Under the pieces are notes generated by a model. The model made no database searches. It saw nothing but the letters and a program-made list of their open reading frames with translations, and was not told the origin of the DNA. The position numbers and the translations under genes were made by a program. This document shows, piece after piece, positions 1 to 64,000 of a stretch of 64,000 nucleotides of DNA. Position 1 is the first letter of the stretch, and every line of letters starts with the position of its first letter. The stretch is from Pleodorina starrii (Eukaryota > Chlorophyta > Chlorophyceae > Chlamydomonadales > Volvocaceae), in assembly GCA_030267565.1 (NCBI GenBank), contig BRXU01000003.1:8008501-8072500 (forward strand), written 5' to 3'.

Positions 1-322
1 ACCGAATTAACTAATAATTAATTACAGAGGAGCTGGATGACAGCTACATAGCGCGATCGCACGACTCTGGGACGGAACTGCTCCGACGACGTTTTTGGTG
101 GCCACGTATATATGGCACGAAGAGGTTTGGACTCCAGCCCTTGCATGTTCCCAACGCACCTTGGGACAGCGTTTCGCTTGACTTGGTTGCGCTCCCCAAA
201 ACTGAGGGCGGGGGGATTCGCTCGGCGCGATCTTGATTTGGTAGACCGCGCGCACGTCTGACTGAAGATTGTGCATGCATCTGGATGGCACCCACCACAA
301 CTAGCTACCTGCACTGCCGTGC

Positions 323-448
323 ATTGATGCTGCCCGTCTGTTTACCGACAGTGTCGTACGCCTCCATGGCGTTCCCAAGAACCTAACGTGGTGTCTGACC
401 ACGGAACACATTTTGGGAGTACGTAAGCTGTGGGGTGCGCTCGGTACA
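323..448 (+). pseudogene. Relic of Gypsy integrase core
   Basis: Read in one frame, this stretch gives DAARLFTDSVVRLHGVPKNL and then a decayed segment ending LWGALGT. The intact Gypsy integrase in this window (minus strand, near 26230-26330) has ARLFYDNVVRLHGVPKSL followed by the catalytic SDRGPQF and later FWKALGAL. The relic keeps the flanking residues but the SDRG motif is lost. It is a short dead fragment captured inside the 25-2375 element. Confidence 0.7.
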
Positions 449-1283
449 TACGATACGCGCGACGCTGTGCTCAGAGAAGGCTATGTAGGCTATCTTACAA
501 CATGCATCAATAATGCAGCTAAGACGCTCCAAGACCGACTTGCTCCAGAACGTGCTCCAAGACGAGGCATCTGATACGTACTTGCGTACATACGGTTTAA
601 ACGTGCGTATGTATGCCACAGAAAACCTACGCTATTACCCCGCCGTCGCTCGCCATGCCACAGCCAAGCAGTACTGATTTTACCAGCATCAATGCACACG
701 TATGTCTGATAAGATTGCGATAGAGAGCAACATGTATGAATGTAGCGTGGTTGCATGCCTGATCAATGGAATGTGGCCGCGCGGCAGGGCGCGGCCAGGG
801 CCGGCTGTTGTCGATCGTTGATAGTTGTAGCGGTATGTAGGTACGCACTTCTAGGAGCGCGCGCGTCCCCGCGTTAAATCCTCATTCTGATGCTCTCTGG
901 GTCACAAACTCACAATTGAGCAAAAATAGTTTGAGAAACGCAATATGCACGTGGGAAACGTCCACTTTGGCTGCGTGTTCCACGCAGCCCGTGCGCGAAC
1001 GAAATAAAGCCGCCCCGTCTGTCTGGATGGGTAGGATAGGTGGCGCGCGGCCGTCAGTCGCAGTAACCTAACCTTGATGTCTGACTGGCCACGCAGTTAC
1101 TCGACGACAGTAGTCGTCGCAAGGATAACCTGAACCCTCAGGAGGACTGCCATCCCAAATAAGCGCAGAAACCCACGACACAATTATCCACGCACGGAAT
1201 AATGCGCATCAACGGGGATGACCTGCTAGCTGCGCCTGCGCGTCGACCCCTTCGCGCGGTTCCAGCTGCAAATGTATTAATTA

Positions 1284-2253
1284 CAGAGGAGCTGAATAAC
1301 AGCTACTTAGTGCGATTGCACGACTCTGTGGGTCTAATGTTCAATAGAACATCTAGACCAGGCCACTAACCAAATCACTGGCAAAATTGCCTCATTGGAT
1401 AGGGATCCCATGCTGGGAAATGAATGTCTTCGACTATGTGTGCCAATTCCGATTCCCTGAAATGAAGCTGCATGCCCGACTATAATATGTATGTTGATCT
1501 ATGAAACGCCCGTTTTCCCAGAAGCAGGTAAAATGCTGCTGGCCATCCGTCCATGTTCGCTGTGGTGGGGCCCTTGATTTTCCATCCCTTTCCATCGATC
1601 GCACAAAATAAACGAAATAAATAAACCACTTCGTTCATCCGGTGCCGCCGCCGCTGTTACTCCGGGTGGATGGGGTTTCCAACGCGTCCATCCAGCGGGT
1701 GGATGGGGTTTCCAACGCGTCCATCCGTTTGACTGCCTTTGCGGCGCAGGATACTCCTTTGCGGGGTTGGGATATGGTTCCGTCAAACCATCCGTTCCTT
1801 TCACGGAATGGATCTGGGCAAATCGTCTGCTCATTGCCGGAAACGCATAACGACTGATATGTTGGACAGAACAAGAAGGTTAGGGTTTGGTTTGGTTGTT
1901 TGCTATTTATGCAATATCGTGGGGTACACCGCTGTTCTTTTGCTCCTTTCGTACGTACGTGGGTAGTTGCAGGATACGTGTGCTCGTCTTTAGGCCGGTC
2001 CCAGAGCGGGGGAGGTTTTGCCTTGACTCCGATTCCCTTTTGCTTCCCCCTTCGCTAGCCTGGGTACCGTTTCGTTTCAGGGAATCGGAATTGGCACACG
2101 TAGTCGAAGACTTTCATCTCACAGAGTGGGATCCCTTTCCAATGAGGCAAATTCGCCAGTGAATTGGTTAGTGGCCTGGTCTAGATGTTCTATTGAACAT
2201 TAGACGCACAGAGTCGTGCGATCGCACTATGTAGCTGTTATCCAGCTCCTCTG
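1284..2253. mobile_element. Inner 970-bp foldback element with 183-bp inverted repeats
   Basis: Left arm 1284-1466 and right arm 2071-2253 are inverted copies about 90% alike over 183 bp, both starting CAGAGGAGCTG. Flanks are TATTAATTA (1275-1283) and TACTTAATTA (2254-2263), an imperfect AT-rich target duplication. The 600-bp centre has no recognisable coding sequence and includes a 33-bp tandem duplication at 1664-1726. It is a MITE-like or foldback element of the same family as the enclosing one. Confidence 0.75.
1664..1726. repeat. 33-bp tandem duplication
   Basis: Two consecutive copies of a 33-bp unit starting GGGTGGATGGGGTTTCC, with GGATGG near one end and CCATCC at the other so that each unit is partly self-complementary. 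It lies at the centre of the inner foldback element. Confidence 0.8.
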
Positions 2254-2385
2254 TACTTAATTAAAGTCCATCCAGACATTGCGGCGCAATCGTGACTAAC
2301 GCGCCCTACTGCGCTGTCGTCCGTCGTAGGAGTAGTAGCCACATCGCTCTAAGTAGCTGTTATCCAGCTCCTCAGTAATTAATTA

Positions 2386-2898
2386 GTCCGTCGTAACGAT
2401 CCTTAACGATGGCTGCTGGGATGTTTTCCCGGTCGGTGCTGCTGCGCGCTCCGGGCATCACACAGCACACGAGCGAGGACAGGATCATATAAACCCGACA
2501 ACACATACTATCGTAAGCAATGCCAGCGTTTTTGATGGCATGCGCGCTCGAAGTAAACATATGATTCATGATGTTTTTGGGTCCCGGCAGGTCCTTGAGA
2601 AACTGTTTCATAAACCTTATCTGCATCTCTGGACTCTCTTGCTTATTATTTGTGTCGCGGCAATTTTGTTATTAGGGTTGCGAGATCCCCGCCCCCGGCG
2701 CCTGAACGCCTTCCTGCTCGTCCGTCGTAATTGCCTCTTCGCCTTCCGTCCCCAAACCTCGTATCCGTTACTCTTCCATCACAAAGTCGCCCACCGTACG
2801 ACATTCCAGGCCAACATCTATATATGAACCTGCCTCCGCCGAACCAACATTGGACATCGATTCAACGCTTATTAATCAGTAGCGAGTAATCACATACA
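2386..2898. other. Intergenic / upstream region of the first pherophorin piece
   Basis: No supported gene is visible here. The ~70 bases before the start at 2899 are AT-richer than the exon and could hold a promoter, but no clear TATA box or other named element stands out. Confidence 0.5.
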
Positions 2899-3919
2899 AT
2901 GGCTCGATCGGAGAGCCTCGCTGCTGCGGTTGCCTTGCTCGTTGCTCTGTAAGTAGTAACAATAATGCTAATTTGTGCGCCTTGATCGGTGATCGGCGCA
3001 GTGCAGCTATCCTTGCTTCCAATCTCGCCATTTGTCAAATTTTGGCAGTAGACATTGCAGCCCGCATTTACCTGGTAGAGCTGCCCTCACATTCTATCCT
3101 GCGGTCGTCCGTTGGATGGCGTTATATCTTCCATGTTTGAACGCCGTTCGTTTGGCCAACCGTAGAACGCATGCGTGTGTTTGATCTTTTCTCGTGACAA
3201 AATAGACAAACCCTTAAATATCGTCAGAGGTAAAGTACTTCGTTTGGCTTACTTAATCGCGCCGCAGGGCTGCCGCCGGAGCCTACGCCCAGACGCCGCC
3301 GCCGCCGCCGTCGAACGTCATCCTGCTGCCGACAATCAACACGCCGCCGCGTCCACCTCGTTCACCGGCCCCGCCAAGGCCGCCACCGCCGTCGCGCCAG
3401 CCGCCTTCGCCCCCGAATCCGCCTTCCCCTCGGCCACCCTCCCCCTCCCCACCGTCTCCCTCCCCACCGTCTCCCTCCCCGCCTTCACCCCGGCCGCCCT
3501 CCCCACTACCGCCCTCCCCCTCCCCACCTTCTCCCTCCCCGCCCTCCCCCTCTCCACCGTCTCCCTCCCCGCCCTCCCCCTCTCCACCGTCTCCCTCCCC
3601 GCCCTCACCCCCGCCGCCCTCCCCACCACCGCCATCCCCTCCCCCGCCGCCGCCTCCACCGCCACCTCCCCCGCCGCCACCATCCCCTCCGCCGCCATCC
3701 CCTCCACCGCCGACTCCTCCGCCGCCGCCTCCCCCGCCGCCCTCCCCACCACCGCCATCCCCTCCCCCGCCGCCACCGCCCTCCCCACTACCGCCATCCC
3801 CTCCCCCGCCGCCACCGCCCTCTCCACTGCCGCCCTCCCCCCCCTCCCCACCCTCGCCGCCCACTCCCGTGGTACCTGACAAAAGAAAGAAAGAAAGAAA
3901 GTATTACGCTGGACCGTAA
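2899..3919 (+). pseudogene. Pherophorin-like 5' piece: signal peptide plus Pro-rich rod, truncated
   Basis: Exon 1 (2899-2948) encodes a signal peptide beginning MARSESLAAAVALLVAL and ends in a GTAAGT donor in phase 2, exactly as in the intact pherophorin gene at 17531. The acceptor GCCGCAG at 3261-3267 opens exon 2, which runs in frame through [18 protein letters not shown] and then about 180 residues of (SP)n, PPSPSPPSP and PPPPSPPPP repeats. After 3866 the frame enters an AAAG microsatellite and stops at 3917-3919 (TAA). There is no Cys-rich N-terminal domain between signal peptide and rod, and no C-terminal domain follows directly. The matching C-terminal exons reappear at 6324. This is probably one pherophorin gene broken by rearrangement; a short secreted Hyp-rich protein is the alternative. 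The Gly-rich open frames on the opposite strand are shadows. Confidence 0.65.
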
Positions 3920-4053
3920 GCCCTTGCGTGGGTTAAGGGAACAGACTGATGCCTCATCGGCGGGTACAGCCCATTACCGCGGTGACCGCCTGTTTGACTA
4001 AGATGGGTTGCTTCTCCCACCCACTCAGTGTCTGGACTCCGTCTCACTCGGAT

Positions 4054-4120
4054 CACATCTGGGTACCCGCGAGATACCCAGATGTCTCGCGGGTACCCGA
4101 GACATCTGGGTATCTCGGGT
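4054..4120. repeat. Interlocking palindromes built from a GGGTAcCCGAGA-type word
   Basis: Three perfect inverted repeats overlap. ACCCGCGAGA at 4065-4074 pairs with 4085-4094. TACCCAGATGTCTCG at 4075-4089 pairs with 4098-4112 across an 8-base loop. ACCCGAGA at 4095-4102 pairs with 4113-4120. The strand can fold in alternative ways. No coding role is apparent. Confidence 0.85.
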
Positions 4121-4933
4121 TTGGCCGACCTCCAGGCAAGAAGGTTGGGCGGTAAGGACTACGAACTACCCAAACGCGTGATGTCCAACGCGTTACGAAA
4201 CGGCGCGATCACTGGCAAACATGATATAAAGAGAGACAAGGCAATAGGTGCCGTTACAATGAAATACCTCTTTGGCGGTGCGGCTTTGTAGCCTGCAGGG
4301 CAAGAAAGTGAGCTGTCCGAGTCTACGTAACCAACTACACGGTGCCCTGCGATGTTCGCTTGGGCCCGCCTGCACGCGGTCGGCTTGTTTACCGTTCCGC
4401 TGATTGATGATAACGGCAAGATACTCACTGCTTAGATAACTATTGATTGATATAACCAGTCCTTAGTTGTGTAAAGCCTCTGCGCAGCTACGCATAGCAG
4501 TGCCTGGAGGTGACGGCTATGCCGCCACCCCGGCATAATAACGACATCGCCATAGGGCCCGGTCTGATGCCGGAACAGCCTTATCACCAGCGAAACCATG
4601 ATCCTGTCTTAGTACGACCTGACTCCACAATGCTGGCCAATTATCCTGCCAAGCTTGTTCCTTGTTCCGAATACGCCTGAAGCACGGTGCAACACCTCGC
4701 AGCCGGCCGGAACGTGGCGCGAATGTATGCCACGTAAAATACGTATAAACAGACGGAGATAACACAACTTAGCGCAGATTCGCGTAATTACGCTGCACGC
4801 AACGGCTTGCTCCCCGCCGAAATGTCAAGTGCTACTAACGGCCAACGGCCTCCGACAGAATCAACTACTGCTAACCAGCTACATTAACTGTTCCGTGACG
4901 CCAATTCCTCAGCGACGCTGATTTACCCTGACA

Positions 4934-5036
4934 GCGGCCGCACTTGGTTCCCCCCCAGCCGCAGGCGTCGTCGCCCTTCAGAGCCGCTCAGCAGCTCAGG
5001 CGCCCTCGCGGCTGGGGGGGAACCAAGTGCGGCCGC
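4934..5036. repeat. Perfect 29-bp inverted repeat with 45-base loop
   Basis: 4934-4962 (GCGGCCGCACTTGGTTCC, then CCCCCAGCCGC) is the exact reverse complement of 5008-5036. The loop is 4963-5007. The arms carry a NotI-like GCGGCCGC at both ends. The right arm runs straight into the GCC-rich tract. Confidence 0.9.
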
Positions 5037-5340
5037 CACCTGCGCCGCCGCCACCTGCACCTCGCCGCCGCCGCCATCTGCGCCGTCGTGCACCGCCGCC
5101 GCCGCAGCCACCTGCACCTCCCCGCCGCCGCCACCTACGCCTCACCGTCACGCGCCGCCGCCACCTGCACCTCGCCGCCGCCGCTCCAGCCTTCATAGCA
5201 GCGCGGATCCTGCACCTTGCCGTCACGCACTGCCCGTGCCTACAGCGCCTCCATACGGAAATCCACCAACACCTCCCTCGCCGGCAAGTCCCATCGCCAC
5301 CGCCGCGCACTCGGCCCAACACCAACATCTTCACACACGT
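5037..5340. repeat. GCC/CAC-rich trinucleotide tract
   Basis: Irregular repeats of CCGCCGCCACCTGCAC with periods in multiples of three keep all three forward frames open (Pro-, Ala/Thr- or Arg/His-rich). One frame gives PPPAPPPPAP and later PPYGNPPTPPSPASP, so a remnant of a Hyp-rich coding region is possible. No Cys-rich pherophorin domain is attached and no frame is clearly favoured. Confidence 0.5.
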
Positions 5341-5989
5341 GTAAGGCTCAATGGGGTGCTGATGGTAGCCGCTATCAAGCCTTTACGCTGCCGCTCCACA
5401 GCTCACCCGGGCCAGGGTTGCAATTAAAAAAAAGGGGGAATGGGGAAGGGTATAGTAGTAGGCTGGGGGGGGGAGCATGGGTGCTCGGAGTCAGCAGGCT
5501 TATTGATGGACATGGGACCTGCTCTGCCCACGCGTTTTGTCTTACGGTTTCGTGCAGTATTGCAAATTTAGGCCGCGGCCATGCGCATGGGACCGTGTCG
5601 CTTTGTGTACCGAGCGCCTGAAGCGCTAGCGAAAGGAGTTGCGCGTTATGAGCGCCGTTAGTCCGCTGTTTTGTAATGTGGTAGCACGGAGATGTGTGTG
5701 GATGCAGTGGATGCTTGGTGGTACCCCTTGTTTGTGTCTCAATCGTGTTAACACTTGTGAACTTGCCGTAGCGCCCGTTGCCTGAATAGGCTGCCAGTTG
5801 GCCTTATGGGATGTCAGGAAGTCTGTGGTGGATGATTGTAGGATGCCGGTTGTCAGTAGTCCGCCGTGTCTCGCCATGTCAATTAGCGTTAGGGTGGCAT
5901 CTGTCGTGGGTACGGAGGATATTGCGTGTGGCGCCCCGTTGTCATCTCTCACCCGTTGTACCAACATGCTTTGAGCTGGGGGGGGTCTG

Positions 5990-6053
5990 CGAAGGCCGGG
6001 ATCGAACTCGTGACCTCTCGGTCACCAATTCAGTGCCCTAACTCTCAGGCACT
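5990..6053 (-). repeat. tRNA-like sequence, possible SINE head
   Basis: On the minus strand a TGCCTGAGAGTTAGGGCA box (6034-6051) resembles a class-II tRNA A box, and GAGTTCGATCC (5999-6009) resembles a B box, about 25 bases apart. The T-arm stem does not pair cleanly and the anticodon loop is not canonical, so this is not called a functional tRNA. A decayed tRNA-derived SINE running toward lower coordinates is the best reading. No 3' tail was identified. Confidence 0.35.
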
Positions 6054-6323
6054 TCCTAGGGGATTACCTAACAACTTTACCTTCCCCTACTGCAAGTAAG
6101 ACTGGGTTCGTTCGAGGGATAAACGAACCATCACCTAATCACGGCTGGTGTGAAATGGCGGCGGCTAATTACCGATCCTGTGTGTTGGTTGTAGCGCGTG
6201 CGAATCCATCCATCCAACAACCAACCTAGTCTGAGTCCATACAACGCTCGCATTATAGCGCGGCGACTTCTTTAAGCTTTACGTGAGTTCCACGTGCATG
6301 ATGATGATGCGCCCCCACGACAG

Positions 6324-8580
6324 GTGCAACAAAATCGTTGGCGTGACTCCCTACGGGATCGCCCCCACCTACACCACCTTCCCCGGCAGCCGGGCCACCA
6401 CGACGCTCTACTGCTTCACCATCGAGTCAGTTCCCGTCACAGCTGTAGATGTAAGCAAGGCTGGGCATGAGTTATGAAGGTCCTCGGTGGCTGCTTGATT
6501 GCTGGCTGCTGTGTGCTGGGTTAGCTGAGTCCCGTCTTGCAGGAAGGGGTCCGGAAAGGTTGCTGCGATGCTGTGCACGGCTAGCGGGGGGCCTCCAATG
6601 AGCGGCAAGCTCTGCTCTCGCTCTGACATTGCCACCAGCCTGATCAACGGCATCCGCCGCTACTGTCCGGGCTTGCCAATAAATGAGCCCAGCCCTGCCC
6701 TGCCCAGCCCAGCCCAGCCCATCCATTCATACGGCCGTCGGTTCCTACATCGCCTTGTTTGCGGTGCGTGTGAACACGTCATTATGCACGCACGTTGTCG
6801 TACGTGCAGGCCAGCTGTGGAGCCGTGGATACGCTGAGCAAAATCGAGTTCTACGCAGGTGAGCCCTTAGTAGCGACTGCTGCTGCTGCATGTCCTCCCG
6901 TAGGGAACTGCCTTCATTCCCACTTATATAGGATCTACAGAACCCATACATCGACGTCAAGTACCGTGCAAGCCCCTTGATTAACCCCTGTATGTTGCCT
7001 GCCTAAACAGCGACCACGCACTGTACGTCACCTGCCTCGCTCGCTTTGGCCGGTTTGACCGCTCTTGCTTGCTGCAGATCGGAACTACAATCAGTCAGTC
7101 AAGGGGTTGGTCCTCATTCCAAACAACGGTGGCCCCGATGTGACTCTCGCACGGTCACTCGGACCGGCTGGCACCAACACGCTTAAAGGTGCGCGGCGGC
7201 GTGAGATTGGAGGCGCGGTATGCATGGCAGCAGGGTGCTCTAGCTAAAAAAGCGGTACAACACAGCAAGGTATCCGTACTTACGTGCTACTCCAACCGTT
7301 TCGGTTGCTTGGGTAACGGGACGGGACCAGGGTGGCTATCTTATTTTGCCGAGTATCTGCGGCCAGAGATACTCCTGGCTCAGAAGCCCTGAGAGTATCT
7401 GTCAGGAATCTGTCTAGGAGGGGATTTTCCCGGCTAAACACGGTCCCGGGAGATATCATGCCCACCTGTGAGGCCGAATTATCTAAACCTTCAGCTTTTT
7501 TCACGGCAAAAGTATCTTCAGATTTCCAAAATTTTCTCCCGAATATATATCCATCTCTTAAGATAGCCACCCTGGACGAGACGGCGGCAGTGCTGGCAGG
7601 GCTGCAGACGACTGCTGACATACAGGCATACATGCATGTGTCATCACCGGTGTCACACATGCTACTACCGTTCCCTCAGGGTATTGTTGCGCTGACACGG
7701 TCCCAGACACGGACGGGGCCCAGACACGGACGGGGAAAGCAACCTCATAGTCAAAAATGCGGTCACCGCGGTAGTGTGCTGTACCCGCCGAAGAGGCATC
7801 AGTCTGCTCCCTTAATACACGCTAGGGCTTACGGTCCAGCCAGCGTAACCTTTCCTTTCCTTTCCTTGTCCATCCGTCCATTCATGCGTCGCCGCCTTCG
7901 AACTACCTCGCTCCCGCCCATCATGCATCAGCGACACCCATCGACTGGAACCAGTCCCAAGCCATTGGCAGCAAGGTGTGCGTGGAGCTCTACAACCCAA
8001 TCACTATGGAGGACCTCTGCCTGGGTGGTGGAGGGAGTAACTGGTGAGCAATGTGCCAGCATTATTGTGCCAGGAGGTTCAGTTACGGTATAGCCGATCC
8101 ATCCGTTGTATGTGGCGGAACGGGGGGGGGGGAGCTTGCATGTCTGCTATCTAGAGGGCCGGCTGGAAGAAACGCTGGACGCGGCAGCCGCGGGTGGGTA
8201 ACGTGGTATAGTTCATGATCTGACAGTTTGGAGTCCCCCATGCACTGGACGGATGGGGCATCGATCGGCGGCGCAGTGGTGAATGAAGGCACTCCTTCGC
8301 TGCGAACAAAGGCCCTCCTGCGCATCCGATGGGATGTATATAGTCTATATATATCGGCTTTGCACATCTAGGCCACAACACACTCACACAACACACTCGC
8401 TCCGGCGACGACCCCCATGCCGCGCACGCCAACGTACCCACGCGCCGCAGCACCCTCGTCATCTTCAACAACAACAGCCGGTGCTGCCCTCTCTATCAAG
8501 TGGTCCCGGCTGCGGCGGCGGGCCTTGCACCGCCGGTCCGCCATCGGCTACTGATCAACGCAAAACCTGCAGAGGTTTAA
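6324..8580 (+). pseudogene. Pherophorin C-terminal domain exons, 5' half missing
   Basis: Five exons match exons 4-8 of the intact pherophorins in order, phase and nearly in size: 6324-6450, 6810-6858, 7078-7188, 7932-8043 and 8451-8580 (stop TAA 8578-8580). They encode the second half of the pherophorin C-terminal domain: CNKIVGVTPYGIAPTYTTFP, YCFTIESVP, ASCGAVDTLSKIEFYA, YNQSVKGLVLIP, ATPIDWNQSQAIGSKVCVEL, EDLCLG and RCCPLYQ. All splice sites are canonical GT-AG and no frame break is seen inside the exons. The C-terminus is about 25 residues longer than in the other two genes. It probably belongs to the locus starting at 2899, but the central exon that should join them is absent, so the locus is most likely dead. 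A functional gene with an unseen central exon cannot be excluded. Confidence 0.7.
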
Positions 8581-9067
8581 GGGACGGATCAGGGTTCTAG
8601 GATTTCAGGGTTTGGACCGGCGCCCGATTGGCCCGCCGGCAGCAGCAAGCATGGATTGCATTGTATGTGTCATGCGTGGTTGATTGGGCGGGCGCCAGCT
8701 GCTCGCGTTGTTTGGTCGTTTATCTTGGCTACGTAGTCATGATGACCAAGCAAGCAAGTAAGGATGCATGGGTGGATGTGTGGCAGGATTTCCCGGTGGC
8801 TGGTGCAATCAAAGCGTAGCGACAGTTATCATGGTGGGTCTCGTGCGTGCCTGAGAATGGCAGCGTTGTCGAGCGAGGAATGGTGAGGATGTAGTGCAGT
8901 CGAATGGTGCAGCGATGCCGTGTTACGACAAGCGCAGGAGCTGGAAAGGTGGCCACCTTCCCATGCATGCGGGGTGCTGCATTGTGTGCTCAGTGTACGT
9001 ATGTCACGGAGCCGGGACATAAGTGCAGTCCGTGCGTTCCGTTCTGAAACCTCTGCTAGCGAATTTC
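8581..9067. other. Spacer between pherophorin 3' piece and SDR element
   Basis: No gene, RNA or repeat stands out in this 490-base stretch. Confidence 0.5.
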
Positions 9068-9288
9068 CTGAAGGTTTTCTGAGTGCAACGCTAGAAAACC
9101 AAGGTTTTCTGTGAACTCAGAGGAGTTGTGCCCTCATAAGGGCGTTGGTACGGCACATGGTGCCAGTTAAGGTGTCCGCGAAGGCGTGGAGGAGTGATTT
9201 TCGGGCTTTGTAGCTACATAGGGTGGTTGCTGCGAGGCTGTGGGCATTAAGGCCTTAGCGATAGCTTTCGCGGTAGCTGGCCCTCACC
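9068..9288 (+). repeat. Split direct repeat A1
   Basis: 221-bp left terminus of the element, starting CTGAAGGTTTTCTGAG. It contains the inverted words AAGGTTTTCT and AGAAAACC, and is repeated as A2 at 10595-10815. Confidence 0.85.
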
Positions 9289-9301
9289 ATTAATTTTAAC
9301 A

Positions 9302-10072
9302 ATGGACATTGACCTTGCGTCCGACCAGCTGGGCTTTCTCGTAGAGGAAGCATCGAAGCGTCTTAACGCTCTTTTGGAACATAAAAATGTCAAAGCTGCA
9401 AAGGTGCAACTTGTGACGGATCCGGGAAAAATTTTGACCGGGCAGCTACGCGAGGCTTACGCGCAGTACATGGATGCGGTGCGCGAGCACCAGCAGCTCC
9501 TCCAGTTATTGACACAGCGAATGCTGCTTGAACAGCGGGAGACAGTGGAGCCGGCCCCAAAGAGGCAACGCATGGTCCTGCCGGACTACGATTGCGACTT
9601 CGGCGCCTCAGAGGGCAAAGGGAACAAGTCGCTCATCGGACAGCGGCAGCGTCTGGTTCACTTACACGACGTGTTCGCAGACGTGCAGCTCAAGTGGCGC
9701 GCGGTCGTTGATGCTCCCGCGGCTAACCGGGCGGAGCGCGCGGAGGCGATGGAGGAGGCGGTTCGCAAGACGCAAGAAGTCTTCGAGCAGCAGGCAAAAG
9801 AGCTGGTCATCGCGCACCACCACGGGTGGGATGTCGTGGGCCAGATGCGGGGAACGCCCTACGCGGCCACGGAGGAAGAGCAGAAGGCGCTGAAGAAGGC
9901 CATCAAGGCCGCAGCTGAGAGCCGGAAGGTTGCTAAGCCCCCCGGGAAGGCGCAACCGGCGCAGGTGGCGGCCGCGGCGGGGCCGTCGACGCCGAAGGCT
10001 CCCAAGGGGCCGTGTTACAAGTGCAACGCCATGGGCCACTGGGCCAAGGAGTGCCCGAACCCGCCGAAGTAG
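9302..10072 (+). CDS. Gag-like protein with CCHC zinc knuckle
   Basis: A 256-residue intronless ORF starts 14 bases after the A1 repeat. The N-terminal two thirds is Glu/Lys/Gln/Ala-rich and predicted helical (for example EHQQLLQLLTQRMLLEQRE), consistent with a capsid-like coiled region. A KPPGKAQPAQVAAAAG linker follows. The last ~20 residues hold one zinc knuckle, CYKCNAMGHWAKECP (CX2CX4HX4C), ending NPPK. Retroelement Gag proteins with this knuckle bind the element RNA and package it into particles. There is no pol downstream; the stop is followed immediately by the 70-bp tandem repeat. It is the only ORF of the element and looks undamaged, which suggests selection or recent activity. Confidence 0.8.
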   Translation: MDIDLASDQLGFLVEEASKRLNALLEHKNVKAAKVQLVTDPGKILTGQLREAYAQYMDAVREHQQLLQLLTQRMLLEQRETVEPAPKRQRMVLPDYDCDFGASEGKGNKSLIGQRQRLVHLHDVFADVQLKWRAVVDAPAANRAERAEAMEEAVRKTQEVFEQQAKELVIAHHHGWDVVGQMRGTPYAATEEEQKALKKAIKAAAESRKVAKPPGKAQPAQVAAAAGPSTPKAPKGPCYKCNAMGHWAKECPNPPK

Positions 10073-10090
10073 CGGACATCATTGGGCTTG

Positions 10091-10430
10091 GGTCGGCGCA
10101 AGCCCTAGCTTGCGGCCGTAGCCCTCTTAAGGGCGGTGGGGTGCACGCCTCGGTGTGCGTGGTCGGCGCAAGCCCTAGCTTGCGGCCGTGGCCCTCTTAA
10201 GGGCGGTGGGGTGCAAGCCTCGGTGTGCGTGGTCGGCGCAAGCCCTAGCTTGCGGCCGTAGCCCTCTTAAGGGCGGTGGGGCGCAAGCCTCGGTGTGCGT
10301 GGTCGATGCAAGCCCTAGCTTGCGGCCGTAGCCCTCTTAAGGGCGGTGGGGCACAAGCCTCGGTGTGCGTGGTCGGCGCAAGCCCTAGCTTGCGGCCGTG
10401 GCCCTCTTAAGGGCGTGGGGTACGAACGTC
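10091..10430 (+). repeat. Five copies of a 70-bp repeat with two near-palindromes
   Basis: Units start at 10091, 10161, 10231, 10301 and 10371, an exact 70-bp period, the last copy shortened. Each contains GCAAGCCCTAGCTTGC (perfect 6-bp arms around CCTA) and the near-palindrome GCCCTCTTAAGGGC, so the transcript would form a row of paired hairpins right after the gag stop codon. Confidence 0.9.
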
Positions 10431-10486
10431 GGCCTGTCTGCGACAGGGGGTTGGTTGGCTTTACCCGCCTCCCTCGATTATTAAAG

Positions 10487-10899
10487 TTTCGCGGTAGCCG
10501 GCCCTCACCCGGCCTACCTACCGAATAAATAAAGACGGCTTTCATTGCTTGCAGGTACCCTTTGTGTGTAACGAACGATGATTTCTCATGAAAACTGAAG
10601 GTTTTCTGAGTGCAACGCTAGAAAACCAAGGTTTTCTGTGAACTCAGAGGAGTTGTGCCCTCATAAGGGCGTTGGTACGGCACATGGTGCCAGTTAAGGT
10701 GTCCGCGAAGGCGTGGAGGAGTGATTTTCGGGCTTTGTAGCTACATAGGGTGGTTGCTGCGAGGCTGTGGGCATTAAGGCCTTAGCGATAGCTTTCGCGG
10801 TAGCCGGCCCTCACCCGGCCTACCTACCGAATAAAGACGGCTTTCATTGCTTGCAGGTACCCTTTGTGTGTAACGAACGATGATTTCTCATGAAAACTG
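10487..10899 (+). repeat. B1-A2-B2 block of the SDR element
   Basis: B1 10487-10597, A2 10595-10815 and B2 10793-10899. B carries CCGAATAAATAAAG (AATAAAG in B2) and TGTGTAACG, which includes the algal poly(A) word TGTAA. This block is the source of template switching in the accepted model for PAT-like elements. Confidence 0.8.
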
Positions 10900-11020
10900 C
10901 ATGGCATGACTCTGACTCTGACTCTGACTCTGCTTGAACGGCATACTGGCAGACTGGTAAGGATGTATTGGTGGACTGATAACATGCTTGTTTACCAATA
11001 CGAGTCATACCGAAAGATCG

Positions 11021-11910
11021 TTCCTACGAAAGGCGGGTGTGTGAACCGTCAAGTGGGTTGCCTGGGGTTCCTGGGCCTTAGCCTAGCTCCCACACGTCAA
11101 GCCACGCTCCGTCGCGCCGCTGCCTCCACTACCCACGGCGCCGCCATCGATCCATGCCTTCTTATCATAGAAAGGTACGGTAAGGGCGGCGCGCGAAACA
11201 GAGACAGCGTTCCTACGAAAGGCGGGTGTGTGAACCGTCAAGTGGGTTGCCTGGGGTTCCTGGGCCTCAGCCTAGCTCCCACACGTCAAGCCACGCTCCG
11301 TCGCGCCGCTGCCTCCACTACCCACGGCGCCGCCATCGATCCATGCCTTCTTATCATAGAAAGGTACGGTAAGGGCGGCGCGCGAAACAGAGACAGCGTT
11401 CCTACGAAAGGCGGGTGTGTGAACCGTCAACCTCAGCCTAGCTCCCACACGTCAAGCCTCGTTCCGTCGCGCCGCTGCCTCCACTACCCACGGCGCCGAC
11501 ATCGATCCATGCCTTCTTATCATAGAAAGGTACGGTAAAGGTGGCGCGCGAAACAGAGACAGCGTTCCTACGAAAGGCGGGTGTGTGAACCGTCAAGTGG
11601 GTTGCCTGGGGTTCCTGGGCCTCAGCCTAGCTCCCACACGTCAAGCCACGCTCCGTCGCGCCGCTGCCTCCACTACCCACGGCGCCGCCATCGATCCATG
11701 CCTTCTTATCATAGAAAGGTACGGTAAGGGCGGCGCGCGAAACAGAGACAGCGTTCCTACGAAAGGCGGGTGTGTGAACCGTCAACCTCAGCCTAGCTCC
11801 CACACGTCAAGCCTCGTTCCGTCGCGCCGCTGCCTCCACTACCCACGGCGCCGACATCGATCCATGCCTTCTTATCATAGAAAGGTACGGTAAAGGTGGC
11901 GCATGGGACA
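11021..11910 (+). repeat. Tandem array of 189- and 166-bp units
   Basis: Units begin TTCCTACGAAAGGCGGGTGTG at 11021, 11210, 11399, 11565 and 11754, giving spacings of 189, 189, 166 and 189. The 166-bp units lack a 23-bp internal piece. The 189-bp units are 63 codons long, so one frame stays open across them. The order of unit types is the same in the inverted copy at 28165-29045, so the whole array was duplicated at once. Confidence 0.9.
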
Positions 11911-12499
11911 CTGTAGCCCCGAATGGATTGCTGGGTTAGAATCCATATGAGGGCGGAGGGGGGGGGGGCTACGTAACCCAGAGGGGAGGGAACCGTTCCT
12001 GATATTGGAGGCCCTATCGCAGTAAGGAATGTTGTCGGTCTTGTCTTACATGCCATTGCAGTCGGGCATTGTGGTTGCAGGGCACCGTGCGTGCGTTCGC
12101 TGCCGCACCCTGCCGAACCGGTCTGGCCCGCGGGTCGATCTACACACGTATTCGTTCCTGACATCTTTCTGGACATGCACCTCTAAAAGCTAGCTTATTT
12201 TCGTGATTTTCATGTTTGCTGCTTGTAAGGTAATTATTTTGGAGTAATGCAACGTGATCCATCTAACACGGTCCTCCAAGTGATGTTCAAGGTGTCTCAT
12301 CCCTTTTCATGGCATTTTCCTTACAAGTACAATTATGTTTAGAATCCATGGACTGGGTGGTAGTTGAGAATGTTCTATTGGCCTCTACACCGCCCCGTTG
12401 ACCACAGTCTAATTCTATCCATACTCCCCAAACATCTGACAATGCATCCGAGCATTATTTCGACTCTCAATACTTGACTTTCCGTTGTGGATCCTAATT

Positions 12500-12590
12500 T
12501 TCATTTTGGCGGCCTGAGGAGCAAACTCCTTAAGGAAAATGTATCTTTCGGCCGCCCCAAAAAAAAATTTCGCGGCCTCCGGCCGCGATG
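12500..12590. repeat. Hairpin-rich terminus of the 1.7-kb repeat
   Basis: GGCGGCC (near 12509) pairs with GGCCGCC (near 12550), with AGGAG-CAA-ACTCCT nested inside. A second perfect hairpin CGCGGCC-TCC-GGCCGCG follows at about 12571-12587. The same structures occur in the copy at 27475-27570. Confidence 0.75.
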
Positions 12591-12626
12591 AAGGTTCAGA
12601 CCTGTCCATAACACCGAAAATTTGCC

Positions 12627-14249
12627 GGGGGCATCAGCATACGTATGCATCATTAATGATGTACATTGTATTCGGCATTGTATTCGGCGTCGGTCGGTTC
12701 CATTGCTTGGCAGCGCTTTATTGTTGGGTTTGTATCCACACGCATAGCACGGTGGTCATTCACTTGCTGTGAGTTGCGTATTTCGAAGGCAGCAGGTAAA
12801 CAGCGAGTACTGTGTCGGTGTATAGTGCCGAGTGCGTGGAATGAAGCGGATGGCATCTATCGCAAACGCGTTCGTGGCGAGTCTTGATCGGCGAGCGACA
12901 GATGGATGGTGTGCGTGTATCTGGCCATCCAGGCTGCCATCTGCAAAGCATAATGGCGGCTTTCATTTTACTAACAGGTTATTTGCTTGCAGCAGGATAT
13001 CTACTTCATATCATTGTGTGCCTTGTTGGTGTGCGCAGATAGCTAGTGCGTGCGCGTTTAGAGCATATATACCCGGTAGTTTTCATGAGTAGTTGCCTTA
13101 CCGCTTGAAGACGGGGATGGAGTCGGGTACCTGCGAGCAGAAGAGTATGCTTGCTTCCGTGGGAGGAGGCGAGCCTGGTAACCGACTGCGCTATCTGCCG
13201 CGGGGCGGTGTAATGGGCAGAAGACGCAGCGGAAACCTGTCAGTACTGACTAAATGAACTCGCGAAATTGCTCTTTCCGTCGCGCTCAGCGCGACTTGCA
13301 CTTCGCTCTCACCGGTACGGCCAGGCCGTACCGCCAACGAACAGCCGAGAACGCTCTCGGCAAATACACAGAAAACCTTGGTTTTCTTCGTTTCACTCAG
13401 AAAACCTTCAGTTCCGTAAGGCCTTCGTCCACTATCGATCGATTATACTATTTATTTCTTGTCGTCCGCGGCTAGCGTGGCCGTACGCTGGCTGGGTCCA
13501 TCTGCCTTCGCTAGTTCATCATCCGGATATACGGCTTGCATCGCAGGCTTGTCTGTGCAAGTTATGGGGCAGAGTGGATGCATGGATTTAAGGACCGGTG
13601 CTGCATTTTAACGCGCGCGCTGGATGGTGTACACTGGCAAAGGCTCGCTGTGCACGTAGCCAGCTTGAGAGGATGAACTGGATGGACGAGTCGATGGCGC
13701 CCGCCACCACCTAGAAGATAGAATAGATAGATCGATTGGTCGGCCTGCCCGGCCTGTTTCATATATACGGGCGACGTCCGCCTGTGCTGGGAGGCCTCGC
13801 TGCAGCCGGCGGCTCGTCACGAGCTTGAGCCTTCCCGTCCGTTAGTTTTGATTGTCACGCAGCGGGCACATTATTCCGGCGTGCGTGCATGCATTGTTGC
13901 ACGCCTCGGTGCCGCTCTTGCTCGTGGCTGGCTGGCTTGCATTGCATTGGCTGCTGGTATGTAACAATAATACTGATAAGACACTACACCCGACGTCTTC
14001 CAGCAATGCGATCTTGACGGGAACTCTACACCGGCCCCGGCCATCCATACAAGCAAGCCTCGCTCCTGAACTGCCACGGGTAGAAAGATCAGGCCTGTGC
14101 TGGACGGATAGGATGACGCCCTCCCCCTCGCGCGCCGCCCTTCCCCTCGCCGCCCTCTCCCGAGCCTAGACGCCCTCCATCCCCCGCCCCCTCCATCCCT
14201 CGCTCTCCCCCGCCCAAACCAATACCTCCACCGCCGCCGCCGTCAACCT
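12627..14249. other. Non-genic stretch with SDR relic and hairpins
   Basis: No complete gene is recognised. It holds the hairpin cluster at 13283-13362, a minus-strand SDR terminus relic (13370-13411), and a short Pro-codon-rich stretch near 14115-14245 (SPPPKPIPPPPP in one frame). That stretch may be a scrap of a Hyp-rich exon, cut off by the LINE 3' end at about 14250. Confidence 0.5.
13283..13411 (-). repeat. Hairpin cluster and relic of an SDR-element terminus
   Basis: Three perfect hairpins follow each other: GTCGCGC-TCA-GCGCGAC, CGGTACGGCC-A-GGCCGTACCG and GCCGAGA-ACGC-TCTCGGC. Directly after, AGAAAACCTTGGTTTTCT and ACTCAGAAAACCTTCAG (13370-13411) are the reverse complement of the first ~40 bases of repeat A at 9068, including the terminal CTGAAG. 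This marks a second, decayed or divergent Kangaroo-type terminus on the minus strand. Confidence 0.65.
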
Positions 14250-14606
14250 ACCCCGTGCGGATTCCACCAGGGACGGATCCAAGTCATGGCTGTCGAGATC
14301 CGCTGCTGTCAAAAGCTTCTAAAGAGCTCTTGCCCCCATTTGGGTCTCCCGCGCAAGTAGATAGACGACAGGACCCTTAATGTAGTCTCCTCCACGTAGC
14401 CCTCGGACTTCGCCTCTCCCGACTCGCACGCCTACCTAACGCTCCCAAGTCCCTAGGATGCGGAGTGATAATAAATAATAATAATAATACGCCCGACCGG
14501 AGGCCGAGGCGTGGGTTAAGGGAGCAGAGGAGGTGGGGTGACGGGTTTCCCCGGTCCCAGTCCTCCCCCGCCACCGCGGTGGGGGTTGAGAACGAGTATG
14601 TGTTGG

Positions 14607-15745
14607 TTATGTGCCCGTCTGCTGTGGCGTCTCGTGCGGGGCGCGTTCCATTTGCCGCCGGGTGATCACAATCTTGTTGAGCGCCCGGACAGCGTGATCG
14701 TGGAGTTCGTTGCAGCATGTTTTGGCCGCTTCGCTGCCCGCCCCTAGGGTGCGGAGAAGGGGGCGTAAGTCTTTTCGGATGGTACCGGCGAAGCCTAGGC
14801 TGATGGCCTCCTGTGCTGTGTAGCAGACTTTCCATCCCTCCTTCGTGAGGAGCTTGGCTAGCTCGGTGTGTTGGTGGGCTTTGTCGTGTTGTTTCTGCTT
14901 GTGGTTGGTATCTGCTGTGTATCCTATTTCTATGATGTGCACGGTGTGCTGACTGGGGTCCGGAGGTCCCATGTATTCGGCCTCTTGTGCCTCGTTGAGA
15001 GGGATGCTAGGGATGAGGAGTAGATCGGGGCGCATTTTGAGCCGTTCTTCCTCCGGGGTGTTTGGGAGCAGCCAGTGCGGTAGTCTTGTGCCTGCTACAT
15101 AGTCCGGCCGGTCGTCTGCGGGGCAGGCGTCCATGACCGTGTAGCATCCCCCGTTGATTCCCCGAGCGAGCGTACTGGTGATGGTTTGAACCGCCTGATT
15201 GTGCCGAAGAATGTATAGGGCGCGCATCCGTGGGTGGCGGCAGCCACCCAGGATATGCCCCCCGGAGTCGGGGTTGTGGCACAGGGGGCAGCTTCCTGAC
15301 GCAACTGGGCCTCCCGGGGCCAATGATTTCCTGAAGCGGTTCGCGAGCTTGGCGTTCCATAGTTGGCCGTACAGGTAGTCGAAGCACCGTTTGGCGTGCT
15401 TGTGTCGGCCTATCTTGCGCTGTAGGGTGCGTGCGCTGGCATTGATGTCCAGGTCGGGTATGGTATTGGCAACAAACTTCATGTAATCTGTCTCATTTGT
15501 GTAGCCCGAGTGCGTTTCCGGACGCACTAGGGCTTCGATGCCCCGGTTGAGGTCGTTGGCAAAGTGCCCAGCATTCTTCTCAGGCCCATGTATCTTCCGT
15601 AGCCACCAGTATTGGTTACGTGGGTTATTGTCAGATGTTTCGGTTGTGCTCAGTGCGTCGGGGTCGAGCTTTGCAAGGCCTCGCGCGGCCCGTACGGCTG
15701 CTTTATCTGCTTCTTCGTTGTATTTTACGCCAGTGTGGGCTTTTA
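14607..15745 (-). pseudogene. LINE polyprotein C-terminal part with CCHC motif
   Basis: One frame runs from about 15745 down to the stop near 14607. It begins with the end of an RNase H domain (KVKAHTGVKYNEEAD, last catalytic Asp). It continues through WWLRKIHGPEKNAGHFANDL to a zinc motif CPLCHNPDSGGHILGGC (CX2CX7HX4C), the usual C-terminal knuckle of LINE polyproteins, then ~200 residues including VHIIEIGYTAD and KEGWKVCYTAQEAISLG. This region is thought to bind RNA during target-primed reverse transcription. No start codon of its own is expected; it is the tail of a longer ORF. Confidence 0.75.
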
Positions 15746-16023
15746 CTTTAAGTAGGGAAGTTGTTAAATTGCATGCTGCTCTCTTTAAGAGTAGTGACTA
15801 TCTGCTCAAGCAGGGCCTTATGTTTGCTGAGCCGGAGTTTCTGTGGGTTATTGATCATCTTTTTTATTAGGTAAAGGGCTGCGGCTGAGTCCGTCCAGAT
15901 GGATAAGTGGGTGTTGTCCTCAGGCGTCCTCCGATGCGGAGTGAGAATACCGGTATTGAGTGGACAGGAGCCAACCTGTTCAGCCGGACGTACATTCCGC
16001 GCCGCCTTTTGGCTACATGTCAA
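15746..16023 (-). pseudogene. LINE RNase H fragment
   Basis: The frame contains IWTDSAAALYLIKK, a typical RNase H motif with catalytic Asp, followed by a helical stretch (KHKALLEQIVTTLKES). It is separated from the KVKAHTG motif by a one-base frameshift near 15745. Upstream, TGILTPHRRTPEDN replaces the expected segment, showing a deletion at a CTCCGCATC repeat. Confidence 0.7.
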
Positions 16024-16135
16024 CGTGCCAGACGGCCACTTGGTTTACGCGGCCCACTCCCCGGGCAGGGCCAAAGCCCCACCAGCTGACTCGGTTCTAT
16101 TGCATCTCGAACTAACCTCTCGCGGAGGAACTGCC

Positions 16136-17530
16136 CGAAGGCTCAGAGGTGTTCTCGTTTAGGCAGCGGGCATCCAGCGGTTCGGCCCAATCAAGTTCCT
16201 AGCAGCTAGCACTCGAGCAACTCCACCCGTACGGATCTAACGAGGCCCCGCCCTTCTTCGGGCTTCAAGGAAGCCGACACCCCCTGTCCTAAGAAGGTCC
16301 ATGTCTACGTATTGTTCCGCCCTTTCCATTTCCATCCTTTACTCCGCCCCTTCTGCCTCCCTTCGAGATTCTACGCCCCACTGCCGCATCAACTCACCGG
16401 TGGACCCGCGCGCGGTCATTCGTGGCAATCACCGCTTTGGGCACCAACCTGACACCGAGAGCTGCTAGCTGGGACCAGGAACCTATCGCACCACACCGCG
16501 TAGCGATTCCATATGCAAACGGCAGGTGGGCTCTGAGGCCTTCAGTGCGGGCTTCGCTTAGGCTAGCTGGCGCCTGTGACACAGGCGAGGGATGAGGGGC
16601 TTCAATCTGGCCTCCCTTTCTGGGTCCTAGCAGAGGCTTCTCGCGGGGCTGCGGGGACTCTTGCCCCGGCGCCTCGATCTGCTGGGATCCCGGCGGCTCG
16701 ACGGCCTACTTGTCGACTCAGGGGTACCACTGAGTCGACACGTACGTAAGCCGTCGAGCCGGGGTCCCAGAGGATTCAGGTAAAGGTCCGGGGCGTCGCG
16801 GGTTCAATCGCAAGCGCAGCGAGTACAGGGCAGCCGGCAAGCGAAACGCTGCACCAAGGTTTCTGTGATCTTTCCCCGACCGGCTTCGTGAGGCGTGAAG
16901 CAAGTATTGGCGATCTGGCTTTGCTCTCAGTGTCCCTTATGTAGAGCCCCCAACGGCGCCCGGTGCACGGACGCTTGGGACGAACCTGAAGGGCGCGCAT
17001 AATGTGCTCAATCTGGGCATCGGTTATCAGTCGGCACGACTTCCCAGCCACCAGCCCATGGACGCTTTCGGACATGTATGGCTCACCCATCATGCATTTT
17101 TAGGCGGGGAGGCGGGCCGTCAGCGCGGATCCCTCCTCCTGGCATCAGACCTCATCAGATCGCGAACTTAATGCCGCCGATGGGGGCGCCGCGCCAGATC
17201 TAGACTTTCAATTTGCGCATGTTGCTTGGCGCCCTCGCGCGTCGTTGCTGGCAAAGGTTGTCCGTTCACCCTTCACCCTTCAACCTTCACTTGCTTCCGT
17301 CCAGTCTGCAGCAAAGGGCACGAATGGTCGCGAGCCCTGACCAGGATGCTTTTGCTTTGTCCGTCCCTGCCCCAGGTCACACCACCCGCCGCTCGCCCCT
17401 CTTCGCCTTCCCCCAAAACCTCGCACCCCTTGCACTTCCCTCACAGGGGCCGCCGTACGGCTTTCCGCCCCCATATGAGTCTCTGCTACACCAGCATGGA
17501 TCACAACCTTGATATTCATCATCAATTCCG
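16136..17530. other. Unassigned stretch upstream of the pherophorin gene
   Basis: No gene is recognised with confidence. Minus-strand open frames at 16394-16582 and 16776-17093 (105 codons) have no family motif I can name. A large palindrome lies at 16694-16761. The last few hundred bases presumably contain the promoter of the pherophorin gene that starts at 17531. Confidence 0.45.
16694..16761. repeat. Two-tier palindrome
   Basis: CGGCTCGACGGC (16694-16705) pairs perfectly with 16750-16761, and inside it TGTCGACTCAG (16711-16721) pairs perfectly with 16730-16740 around GGGTACCA. The transcript or single strand would form a long interrupted hairpin. Confidence 0.9.
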
Positions 17531-20500
17531 ATGGCACGATTAGCAGGAGGGCTCTCTTTGGTCGCCCTGCTCATTGCTCTGTAAGTTGGCAGCAGATCAC
17601 TTCTGTTCGGTAGCCAGCGCTACACGGCAAGCATTTCGAGACGGAAAGGCCATAACCTGTTTGAGTTCCTAGTTTTAATTGAAATCGAGTTGCATCACAA
17701 ATCCGATCACTTCGGGCATGGGGACCTCTCGCAAGCTTCGCAGTTTTTCGTCGTTCCCTCTTCCAGCTAGATTTTCGGTGGTTGATAAATAAAACCGAAC
17801 AGCTCATGCCTTGGCCAAAGCATGCCCTACCTACCGAAAATAATGCTGGAGTAAAAAAAATATTTATTTGTCCCGAATTGTGCCGCAGGGCTGCTGCTGT
17901 CGGAGCTCAAACAGTTCTTCCGACGACGCGTGCTCCGCCGCCGCGTTCTCCTGCTGCGCCTGTCGGCGTGCCACAGTTCCCGTTTCACGGCTGCCTTCGA
18001 ACGACCACCAGCGAGGCCGCCTACAGCATCGCTGCCGATGTCGAGTCGGTCGGCAACGGCACGTACTGCTTCACGATCAAGGTCGCGGACTGCAACACCA
18101 CGTGCTGCAAAGCCGACCTCTACAAGATCGAGGTACGCGAACGAACCCGGGCTGGCACGCACGCGACCGCTCAGCAAGCAAGCCAAGGCTAGCGCAAGTC
18201 CCGGTCATGCGTACAAGCCAGCGGCTGCGGCACGTATCGAATGTAAAGCAACGTTTCGTCTGCCCTGCCTACGTACCCTTCCGGGGCGTCGTCCTTGAGA
18301 TGTCCCGGCCATCCTGACCAGCACGTCGGCTTCTTCTGCTGCACGTGTGGTTTGGGCTGCCTAGCCACTGTTGCGGTTTTGTCATGGATGGGTTGTGACC
18401 CCAGAAGCGATGGAAAACATGGACCCGGGCGCAACGTTTGGGTGTAGGACCAACCCAGCCATCTTCCAGCCACTGCAAGCATTCCGGCTGACCGCCTCTT
18501 CCCGCAACCGCCGCCGCCCCTGTCGTGCCACATTATATGACGACTGCCACCTCGGTCGCGGAACCCCTTTTTTCCCCATCTGGCGGCCCTGTCCCTCCCC
18601 CCTCGCCCCCTTGCCAACCACCCTCCTGTCCAGGTCAACGTTTACCAAAGTTGCGATGTGTCGCCTGGCCCGGTTATCACCTCCACCATCAACGGCACCA
18701 GGACCCTCACCAGCCCCGCCTTCGACCAGCCCGCCACCGGCCCTGCGGGCGCCACTTTTCTGCGCTTCTCACAACTGGGAATGAACACAACCAGCGCGGT
18801 TGACGCCCGATTCTGCGTCACGCTGCGGACCAACCGGGTCGGCCAGGGCTGTGACACGCTCGAGGAGCTGTGCGTGCCGCCCCCCGGCTACCCGGCAGGC
18901 ACCTGCACGTTTGCCTTTTTCAACGCGCAGCGCTCCTGCTGCCCCATCTCCAGCACCCCTCGCCGCAGCTTCCCGCCTTCACCACTGCCGCCGTTGCGGC
19001 CACCGGCGGCGCTCCCTCCGAGGCCACCAGGCGATTTTTCGACGGTCACCGACATCCCGCCGCTGCCACCCTCCCCTCTACCGCCCTCCCCACAGCCTCC
19101 CTCGCCACCGCCGCCCTCACCCCTACCGCCCTCTCCGCCGCCACCCTCTCCCCCCCTGCCGCCTCCGTCTCCACCGCCTCCCTCTCCGCCGCCGCCGCCC
19201 CCGCCGCCGCCCCCGCCACCGCCATCTCCTCGCCCGCCGCCGCCATCTCCTCCCCTGCGGCCGCCCTCTCCACCGCCGCCGCCGCCCCCTCCGCCGCCCC
19301 CTCCGCCGCCTCCCCCGCCGCCCTCCCCGTCGCCGCCCCTGCCGCCACCCCCTCCACCGCCGCCTTCTCCGCCGCCGCCACCCCCGCCGCCGCCGCCCCC
19401 GCCGCCGCCACCCTTGCCCCCTCCGCCGCCGCCTCCGCCTCCGCCCCCGCCACCCCCACCAAATCCGCCACCGCCTTCTCCCCCCTCGCCTCCTCCTCCC
19501 CCTCCACCGCCTTCTCCTCCCTTTCCCCCTCCGCCTCCGCCGCCTCCGCCGCCCCCGCCGCCGCCATCTCCACCCTTGCCGCCGCCCCCTCCACCGCCTC
19601 CTCGTCCACCCTCTCCGCCGCCGCCCCCTCCTCCCCCGCCGCCGCCGCCATCCCCAACGCCACCCTCTCCCCTGCCGCCCGCCCGTCCCCTGCCACCCTC
19701 ACCCCCGTCGCCCTCCCCCCCACCGCCCTCTCCCCCCCGACCGCCTTCTCCTCCGAAACCACCAGCACCCCCGCGGCCGCCCTCTCCCTCGCCACCGACT
19801 CCCCCCCGCCCGCCTTCCCCCCCCTTGCCACCCTCCCCTCCGCGCCCACGCCTCCCGCCGCGCGCACCCTCGCCCCCGAGGCCCTCCCCCCCGAGGCCCC
19901 CCCAGCCGCCCCCTGCCCTCCCGCCTCTTCCTCCCGCGACCTGCGTCACCCCCACCTCGCCACCCCAGCCCTGCATAGTCTGCATCAACCTGATGCTCCT
20001 CCAGATCTTCGCCTACCGCCCCTACGGCTTCGACGAGGCCACCTGCACCGCCATCCAGGCCTCTGTTGCAGCCAGCCTCAACTCCCTCACGTCCCGGCTC
20101 CGGGCGGGTATGGACAGCGCCTTTGCGCCCGCCGACTGCTTCACCAGCGTGGCGACCGTGTGCGGTACCTTTGCCTCCCGGGCCGAGGCAGCCAAGCTGC
20201 CCGCCTCGGCGCTGTCTGCGCTGGTAGACCGCTGGGTGGAGGTGGCGGCGGGGGGCGACCTGTGCAGGCCCGAGATCGCGGACTACACCTTCCTAGCCAC
20301 CACCGGCACGGGGTCATGTCTGCCGCTACGAGAGAACCGCACTTGCGTCCGGGAGAGGGTGCCCTTTGCGGAGGAATCGTAAGTGCCGGCCGTGCGTGTG
20401 TGTGTATGTGTGTATGTGACATGCCAGGGGGGAGGCCGGGAGGAGTGGAGCGAGGGGCCGGGAGCTGTCCTAGGATGAGGGCCCCGTGAGTGAATTGCGG

Positions 20501-22489
20501 CATGGGGAAATGAAGTGAGGGGCGTGGGCGCGTGCTAGCTACGCCGGGGGCGCCCACAGCCGCATATGGCACCTCAAACGCTCTGCTCTTCTCCACCCGC
20601 CGCTCTTCAAACGCGCGTGTGCGTTTTGGCCGACCGACCTACCGCATGCTGCAGGTGCAACACCACCGTTGGCAAGACGCCCTTCACAATCTCCCCCCGC
20701 TACGTCGCCTACCCGCCCGACCCGGTCAAGAGGACCACGCGCTACTGCTTCACCATCGAAGTCGTGCCGCGGGGAATCAACAGCGTAGGTCTCTTGGCAG
20801 TCGGGGGGACCTGCTCCCGCGAGCGACGAACTACTAAGTTTTTTTCGCCGTAGGCGGGTGAAGGCGGTGCCTGCACCCGGGAAGACGATTTGGGACTTTC
20901 ACCTCGGCAGGGGTCCGTCCTGAGGTGGCCCGCTGGCACAGCTTGCCGCCTCATACCTGCCGGTGCTTTTTGCCCCCACTTGGCCCTGCCTGTTGCGCTG
21001 TTGTACTTGGCCGCCTGCAAAGGGAGGTGTCGTTGTGGCTGCTGTTGCACACAACAGTGCGTCCGAACTTGTGTGTGCGTGTGTGTGCATGTGCTTCTTT
21101 GATCAGGCCGGCTGCGGACCCGTGGATACGCTTCGTAAGATTGCGTTCTATGCAAGTGAGTATTCGGAGACCGGCGCCGGCACCGTCGGTGTTGCGTTTC
21201 TCGGATGACGCTGGGCAGGGTGTGAGGGGCGCGGACGTTTGCCCGCATCAAGCGCAATGGAACAGCACCTAATTGAGCTACGGTAAACCTGAGTCACATT
21301 CAGGCGAGCTGCCCGGTCATTGTTTTCTGGGCCAGCGGCCGCGCGTGGCTTACATGTGTGCCTAGCTGGGCATGTGCTCTGAGCGCAACGGCGAATGCAG
21401 GCGGGGGCGCGTGAGCAAACGGGCGCGTGGCCCGACATGCATCTATCCCCCGCTTACAGTGTACAGGACAGTCCTTCGGAGCTCGGCGCCTCCCGTGCAA
21501 TCAAGCTAATCCTCCCGCTGCTGGCCGCAGATCAAAACTATACCTACGCCGTCCGGAGTGTCGTACTCATTCCGAGCACGGGCCCTACTGTGATGCTCTC
21601 ACCCACGTGGGGGTGGGGGGGCTCCAACATGCTGAGAGGTACGGCAAACTCCGCGGGTTTTGACGGGGTGCGGAGCCGGTTGTGCCCTGGCTGGTGCACG
21701 CAATATCGATCGTGCGTGGCCGGCAGGGTGACATCAGCCGGCGATCAAGAACCCTCCATGCATGGCCGCTAATCCACCCACCGTCGCTCTGCGCCACGAG
21801 CGAGGTCTGACGGAAGATGACCGAAGGCTGGCTGCCCGATTTTGATACCCTGCCTGAAAACGCCACCCCACATACACCCTCCGTCCCTACCTGCTTTCCG
21901 ACGTCTATATATCGGACATACTCACGCTCAAACGTTGGTGCGCATGCAGCGACACCGATGCGATGGAACCAAACGGAGGCCAACGGCGGCCAGGTGTGTC
22001 TGGATCTGAGGACTTCCGTCGGGGTCACCCTGCAGGAGCTGTGCCTGAGCGACGACGGCGCCCTGAGCGGGCAGTGGTGAGTGCGTGGGTGGGTGGGTGG
22101 CGGCTGGGCTCGCTCACCACGGTGTATGTGTGCGTGAGCTGAACGAGGGCTATATCCTATACATCAGGCGCTTGGTGCGTGGATCTGATTATTTGGGGCA
22201 CAGACGGACGCAGCCAACTGCAACTGCCGGCTGCGTGCAAGAGGCACGCACGCAGCGCTGGCACTGGGGAGCGAGGCCGGACGCACAGCCGATCGATCAC
22301 CGCTGCCGATTGTGGGACGGAGAAGATCCACGTGCAGCCAGACGTCCACTCGCTGACGGTCTTGGTCTTGGCCTTGCTTGCCTTATGGATATTCGCCCCA
22401 TGTCCCCCGAACGCCTTGTATGCAGCTACGTGAGCCTCTTCAATGAGGGGCATCGATGCTGTCCCATCTACCGAGCCGGAGTAGCCTAG
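17531..22489 (+). CDS. Pherophorin, intact 8-exon gene (838 aa)
   Basis: Exons: 17531-17580, 17889-18132, 18634-20378, 20655-20784, 21107-21155, 21531-21638, 21950-22076 and 22426-22489 (TAG 22487-22489). All introns are GT-AG, and the phases sum to 839 codons. Residues 1-~24 are a signal peptide (MARLAGGLSLVALLIAL). Residues ~25-203 form the N-terminal pherophorin domain, with GNGTYCFTIKV, CNTTCCKADLYKIE and CCPI. Residues ~205-533 are a rod of PPSPPPP repeats, substrate for prolyl hydroxylation and arabinosylation. Residues ~536-838 form the second pherophorin domain, with CIVCI, YRPYGFDEATC, VCGTF, RYCFTIEVVP, CGPVDTLRKIAFYA, CLDLRT and RCCPIYRAGVA. Pherophorins are secreted and self-assemble into the extracellular matrix; in Volvox many respond to sex inducer or wounding. 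Which member this is cannot be told from the sequence. Gly-, Ala- or Arg-rich open frames overlapping the rod are shadows. Confidence 0.93.
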
Positions 22490-23945
22490 GGGGCGACGGC
22501 AAGTACCCACGCGCGTGGCAACCTGGTAAGGCCAGGCCGGCCCGTGAGTGGCATGCTGGTTGAGCTCTACTTTGTGCTAGCTAAGGGGGCTATTCATTCT
22601 TTGTGCGAATGTAGATATCATAGTGTAGGCCTTACGCCTCGCGCTTGCGTGCGTGCGCGCCGTTCGATGAGGGTTCGTTTATCCGCTGCTTGACCATTTT
22701 GCGTTCATTGAATTTGAAGGGGCGGTACAGGGGAGCCGTGCGTGGGCTGGTACCATACGGCTTGGCGCGCTGCGCTGGGAGGTGACAGCCCTTCCGTGCC
22801 AACGGCGCTGTGAAAGCGCCTTGGGGCGGGGGTGCGCGCGCTTATGCTTCGTGCGTGGTGGAGAAGCAGGGGTCAACGCGGCGGAATGGGGCTTTCTTAG
22901 GCAATAGGGAGGTGCTGCACGCACGCACCTGTGCTTAGTTTTTATCTATGCTAGGGCGACCGACACCGCAGTCCAGCAGGCATCGCCGAGGTAGCGCACG
23001 CACGGTGAGCATGTGCAGTTGTGCACGCATACATACATGGCGCTCGCTATCGGTCCGAGCGCCGAATGAATGCCACCGGTGGCTCCCATCCACCAGACAG
23101 AGCGCGCGTTCAGGGCGGTGGATGTGTATGTGATTCCTGCGGGGCCCTGATTAGAGCTGTTTACGGCGGGTCTCGGTGTCGAACTGGGTGCCTCATAGAA
23201 CTAATGTGGCTGGTCGTTCGCCCCCTGGTTCGCCTTGCCCCTTGATGAGCGAGGGACGTGGGTTAAATTCAGCAGGACCGGACAGGACAACGATGATGGA
23301 TGTACGCAAGCCCTGCACGTTGGCTGTGCAAAGATCTTGTAGTTTTGAGGCGGGCTGTACCCCTGGGCTGAGCACCGTAGTAGGGGTGATTCAGCTCCCC
23401 GAGATTATTTCCGTAAGCGGCACTGCGGCAGGCGGCGGGGTGGATGCATGGTAAACCCAGACCTGCTACATACATACCCCGTCGTCGCTGATTGTCAGCA
23501 GATGGTTTTGTCGCGTATGATGCCACGCAGCTGCACTTACCGCGCGTAGAAATGCACGCAACGAATGGCTTGTGTTACGACTTCATTGTGTCACGGCAAG
23601 TGCCACCACATACAGGTGCACATACATGCCACTGCTGCTGCTTGCCCGCGCAAGGCGCGCATGCGGTGCTCGGCAGGCGGCGGATCTACTGGCTGATGGC
23701 CGCATCTCACGGTTGGAAGCCCTTCTGTAACAAGCAACAACCATCGACAACCGTCGACTGTTTGAGACACGCATGGGAAAGTGAGCCACTGCCACACAGT
23801 GTTGCAGCCATTGGTATCGATCAGCGGCGGGCCTGTGCAATAATGAACCGGATGGGCCGTTTGGGGAAGCAAGCGCGCCCGCCCATGCCACACAGCCCGG
23901 TGCCTACCTGTAGCCGTACGTGGGCGTTGGAGTGCGACACGGGGC
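22490..23945. other. Intergenic region
   Basis: No gene, RNA or clear repeat found. Short open frames have no recognisable motif. Confidence 0.5.
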
Positions 23946-24976
23946 TGTCGGATCAGTTTACCGTCACCGACAGTTTACCGTCCGTATTTCCTGTTATTGC
24001 GGATTTGCGTAGTTTGTTGGTTCTACGTCAGTCTTGGTTGTTCGCTTTCGAGTTCGTAACGTAGTATAGCTTACGTGAAGATCTCGGGAGTAGGATGTCG
24101 TACAGTTGTTTCGCGTATTTTAGTCGAGTCTTTGGCTTTTTGCCTTGTCTCGATTTGCTCTCAGGCAGTCGCCTGTGAGCAACTAGTAGGCCCCTTTCGT
24201 TAGGTTATGGACCTGGCCTAGCGGAAGAGACATGTAAGGTCTTTCATCGTCACTCTTTTCCCTTTGCCTGGCCGAGACACTTCCATTGTCATCGTATTTG
24301 CACCATTTGTGCAATACGCAGCATTATGTGGTCAGCCGTTCTGCGTGGAGCCGACTTCGCCAGCAGCCGGTCGATGATCCTATCTACGTTACGGTGACGC
24401 CTCGTCGCGAGTGTGCCGCATTGCCGTTGCGCCATTTATGTATATTTGGTGCATGTGAAACAGCTTTACTGGATGCAGCGCATATTCCCAGCAAATCGAG
24501 ACCAAGTGCTTGGTTCTTATCGAGCATGATGTCGTGATGTTATGATTTGGTCGCCGCGCCTGACCTTCGGATTGAGCCTTGATTTGTGTTGACGCAGTGG
24601 ATTCGTTTTGGCCCGAGACTGATACTGTCGAGTCCTGCGCCTTGCTGGCGGGTAGAGGCCGCAACTTCTTCGCCGATGCTATATCCCGGGCCACGTTAAA
24701 GGGATAGTAACGCCTACCGACAGAGGTGACGCCAGAGCCCGGTAGCCAGAGCTATATCCCGGGTAGGGGCTAGGCCTGCGTGAAGTTTGCCGACTGAGGT
24801 GACGCTAAGCTGCGTTAGGTTGTCGTGCTGAACCCTGGCTGGAAGTAGGCGTCAGTTGAGGCGGGACCAGATCGCTTATGTTTTTGCGTAGTGCGTGGCT
24901 GTCCGTCGTGTTCCTCGCCCGCCCAACGTGAGCTGGCTTTGTGACGCGCAGGTGCTAGATCCCGAGCCACGTGTGG

Positions 24977-25310
24977 TGTTGTATCACGCCCACTCGTGGT
25001 GGTAGTGAAAACTACCGGTTAGTGATTGAGAGAGGGTAAAGATACCCGACGAAGGAAGACGTACGGAAATCCGAAGAAAACCGCAGATCCTCCAACGTAG
25101 CGTAAGTACGCAGAATGGCCAAAATATGTAACAAGTGTTACACAGAATAATCACCAACCGACGAAGTCCAACCCAAGTGGGTCTACCAGTGGCAAGTGCC
25201 ACGACTACGACAAGTCGTCGTAATCCCAGGTGTCTGTGTCCGGCACACAGCACCGCCCTTAGCCAGTGCTAGGGTAAAATACAAGGTAATACAACAGGAG
25301 AGATACAACA
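24977..25310 (-). repeat. 3' LTR of the Gypsy element
   Basis: 334 bp with TG...CA ends on both strands. On the minus strand it contains TGTAA (25137-25141), the volvocine poly(A) signal. It is immediately preceded on that strand by the purine-rich GAGGGGGGATAGT (25311-25323), the polypurine tract that primes plus-strand synthesis. Confidence 0.8.
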
Positions 25311-25323
25311 ACTATCCCCCCTC

Positions 25324-26946
25324 AGGACGCTGAGTCCCCGCAGCGTGACGGGACAAGGCCCGAATCCGCTCAAGTTCGGGTTTCAGGTCAGGAGTGAAGT
25401 TGACTGCAGGCTCCCAGCTGTTGTGCTCAGAAGAGTAACCGGCCCATATGACCAGGTATTCGTGCACGATTCGCTTCCGACGACCTTTGCCAACGCGCCG
25501 GCCGCGGTAGTCCAAAATACGCTCGACCGTGTAGAGGGGCGCTTCGTCCAGCCAATCTACAGGCGGCGGTCCTGCAGGTTCATCAGAAGCCTCAACAGCA
25601 AGGGTGTCGTCAACCGAGGGCTCCGTCCCCGGCTTGCTCCAATAAGGACGCAAAAGCGACACATGAAAAGTGGGGTGAATGCGCAAAGAAGTTGGAAGGA
25701 CTAGCTCTGCCGCGGCCTGCCCGACCATGCGCTTCACAGGGAAAGGACCCACCCAACGCGGAAGCAGCTTTCGCGGACCCTTGGCAAGCTGCCGCAGGTT
25801 CTTAGTGTTCAGAAGCACAAGTTGCCCCTCGCGAAAGGACGCGTCTTGCTTACCGCGGTTGTAGTAGTCAGCCGCACGTTGCTGAGCCCGCTCAAGGCAC
25901 TGCTTGGCGTCCGCAATGCGAGCGGTGTACGACTTGGCAAAGACCTTCGCTGCTGGAACAAGGGCATCGATCTCACGCACGACGGGTGTCGCGGGATGGA
26001 AGCCGTAATTCAGGAAGAAAGGAGACTGTCCCGTGGAACGGTTGACAGCGTTGTTCATTGCGAACTCAGCAGCAGAAAGGTAAGTATCCCACTCCCGGGG
26101 GCAGTTGCCAGCATAGGCACGGAGCATATCCCCCAAGGTGCGGTTCATGCGCTCAGTCTGCCCGTCAGTCTGAGGATGGTAGGCAGTGGAAAGGTCAACC
26201 CTGATGTCCGCAAGAGCGCCAAGGGCTTTCCAGAACTTGCTACCGAACTGAGGCCCGCGATCAGAAATGAGCGATTTGGGAACGCCATGCAAACGCACCA
26301 CATTGTCGTAGAACAGACGAGCAGTCTGCTTCGCAGTGACAGACGTGGTGGTGGGCGCAAGGTGCACCATCTTTGTCAAACGATCAACAAGGACGAGCAC
26401 GGCGTCGTATCCCCCCTCAGTTGTGGGCAAACCGACAACGTAGTCAAGCGAAACACTCTCCCACGGGGCTTCAGGGATAGGCAGGGGCTGCAAAAGACCC
26501 GACTGCTTACCAGAGTGCGGCTTGTTACGCTGGCACGTGTCACAACGCGCCACATAACGGGCGACATCACGGGCCATTCCAGACCACCAGAAGTTGCGAC
26601 GAAGAAGCTCGAGAAGGCGGGTGGTTCCGATGTGGCCCGCAAGCTTGTCCTCATGCAAACGGGAAAGAATATCGGCGCGGAGCAAATCATCGTTAGGAAC
26701 GACAATTTGGCGACGATCCCCGTCCTGACGGAACCAAAGCCCACGCTCACGAGTCAAGTGACTAACGTTCACGGAATCCGCGAACCACGAATCAGATGCA
26801 TAGCCGCGTGCAATGCGTTGCGCAAAACCCGCAGGGGTAACGTCAGCTGCAGCAGACTGGTGACGCGTAACGGCACACAAAATGGCAGCATGCAGAGACG
26901 GGTGGCGGCTAAGTGCAAGTCGAAACGAGCCATGAACTCCAGCCAC
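25324..26946 (-). pseudogene. Gypsy integrase with chromodomain
   Basis: Reading the minus strand, the frame starts at the end of RNase H (ALSRHPSLHAAILCAVTRHQ). It then has the HHCC zinc domain (HEDKLAGHIGTTRLLELLRR then CDTCQRNK), the DDE core (LDYVVGLPTTEGGYDAVLVL, ISDRGPQFGSKFW, HPQTDGQTERMNRT), a GPY/F-like stretch (PRWVGPFPV) and a C-terminal chromodomain (YTVERILDYRG, then YLVIWAGYSSEHNSWEP). This is the domain order of chromoviruses, whose chromodomain steers insertion to marked chromatin. All catalytic residues are present, but the frame is out of register with the RNase H part upstream. Confidence 0.88.
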
Positions 26947-27440
26947 CGTGCCTGGCGACGGTTGAGAGTAGGGACACCTTGCAGGAACGTAAGGGGCTTG
27001 TGGTCGGTCTTGACGACGAAGGGGCGACCCTCAAGGTAGCACCGCCATTCGCGCAAGGCATGGATAACCGCAAGAAGTTCTTGCTCGCCCGTAGTGTAGT
27101 TACGCTCTGCAGGGGAAAATTTTTGGCTCGCGAAAGCAACAGGTCGTCCGTTTTGAAGAAGGACAGCTCCCGAACCGTGAAGGGACGCGTCAGACACCAG
27201 CTCAACGCGAAAAGGTTGGGAGTAATCAGGAAAGGACAGCACGATGTCATCAGCAACAGCGCGCTTAATCGCTTCGAACGCAGCTTGGCAATCAGGCGTC
27301 CAAGCGTTCGCAGTCGTAAAAGCGTCTTTACGAGTCAGGGAAGTCAGCGGAGCAGCAAGGGAAGAGTAACCCTTAATGAACTTACGGAAATAATTCGTAA
27401 GGCCAAGGAATTTCCGCAGCTCGTGCAAAGTCGTGGGTAC
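26910..27440 (-). pseudogene. Gypsy RNase H region
   Basis: The minus-strand frame starts VPTTLHELRKFLGLTNYFRKF (connection after reverse transcriptase). It continues through the RNase H core (VELVSDASLHGSGAVLLQ, SPAERNYTTGEQELLAVIHA, FVVKTDHKPLTFLQ) to RQARWLEFMARFDLHL. About 10 residues expected before ALSRHP are missing and the frame shifts near 26915, so RNase H and integrase are in different frames. The ~16 residues normally between LGHVVS and VPTTL are also lost at the nested insertion. Confidence 0.82.
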
Positions 27441-28164
27441 GGCAAATTTTCGGTGTTATGGACAGGTCTGAACCTTCATCGCGGCCGGAGGCCGCGAAAA
27501 TTTTTTTTGGGGCGGCCGAAAGATACATTTTCCTTAAGGAGTTTGCTCCTCAGGCCGCCAAAATGAAAATTAGGATCCACAACGGAAAGTCAAGTATTGA
27601 GAGTCGAAATAATGCTCGGATGCATTGTCAGATGTTTGGGGAGTATGGATAGAATTAGACTGTGGTCAACGGGGCGGTGTAGAGGCCAATAGAACATTCT
27701 CAACTACCACCCAGTCCATGGATTCTAAACATAATTGTACTTGTAAGGAAAATGCCATGAAAAGGGATGAGACACCTTGAACATCACTTGGAGGACCGTG
27801 TTAGATGGATCACGTTGCATTACTCCAAAATAATTACCTTACAAGCAGCAAACATGAAAATCACGAAAATAAGCTAGCTTTTAGAGGTGCATGTCCAGAA
27901 AGATGTCAGGAACGAATACGTGTGTAGATCGACCCGCGGGCCAGACCGGTTCGGCAGGGTGCGGCAGCGAACGCACGCACGGTGCCCTGCAACCACAATG
28001 CCCGACTGCAATGGCATGTAAGACAAGACCGACAACATTCCTTACTGCGATAGGGCCTCCAATATCAGGAACGGTTCCCTCCCCTCTGGGTTACGTAGCC
28101 CCCCCCCCCTCCGCCCTCATATGGATTCTAACCCAGCAATCCATTCGGGGCTACAGTGTCCCAT

Positions 28165-29045
28165 GCGCCACCTTTACCGTACCTTTCTATGATAAGAAGG
28201 CATGGATCGATGTCGGCGCCGTGGGTAGTGGAGGCAGCGGCGCGACGGAACGAGGCTTGACGTGTGGGAGCTAGGCTGAGGTTGACGGTTCACACACCCG
28301 CCTTTCGTAGGAACGCTGTCTCTGTTTCGCGCGCCGCCCTTACCGTACCTTTCTATGATAAGAAGGCATGGATCGATGGCGGCGCCGTGGGTAGTGGAGG
28401 CAGCGGCGCGACGGAGCGTGGCTTGACGTGTGGGAGCTAGGCTGAGGCCCAGGAACCCCAGGCAACCCACTTGACGGTTCACACACCCGCCTTTCGTAGG
28501 AACGCTGTCTCTGTTTCGCGCGCCACCTTTACCGTACCTTTCTATGATAAGAAGGCATGGATCGATGGCGGCGCCGTGGGTAGTGGAGGCAGCGGCGCGA
28601 CGGAACGAGGCTTGACGTGTGGGAGCTAGGCTGAGGTTGACGGTTCACACACCCGCCTTTCGTAGGAACGCTGTCTCTGTTTCGCGCGCCGCCCTTACCG
28701 TACCTTTCTATGATAAGAAGGCATGGATCGATGGCGGCGCCGTGGGTAGTGGAGGCAGCGGCGCGACGGAGCGTGGCTTGACGTGTGGGAGCTAGGCTGA
28801 GGCCCAGGAACCCCAGGCAACCCACTTGACGGTTCACACACCCGCCTTTCGTAGGAACGCTGTCTCTGTTTCGCGCGCCGCCCTTACCGTACCTTTCTAT
28901 GATAAGAAGGCATGGATCGATGGCGGCGCCGTGGGTAGTGGAGGCAGCGGCGCGACGGAGCGTGGCTTGACGTGTGGGAGCTAGGCTAAGGCCCAGGAAC
29001 CCCAGGCAACCCACTTGACGGTTCACACACCCGCCTTTCGTAGGA
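28165..29045 (-). repeat. Tandem array of 189- and 166-bp units, inverted copy
   Basis: Boundaries near 28310, 28499, 28665, 28853 and 29043 give spacings of 189, 166, 189 and 189. This is the exact mirror image of the array at 11021-11910. Confidence 0.9.
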
Positions 29046-29484
29046 ACGATCTTTCGGTATGACTCGTATTGGTAAACAAGCATGTTATCAGTCCACCAAT
29101 ACATCCTTACCAGTCTGCCAGTATGCCGTTCAAGCAGAGTCATTGAGACGGAGTCAATGGCTACACCAGCATCTGTCACTGAGGCGTCTACCGAACCAGC
29201 CAGCATTCGCAACGCCAATTGCCACAGGAGCAGTAGGGCGTCCTAGCATACAGACACGGGGCTCTACACTCGTCTCATAGTGAAGGCAAATAGGGCACGG
29301 AACACGCACGCACCGCCTGTAGACCTCCGTCACAGACAGCGACCGGTCAAGAAGCGTCTTCCTGCCATGCCCAGAGGTGTGGGTACCATCGCAGCAAACA
29401 ACCCGCTAACTTCACGGGAATGAACACTCGCCGGTCCAGGCGGCTGCAGCAGAGGCGACGGCGCACGCTGCTGGAACTGCAGCT

Positions 29485-30245
29485 GCGACGGCCCCGCACT
29501 GCTCGCCGCCTGCGTGTTGCCGAAGGGCCCCGCACCGCTCAATGCCTGCGTGTGGCCCGGAGGGCCCCGCACTGCTCGCTGCCTGCGTGTTGCCCGAAGG
29601 GCCCCGCACCGCTCGCTGCCTGCGTGTGGCCCGAAGGGCCCCGCACTGCTCGCTGCCTGCGTGTTGCCGAAGGGCCCCGCACTGCTCGCTGCCTGCGTGT
29701 GGCCCGAAGGGCCCCGCACCGCTCGCTGCCTGCGTGTGGCCCGAAGGGCCCCGCACCGCTCGCTGCCTGCGTGTGGCCCGAAGGGCCCCGCACTGCTCGC
29801 TGCCTGCGTGTTGCCGAAGGGCCCCGCACCGCTCGCTGCCTGCGTGTGGCCCGAAGGGCCCCGCACTGCTCGCTGCCTGCGTGTTGCCGAAGGGCCCCGC
29901 ACTGCTCGCTGCCTGCGTGTTGCCCGAAGGGCCCCGCACCGCTCGCTGCCTGCGTGTGGCCCGAAGGGCCCCGCACTGCTCGCTGCCTGCGTGTTGCCGA
30001 AGGGCCCCGCACTGCTCGCTGCCTGCGTGTGGCCCGAAGGGCCCCGCACTGCTCGCTGCCTGCGTGTTGCCGAAGGGCCCCGCACCGCTCGCCGCCTGCG
30101 TGTTGCCGAAGGGCCCCGCACTGCTCGCTGCCTGCGTGTGGCCCAAACGGCCCCGCACTGCTCGCTGCCTGCGTGTGGCCCGAAGGGCCCCGCACTGCTC
30201 GCTGCCTGCGTGTGGCCCGAAGGGCCCCGCACTGCTCGCCGCTTG
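29485..30245. repeat. 36/37-bp minisatellite, about 20 copies
   Basis: The unit is GGGCCCCGCACYGCTCGCTG followed by CCTGCGTGTgGCCCGAA. Copies are 37 bp (..TGTGGCCCGAA) or 36 bp (..TGTTGCCGAA). Because 37 is not a multiple of three and no unit contains a stop in any phase, several frames on both strands stay open for 250-300 codons. These frames cycle through the same 37-residue period and should not be taken as genes. Confidence 0.92.
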
Positions 30246-30492
30246 CCGCGCCAACACTGCCAAAGGAGCACAAGACTGTGTCCAACTTCTCCATTGGCGC
30301 GCCAAAGTCGCAGCATAGTGGCGGTTCTGGGGGACAGGGTAACAAGTAGGGACGGTAAAAGGGTTTTAACTAGTATGCAACCTGGACGAGAGATGCAACA
30401 GCCAGCCCTGACGCTGCCGCCGCCTTCCCCGGCGGAGCTTGCCTCGGCGGCGCCTTCCCCGGCGGCGCTTGCCCGCACCTGGCCCAGCCCTG

Positions 30493-31275
30493 GCCCAACC
30501 TTGGCCCGGTGCTGCCGACACCTGGCCCGGTGCTGCCGGCACCTGGCCCGGTGCTGCCGGCACCTGGCCCGGTGCTGCCGACACCTGGCCCGGTGCTGCC
30601 GGCACCTGGCCCAGTGCTGTCGGCACCTGGCTCAACAAGCCGCCACCTGGCCCGGTGCTGCCGCCACCTGGCCGGGTGCTGCCGGCACTTGGCCCGGTGC
30701 TGCCGCCACCTGGCCCAGTGCTGTCGGAACCTGGCTCAACGCTGCCGGCACCTGGCCCGGTGCTGCCGACACCTGGCCCAGTGCTGCCGGCACCTGGCCC
30801 AACGCTGCCGACACGTGGCCGGGTGCTGCCGGCACCTGGCCCGGTGCTGCCGGCACCTGGCCCAACGCTGCCGACACGTGGCCGGGTGCTGCCGCCACCT
30901 GGCCGGGTGCTGCCGCCACCTGGCTCAACTCTGCCGCCACCTGGCCCGGTGCTGCCGCCACCTGGCCGGGTGCTGCCGGCACCTGGCTCAACTCTGCCGG
31001 CACCTGGCCCGGTGCTGCCGGCACCTGGCCTAACGCTGCCGGCACCTGGCCCGGTGCTGCCGCCACTTGGCCGGGTGCTGCCGCCACCTGGCCGGGTGCT
31101 GCCGACACGTGGCCGGGTGCTGCCGGCACCTGGCCCAACGCTGCCGCCACCTGGCCCAGTGCTGTCGGCACCTGGCTCAACAAGCCGCCGCCTGGCCCGG
31201 TGCTGCCGCCACCTGGCCGGGTGATGCCGGCACTTGGCCCGGTGCTGCCGCCACCTGGCCCGGTGCTGAGGCGCG
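30493..31275. repeat. 21-bp minisatellite, about 37 copies
   Basis: The unit is CCTGGCCCGGTGCTGCCGGCA with point variants (CAGT/CGGT, GACA/GCCA). The 7-codon period gives PGPVLPA, TWPGAAG or LARCCRH in the three forward frames. The long open frames here are consequences of the repeat. Confidence 0.92.
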
Positions 31276-31786
31276 CGAGACGTACTGCGTGACCCGCCCA
31301 GTGCGCATTCCAAGACCTGAAGAGCGGCATGGAGGAGAATCCCGGCATCAGAACCCTGTTTCTATAATAAGTCAATGAAATGTAAAGTATGTTTAACATG
31401 CCGGGGCTTTCCATCATGTGTAGCTGCGTCGCGTCTTACGCCAGACGGGATGGCCAGGGGTGCACACTTCGGTAATGTACACGACTCATTGGAAAGTGTG
31501 TGAGTTGCGCTACAATATTTAAGTGCTGATGAGATGTTGCTGAGACACCTGGCGCCGGCAAGTTTCACAACGGCTTGCATCTTCCCCTTGCAAGCGCTGT
31601 TCGCAAGTTGCTCTGAACTGTAAGATATTCAAACGTGCATTAAATCGAGTTTTACCCCAATGAATTGGTGTGAAGTGAAGGAAGTTGGGCATGAAAATTA
31701 CTTGGTACGGAAGCATGAAAATAAGAAAATTGTGGTACGGTACGACTGTCCAAGGCATGAAAATTAGCTTAGATTGGTAGATTGGT

Positions 31787-33281
31787 AGAAACCACGTGCC
31801 CCAAGTACTCCACCTGATTTTGCGCCCAGTGGCACTTAGACCGTTTCGCGAAAAGTTGTTCGCGGCGAAGGACATCAAGCACCAGACGAAGATGGCGAAG
31901 ATGTTCCTCCTTGGTCTTGGAGTAAATAAGGATGTCGTCCAGGTAGCATACGACAAATTTGTCGATGAAAGGCCTGAACATGCGGTCAATAACAGCTTGG
32001 AAGGTAGCAGGAGCGTTAACCAAACCAAAACTGAGGACCGTGTACTCGAAATGACCGAAAGGAGTACGGAAAGCCGTCTTAGGGATGTCAGACTCAGAAA
32101 TGCGAATCTGATTGTAACCCTGCTGCAGGTCAATCGAGGAAAAATAAGACGCGCCCTTAAGCCGGTCAAGCAAGTCGTCGACGCGCGGCAAGGGGTAGCG
32201 ATTCTTAACAGTCACCGAGTTCAGCCCACGGTAATCAATGCACATGCGCAGAGTACCGTCCTTCTTGCCCACGAAAAGAATCGGAGCAGAGTAAGGCGAA
32301 GTGCTAGGTCGAACCATTCCCTTTGCAAGCAAGTCAGTCACCTGCCGTTTTACCTCGTCCAGCTCGAGAGGGCTGAGGCGGTACATCGGACGCGAGACAG
32401 GCTGCGCGCCAGGCACCAAGGGAATCGTGTGGTCGACCGGCCGAACCGGCGGAAGGCCGGGAATCTCCCGAAAAACATCAGAGTATTCCTCCAGAAGGGC
32501 AGAGACGTCAGAGTCCTGCGAGGAATCTTGCGCGACAGCAGCGTTAAGACGAACAGAAGGCCGCACAAGCAAAGCATGGGCACCCTTTCGCAGCAAGCGC
32601 ATCGCGGCCTTGCGGCCGACAGGCTCGGGAGAGGCGTGCGCGCAGAGAGCAGCAGCAGCAAAGTTGACACGCGGAAGGGCATCAACCGCAGGTTCACCCC
32701 CCTGCGAGGCCGGAAGCCACGGCACAACGCAAGCGGAAGGCCCTTTTGAGAGGCGCAACGTGCGCGCCGCGTAATCGAGCGAGGCTGCATGCTCACGAAG
32801 GGTGGAAGAACCCAAAATGAAAGAGGCCGCGTCCGTGAGGGACGGCAGCACGTACGGCTCAACAGAGAACCAAAAAGACCCCAGGGAAACGCGAAGAGAA
32901 ACGCGCCCTAAGATTGACTGCTTGGCCCCATCCGCGAGAGACACATGTGACCACTCACTGGACCGAAGCGGAAGGCCGAGCTGTTGAACGAGCTCCGCGC
33001 TCACGAAGTCGTGGGTTGCGCCGGAATCCACCAAGGCGGGGAAGGCGCGACCTGCGGTGCTCAGAGAAACAAGGGGCAAAGAAGACCCAGACACAGCGAT
33101 GCCAGAAGAAGCTGCAACAAGCACCGAAGTGTACGGCGAAGGCTGCACGGCGGTGTACGGCAGGGGCTCGTCGTACCAAACGTCGACCGAGTACGGGAGG
33201 GCGGCGAGCTCCACCGTACGGCCGGCAAGGTCCACGCCGTTGAACAAGACTGAACCGGAGGGGAACGAATGAACCCGGCGC
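31787..33281 (-). pseudogene. Gypsy aspartic protease and reverse transcriptase
   Basis: The minus-strand frame has an aspartic protease motif ([12 protein letters not shown]). It is followed by the usual linker and RT motifs: [66 protein letters not shown], the catalytic YLDDILIYS and VEYLGHVVS. The frame is intact over ~490 residues but lacks a true start (its first codons are LTR remnant) and is cut off after HVVS by the nested element. Confidence 0.88.
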
Positions 33282-33891
33282 ATACAACAGGAGAGATACA
33301 ACATGTGGGGACCATTGCTGACGATGTCCGTCTGATGTGGTGACGCCCGAGCCAGAGCCCAGCTGCCAGAGCCAGTGCTAGATCCCGGGAATCGTTGAAT
33401 GCGATGTGTCCGTAGTGGGGTGATCCGCGGATGCTCATGCCGTCTTGTTGTTTGGCAGATCCGTGGTTAGGTGAGCGTGTTGGCGACCCGCTGCTGCATC
33501 GTTGGTTGTTTGTGGCTGGGCACTTCTCCAGGTGTTTCCTGCTTGCGTGCAGACTTGGTGTTCACCGTACGTTTGGCATTTTATCTTCGTGTCTCGGCCC
33601 TACCGACAGGACGCTTGGATTGTCGTGCGGTCATGGCTGGAACTGCTTCGCACCTGATTTCATGTGCACCCCTTCATTTCCAGCTTTGCTTTCTGCGTTG
33701 CACGCTGGGGGGGGGGAGTCCGGGGTAGGCACATGGTTCGTTCGTGTGCAGTCATGTGATCCGACAGCTGTCGGATCAGTTTACCGTCACCGACAGTTTA
33801 CCGTCCGTATTTCCTGTTATTGCGGATTTGCGTAGTTTGTTGGTTCTACGTCAGTCTTGGTTGTTCGCTTTCGAGTTCGTAACGTATAGTC

Positions 33892-36800
33892 AGCACCTCC
33901 CGGGACAGGACGCATGCGTCTGCAGTGCGGTGGGTCAGGGCTGCCGCCAAGGCGAACCCCCAGGTTTTTGAGGCTAACAAGACCAACCCCTTGTCGCGTG
34001 CCTTCTTCGCTCGGGGTTTGGGTACGGGCGTTACCGTGTATGAGCCCATTGGCGGCTTGTGCGCGGGGCTCGAGGCTTGCCTTCGCGCGGGGCTCAAGGT
34101 GGATCGGTACCTGTGTTCCGAGTCGGACCCAGCCGCAGTCAGGGTTGTCAACATGCGTCTGGAGCGGCTGAGCGCCGAGTTTCCCAAGCAGTTCCCCCCT
34201 GTCGGATCAGTTTACCGTCACCGGCAGTTTTACCGTCCTATTTCCTGATATTGCGGTTTCGCGTAGTTTGTTTGTTCTACGTCAGTCGAGGTTGTTTGCT
34301 TTCGAGTTCGTAACGTAGTATAGCTCACGTGAAGATCTCGGGGGTAGGATGTCGTACAGTTGTTTCGCGTATTTTAGTCGAGTCTTTGGCTTTTTGCCTT
34401 GTCTCGATTTGCTCTCAGGCAGTCGCCTGTGAGCAACTAGTAGGCCCCTTTCGTTAGGTTATGGACCTGGCCTAGCGGAAGAGACATGTAAGGTCTTTCA
34501 TCGTCACTCTTTTCCCTTGCCTGTGGCCGAGACACTTCCATCGTCCTCGTATTTGCACCACTTGTGCAATACTGAGCATCATGTGGTCAGCCGTTCTGCG
34601 TGGAGCCGACTTCGCCAGCAGCCGGTGGATGATCCTATCAACGTTACGGTGACGCCTCGTCGCGAGTGTGCCGCATTGCCGTTGCGCCATTTATGTATAT
34701 TTGGCGCATGTGAAACAGCTTTACTGGATGCAGCGCATTTACCCAGCAAATCGAGACCAAGTGCTTGGTTCTTATCGAGCATGATGTCGTGATATTATGA
34801 TTTGGTCGCCGCGCCTGACCTTCGGATTGAGCCTTGATTTGTGTATACGCAGTGGATTCGTTTTGGCCCGAGACTGATACTGTCGAGTTCTGCGTCTTGC
34901 CGGCGGGTAGATGCCGCAACTTCTTCGCCAATGCTATATCCCGGGCCACGTTGAAGGGATAGTAACGCCTACCGACAGAGGTGACGCCAGAGCCCGGTAG
35001 CCAGAGCTATATCCCGGGTAGGGGCTAGGCCTGCGTGAAGTGCTGACTGAGGTGACGCGAAGCGGCGTTAGGTTGTCGTGCTGAACCCTGGCAGGAATTA
35101 GGCGTCAGTTGAGGCGGGACCAGATCGCTTATGTTATTGCGTAGTGCGTGGCTGTCCGTCGTGTTCCGCGCCCGCCCAACGTGGGCTGGCTGGGTGACGC
35201 GCAGGTGCTAGATCCCGGGCCACGTGTGGGGACCATTGCTGACGATGTCCGTCTGATGTGGTGACGCCCGAGCCAGAGCCCAGCCGCCAGAGCCAGTGCT
35301 AGATCCCGGGAATCGTTGAATGCGATGTGTCCGTAGTGGGGTGATCCGCGGAGGCGCATGCCGTATTGTTGTTCGGCCGATCCGTGGTTAGGTGAGCGTG
35401 TTGGCGACCCGCCGCTGCATCGTTGGTTGTTTTGGGCTGGGCACTTCTCCAGGTGTTTCCTGCTTGAGTGCAGACTTGGTGTTCGCCGTACGTTTGACAT
35501 TTTATCTTCTTGTCTCGGCCCTACCGACAGGACGCTTGGATTGTCGTGCGGTCATGGCTGGAACTGCTCCGCACCTGATTTCATGTGCACCCCTTCATTT
35601 CCAGCTTTGCTTTCTGCGTTGCACGCTGGGGGGGGAGTCCGGGGTAGGCACATGGTTCGTTCGTGTGCAGTCATGTGATCCGACACCCCTGATGCGTACC
35701 GCCGGGTCTGGCTCGACCTCCCCTTGTCCCTCGCTAACGTTACTGAGCAAGCCCTTCTCTCAGCTGGCGCCTGCGACGGATCCCAGTGGCTCGTCTTCGC
35801 TAGCTGGTGTTGGCATGACGTCGGTAAGGAGGCAGGTTCGCTCGCGCCTGGCGCTTGCGCCACTGACCACGTCGTACGCATAGTGCAGACCTTGCAGTCC
35901 ATTCAGCGCCGCGCTCCTGCATTTATGTTTGTCTGTGAGCAGCCGCGCGCCTCGTGGCGCAATGCGTCGGCTGCACAGCAGCGTGTTTCGGATGCATTTG
36001 GTGAACCGGTGGTTGTTGACGCTGCGCGCTTTGGTTCCCTTGCGCATCGCTTGTCTGCCCACTGGACTAACCTCGCGGCTCCCGAGCTGCTTGCCTTAAC
36101 TACTTCCCTGGTTCGTCCGGAGCATGATCTTTCCCTCCAAAGCATTTTGTCGCCCGGGCGCACGGTCAAACCCGCGCGCATCCCGGAGGCGCAGGGGCTG
36201 TTTCCCTGCAACAAGGTTGGTGAGCCCCTTCGCGTTGCGCCGAGCCTTAGTCGCCCGGACCTGCAGTCCTTGTTTGATCTCGTGCATGATCCACTTGATC
36301 CGGATAACGGGACTCTCACCATCACGGAGTCCGAGTGTGCCATGGGCTACCAGGCTGGGGACACGGAGGCCCCTGATGTCACTGACGCACAGCGCCGCGT
36401 CCTGCTGGGACTCGCTCCTGACGCCATGTCTACGGCTGGCATTTTGGCCATGTGCCGCGTTCTCTCGGACGTGTCTTTGCATGAGGTGGCAGCATTTGTG
36501 TCTGACGTAACCCCACAAGCGGCGCCTGAGCCGGTTCGTGGACTTGCGTACCCTCTTTTCCCTTCGGAGGATCCCTCCCCGTGGTCCGTAGCCTTCGCAG
36601 CTGCAGCCCACGCTGAGGAGGCTGAGGCCGCGCGCCCGTCTGCTCGCTGGCCGGACATCTGGGACGATGAGGCGTCCATCCACTTCCTTCGCAACGGTAC
36701 CCACCTGCCTAACCTTTCGGTAGAGGAACAGCGTCGCGTCGCGCGCCGGGTGGGGTCGTATACCATGCAGGGAGGCAATTTGTACCGTGTCTTTAACGAT

Positions 36801-39080
36801 GCGAAGTCTCGGCTCGTGCCCAAGCCGCCTGATCGGGTTGAGCTCATTAGGCGCACTCACGAGGAGACGGGTCACTTCGGCATCCGCCGTACGATCGCCC
36901 TTCTCCTCACCCGGCACTGGTGGTACGGCATGTACCGCGACGTATCCAACTTTGTTCGTCATTGTGAGCACTGTGATCGGGTCAACACTTCTTTTGCGGC
37001 CCCGCAGCCCGATCTGCACCCTTTGCCTGTTCAGGGTTTGTTTTACCGGTGAGGGGTAGATTTGTGCGGGCCTTTGCCCGTTACCAAATCGGGGCACACT
37101 TATGTCATGATTTGTGTCGAGCATTTCTCCAAATACGCTGTTCTGGTACCTCTGCCCGATAAGGAGGCGGGGCACACCGCTTTTGCATATCTGCACCACA
37201 TTTTGGGGCGGTATGGGGCCTCAGCTGAGGTTTGCACGGACGGTGGGAGCGAGTGGAAGGGTCCTTTCGCGCAACTGCTCCTTGATTCGCTAATCGACCA
37301 CCGCCAGACTTCACCCAACCACCCTCAAGCAAATGGCTTAGCAGAACGCGTCGTGCAGACGTGCAAGCGCGCGCTACGCCGCATGGCTAGGCAGCGTGCC
37401 GAGGGCCGGGACTGGGACGAGCTGCTGCCGTACGTCATGCTGGGCTACAACTGCTCGACCCACAAGTCCACTGGTTTCAGTCCCTACCTAATCCTGCACG
37501 GTGTGGAGCCAACCATTCCGCCTGCCATCAAACCAAGGTTTGACGTTCCGGTTTCGTTTGATGACGGGGAGTTAGCTGCGGCGTCAATTTTGACGCGTGC
37601 GGACGCTATGCGCCACCGGATGGCCATTGCTGGGGAGAACTTGCTGATAGCGCAGCACCGGGATACTCTGCGCTATGCTGCGCTGCGTGGGGGCGGGTAC
37701 CATCCCAAGCTGCGTGAGTTTGACGTCGGGGACTACGTGTTTTATCGCAACACTAGCTCCCGCACCACGCTTGACCCGCCTGCCCAACCAACCATCTTGC
37801 GTGTCATTGAGGTGCGCCCCAGTGGCGTGCTGGTTTTGGAGGGTCACTGCGGTCAGACCCTGAAGTCGCACGTGAAGGACTGTGCGCCTTGCCATCTGCC
37901 CATCCGTGATGAAGTGGTTGACCCGCGCGTCGCACGCCCGTCTGCCACTTTGTCCTGTGAGGTGTGCCGCTCCCCCAAAGGGGAGGAGTGGATGCTGCTC
38001 TGTGATAGCTGCGGTACGGGCTGGCACACGTATTGCATGAAGCCGGCCCTGAAGCAAATTCCCGAGGGCACGTGGGTGTGCCCCAACTGCACAAGCAAGG
38101 GCGTTACGCCCGAAAGCGTGGATGCACGTCCCATCGACAGGCCCCGTGAGCCTGGTGCGTCTAAGATGCCCCCTGCCAAGTCGGCTTCCAAGCCGGTGCC
38201 CCCTCAGTACTGGTCGGAACTTCAGGGCGCGAAGGTCGTTCGCCAGGACCACGGTGCTCAAAGTGTGGCTGCGGCTAAGAGTGGCGTCGCAACCTATGCT
38301 GGTCGCCAAGGGCGCCGGCACCTCTTCGAGGTGTTGTATGATGATGGTGAGCTGGAGCTTGTGGAACCCACGCGCCTGAGGACTATGCTGGCGCCAAAGG
38401 TCGCTCGCCCCGTGCGGGCAAGCCGTGCGGCTGCGGTGACCGCTCAGCCGGAGACCTGGAAGCTTGGAGCTGGAGGAGATGTGGCATGTGCGCTGATGGC
38501 TGCGATGCCGGGTGAGCACCCTCCGGCTAAGGTGGCTCTTCTCTCTCGTGTTGTGGGTTCTGCGGCGTTCGATACCCCGCCGGTGCCGATTCAGCACGTC
38601 CAAGCGTTGACGGAGTACGTGGAGCTGGGTATGGTTCGGGATGCGCTTCTCCCGTGGGGTGCGGACCCCGCGGTTCGATCGGTGCTGGTCAGCAAGGGGA
38701 TTCGGGTTTCCAAAGGTAAGTTGTCAGATGCGCGCGAGCCGCTCGCGCCAGGGTTCTACGAGGCGGCGAAAAAGCAGTTGTCGTCGGTAGAGTCGGTGTT
38801 CCTGTCGGTTACGGGTGCGCCGCTGGATCTTGCAATTCCGGCGGCGCTGAAGGTGGCCCAGAGCTTCGTGGTAGCGCGGGTTCCGATGTCGTATGTCTCG
38901 GGTGCGGATGAGGTTCGCATGCGCTGGTTGAAGTCGTTGCAGAGGCAGGATAGGTTGTTGATGTTTAGGTGCCCGTTCGAGGCCGGTCAGGAGCTGTTTA
39001 TGTGGCTGGTGGTTTTCACGTCGCCCGCCATTCGGCGGTTGGTGGTCAAGCAGAGCGGTTTCGTGGAGGACATCGCATAA
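33892..39080 (+). pseudogene. C5-cytosine methyltransferase-like / integrase / PHD fusion protein
   Basis: The frame runs 33892-34199, is interrupted by an inserted element (34200-35685 plus 4-bp duplication), and resumes in register at 35690 to the stop at 39078-39080, about 1,230 codons in all. Domains in order: motif I of C5-MTases (VYEPIGGLCAG, then VDRYLCSESD, 34036-34130). Motif-IV-like FASWCWHDVG near 35799, with Cys kept but the usual Pro-Cys-Gln altered. Motif-VI-like FVCEQP near 35927. Motif-VIII-like VVDAARFGSLAHRL near 36015, then HWTNL. Next an integrase HHCC finger (HEETGHFGIRR then CEHCDRVN), a DDE core (GVDLCGPLP, CTDGGSEWKGPF, HPQANGLAERVV) and a GPY/F-like stretch. Then a PHD finger (CEVCRSP, LLCDSCGTGWHTYC, WVCPNC; 37957-38095), a YDDGELELV segment and an unknown C-terminal domain. 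An in-frame TGA at 37050-37052 replaces the Trp expected in FYRWGVD. No in-frame ATG precedes motif I, so the N-terminus is lost or spliced. Confidence 0.75.
34200..35685. mobile_element. Non-autonomous Ginger-like element, copy 2 (1,486 bp)
   Basis: A perfect 10-bp TIR (TGTCGGATCA / TGATCCGACA) is flanked by CCCC at 34196-34199 and 35686-35689. Removing the element and one CCCC rejoins the host frame exactly (FP then PDAYRRVWLDLP). It shares its left 118 bp and right ~60 bp with the larger element it sits in, so it looks like an internal-deletion or replacement derivative of that family. It encodes nothing recognisable. A solo LTR was considered (TG...CA ends), but the 10-bp TIR and terminal sharing with an RT-less element argue for a DNA transposon. 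Confidence 0.75.
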
Positions 39081-39196
39081 GCGGTGCCGTCGTTCTCAAA
39101 TAATTCAGCGTTTTTCGTCCATTGTAGTCCTACCCGCTGGGGGGGGAACTGGTCACTAGGCACATGTCTGGTCTTTTGTGCAGCCAGCTGTTCCGA

Positions 39197-41276
39197 CAGC
39201 TGACAGAGCGTTTGGGTGTCATCGACGAATTGCCGTCAAACGGTTAATTAACGGCAAGAACTGTTTTTGTCTGTTTGCTTATTAGAAGAACTTGATTTCG
39301 GTGCAGTCGTACTTGCATGACTGCTCGCCAGTCTGACTGGTGTGATCGCCCGTTCGCGGTCACTTGGTTACGGATCTTTGCGAGTTGTGTGTCGCACGCG
39401 CCGCTGTTGGGCGCGTTATGGCGTAAATGTTGTGATCTATTTGTTGTTAGTAAGACGTATCGCATCGCTGTGTGAGCGTTGGTGGTAGGAACACCGGGGC
39501 CCGTGTCCGGCGTTCCGTAATCCGGGGCCTTACGCTTATCCGAGGGTTCCGTGATGAACTGTTGTGCGTATTTAAGGCCGAAAGCGAGCCTGTCTGGTCG
39601 CTTTTCGGCTCTGAACACTTGTAAAGTTCTGAGCTAGGCAACAGGCCCCGCTCCAGCAGGGTACTCCAGCAGCAGGGTATTGGACGTCGACTCTGCCCTA
39701 TCTGCCCAGTCAATGGGGCTGAATCTGAAGCTATGATCAACTGCTGACATGCTACGGAGGTTCTTCGAGAGCCGCTTTCCTCAGGCAAACCGGCTCTGGC
39801 CGCACCAAAAGATGAGACCGCAGCGGTGGGATGGTGGGAAGGAGGCGACGTTAAGTTGGCGAACGGACGGACCCATGAATCAGCCTGGGCCCAGGGATCG
39901 AGGGGCGGGCAGAGGCAGCAGGCCAGCTGGCTTAGGAGGTTGATTAAGAGTTAAAGGGAAGGGCAGGGAACGCGAATCGTAAGCGTATGGTAGGATTCGT
40001 GCTCTGCTCCTCTCGCCATCTATCTGCATCGTGTCCGCGGCTCCACGCCCGGCACTTCAAGTGGAGGGCGATGGCCCTGGACGGCGTACGTACGGGTTGG
40101 CCGTGGCAATGCTTTGCGATGGCAAATTCATCATTAGAGTGGGGGCGGCAGCAGAGCGGCATGCTCGGTGATGCTAATATGGAGCGTGCTGGAGCTGCCC
40201 TACAAAGCAAATTCAAAGTCCTCAGAAGTAGATGGGTTTGCAGGCCGTTATGTGCAGCCCGCCGCTGCAGCAGCCGCGGCTGGCCGCGGCAGCCACGGCG
40301 GCCGAATCATCTCGGCTTCGGTCTGCAAGGCGCACGCAGCGCGATAACTTCGTGAATAATTGCTGGGTGTTCAAACTTCTGATATAAGTAGGGCAGGGCC
40401 CCGGTGGTGCGAGGTCGCACTGGTCGGTGGTCGCACGCAGAGCGGCGAGTGTTTCCCGTCAACCAGACAACCGTAATGTTCTCACAGTTTGAGGTGCGGC
40501 CTTGCGTACAACGTTTTTAGTTTTGTAGCTTATAGATATGGCTTCTTGTGCGATCATATCGCAGTTTTCACCGATACGTGGACACAAGCCGCCAGCCACA
40601 CCTGCAGTAATAGGGTGTTTGCTTCTCGCTTGCTACCTTGAGAGAGCCGTAGATAGCTTGGTTACTTCGGAGTATTTACTCATTTTATTAACTGGTGTGT
40701 AGTAATGACTTCCGACATAATCACTCTGGCCGACGGTGGAAATTGGCTGGAACCCGCGGAAGGTACGCCTTTCATTTCACGCACGCTTCCTGACGCGGCA
40801 ATGTGCAGCATTTTATCTTCAAAAACATTATGCGTTCAGGGCATCGATGACTAAACAAATCGGTTTCGGATGTTTACGAATGAGGGGCACAGGGGACGCA
40901 AGGGCAATGGAATGGCATGCCCTTTAAATCCAAGAAAAAAGCATTTTCATGTAAATTTTATTCTCCTATGGCTGCCGTCACTTCCGAGTGTGTGGCGAAT
41001 GCTCGCTCGCCTGCTCGACATACTCGCCCACCGGCCCACTAAATTACGGTTCCGGCATCATGGGGCGTGAGAGGGTGCACACTAGTTGCCTGATACACAT
41101 CTAACTCATGTTATGATAGGTTTATTCATGCGGCCGGTCTTCGACATGCATGCCAACGACGGTGACCGCGCCCGCCCGTTTAATGCAAAGTACGGCAGGA
41201 TAGGCCAACCAAGGCTTGTGTACATAAAGTCAGGATACAGGCTCTCCGAGACCGCAAAATCTTTTATGCATGGAAG
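39197..41276. other. Intergenic region
   Basis: About 2.1 kb without a supported gene. A small inverted repeat TTGCCGT...ACGGCAA occurs at about 39230-39255, and a GC-rich imperfect palindrome (GCAGCAGCCGCGGCTGGCC) near 40270. The promoter of the pherophorin gene at 41277 should lie at the right end. Confidence 0.5.
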
Positions 41277-44200
41277 ATGGCGAAAGCTAATTACATATTT
41301 TTAGCCGCTTTGGCCGTTTCTTGGTAGGTGTCGGAACGTATGTTGGGCCTAGTCACCATTTATGCAGCGATATATCAGCATTTCATATGTCCACGAAGTT
41401 TAACTTCGAACCAACAGCAGAATGGCGCTGCGGGACCCAGGGCGTTAACCCGCGTTCATGTGAAACATTTCTTAGCCAACAGATCACTTGTCATTCATGA
41501 CGGTGTGTGGTCTATAGATATAGGTTATTGTATTTAGCGTGCCGATCACGGGGGTGGCTGCCTGAACACCTGCAGGGCGACCATCGCGGCCGCGGCAAAT
41601 GAGGACTACGAAGCCTTTGCCGATCAGACCGGCCTTCTTCCCTACTTCCCTTATCGGGAGTGCGCCACAAGAATTGGCGCATACCGGTTTGCTCCCGAGA
41701 TCCAGTCGCTGGGTGGCGGCAAGTACTGCTTCACCATCCAGGTCCAGACGCAGAACTGCACCAACGCCTGCTGCAACACGGACCTCACCAAGATTGAGGT
41801 TAGTGAGAAGAGTGACAAAGCTCACCTACGTTTACTGAGGAAGTGCCGCATCGAGGCCGCTGGTTGCAGCAATTGCTATGTTTGGTTTCATTTCACAGCA
41901 CGCGAGGGAACCGCGTTACGTTGTGTTGCCACGCCGAAGCACCATTATCTCGACGTGCGCAATCCAGCCCTTCTGAGACTGAGTGGTCTGCATCTGCGGT
42001 TCCACCTCCCCCCATCCCGCGGCAGTTCAACGTGTCGGACAGCTGCATCGTACAGCCCGCAATGGAAGTCAAGTCAACCATCAACGGCGTCCCCACCAGG
42101 GTCGGCGCCTCCTTTGGCCGCCCCGTGAACGGCCGGCCGGGCTCCGCCATTCTGCGTCTCACGCAGCTGGGGCTCAACACCACGACGGCCAGGGACGCGG
42201 AGGTGTGCCTCACCCTCAAAACCAACCGCGGCGGAAAGGGCTGCGGCACCCTCGAGCAGCTGTGTGCAACTCAGGCAAATACTCCCAAGGGGACCTGCAC
42301 GGTTGCCATGTACGACACGCCGTGCAGGTGCTGTCCGGTTTCTCAGGCCTCCGTGACGCTCGTCCCAATGGCTTACAATCCTCCATCACCCGAACAGCCG
42401 TCGCCATTATTCCCGCTATCCCCCACGCCGCCATCTCTGCCCCCGCCCCCTTCCCCACCGCCACCGCCTCCTCCGCCGCCTCCTCCGTTGCCCCCACGAT
42501 CACCTCCGTCACAAGTGCCGCCTTCACCTTCCCTGAACACCCCTCCTGCACCACCGTCTCCTCTCCCTCCCCCGCCCCCGACCCCTCCTCCGTCTCTCCC
42601 CTCGCCGAATATGCCCTTCGTCCCCGCCGTCCCGCCGCGCTGCGAGGTGTGCATCTCCGCTCGGTTGCAGCCGCCCGCCATTGACATACGGCCGTACCGG
42701 TACGACGAAGAGACCTGCGAATACATCCAGCAGAACATCTCCTCGTCCATCAATGCTGCCCTGATCGCCTCCCACATTTCCATGTTGCCGTACTTTGCCC
42801 CCAACGCCTCCAAGTGTTCGGGGCTGGCGGTGAGCGTGTGCGGTACCTTCTTCTCGTCGGTCGACGCCGAGGCCTTCACCGCCACCGCCGAGGGGCTGCT
42901 TCCCTTTTGGATCGAGGTGGCTGCGGGCGGCAGTGTGTGCAGTCCGGAGCTGGAGGGATACAACGTGGTCGTCACCACCGACCAAAACACATGCATGCCG
43001 CTGGCCTCGTCCGTCAGCTGCTCGCTGCCAGTGACGCCCTTCCCCAATTGCACGTAAGCAACGTGGCGAGGGCATAAATCAGTTTTGTTTGTGACGTGCT
43101 CAACGCTGTCTACGCTTCTAACAGGTCTTGAAAAGGAGGTCCGTCCCTTGCTACGCGCACTACCCCTGCCCAAAGTCTGGATGTGCATCCCTTGCCAAAA
43201 CCTGCCTGTCCTCCCCTTATTGATTGCCACTGCCTCGCTCTCTCCCACTCTCCCGCCAACTCTCTCCCACACTCGCAGGTGCAACACCACTCAGGGCATC
43301 CTGCCCTTCACCATCTCCTCGCGTTACTACCCGCTGCCCCGCCCCAACAAGACCACCACCGAGTATTGCTTCGGGATCGGCACCATCCCACAGGACCAGA
43401 TTGTGCCGGTGGGTGCTACAGTACCTGGGGACTAGAGGGCTAGAGGGGCGCGTGCTCAATGCCAGGCCTTCGAGCCTCCTCTGGCAGTTTGTGTGCTTCG
43501 CACTTCCTTGGGCGGTAGCCGGCTTTCCAGGATTTCCAGGTGGCGGCTTTCCCCTTATCAGCCTTCCTCACATCGCTGCGGGTGCCCGTGCCCGCCCACC
43601 GAGGCCTCTAATCTCGATTGCGGCTGCTCCCGGAAGGAGACAGCCGCCGTCTGTTGGCCCCCCCTTGCGCCGTCTTCGGTTCCGGCACTCATCATGTCAT
43701 CACTCAGCAGCGCGGTATGCACCGATGCGGTCCTGTTCAGTGTACTGCAACCGACCCAACTGACCCACGGCGTGCTCCTGTCTCTCTTGTCTGCAAAAGC
43801 TAGCCCAAAAGCTGGCCCAAGCTAAACAGTCCGGGGCCTCCCTCCTTGCTTTGCCTCACTTGGCGCGCCGTCACGCCCGCCCGCCCCACGTCCACACCGT
43901 TGTCACCCCGCTTACCTCCCCCTCCCCTCCCCGTTTTTCCCTCGCCTCTCAGAGCTCCTGTAGCGTGGCCAATGAAATTCTCACAAAGATCGAGTGGTAC
44001 GCAAGTGAGTGCAAATTGCTTGCGCGCCACCGTTATGTATGTGTGTGTGTGTGCGCGTGCAGCGGAGGAGCCGCCGCGTGCTGGGGCGATGGCTGGGCGC
44101 TCCGTTACGATGGCGCCCCGTTCAAAGAGCCCCTCGATGACGCATGCGCCAGGCCTTGTGTGCGGAATGAAGCGGGAATACGCGGCGTTTGGAGGGTCGC

Positions 44201-45711
44201 ACCCGGGGCATGGCGGGGTGGGGGGGTCCTTGACCACCGCATCGTCCTGACCTCAGCTAGGAGCTGAGGTGTGTGTGCTGCTTCTGGGTCTGCCCTGTGC
44301 GCGCGCCCGCCCCGCCCACGCAGATCAAAACGCGAGCTCGCTGGTGAAGGGCTTCACCCTCTACCCCGCCGTTGGTAACGCCACCAGATTGTCGCCCTCC
44401 TGGGGCGCCTCTGGGACATACACGCTCAAAGGTGAGCTGCAACACGGTGAAGAACGGGAATCGAGAAGCGGTGGATGGACACTTGGAGAGACGTAGGACG
44501 GTACCGGAGTGCTATGGCGACCCGGCGCGTGCATACGGAGGGCTGGCTCGGGACTCAGCAGGACACGGTGGGAACAGCAGAAAAGGGGTTCATCCACTGA
44601 TCGGCGAAGGCGGCTTGGAGGCGTCATTGAGCGACGGGAACACGCTATGTGGATACGGGGTATCCGCCAGTTTACGGCCGTATACGGCCTCCAAGGCCCG
44701 TAGGTCCAGGGCATGTCCGAATAATACATGTTGCCGCGCCGTGTCACGGCGTCCAAGCATTAGCTTGCCCGGTTGCGTCCGGATCCGGCTGCTGGGTCGG
44801 CTCGCGGTAACACGTGTGCGCCGCATACCGGTATGCGAGCTGTCGTGTAACCGCGCCTTGAGCGCTGGCGCCGCAAAACCGGACATTGCCTTCTATCGGG
44901 ACGTAGCGCCTACTACGGTACCTAGCAATGCCGTGCACGAGTGCCAGAGGGGACTTCATTTCCGTGTTGCGTAGGCCCGTGCTACGCTGAAACCGTGAAA
45001 CCCGTGTTTGCTGCAATAAGCCGCGGTGTTCACCCAGGCATACGGTACTCCGCGGCGTGTGTCATGGACCTCATGTTAAAACCTTTACCGTACTTCACTC
45101 CCTCCCTTCGTCGCGCCCTCCCCCGCCACGCCTCTACCCCGTGTAGCGACCCCTATGAACTGGACCGTTCAGCAAGCCAACGGCGGCCTGGTGTGCATCG
45201 AGGTCAAGAAACCATACACGATGGAGCACCTGTGCCTGGGGTTCAACGGCCAGTGGTAGGCTTACATCATGTCGGGAGGGCCGGGGACAAAAGGGCGTGA
45301 TGCAGATTGAGGTCGGTGTCGCGGGCAGTTCGGAGCGGGACCGACGTACGTGGGGGCCAGCGTGCAGGTCCGGCTGGACATTGGCCTGGTGGCATACATC
45401 CTGGCGATTAAGGTAATGACCGTCTAGGTGTCGCCAACTGACAGGGCGCTGGCGCGCTACGTACGTAAGACCGTCTTTGTGGTGTCACTGGCAAATGGCG
45501 CAGCCATATGCGATCAACGTTGCACTTGTGCTTAGTCCCGATCGAGTAGTTAACACTCAACCCCCCATCTCCGCCTGCTATCCCTCCGCTCGCCCACTCC
45601 TCCTTCGGCCCGCGCAGCTACGCGAGCACGTTCAATAGCAACAAGGACTGCTGCCCCACCTTCCGCACCGGCATTACGCCCCTCGTGCCCATCATTGGCC
45701 GCCGGCGGTAG
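41277..45711 (+). CDS. Pherophorin, intact 8-exon gene (596 aa)
   Basis: Exons: 41277-41323, 41576-41798, 42026-43053, 43279-43408, 43953-44004, 44324-44431, 45147-45255 and 45618-45711 (TAG 45709-45711). Phases are identical to the gene at 17531, and exons 4 (130 bp) and 6 (108 bp) have identical lengths. The predicted protein has a signal peptide (MAKANYIFLAALAVSW). The N-terminal domain follows (YFPYRECATRIGAY, GGKYCFTIQVQ, CTNACCNTDLTKIE, CRCCPVS). Next is a short rod at ~207-292 ([15 protein letters not shown]). The C-terminal domain has RCEVCI, YRYDEETCEYIQQ, VCGTFF, YCFGIGTIP, CSVANEILTKIEWYA, ANGGLVCIEV, HLCLG and DCCPTF. The rod is about a quarter the length of that in the other intact gene. 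As a secreted Hyp-rich glycoprotein it should enter the extracellular matrix. Paralogue identity cannot be assigned from sequence alone. Confidence 0.93.
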
Positions 45712-47189
45712 CCCGGAGTCCGCGACGACTCTGATGAGAGTTTAGTTTCCCTTTTATGTATCGGTAGGGTTAATCCGAGCACAAGCGCATCTCGCAGCGG
45801 TGCTTTTTAGAGCCGGCCACAGGCCACAAGGCTGGCAGGATGTAGGTCGCACCAATGGTGCCACAGAGGATTAGTAGTACTTGTAGACCTCTCGGCTAGA
45901 TGGTGGGCAGTCCCGCATGAGAGGTGGCCAACGCCTCGGCAAGAAATCATTACGCGCCAACGTGCGGCTTGCAGCGCAAGCGGCATATGTTCGCCGAACG
46001 GTTAGGATCAGAGGAACAGAGACAGCGGGCACCTTGATGATCGTTTGTTTTATTTTACGTGACATATACCTTCATGCACAGGCAACAGCGTGTGCGGGGA
46101 CTGACGGAAGGGACCGACCTTGTGGCGCGGCAGTACTGTGTACGGGCTGCATTATTCCTGCGTCATTGATAGAGAAGGGGAACGGCTCCCTGTCGAACCG
46201 TTTAACGGCGGACCCGCCCCGCACTATTGCATGATGAAGTAGTTACCGCATCCGCGTGTGTTGTCCGCGTGCGATGGCGGGTTTGTGCGTGTTTGTCGAC
46301 GAGACCTACCGTTACACGGGTTTAGAAGAGGCGAGGCCCCTCTGGCGAGCGAGTGGGAAAAAAGGCCGGGGCGCACTTTCGCCGCCGGCGCTGAATCGTT
46401 GGCCTTCGCCTGGAGATCTAAGAAGGTCGGGGTAAACTTCAGTTGGAGATTTCGGCTTCCGTACTAGATAGGCTGCGCTTACTGGCCTCGGGCTTTGCGG
46501 CTGTGTTCTTTGTTGCGTTGTCTTTCGTGCCGGCTTTGTGTGCTCCGTGCTTTGTTCACCAAGCCAGGTAGGTGACGGCGGTTTGGACCAGTTCCACTCG
46601 CATTTAGATGGGCGTCGTGTGGTACCCCTCCCCCCCCCCCGGAAGCCATGCGAAGTGCCCTCGGGCGCTCGGTAGGTGGGACAAAGGTAGTAGTAGTGTA
46701 GTACACTTATTACAGTGGGCTCCAGGCCCCCGGAAGGGTAGAGTCGGCGAAAACTGCGCTCGCTGCGCGGATGGAAGCGTGCTTACGGTTGCGCACGGCG
46801 GGCTGCTGGCCCCTGGATTTTAAACCGTGCAGCGATGCGCTTGGTCTTCTTGAGAGGCGGGCGTATCATTATTATTATTATGAGAGGCGTACTGCAGCGC
46901 ATGGCATGTACCCCGCTTGGCACCCGTATCACCTCACCCATGGACGTCATCTCGCCCGGCGCATCGGCGCAACTGGCATGGTCGTCCTGGCATGGTTCTG
47001 TGCCCTTCCATAATGCCCTGTATGTTCCCTTACTTGCGCCCGCATTGCGACGAACTGCGACCTCGCACCGGAAGCCCGGGACACAACCGGAATAATCCTG
47101 GTCGCCGGAACGTCGCTGAGGCTCAGTGTGTACTGGTGTGTACGCTGACAGCGTGGTTTCGGGCAGTTTCACCGCAAGGGTTTTGAGAT
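45712..47189. other. Intergenic region
   Basis: No gene recognised. An ATT microsatellite lies at about 46866-46881. Short open frames show no known motifs. Confidence 0.5.
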
Positions 47190-47555
47190 GCAGTTGAACT
47201 TAGTCAGCTGGTGGGGCTTCGGCCCTGCCCGGGGAGTGGGCCCCGTGGACAAAGTGGCCGTCTGACATACACGTGGTGATGTCGCCCAAAGGCGGCGCGG
47301 AATGTACGTCCGTCCGGCTGAACAGGTTGGCTCCTGTCCACTAAATACCGGTATTCCCGCCAGTCCCCACCCCGCATCCTAGGGACTTGGGAACGTTAGA
47401 AGGCGTGCTAGTCGGAAGAGACGGAGTTAAGGATCCTGTCGTCTATCTACATGCGCGGGAGACCCAAAATGGGGTTAACAGCTCTTCATCAGCAGCTCTA
47501 TCTTGACAGCGGATCTCGACAGCCATGCATGACTTCCCTGGTGGAACCCGTACGG
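47190..47555 (+). mobile_element. LINE fragment with internal deletion
   Basis: 47190-47385 matches the RNase H region of the minus-strand LINE (15945-16100 there: GGGGCTTcGGCCCTGCCCGG and GGCTGAACAGGTTGGCTCC). 47386-47555 matches its 3' UTR and 3' end (14250-14465). The ~1.5 kb between is missing. Both breakpoints in the longer copy carry a CACTCCGCATC-like word, suggesting deletion between short repeats. No intact frame. Confidence 0.75.
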
Positions 47556-47686
47556 CCCGGCCTTCCCAACCCCAACCCCGCCGCGTGCCATTATAAGGTT
47601 TACAACAGATGTTCAAAGCCGTCGCTAAGTCGCGCGTCGCGAATGTCACTATACTGCACAGCGAATATCCATTTCTACCAAGTCTT

Positions 47687-47930
47687 GCCAACTGACTTGT
47701 TGGGCGGCCCGCAGAAGACCGCATCGTGCTGGCATCCTCATGCATTTGCGGCTTCGTTGGCGACCAACAACCTGTTTGCCCCTCTTGGTCTGTCCCTTGC
47801 AGCCTTTGTTATTTTTGCAAGTAATAGACATATGCGTCCAGGCGGTCGGACCGGCTATCTAGCAGTGCTGTGGTGTGGCCTCTCCCCAGGTAGGGCGCCT
47901 CGCGCTGGGGCCCCGCCCAAAACTGGAACA
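47687..47930 (+). repeat. Dispersed direct repeat, copy 1
   Basis: It shares with 49682-49870 the words GGCGGCCCGCAGAAGACCGC, GCATTTGCGGCTT/GCATTGGCGGCTT, AACAACC, GTTTGCCCCTC, TTGCAaCCTTTGT and GATCGGACCGGCTA. It ends with GCGCTGGGGCCCCGCCCAAAA, which also occurs at 50208-50236. It is probably a remnant of a small element; the two copies flank the exons at 48528-48861. Confidence 0.6.
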
Positions 47931-48527
47931 GACGGCGCGCAGGCGCCACAGGCGCCGCCTCAACAAATTGGTGAATAAATATTGTAAGGAACTAGATCGA
48001 TTGCACCTTTTGATTGGAAAGCAGTCAACCGCATAAGGGAGGCGCACTTATAAATAAATAAAGCGGCCGAGTGGTATCGCAGCCGCGGCCTTCAACCTGG
48101 ATATCGGGCCTGGCAATATCGGCACTATTTTACAGGTGAAGAGCCACATCATATGGAGGTTTCACCATGTCCAAACCCTTGCCTTGCGGGGTCGGGGGCT
48201 GAAGGCCCGACCCAGGGCCCGATGCCCGGGCCCCGGGCCCCGGCGGGCCCCGAGCCCCGGCGGGCGGGCCCCGAGCCCTGGGTCGGGCGCTTTGCTAACT
48301 TCAACATGCAAGCGCTATATTAATGACACACTATCTTTTCACATCGGAATGCCCTTCGACCCAATTACCCAAAGCTTCCTGCGCCGATCAAACCTGCGTA
48401 CGATCGAGCATTTCGTACGTACGCGCATAGGTATATAAACGAGTGATCTAGTCTTTCAAACTTGTACCTCTACCTTGTCCTTCTAGCCTCCTATTTTCAT
48501 ATTCTCGTGTAATAACGTGTACACACT

Positions 48528-48861
48528 ATGAAAGGCTTAAGTTCTGGGCTTTCGTCCTGCTGGTGTCTGTTACTTATCCTAGCAGCAACAGCGGCAGCCG
48601 CGCCTTCACAGGCGGCGATTGCAACCTCTGATGTAAGGAAGCAGATAGAATTGCAGGCCGCTCCGTCGTCATGTATGTGCTGACCGGGATTTCGTTGATT
48701 GGATTTGCTGCCTGTCTGCTGCTGGTGCAGGCAACCCGGCAGCGGCGCCTCCTCGGCGCTGTGAAAGAAAGCAAGCTCTGCATCTTCAGCGATTCCACCT
48801 GCACAGTTGATCTCCGTGTTTTCGCCAACATGACGGATGCTCCGACGAACGACATTCAAAA
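48528..48861 (+). CDS. First two exons of a secreted Cys-rich protein gene
   Basis: Exon 1 (48528-48632) encodes MKGLSSGLSSCWCLLLILAA and then TAAAAPSQAA, a typical signal peptide, and ends at a GTAAGG donor in phase 0. The acceptor GGTGCAG opens exon 2 (48731-48861), encoding ATRQRRLLGAVKESKLCIFS, DSTCTVDLRVFANMTDAPTN and DIQK, which ends in phase 2 at GTATGT. The next exons of the family (57000 and 59902) begin with exactly the single base needed to complete this codon (AA+G). So these exons most likely belong upstream of the exon sets at 57000-58720 and 59902-61714, separated from them by a 6.6-kb transposon. No other downstream exon was found between 48862 and 50239. Confidence 0.65.
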
Positions 48862-49681
48862 GTATGTTTGGCTGATTGTTTCGCCCCAGGATGCAGTAGC
48901 CCTTGCTTGGCTATGCATGGGTGATCATCAGCGAAAGCCGTTGTACTCATGATTTCCCAGGCGTCGCGTGTTATTGATAGACTGCTGAAGAGGAGGGTAA
49001 CAAGATAAACGTACCGCGCGAGGTCATGGGTCTGGTCCCAAAGATGAAACAAGGGGTTGGTGTCGGCTTCCTTGAAGCCGGAAAAAGGGCGGGGCCCCAC
49101 TAAATCCGTACGGGTGAAGTTGAGTGCTAGGGCGGCGAGGGCGTGAAGTGTGAGAGTGTCGACATTCCTGCTGATAGACAGCCAGAGCTTTTTCCCGAAA
49201 TGCCTGCTAGCCGAGTCGTTAGCAAGGCCTGCCGGCGCCGCGTGAAGCGCGTCATCCCGTCGGGTGCATGAGCGCATGTGCGCATCGACCGAAATACGGC
49301 ATTTCCAAAGCGAGCGGCGAGGGCGTCAACTGTGAGAGTGTCGACATTCCTGCTGATAGGCAGCCAGAGCTTTATATCTGAAATGCCTGCGGCTTCAGCA
49401 ATCCGACCCATGCGTGTTTAGCATCGCGCGCCGTCTCGGCACCGTGCAACTCTTCCGGCCAGCGCATTGGCTGAAGTTACTTGACAGTAGACATGGAGTG
49501 TATTATTTACACATCACGCCGGCTGACTTGCCAATAGAAGGACAGCGGAACTGTTTGCGAGGGTTGCGACGACGTGCAGTTGCCGACGAGAGTGCACAGG
49601 CTTCGCTACTGAGGTATTCGCCATAGAGGAGGCTTTACTGCTTTAACATTAGGACAGGGAATGTAGAAGTCCATCCCCTAG

Positions 49682-49870
49682 GTTGCCGACTGGACTTGTT
49701 GGCGGCCCGCAGAAGACCGCTGCATCATGCGTGCATTGGCGGCTTGGCGTCCAACAACCAACAGTTTGCCCCTCATGGTTTGCTACTTGCAACCTTTGTA
49801 ATAGCAATATGCGTCAAGACGATCGGACCGGCTAGCAGAGCTGCTGTGGTGTGGTCGCGGGAAGAATGTT
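49682..49870 (+). repeat. Dispersed direct repeat, copy 2
   Basis: Diverged copy of 47687-47880 in the same orientation (roughly 80% alike by eye). Confidence 0.6.
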
Positions 49871-50194
49871 CGCAATGCAAACATAGCTGGTTGCTTGCCG
49901 AAACGAAGATTCATTTCACGCCGTCATGTCAGAATTCCACTTTAAGGAACGATGAATCTTCTGGAATTAATTATAGGCCGAGAGGTGTTGGTTTGACCTC
50001 GGCCTCGGTCCATGGAGACTGCCAAACTGGCTTTTACTCATACGAGGTTGGGTTCCTATAATAAATTTACCGTGCAATAAAGAATGTAATATTTTACTTA
50101 TGGAGTCTTTCCGTTGGCCGAAATTCTGCACTTGTCCAATTACTTCCCAGATCCCAGATCCCACACACGCACGGACATGGGCAATCCTACAGGG

Positions 50195-50236
50195 CGGGGC
50201 CCCCCTGGGCGCTTCGCGCTGGGGCCCCGCCCAAAA
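50195..50236. repeat. GC-rich hairpin
   Basis: GGGCGGGGCCCC and GGGGCCCCGCCC form perfect 12-bp arms. The right arm also terminates the 47687-47930 repeat. It lies immediately left of the CACTA-like terminus. Confidence 0.8.
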
Positions 50237-50974
50237 ATACACTCTGGGAACGGCCAGGCCTTAATGGCGCGAAATCCCTTCATGGCCACTTCATGGCCAC
50301 TTCATGGCCTCTTCATGGCCAGTATATGCCGCCGCCATGAAGATGTTTGGGTACCGGCATGAAGGGTGGTCGTCGGCATGAACAGGGTGAGCCACTTCAT
50401 ACGGCAGCAACCGTCTTAATAACGAAACCAAGTTCGCCATGAAGACCGGCGGTCCTTTGCCCCTCTTCATTGTCCACAAGCGAAATATGCTTGATAGTAT
50501 ATGTAGGAACAGTTTGGAGACTACTTCTAACTTAATGGCAGTCAAACCGCTCTTAAGGGCAAAATATGGCCTTACGGTGTGCCCTAAAGGTCCAACCGCC
50601 CTAGGACTTTTGTACTTCGGTAACAAGTAGTGCATGCAAATACTCCAGCTTGGCAGGGTGTAGGTTTCCTCACGTTAGTTGGCCATGGTTGCCCTCCTCC
50701 AGCGTTCATAGCGAAGGTCGCTTTTTACAGTATAGTTTCCAGGCTATTAATATAAACAATTTTGACTGTACTGGCGAATACTGCAGCAGCTGCAGAAGCA
50801 ACTTTGCGGGAATGGTTGTGCAGCTTGCCGCGGGCATAGCGCAAACGTCCGCATGCCGCATGCAGGGTTGAAGGGTTCTCCTATCTGCTTGCGTGGGCTA
50901 TTGCAAGGAGCTGGCCGGGCACTGTGCTGCAAAGGTGCGACGGGTTCGCAAGCGAGTTAGTTGTGCAGCTTTGT

Positions 50975-53441
50975 CACACCCCAAGCACCCGACAGCGCTC
51001 CCTTTCCCTTCCCCGGGGCCAGCAGATCTGCCCTGTCGGGATTCGGGTGCGGGTCTGGGCGCCAGTTGCGGGTGCATCTGTTCTGAGGGAGCGGGTTATG
51101 CACCTGGGGCCGGGGATCTGTCCCGTCGGGGTTCGGGTGCGGATCTGGGCGCCAGTTGCTGGTGCGTCTGTTCTGAGGGAGCGGGCTGCACGCCCGGGAC
51201 CAACGGCCCCGTCGGGGTTCGGCTGCGCGTCTGGGCGCCAGTTGCAGGCGTGCTTCTTGCGGGGTTCCGGGTCTGGTGCCCGGGGCCGGTGGCGTCCATG
51301 GTCGGTTGTCAGGCCTTTGTCGGGTTTGCGCCGGAGAACTCCCTTTCTTTCGCGCCGTGCAGCTGCAGGCAAGCAGGCAGGGGTGTGATGCCTGCCTGCC
51401 TCCTTCGCCCTTGCTTTTATCACCATTGCGCCGGTTGCTTTAACCCCCTTCCCTGCTGCCCATTGCTGCCGTACACGAGGCCAGGGCGCGCGCGGGCAGC
51501 AGCAGCTGGCTGGGGAAGATGCCATGTGCGGCCTGGTGCAGGTAAGCGCGGGGATGGGTGAGGGCAGAAGCGATGCGCCGTGCTTCCGGCTGTGCATGGG
51601 GGCAGGCAGCTGGGCCTGCGGCTGATACGGGCAAGGCTGCACGCTGGGCTGCGGGCACTTGAGCGTCGAGGGCGCGGATCATCACACCCCAAGCACCCAA
51701 CAGTGCTCCCTTTCCCTTCCCCGGGGCCAGCAGATCTGCCCGGTCGGGATTCGGGTGCGGGTCTGCGGGTCCGCGGGAGAACTCCCTTTCTTTCGCGCCG
51801 TGCAGGTGCAGGCAAGCAGGCAGGGGTGTGATGCCTGCTTGCCTGCGTTCGCCCTTGCTTTTATCACCATTGCGCCGGTTGCTTTAACCCCCTTCCCTGC
51901 TGCCCATTGCTGCCGTACACGAGGCCAGGGCGCGCGCGGGCAGCAGCAGCTGGCTGGGGAAGATGCCATGTGCGGCCTGGTGCAGGTAAGCGCGGGGATG
52001 GGTGAGGGCAGAAGCGATGCGCCGTGCTTCCGGCTGTGCATGGGGGCAGGCAGCTGGGCCTGCGGCTGATACGGGCAAGGCTGCACCCTGGGCTGCGGGC
52101 ACTTGAGCGTCGAGGGCGCGGATCATCACACCCCAAGCACCCAACAGCGCTCCCTTCCCTTCCCCGGGGCCAGCAGATCTGCCCGGTCGGAATTCGGGTG
52201 CGGGTCTGCGGGTCCGCGGGAGAACTCCCTTTCTTTCGCGCCGTGCAGCTGCAGGCAAGCAGGCAGGGGCGTGATGCCTGCTTGCCTGCTTTCGCCCTTG
52301 CTTTTATCACCATTGCGCCGGTTGCTTTAACCCCCTTCCCTGCTGCCCATTGCTGCCGTACACGAGGCCAGGGCGCGCGCGGGCAGCAGCAGCTGGCTGG
52401 GGAAGATGCCATGTGCGGCCTGGTGCAGGTAAGCGCGGGGATGGGTGAGGGCAGAAGCGATGCGCCGTGCTTCCGGCTGTGCATGGGGGCAGGTAGCTGG
52501 GCCTGCGGCTGATACGGGCAAGGCTGCACGCTGGGCTGCGGGCACTTGAGCGTCGAGGGCGCAGATCATCACACCCCAAGCACCCAACAGCGCTCCCTTT
52601 CCCTTCCCCGGGGCCAGCAGATCTGCCCGGTCGGGATTCCGGTGCGGGTCTGCGGGTCCGCGGGAGAACTCCCTTTCTTTCGCGCCGTGCAGGTGCAGGC
52701 AAGCAGGCAGGGGTGTGATGCCTGCCTGCCTCCTTCGCCCTTGCTTTTATCACCATTGCGCCGGTTGCTTTAACCCCCTTCCCTGCTGCCCATTGCTGCC
52801 GTACACGAGGCCAGGGCGCGCGCGGGCAGCAGCAGCTGGCTGGGGAAGATGCCATGTGCGGCCTGGTGCAGGTAAGCGCGGGGATGGGTGAGGGCAGAAG
52901 CGATGCGCCGTGCTTCCGGCTGTGCATGGGGGCAGGCAGCTGGGCCTGCGGCTGATACGGGCAAGGCTGCACGCTGGGCTGCGGGCACTTGAGCGTCGAG
53001 GGCGCGGATCATCACACCCCAAGCACCCAACAGTGCTCCCTTTCCCTTCCCCGGGGCCAGCAGATCTGCCCGGTCGGGATTCGGGTGCGGGTCTGCGGGT
53101 CCGCGGGAGAACTCCCTTTCTTTCGCGCCGTGCAGGTGCAGGCAAGCAGGCAGGGGTGTGATGCCTGCTTGCCTGCGTTCGCCCTTGCTTTTATCACCAT
53201 TGCGCCGGTTGCTTTAACCCCCTTCCCTGCTGCCCATTGCTGCCGTACACGAGGCCAGGGCGCGCGCGGGCAGCAGCAGCTGGCTGGGGAAGATGCCATG
53301 TGCGGCCTGGTGCAGGTAAGCGCGGGGATGGGTGAGGGCAGAAGCGATGCGCCGTGCTTCCGGCTGTGCATGGGGGCAGGCAGCTGGGCCTGCGGCTGAT
53401 ACGGGCAAGGCTGCACCCTGGGCTGCGGGCACTTGAGCGTC
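50975..53441 (+). repeat. 443-bp tandem satellite
   Basis: Units start at GATCATCACACCCC at 51677, 52121, 52564 and 53007 (spacings 444, 443, 443), with a diverged first copy from 50975 that carries extra ~95-bp minisatellite units. Identity between units is very high. Each contains ATGTGCGGCCTGGTGCAG followed by GTAAGC, which looks like a splice donor. Minus-strand open frames of ~130-220 codons recur in every unit and are read here as repeat artefacts. Confidence 0.92.
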
Positions 53442-53442
53442 G

Positions 53443-54410
53443 ACCCCGTGACCAGCTGGCATGCGCGGGCCCTGCACCGCATCCCAACCGAGCCGTTCAA
53501 TCGACCTAACTCGCCAGGCCAACGCCCCTTGATGTCAGGAACGAGTCTGCAAGGTTTGGCTCCGAGGTTTTGACGGCGTGCGTGTTGTTCCCAGATTGCG
53601 AGTCGATGCACACAGCCCGCCCGCCCCCGCCCGCCTGCCCCCACCTGACGGCCCCCGTGACCAGCTGGCATGCGCGGGCCCTGCACCGTATCCCAACCGA
53701 GCCGTTCAATCGACCTAACTCGCCAGGCCAACGCCCCTTGATGTCAGGAACGAGTCTGCAAGGTTTGGCTCCGAGGTTTTGACGGCGTGCGTGTTGTTCC
53801 CAGGTTGCGAGTCGATGCACACAAACCGCCCGCCCCCGCCCGCCTGCCCCCACCTGACGGCCCCCGTGACCAGCTGGCATGCGCGGGCCCTGCACCGCAT
53901 CCCTCTCGAGCCGTGCGACCGCCCCATTGCGCCAGGGCCTCGCCCCTTGATGTCAGGAACGAGTCTGCAAGGTTTGGTGCCGAGGTTTTGACGGCGTGCG
54001 TGCCGTTCCCAGGTTGCGAGTCAACGCACACAAACCGCCCGCCCCCGCCCGCCTGCCCCCACCTGACGGCCCCCGTGACCAGCTGGCATGCGCGGGCCCT
54101 GCACCGCATCCCTCTCGAGCCGTGCAACCGACCCATTGCGCCAGGGCCACGCCCCTTGCCGTCAGGAACGGATATGCAAAATTTGGCGCTGAGGGTTTGA
54201 CGGCGTGCGTGTTGTTCCCAGGTTGCGAGTCAACGCACACAGCCCGCCCGCCCCCGCTGTACGGCCCCAGCTGGCATGCGCGGGCCCTGCACCGCATCCC
54301 TCCCGAGCCGTGTAACCGACCCAACGCGCCAGGGCCACGCCCCTTGCTGTCAGGAACGTATCTGCAAGATTTGGCGCCGAGGTTTTGAGGGCGTGCGTGT
54401 CGTCCCCTGG
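53443..54410 (+). repeat. 209-bp tandem satellite
   Basis: CCCGTGACCAGCTGGCATGC recurs at 53445, 53654, 53863 and 54072, an exact 209-bp period, with a shortened fifth copy from about 54262. Units differ by a few substitutions. Confidence 0.9.
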
Positions 54411-54589
54411 TTGCGAGTCGATGCACACAGCCCACCCGCCCCCGCCCTGAAAGGGGGAGGACGACACGGAGGCAGCTGGCAGGCTCACAGACAGCTGGAG
54501 ACCCCACGCCAATTCCGTGTGCCCTTTCCCCCTCGCCCTGGGGGAGCGGGCCCGCCCCGGGGCCACTGGCCCCCCCGACACTGGGGTGC

Positions 54590-55110
54590 AACCCGGCAGC
54601 GACCCGACGACAAGCACGGAGCCCCACACCGAATCCCGACGGGACCGCAGGTGGGAAGCCCGCTCGCTATCGCAGCAGACGCGCCCGCAAACGGTGGCTG
54701 GACCCACACTTGAACCCCGTCCACAGGGAGTCCCGGCCCTGGACCCGTAAGACCCGGGCCGCAAACGGACGCGCCCGCAACCGGCGCCCAGACCCCGACC
54801 CCGTACCCGAACCCGGTAAGGGCAGATCTCCCCCCGGACACCGGACACACAACCCGCTCCTCGCCCCAGACAGGCGTGCCTGCAACTGGCGCCCAGACCT
54901 ACACCCGAACCCGGTCAGGGCTGATCCCCCCAACTCCGGACCCGCAGCCCGCACCCCCAGACAGACGCGCCTGCAACGGGCGGCCGGACCCGAACCCGAA
55001 TACCGTCAGGCAATCCCCGGACCCCGGATACGCAAGCCGCTCCCCCAGACAGACGCGGTCGCAACCAGCACCCAGACCCGCTACGACAAGACCCGGCGCC
55101 CAGAGAGCCT
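54590..55110 (-). repeat. Minisatellite inverted relative to 51003-51320
   Basis: Units of roughly 90-110 bp contain CAACTGGCGCCCAGACC and GAACCCGG. The reverse complement occurs at 51003-51320 (GTCTGGGCGCCAGTTGC, CGGGTTCGGGTG-like words). The two satellites are thus bracketed by inverted blocks inside the CACTA-like element. Confidence 0.7.
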
Positions 55111-56514
55111 TGGGGACATGTTATGCATAGACAAGGCATGAATAAAACGCGACATGGCAGGCGGATGCTGCGTGCAGGGCACTAATAGCTCCGTCCCCAG
55201 CTTTTAGGCTACTAGCCCTGAGCCAGTTTTGGCGCCCAGGGAAGCCCGGCGCGCCGCGTGAGAGACAACAATGTACAACTAATGATTCATATGACACTAG
55301 CATGGGTTGTCGACCCTGTCCCTGCCCCTGCTTGACACGCGCCACTGGAATGGTGCCATCTTTCCCGTTCCGGCCAGCGCTTGCCTACCATCCAATATAA
55401 TCCTCCTTACATTGTATCGGAAGCGTTTCAAATACTGCCTTATTCATTAGTGCAGAGGGCACGACGCGAAGTTGCAGTTGTTTCGGTTCGATTTACAACG
55501 TCGCAAGAAAAAAGCCGACTTGACCGGAACGTAAGCGAGGAAATTTGTTGTTTGCCTTGCAGAGGTGCATCCAGTATTGTCAGAGGCCACTTTCGCACCG
55601 CCTGGCGCCTGACGCCCGAAGCGCGTACGGCATCCATGCTCGGGCTGGCTTGATGCAAACCAATCGGAACTGCTACGTTTTATACGCTGGCATATATAAA
55701 AAATATTGTAATAAACAATAGAGCTACTGCTTTACTAGATACCTTGCGTGTGTGCGATGTTTTGACCGCGGTAACAACCAGTCAGCCAGTCACCTTGGCA
55801 GTCCAGACACCCTCACCGAGTTCGATACAATGCTGATAATGGTGCAAGGTCATGCTCAAGGTAAGGCACGAGTCGTTAGCGTTGACAGCGGGCCCGGTTA
55901 CTGCTTGTGTTGGCACCACACGGACGTTTACCCAACGAGCATGGGCAGCAACGAGGAACTAGTTGCAAAAGTAAGTTAAAGTATTGGCGATGCAGAGGAC
56001 GTCTAGCCTGTATCGGAACTGTTATGTTCAGTGTTCCACTCCATGCTCAATGTGCTGACCATGTATGGCGAATAGCTAAACCTCATTCTGTTGTTCATCA
56101 CACCTCGCAGGCTGCACGTTCAGGCTGGTGCAAATGCTCGGACGGCCTGGGTGGCGAGCAGCTTGGAGCTAGCGGCCTGGCGTGGGCTCCCTGGACATGG
56201 CGCGCCGTCGTGGCTGGCACGTCGTGGCGCTAGCGGCCGGGAGAGGACTTGGCTGGAGTCAGCGGCTCGCACAAATGCTCTTCCAAGTGAGTACAGCCGC
56301 CGCCAAGTGGATTTTTAGCCTTAGGGTAGTTCAGTTCACGGTTTGGCACCCGAGCTGAAAGGAACTCATCGCATACGGTGGTTTTTACCGCCTTGTAACT
56401 CTGGACATGGTTCTATGCGTATGTTTGCCCAGTATGGGAGCCGTATGAGAGCCGTATGGGGGCCGTATCGGCCCAAATCGCGACCGTACGGGCTGTACCC
56501 TTCATAGAGATCTA

Positions 56515-56665
56515 CGGCTCTTTGTGGCGAATCAGGAAGATTCATGGCGCTCTTCATGGCGTGGTTAATGGCAGATCGGGAACCCTTCATAGGGCTCTTT
56601 GTGGCGAATCAGGAAGATTCATGGCGCTCTTCATGGCGTGGTTAATGGCAGATCGGGAACCCTTC
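56515..56665 (+). repeat. Tandem duplication of a 72-75 bp subterminal block
   Basis: CTTTGTGGCGAATCAGGAAG followed by ATTCATGGCGCTCTTCATGG occurs twice in a row (near 56518 and 56590). It is part of the CTTCATGGC-rich right subterminal region. Confidence 0.8.
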
Positions 56666-56999
56666 ATAGCGTCCTTTGTAACGTCCCAGGAAGGTTCATG
56701 GCGCTCTTCATGGCGCCCCATGAACGCTCTTAATGAATCCGTCCGCATGGCAAACGTTCCCATGAAGCACGCCATGAAGCGCGCCATGAACCAGCCCATG
56801 AAGAGAAACCTGCCTCCGCCATGAACCCGCCATGAAGTGGCCATGAAGTAGTGGCGTTCCCAGAGTGATAGCCATTATGGATAGCTTTGGAGGGCTGTTA
56901 CTTCGCATGGAATGGGGCTAGATAGGGGGTCCCTAGAGCCTAGGCCCAAGCCGAGATGAGGCAGGACACCCCTGCCTCCATCCGTGCTGCACCCTGCAG

Positions 57000-58720
57000 G
57001 TTGCTGGCGCGGAGCATCGCGGACCAGTGCTACCCGGAGGACACCGCCAATGTCACTGCAAAGGGCTGCCCCCTTGATTCACACAGCATCTTCCATGCCA
57101 GTACCTCGACAAACATTTACCCCTTATGTCGTGCACAAAACGGTTTGAGACCGTTCTATTTAAGCTCAAATAGGGCCAACGGGCTGTGGGGGTTCAGGGA
57201 TGGAGCTACGCATGTGGAGAAACATGAAGGCCTTCGTCCGCTAGGAAGTGCTTGAGAGTTTGGGCACGTACCTGCCTTCCGATAGATGGATGGATATAGT
57301 GACAACAGTCTGCTCCCTTCACACACGCCAGGGGTGTTGGCCCGGCGTAGTGCTTTCTGTTACCATGACCTAACAATAATAGGTACCCAGCCGGGGTTGT
57401 CTGACCAGGACAACTTTTACGATACACCCAGGATACAACACTTTCTTTCTATGGGCGCTTCATTCGGCGCCCCTCGCTTCACACAACAGTCCGTGCGGTA
57501 GTATCACGTTGTTCTCAACCGCCCGCACGTCAGCCACGACGACTGTGCGTAACAAAGCCATCGATATTCGCCTCGTTACGAATGCAGTCCTTCGTTGTTT
57601 CGGCTAGTTTTCGGCGAGTCTTCCGCTGCTGCTGATGTACGTGCCCACGTGCAGTTGCTCCGGAACTTTGTCTACTGCCCCGGTTCGCTGCTGGACCAAG
57701 CCATCACCTGCCTGGCTGGAGACCACAGCCGCGGACAGCTGCTCGGCCAATGCAGCGTGCGTGTGGACTGACCGCTACCTCGGCGTGTGGGGTAGTGGTA
57801 ACGGGACCAATAATCCTGCCAGTATGAAGATGATGTGGGCTGTGGACAGCGCCATCTCCGGATCTGTCGGTTGGCTTAAGGGCCCCCACGACACGGATCT
57901 GTCGGACAGCCGTTACAACGAATCCGTGGTGATGTCGTTCAAGTACTGCGCGGCGAGGTATGTGCATACGTACCATACATGTGTGCGTGCGGGCGGGGCG
58001 GGCTTGCTTGGAGGTTGTCGGTTTTGTTGGGCGGTCGAATAATTGTGCTGCTGTGAAATGTTGCGCCCAGAATGCTCCGCGTACCCTACTCTGTCGGCTC
58101 GCAACCGTCTGCTGCTGCTGCTGGCTTGGCCCCAGACACCGGCCTTGTATGTTCTGCGGCCCCGCCCCTACAACAACATTCGTTCGGCTCGATGGATCCC
58201 ACCTACCATACATCCGTGCAATTCTGTGATACCCCGCGTATGTTTGTTCCAGGTGGACGATTAACGAGACTCTCCTTTCATCGCTGTACGACAGCTTCAG
58301 CGGGTGGCAAAAGGTAAGAGCGGCACTCATGGCTTGCCAGGACATGCAGGATACCTTGTTTGGTGCGGTGCAATACGTAGAAGATACATCCGTGCTGCCG
58401 ACTCCATATTACTTTTGACAAACATTAATGTTCCCGTGTTATTTGTTGGTTACCGCACGCAGGCTGCGTTCTCTGATTATCACGGCATGGAGACCTCTGC
58501 TGCGGCGCTGCTGTGGACAGCCGGTCAGGCCATCACCGGCACATGTGCGGCGGGCAAGCGTTTCACGGACTGGGCCTCCGTTTGCACCAACGCCACCAGC
58601 AAGCAGACGTGCCCAGACCGCCTCAACTCGGTGTCCTGCCGCTGGGACTCCATGTTCGGAGTGTGCAAGCCGACCAGACTCACAAATCTTGTACTCGTTG
58701 GTCATACGCGAAAAGAGACT
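57000..58720 (+). pseudogene. Broken copy of the Cys-rich surface protein gene
   Basis: Exon equivalents are 57000-57101, 57655-57957, 58253-58313 and 58463-~58682, each 90-95% like the intact copy at 59902-61714. Three lesions are visible. The donor after IFHAS is replaced by about 250 bp of unrelated sequence (57102-57375). A CTGG duplication in exon 4 (near 57717) makes it 303 instead of 299 bp and shifts the frame after ITCL. The last exon loses similarity after VCKPTRL (58682), so the Cys-rich end, Pro/Ser linker and GPI signal are gone. Introns keep their GT-AG ends elsewhere. It is a tandem duplicate that has decayed. Confidence 0.85.
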
Positions 58721-59901
58721 TACGATGCTTTTGCCTGGACATCCTACCACTTCGATACCATCATAGCGTTCTTTGCGGCGTGCTGTCAAAGTGTTAAAGA
58801 GTTTAAGTAAGGTGATACTGTATTGGTGGCTCGTCGGGTGAAGAGTCTCTCGTAACACCACAGACCACGCGTACTGCGGGTACGCGGCAGGACTGCCACA
58901 TCTTACGTCACCTTCACAGTTCGAGCCTGATTAATACATAAAATAATATTTGTGTAAAAGAAGCAAGAAGGAACGCTGTAATTGGCTGTTCGAACGTTGT
59001 CCACTAGTCGAGTGGGTTTGGTTGCCCACTCCAGTAGTGGACTCGAATTGTTAGGGTGAGCATCTTTTCCCGTAAAATTCGGATGGCCGGACCTGTCACA
59101 GGAGACAAGTGAAAGGTAACGGCAGAATATCGGTTGACTTTATTGTTTGTTGCTGTCATGAATTTGGCACAATAAAGTCACCTGACGCGCACCAGTGTAG
59201 GTTCGCAAGTCATTCGATGGGTAGGCACGGCGACTGGTCCGAGGCCTATCTAAGCTAGTAATGGAATGGGAAGGCGAGGTGACACGAGTAGAAGAACGAA
59301 AATATATTCGGACGCTAGGGCAGTACACGTGACATGGTGAACACCCTTGAGCGTGCGCGTTCCAACACGCTCCCGCCAGGCCATGCGAGGATCCTGAACC
59401 GACCTTAAGAAACGTTGACGAACGTGGAATGCGAGCTGTAGTGGGGCGAGCGAATGGCCAGCCCTATCGAATGAGAAGGGACAAGACCGACTGTAACAGT
59501 CAGCAATGCCCCGGGCTGGTGGCTCTGCTGAGACTGGAACAATCATGACTGTGCCATTAACGGACGCACACGCGATGAGCCGAAACTGGCAGCCCCCGGG
59601 AGTTACATGACAACGGAGTTCAGCCAAAGCCACACCACTCGGACCCACTGTCACCCTGGACACTCCCTGCACGCCACGCCTCCCTCCCACCCGGCGTGCC
59701 ACGGCATTGTGAGGCATGTCCTCACCGCACTCATACCCCAACCGTGCTGCCAAACCCCAAAGCCCTACGCAGTGCGACGCAGCAGTGGGGGACTGCCCCA
59801 ACCATCAACGTGCGCACACATCCTTCTGACCACCCACACATCCATCTGACAGCCGAGATGAGGCAGGACACCCCTTCCTCCATCCGTGCTGCACCCTGCA
59901 G

Positions 59902-61714
59902 GTTGCTGGCGCGGAGCATCGCGGACCAGTGCTACCCGGAGGACACCTCCAATGTCACTGCAAAGGGCTGCCCCCTTGATTCACACAGCATCTTCCATGC
60001 CAGTGTAAGCTGCTGCGGCGCGCGATTCCGTCCACAATAATAATAGGTACCCAGCCGGGGTTGTCTGACCAGGACAACTTTTATGATACACCCAGGATAC
60101 AACACTTTCTTTCTATGGGCGCTTCGGCGCCCCTCGCTTCACACAACAGTCCGTCCGGTAGTATCACGTTGTTCTCAACCGCCCGCACGTCAGCCACGAC
60201 GACTGTGCGTAACAAAGCCATCGATATTCGCCTCGTTTCGAATGCAGTGTTGCAGTCGTTCGTTGTTTCGGCTAGTTTTCGGCGAGTCTTCCGCTGCTGC
60301 TGATGTACGTGCCCACGTGCAGTTGCTCCGGAACTTTGTCTACTGCCCCGGTTCGCTGCTGGACCAAGCCATCACCTGCCTGGAGACCACAGCCGCGGAC
60401 AGCTGCTCGGCCAATGCAGCGTGCGTGTGGACTGACCGCTACCTCGGCATGTGGGGCAGTGGTAACGGGACCAATAATCCTGCCAGTATGAAGATGATGT
60501 GGGCTGTGAATAGCGCCATCTCCGGATCTGTCGGTTGGCTTAAGGGCCCCCACGACACGGATCTGTCGGACAACCGTTACAACGATTCCGTGGTGATGCC
60601 GTTCAAGTACTGCGCGGCGAGGTATGTGCATACGTACCATACATGTGTGCGTGCGGGCGGGGCGGGCTTGCTTGGAGGTTGTCGATTTTGTTGGGCGGTC
60701 GAATAAGTGTGCTGCTGTGAAATGTTGCACCCAGAATGCTCCGCGTACCCTACTCTGTCGGCTCGCAACCGTCTGCTGCTGCTGCTGTCTTGGCCCCAGA
60801 CACCGGCCTTGTATGTTCTGCGCGCGGCCCCGCCCCTACAACAAGCAACATTCGTTCGGCTCGATGGATCCCACCTACCATACATCCGTGCAATGCTGTG
60901 ATACATACCGGTATATGTATGTTTGTTCTAGGTGGACGATTAACGAGACTGCCCTTTCATCGCTGTACGACAGCTTCGGCGGGTGGCAAAAGGTAAGAGC
61001 GGCACTCATGGCTTGCCACCGCAGGGCATGCACGCAGGATACCTTGTTTGGTGCGGTGCAATACGTATAAGATACATGCGTGCTGCCGACCCCATATTAC
61101 TTTTGACAAACAATAATGTTCCCGTGTTATTTGTTGGTTACCGCACGCAGGCTGCGTTCTCTGATTATCACGGCATGGAGACCTCTGCTGCTGCGCTGCT
61201 GGGGACAGCCGGTCAGGCCATCACCGGCACATGTGAGGGGGGCAAGCGGCTCACGGACTGGGCCTCCGTTTGCACCAACGCCACCAGCAAGCAGACGTGC
61301 CCAGACCGCCTCAACTCGGTGTCCTGCAGCTGGGACTCCATGTTCGGAGTGTGCAAGCCGTTCAGACTCACTGCAAGCGACTCCATTCTGGACATGTACG
61401 ACGACAACGACGCATGGCTTGGATATATGGATTATGCCACGACGACCATGTGTCCGTACAACCGCACTGCTACAGCCTGCACCGCTGCGGGGACCACCTT
61501 CACCTATGATACCCCAACGCTCGAGTCCTTCAGCACGCTCAGGACCTCGTGGCACTACATCGACCCTGTTGCGCCGCCCAGCCCACGATCGTCGCCCAGC
61601 CCATTACCGTCGCCCGGCTCAGCGTCCGCGCTGCGGCTCGGGTGGGCGGCTGTCCTTCTGCAAGCCGTGATGTTTGCGTTGGCGGCTCGAACGGGTGCCG
61701 TTCTGGTAGCTTAA
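59902..61714 (+). CDS. Secreted Cys-rich, probably GPI-anchored surface protein (exons 3-6)
   Basis: Exons: 59902-60004, 60323-60621, 60932-60992 and 61151-61714 (TAA 61712-61714), all with canonical splice sites and an open frame. The protein part has RSIADQCYPEDTSNVTAKGC, YCPGSLLDQAITCLE, DSCSANAACVWTDRYLG, KYCAARWTINETALSSLYDS, DYHGMETSAAALL, WASVCTNATSKQTCPDRLN, CSWDSMFGVCKPFRL and CPYNRTATACTAAGTTF. Then come a Pro/Ser linker (PPSPRSSPSPLPSPGS) and a hydrophobic tail (WAAVLLQAVMFALAA) without a basic stop-transfer end, as in GPI signals. Many N-glycosylation sequons (NVT, NAT, NET, NRT). I do not recognise the family. The signal-peptide exons at 48528 and 48731 join in phase, giving 420 aa, but would need a ~11-kb intron; an unseen nearer first exon or a start at 59858 (MRQDTPSS..., no signal peptide) are alternatives. 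Confidence 0.75.
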
Positions 61715-64000
61715 ATGATTATAATATTTTCAGGTGATACGTGCGTATTACCGGTATGCCGGCGCAGTGATAGACTGAGAGAGGTAGCGCCCTATAGCAG
61801 TCAAAATGCCCTTAAGGTCACTAAAGGCTTCACATATGTACGCGACTAGCGACGTAACGAGGCAGGAGGGTCCGTTGTGTTGAAGTCAGCAAAGCGCCCG
61901 GCCCCTCCAGGGGCCGTATTGACTGCTACGACTTCTCTTCGTATATGAGTGTTGCTCACTCACAACACTCCCCCGTGAGCGACACTCCATAAGTCCTCAC
62001 GTTCTCCCCCAGGCTGCCTCGTCCCGGTCCCCCAGCCCTGGTCAACAGCCAGCGGGAATCGAACCTGTTGGTGTGTCTGTTGGTGAGGTTGGTGTAATTG
62101 GTAATCTGATCGATATAAAGTCAGCTGAGGCTGCATGTGCAGGGGTCCGTTCTGAACATTGGTCTACGCGTATGCACGCGCGCGAGGACAGCGACTGTCG
62201 GCCCGTTGCTATAATCCTTGGCCGCAATCATACATGATACTACCTATCAGAAATGGTTTCGCTGTAATGTTTCAGACCGGTTTCAGAATACTCATTTTCG
62301 TGGACGCAGCTACCGTACACGTCACGAGACCCTTTCTCGCTTCCTCCCGGAGGAAGAGTTTTTTCCATAGCTTAATGTATTTCCATCGGAGGAATAATCC
62401 TTCTCGTATCTTTGTTCATTTGCGCTGATTTCAGCCGATGGAGGACGTTGCAGCAGCGCGCGACTGCAACGTCCGTCCTGGTCGCAGATGTAGTTTGGAC
62501 ATTTATACGGTACCTCAGCATTTGGCTGCCCCCTTCAGCAAAATAATGGGGCCCGTGTGCGGAAGCTGACGCTGCGCGACAGCTTCCCGGCTATACCGTA
62601 CTCAGCGGAAACTGACAACGGAAAGGTCGGCTTCTACCCTCTTCTACCGTCGCATAGGTGACAGAACAATGCTACTGTCACGACCGATCGAATGTAGCAA
62701 ATCAACTGTTGCAGAGCATGCAATTTACGTTCCAGGTTACGACGGACGGCAATCCGCCGGGTAGCAGCTTTCAGCGTGCGATCGGTCGACACAGTGCCGA
62801 TCTGAGTGCGTGAGCTCTACCCGCCGGGGAATCAGCAGCGAGTTCCAGAGAGCCCAAGGACCACAAGCCAATCTTCTTGACATAACCTTCTTGACACAAT
62901 CTTCTTGACACAACTGTCTGCTGCTTATAGTCGCATCCGCGCGGATGAAGGGTTCCCCCAATTTGAGGGTATGGAGGAAGCGATGAGATGGGATCCCCCT
63001 CGTTTGGCGAAGATGCTTGAGCGCATCTGGGCCCAACGCAACTGTCCCCTTTGGCCGTTAATATCTCCCTTGTCCCTTCCTGCATGGGCGGCTTTTCTAC
63101 TGTCGTGCTTTTAGGCGTCTTTGTTCCCTTGGGCCCTCGGCTCGTACGGTATGGGTTTTTTGTTCATGAGAGGGGCACGCACCCCCAACCATGTCACAAA
63201 CACATACATCTAAGCACCTGCATCCGGCACTAACACGTGTACTGACGTATACTATGATACTCCCAGCCGATCTTACGGAGGTTGGGGACAAGCTTGTTTG
63301 CGTGGGACCGCCGCCTCGTCGCAAATAAAGGCGACCATCCGTAAGCGGTAACCCGATGTCGCTCGTGGTCTGGGCGGCGGTCGTGGACACTGGCGCGGCT
63401 TCTGCCCGCCTGCGCCGCCTTTGTCCCTTCCTCCCCGCCCTTCGCTTCGGTGGTGACATCATGACGTACTACGGCACAAACAGTGCGTTTCACCCTGTTG
63501 GGGGCTGGGGGCGCCCAGCGATTTGGTCAGTCGCTTCCCTTGACAGGCCATACCGACGCTCTTGGGATTTGGATGGCAGAAGGCTGGCAGGGATGCCCGC
63601 GCTTGGCTACTCCCCACTCATTGGTCTTTGGTCCATTGTGCCTCCATTGGGCCGCCCGCGGACGATTGGCCCTACGTCAGGCTGATCATGGCCCGGGTCG
63701 AGCCTCTGGCTGCCTGGCACCCTCCGGGTCGGTACCCTCCGGCGCGGGTCGGGCTTCTGCCTCACCGGTGTTTGTTGCCTTCTCTGGCAAGCACCCATTA
63801 CACCTCGGGGAGTGGGGGTCCCCTGTAACCTGCTGTAACACAGACAATTACTACTACCCAAACCTACATTTTCGGCCGCGTCTTCCTTCCCTTCTTTTTT
63901 TCAAGATAATTTTATCAACAGCTACCGGTGGGTCTTGCGGCAGCGGCGGTTTGTGCGGCCTCCAAAGGCCAAGGGCGTGCTCGATGCTCGCCAAAAACAT
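61715..64000. other. Right end of window, no gene recognised
   Basis: A B-box-like GGTTCGATTCC occurs on the minus strand at 62055-62065 without a convincing A box. An open frame at 63356-63685 (109 codons, starting MSLVVWAAVVDTGAASARL) has no family motif I can name. At 63920-64000 a CAG acceptor followed by an open stretch (YRWVLRQRRFVRPPKAKG) could be the start of an exon continuing beyond the window. Confidence 0.4.

What the first reader, a model, noticed from the sequence alone, without database searches (positions are those of the whole stretch)
33769..39196. RT-less transposon with a DNA-methyltransferase-like domain fused to a Gypsy-type integrase and a PHD finger
Seen: one frame encodes C5-MTase-like motifs I, IV-like, VI-like and VIII-like, then an HHCC finger, a DDE core, a GPY/F-like stretch and a PHD finger, with no protease, RT or RNase H between MTase and integrase. 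The ends are TGTCGG...CCGACA. Known: Ginger elements are DNA transposons with Gypsy-like integrases, TGTNR ends and 4-bp duplications, and cytosine methyltransferases captured by retrotransposons are known in some eukaryotes. Inferred: this is a Ginger-like element that captured a methyltransferase, perhaps to methylate itself or its target, with the PHD finger reading histone marks. I am not aware of this exact combination being described.
Basis: partly seen in the sequence, partly recalled or inferred. Interest (0 to 1): 0.92.

Follow-up and report, generated by a model that had tools for sequence, protein, structure and literature searches.

The report
Broken copy of algal methyltransferase-carrying retrotransposon
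The stretch is a truncated and interrupted copy of a full retrotransposon of the green alga Pleodorina starrii that carries a methyltransferase domain which looks catalytically dead yet is kept by selection, and the way intact relatives sit in the genome suggests that they insert from DNA copies whose ends were first joined together.

Summary
The MTase-like, HHCC/DDE and PHD domains are real, but the element is not RT-less. Intact copies in the same genome (Pleodorina starrii) have one 3050-3052-residue frame; the one scanned has RT and RNase H upstream of the MTase domain. The window copy starts only at 33886, holds a nested 1.49-kb element (34200-35685) and an in-frame stop (37050). The MTase domain is Dnmt3-related but lacks intact catalytic motifs in all five Pleodorina families read. 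In three of four families tested it is under purifying selection (pN/pS 0.12-0.17). Of 181 relatives, 178 keep the motifs (sample biased to live ones). Intact copies have split repeats, A-coding-B-GC-A-B, with 4-bp target duplications (17 of 18 testable insertions exact). The B-GC-A junction is fixed; the A|B joint varies between copies and twice holds captured inverted cDNA. Most likely the DDE integrase cuts the internal junction of end-joined cDNA. Closest known: KnitGypsy-Dnmt3 of Klebsormidium (2018), Gypsy domains with DIRS-like repeats. New here: a dead but selected Dnmt3 domain, and insertion-level evidence for integration from joined-end cDNA.

The parts
33304..33885 (+). 3' part of another, non-autonomous element (X): internal sequence and B1 (ends GATCCGACA at 33766), GC (33767-33768), first 117 nt of its repeat A2 (33769-33885).
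   Evidence: Contiguous 96% match to an X copy elsewhere (L048 4262-3683)
33886..34199 (+). N-terminal part of the Dnmt3-like domain of the family-1 retrotransposon; 5' breakpoint at 33886
   Evidence: 96-100% to intact copies; homology to PF00145 polyproteins
34200..35685 (+). Nested X element in A-internal-B form, TGTCGGATC...GATCCGACA, flanked by the 4-bp duplication CCCC (34196-34199 and 35686-35689)
   Evidence: X copies elsewhere
35686..36500 (+). Rest of the Dnmt3-like domain; motif IV reads WCWHD, motif VI reads CEQP
36831..36989 (+). Integrase H2C2 zinc-binding domain
   Evidence: PF17921, E 4.2e-17
37050..37052 (+). In-frame stop that breaks this copy; intact copies exist
37062..37325 (+). 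Integrase catalytic core (rve)
   Evidence: PF00665, E 4.4e-6, below gathering score
37956..38090 (+). PHD finger
   Evidence: PF00628, E 5.7e-11
39139..39146 (+). G-run just before B1, polypurine-tract-like
   Evidence: Sequence
39148..39198 (+).
39199..39200 (+). GC spacer of the B-GC-A junction
39201..39650 (+). Start of repeat A2 (starts TGACAG), about 450 of about 700 nt, then similarity ends

Best explanation
The feature is a truncated, interrupted copy of a Ty3/Gypsy-type retrotransposon of Pleodorina starrii. Its full polyprotein is gag-like (zinc knuckle), RT, RNase H, Dnmt3-like domain, H2C2/DDE integrase, PHD finger. Shown: the full copies, split terminal repeats A1-coding-B1-GC-A2-B2, 4-bp target duplications, a fixed B-GC-A junction and variable A|B joints. 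Inferred: reverse transcription makes an ordinary cDNA whose LTR is B-GC-A; its ends are joined to each other or to another cDNA (2-LTR circle or concatemer), leaving a variable A|B joint; the integrase cuts not at the cDNA ends but at the internal B-GC-A junction, drops GC and inserts TG...CA ends with a 4-bp stagger. A 1-LTR circle cut at the same site would give the A-internal-B form seen at 34200-35685. In this host the Dnmt3 domain is a pseudoenzyme kept for a non-catalytic role, perhaps chromatin or DNA binding together with the PHD finger (speculative).
For: RT, RNase H, H2C2, rve and PHD in the two halves of one 3050-residue frame. Dnmt3 relationship by relatives and profile. Catalytic motifs not intact in 5 of 5 families read, pN/pS 0.12-0.17 in three families. 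Exact 4-bp duplications in 17 of 18 testable insertions (family 1: 6 of 6; X: 11 of 12). Two bases between B and A in 19 of 19 family-1 B copies that are followed by A (of 28 B rows; 3 of the 19 are one tandem array). Ten different sequences in 13 X A|B joints against 8 of 8 alike at the A1-internal boundary. Inverted cDNA captured at the A|B joint in C13 (9.3 kb) and C20 (5.6 kb), inside duplications GATT and CCAG.
Against: No circle was seen; the joining step is inferred from insertions only. RT template switching could also make variable A|B joints. A-internal-B forms could come from recombination between B1 and B2 after insertion. The family-2 copy read (C37) has the B-GC-A palindrome but no recognisable B2 in the about 3 kb read downstream, and several family-2 loci show head-to-head A copies that the scheme does not explain. 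X copy C36 has only 3 of 4 duplicated bases. The family-4 pair gives pN/pS about 0.42 (15 differences). No structure prediction could be run.
Confidence: 0.72

Rival explanations
1. An RT-less Ginger-like DNA transposon that captured a methyltransferase.
For: The window copy itself has no RT; 4-bp duplications occur in the family.
Against: Copies 96-100% identical have RT and RNase H in the same frame; the two 'ends' are parts of different elements.
Confidence: 0.01
2. The linear cDNA itself ends at A1 and B2 (RT template switching at the A|B joint makes the terminal redundancy), and the integrase acts on ordinary ends; no circle is involved.
For: Joints keep primer-side bases and small deletions, which RT switching could also give.
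Against: Captured inverted cDNA of another family (C13) or of the same family (C20) lies exactly at the joint; the palindromic B-GC-A junction is conserved in register.
Confidence: 0.2
3. The A-internal-B and A-B forms are only products of homologous recombination after insertion (B1 with B2, A1 with A2), as for solo LTRs.
For: All such forms read keep exact duplications, as recombination inside an insertion would.
Against: B is only about 51 nt and often shortened in B2, yet three A-internal-B copies with duplications were met among few sites read. Not decisive, and it does not touch the full form.
Confidence: 0.45
4. The Dnmt3-like domain is a decaying passenger without function.
For: Catalytic motifs lost in different ways in the families; family-4 pair pN/pS about 0.42.
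Against: pN/pS 0.13 in family 1, like its integrase (0.15); 0.12 and 0.17 in families 2 and 3.
Confidence: 0.15

Closest known systems
KnitGypsy-Dnmt3 of Klebsormidium nitens (de Mendoza et al. 2018, PMC5890265; section 9 and passages read)
   Same: Gypsy domains, Dnmt3-related domain in the Pol frame, repeat structure described as that of a DIRS element, purifying selection on the DNMT domain (Ka/Ks < 0.2).
   Different: Reported with conserved key residues in the DNMT; here they are not intact. Chlorophyte host and PHD finger here; the text terms 'PHD', 'target site' and 'circular' have no occurrence there. No direct alignment with it was made.
SymbioDIRS-Dnmt3 (same paper)
   Same: Dnmt3 in a retroelement with A-coding-B-A-B repeats.
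   Different: Tyrosine recombinase instead of a DDE integrase.
PAT/Kangaroo/TOC split-direct-repeat elements (recalled)
   Same: A1-coding-B1-A2-B2 arrangement; circle model of integration.
   Different: Tyrosine recombinase, no target duplication (recalled); here DDE integrase with 4-bp duplications.
Foamy-virus integrase cutting 2-LTR circle junctions (Delelis et al. 2005, PMC1180852; abstract read)
   Same: A DDE integrase of the same broad kind cleaving a palindromic junction of joined cDNA.
   Different: There the palindrome is the LTR-LTR joint; here the fixed site lies inside the repeat and the joint itself is variable.
Ginger DNA transposons (recalled)
   Same: Gypsy-like integrase, short TG...CA type ends, 4-bp duplications.
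   Different: No RT in Ginger; RT and RNase H here.
DNMT3L (recalled)
   Same: Catalytically dead Dnmt3 relative together with a PHD-like reader.
   Different: A host gene, not a retroelement domain.

Membership tests
Ginger transposons | Integrase without reverse transcriptase | tested here: not met
   RVT_1 and RT_RNaseH in the full frame
Ginger transposons | 4-bp target duplication | tested here: met
   17 of 18 testable insertions exact
Ty3/Gypsy LTR retrotransposons | RT, RNase H, then H2C2/rve integrase | tested here: met
   rve is below its gathering score
Ty3/Gypsy LTR retrotransposons | Two simple direct LTRs at the ends | tested here: not met
   A1 at one end, B1-GC-A2-B2 at the other
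Ty3/Gypsy LTR retrotransposons | Polypurine tract and tRNA primer site | tested here: inconclusive
   G-run before B1 seen; no tRNA match was sought
DIRS-type retroelements | Tyrosine recombinase | tested here: not met
   No such Pfam match in the polyprotein scanned; other frames of the element were not scanned
DIRS-type retroelements | A-coding-B-A-B repeats | tested here: met
   Three family-1 copies read in full at both ends; further copies by their ends
Gypsy-Dnmt3 elements (KnitGypsy kind) | Dnmt3-related domain inside Gypsy Pol | tested here: met
Gypsy-Dnmt3 elements (KnitGypsy kind) | Common descent with the Klebsormidium element | not tested
   No Klebsormidium sequence was identified among the hits
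Active C5 cytosine methyltransferases | Motif IV Pro-Cys and motif VI Glu-Asn | tested here: not met
   Not intact in 5 of 5 Pleodorina families; family 5 has a Cys at the place but no Glu-Asn. 178 of 181 relatives keep Cys and Glu-Asn
Active C5 cytosine methyltransferases | Methyl transfer to DNA | not testable with these tools
   Needs an assay

The most novel reading that the evidence does not exclude
A family of RT-made retroelements whose normal way into the genome is the cutting of end-joined cDNA (2-LTR or 1-LTR circles, or concatemers) by a DDE integrase at an internal, often palindromic attachment site, B-GC-A. In retroviruses such circles are usually seen as dead ends (recalled). In Pleodorina this goes with a DNMT3L-like pseudo-methyltransferase and a PHD finger.
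Probability: 0.6. Interest if true: 0.8.

Novelty: new variant of a known kind. Interest (0 to 1): 0.6.

Why it matters
Whether cDNA with joined ends can be a true substrate of DDE integrases is an old question. Here each insertion seems to keep a record: a fixed internal cut site and a freshly made joint. That makes the question testable by sequencing circular DNA of a harmless alga. The dead but selected Dnmt3 domain asks what a captured methyltransferase does for a retroelement other than methylate DNA.

Tried and rejected
Pfam on the window pieces gave no methylase match, so the MTase claim at first looked unsupported; relatives and a profile settled it. PF00145 in the whole genome gave 0 matches at E 0.001; that search goes exon by exon, so it does not show that the host lacks a DNMT. 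An integrase tree of 13 rows could not tell one loss of the motifs from several: families 1, 2 and P0007 form a clade (100/100), families 3-5 are unresolved. Two X sites fetched as possible A-internal-B forms (C43, C1-) proved to be B1 followed by GC and A2; their B2 was not fetched, and the 5-base match that the script printed for C1- is an accident of that, so neither is counted. Family-1 copy C43 lacks the start of A1 and was not testable. Family 2 was followed in one copy; its B2 was not found. A PDB search with the C-terminal region of P0008 found nothing. Literature: the ten searches listed no report of a chlorophyte Gypsy-Dnmt3 element or of DDE integration with split repeats; most lists were capped, subscription papers are largely missing, supplements were not open, and Repbase was not at hand.

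Full report
What is in the window. The window lies in a 136-Mb genome of 95 contigs. It is taken to be Pleodorina starrii: the best database protein carries that name, and its contig length, 3094045, equals that of contig C13. 33304-33885 is the 3' part of a non-autonomous element X (internal sequence, B1, GC, first 117 nt of A2), contiguous with an X copy elsewhere. At 33886 it is fused to the interior of a large retrotransposon, family 1. That sequence is interrupted by a second X element (34200-35685) flanked by a CCCC duplication, goes on from 35686 to 39080 with a stop codon at 37050, and continues through a G-run (39139-39146), repeat B1 (to 39198), GC and about 450 nt of repeat A2. TGTCGG at 33769 and CCGACA at 39193-39198 thus belong to different elements.

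The full element. The first MTase piece has 61 matches in the genome, 12 of them (the window's own included) at 93-100% identity. Of six family-1 loci fetched, two have frames of 3052 and 3050 residues (C5, C1). In the C1 copy, scanned in two halves, there are RVT_1 (4.9e-22) and RT_RNaseH (5.4e-30), then H2C2, rve (below its gathering score) and PHD; a zinc knuckle is visible by eye near the N-terminus.

The methyltransferase domain. Pfam sees nothing in the Pleodorina domain, but PF00145 matches 6 of 12 aligned members at E up to 1. Phmmer ties family 1 to PF00145-bearing polyproteins, and the family profile finds DNMT3A (2e-14) and DNMT3B first in the PDB, with DRM-type enzymes and HhaI far weaker. 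It is Dnmt3-related. Relatives read GWPCQD and ENV; family 1 reads GWCWHD and CEQP, families 2-4 have lost both motifs, and family 5 keeps a Cys but not Glu-Asn (one to four loci per family were read). Of 181 proteins given to a profile, 178 keep Cys and Glu-Asn; the three that do not are two rows of family 1 (one my own translation) and P0007, which groups with families 1 and 2. The sample leans to live enzymes, because two of the three searches started from live members. Pooled pN/pS is 0.13 for the domain in family 1 (integrase 0.15, linker 0.17, PHD-to-end 0.36), 0.12 in family 2 (4 copies) and 0.17 in family 3 (3 copies); the one family-4 pair gives about 0.42 on 15 differences, and family 5 was not tested. 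Pairs are not independent. I read it as a pseudoenzyme kept for another task.

The ends. Family-1 copies C5, C1 and C45 have A1 (about 700 nt), coding region, B1 (51 nt), GC, A2 and B2 (shortened in C45), with duplications ACAC, ACCC and CCAA outside TGACAG and TTCCGACA. C4-, C4+ and C20 give GTGA, ATAG and CCAG. X gives AGAA, CCTG, AACG and TTGT in full forms; 3 of 4 bases in C36; GATT in C13, found only after the captured piece was recognised; GCAA, TCTT and GCCT in solo A-B forms; CGCC and TACT and the window's CCCC in A-internal-B forms. That is 17 exact of 18 testable insertions. They were picked from hit lists that are capped, not drawn at random; three further sites could not be tested (family-1 C43; X C43 and C1-).

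The two kinds of junction. B1-GC-A2 is fixed: 19 of 28 family-1 B rows are followed by A, and all 19 leave exactly two bases between (three are one tandem array); the other nine are B2. Where the letters were read the two bases are GC. X shows the same spacing in the seven pairs seen in capped lists. In X and in the family-2 copy the junction is a perfect 20-bp palindrome; in family 1 it is imperfect. The A2|B2 joint is not fixed: 13 X joints show 10 different sequences, with extra bases from beyond the A end (7-8 at most), leftover tract bases or deletions into B; three more B2 copies were dropped because the sequence before B was not recognisable as A. The A1-internal boundary is alike in 8 of 8 X copies fetched, with one substitution in the window. 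Family-1 joints vary too; one keeps 8 bases from beyond the A end and has a shortened B2. In C13 an X element holds 9.3 kb of inverted family-1 sequence at this joint, with six bases of B2 left before the duplication. In C20 the segment 3695-9329 (numbers of the C1 copy) lies inverted at the joint, while the main body jumps from 3738 to 9643.

Mechanism. These facts fit one scheme. Reverse transcription gives a cDNA with LTR = B-GC-A, beginning after the G-run and ending at the primer site. The ends are joined, imprecisely, to each other or to another cDNA. The integrase cuts at an internal B-GC-A site, drops GC and inserts. A 2-LTR circle opened at one such site is A-coding-B-GC-A|B, which is the insertion seen; a 1-LTR circle gives A-coding-B. 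Shown: structures, duplications, joint diversity, captured cDNA. Inferred: joining before integration, and the integrase as the cutter. Alternatives are RT template switching at the joint and, for A-internal-B, recombination between B1 and B2. Foamy-virus integrase was reported to cleave palindromic 2-LTR junctions (PMC1180852, abstract read), which makes the step plausible. Against or unexplained: the family-2 copy lacks a recognisable B2 in the 3 kb read, and family-2 A copies often lie head to head.

What is known. KnitGypsy-Dnmt3 of Klebsormidium already joins Gypsy domains, a Dnmt3 domain in Pol and DIRS-like repeats (PMC5890265; section 9 and passages read). In its main text the terms 'target site', 'circular', 'chlorophyte', 'PHD', 'Volvox' and 'Chlamydomonas' do not occur; its supplements were not seen. 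The elements here are a variant of that kind: chlorophyte host, PHD finger, dead Dnmt3, and junction evidence for the route of integration.

Noticed in passing
G000 whole genome: No PF00145 match at E 0.001 in six frames. Exon-by-exon search may miss a host DNMT; if real, the dead Dnmt3 domains might go with loss of 5mC in the host.
   Followed up: no
31769-33466 (minus strand) and 26173-26469 (minus strand): A different Gypsy element: aspartyl protease and RT frame and an rve match.
   Followed up: no
G000 C12:2920218-2925564 and C42:740928-748959: A copies repeat at regular steps (2598 and about 3971 bases): tandem arrays, on C12 of A-internal-B units.
   Followed up: partly
G000 C22, C6, C4, C9 (family-2 A hits): Pairs of A ends lie head to head some tens to hundreds of bases apart at several family-2 loci; not explained by the scheme.
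   Followed up: no
P0008 about 1130-1290 and the C-terminal end of the family-1 polyprotein: The region after the PHD finger looks by eye like a second, degenerate Rossmann methyltransferase; only a weak D12 methylase hit in P0008 (E 0.069) and none in the PDB.
   Followed up: partly
P0008 940-993: Weak Tudor-like match (PTM_DIR17_Tudor, E 0.014, below cut-off).
   Followed up: no
G000 small contigs such as C56, C65-C69, C80, C81: The best rve matches lie on small contigs in short frames; they may be bacterial contigs in the assembly.
   Followed up: no
L054 3-2219: A 739-residue open frame next to the family-2 copy on C37.
   Followed up: no
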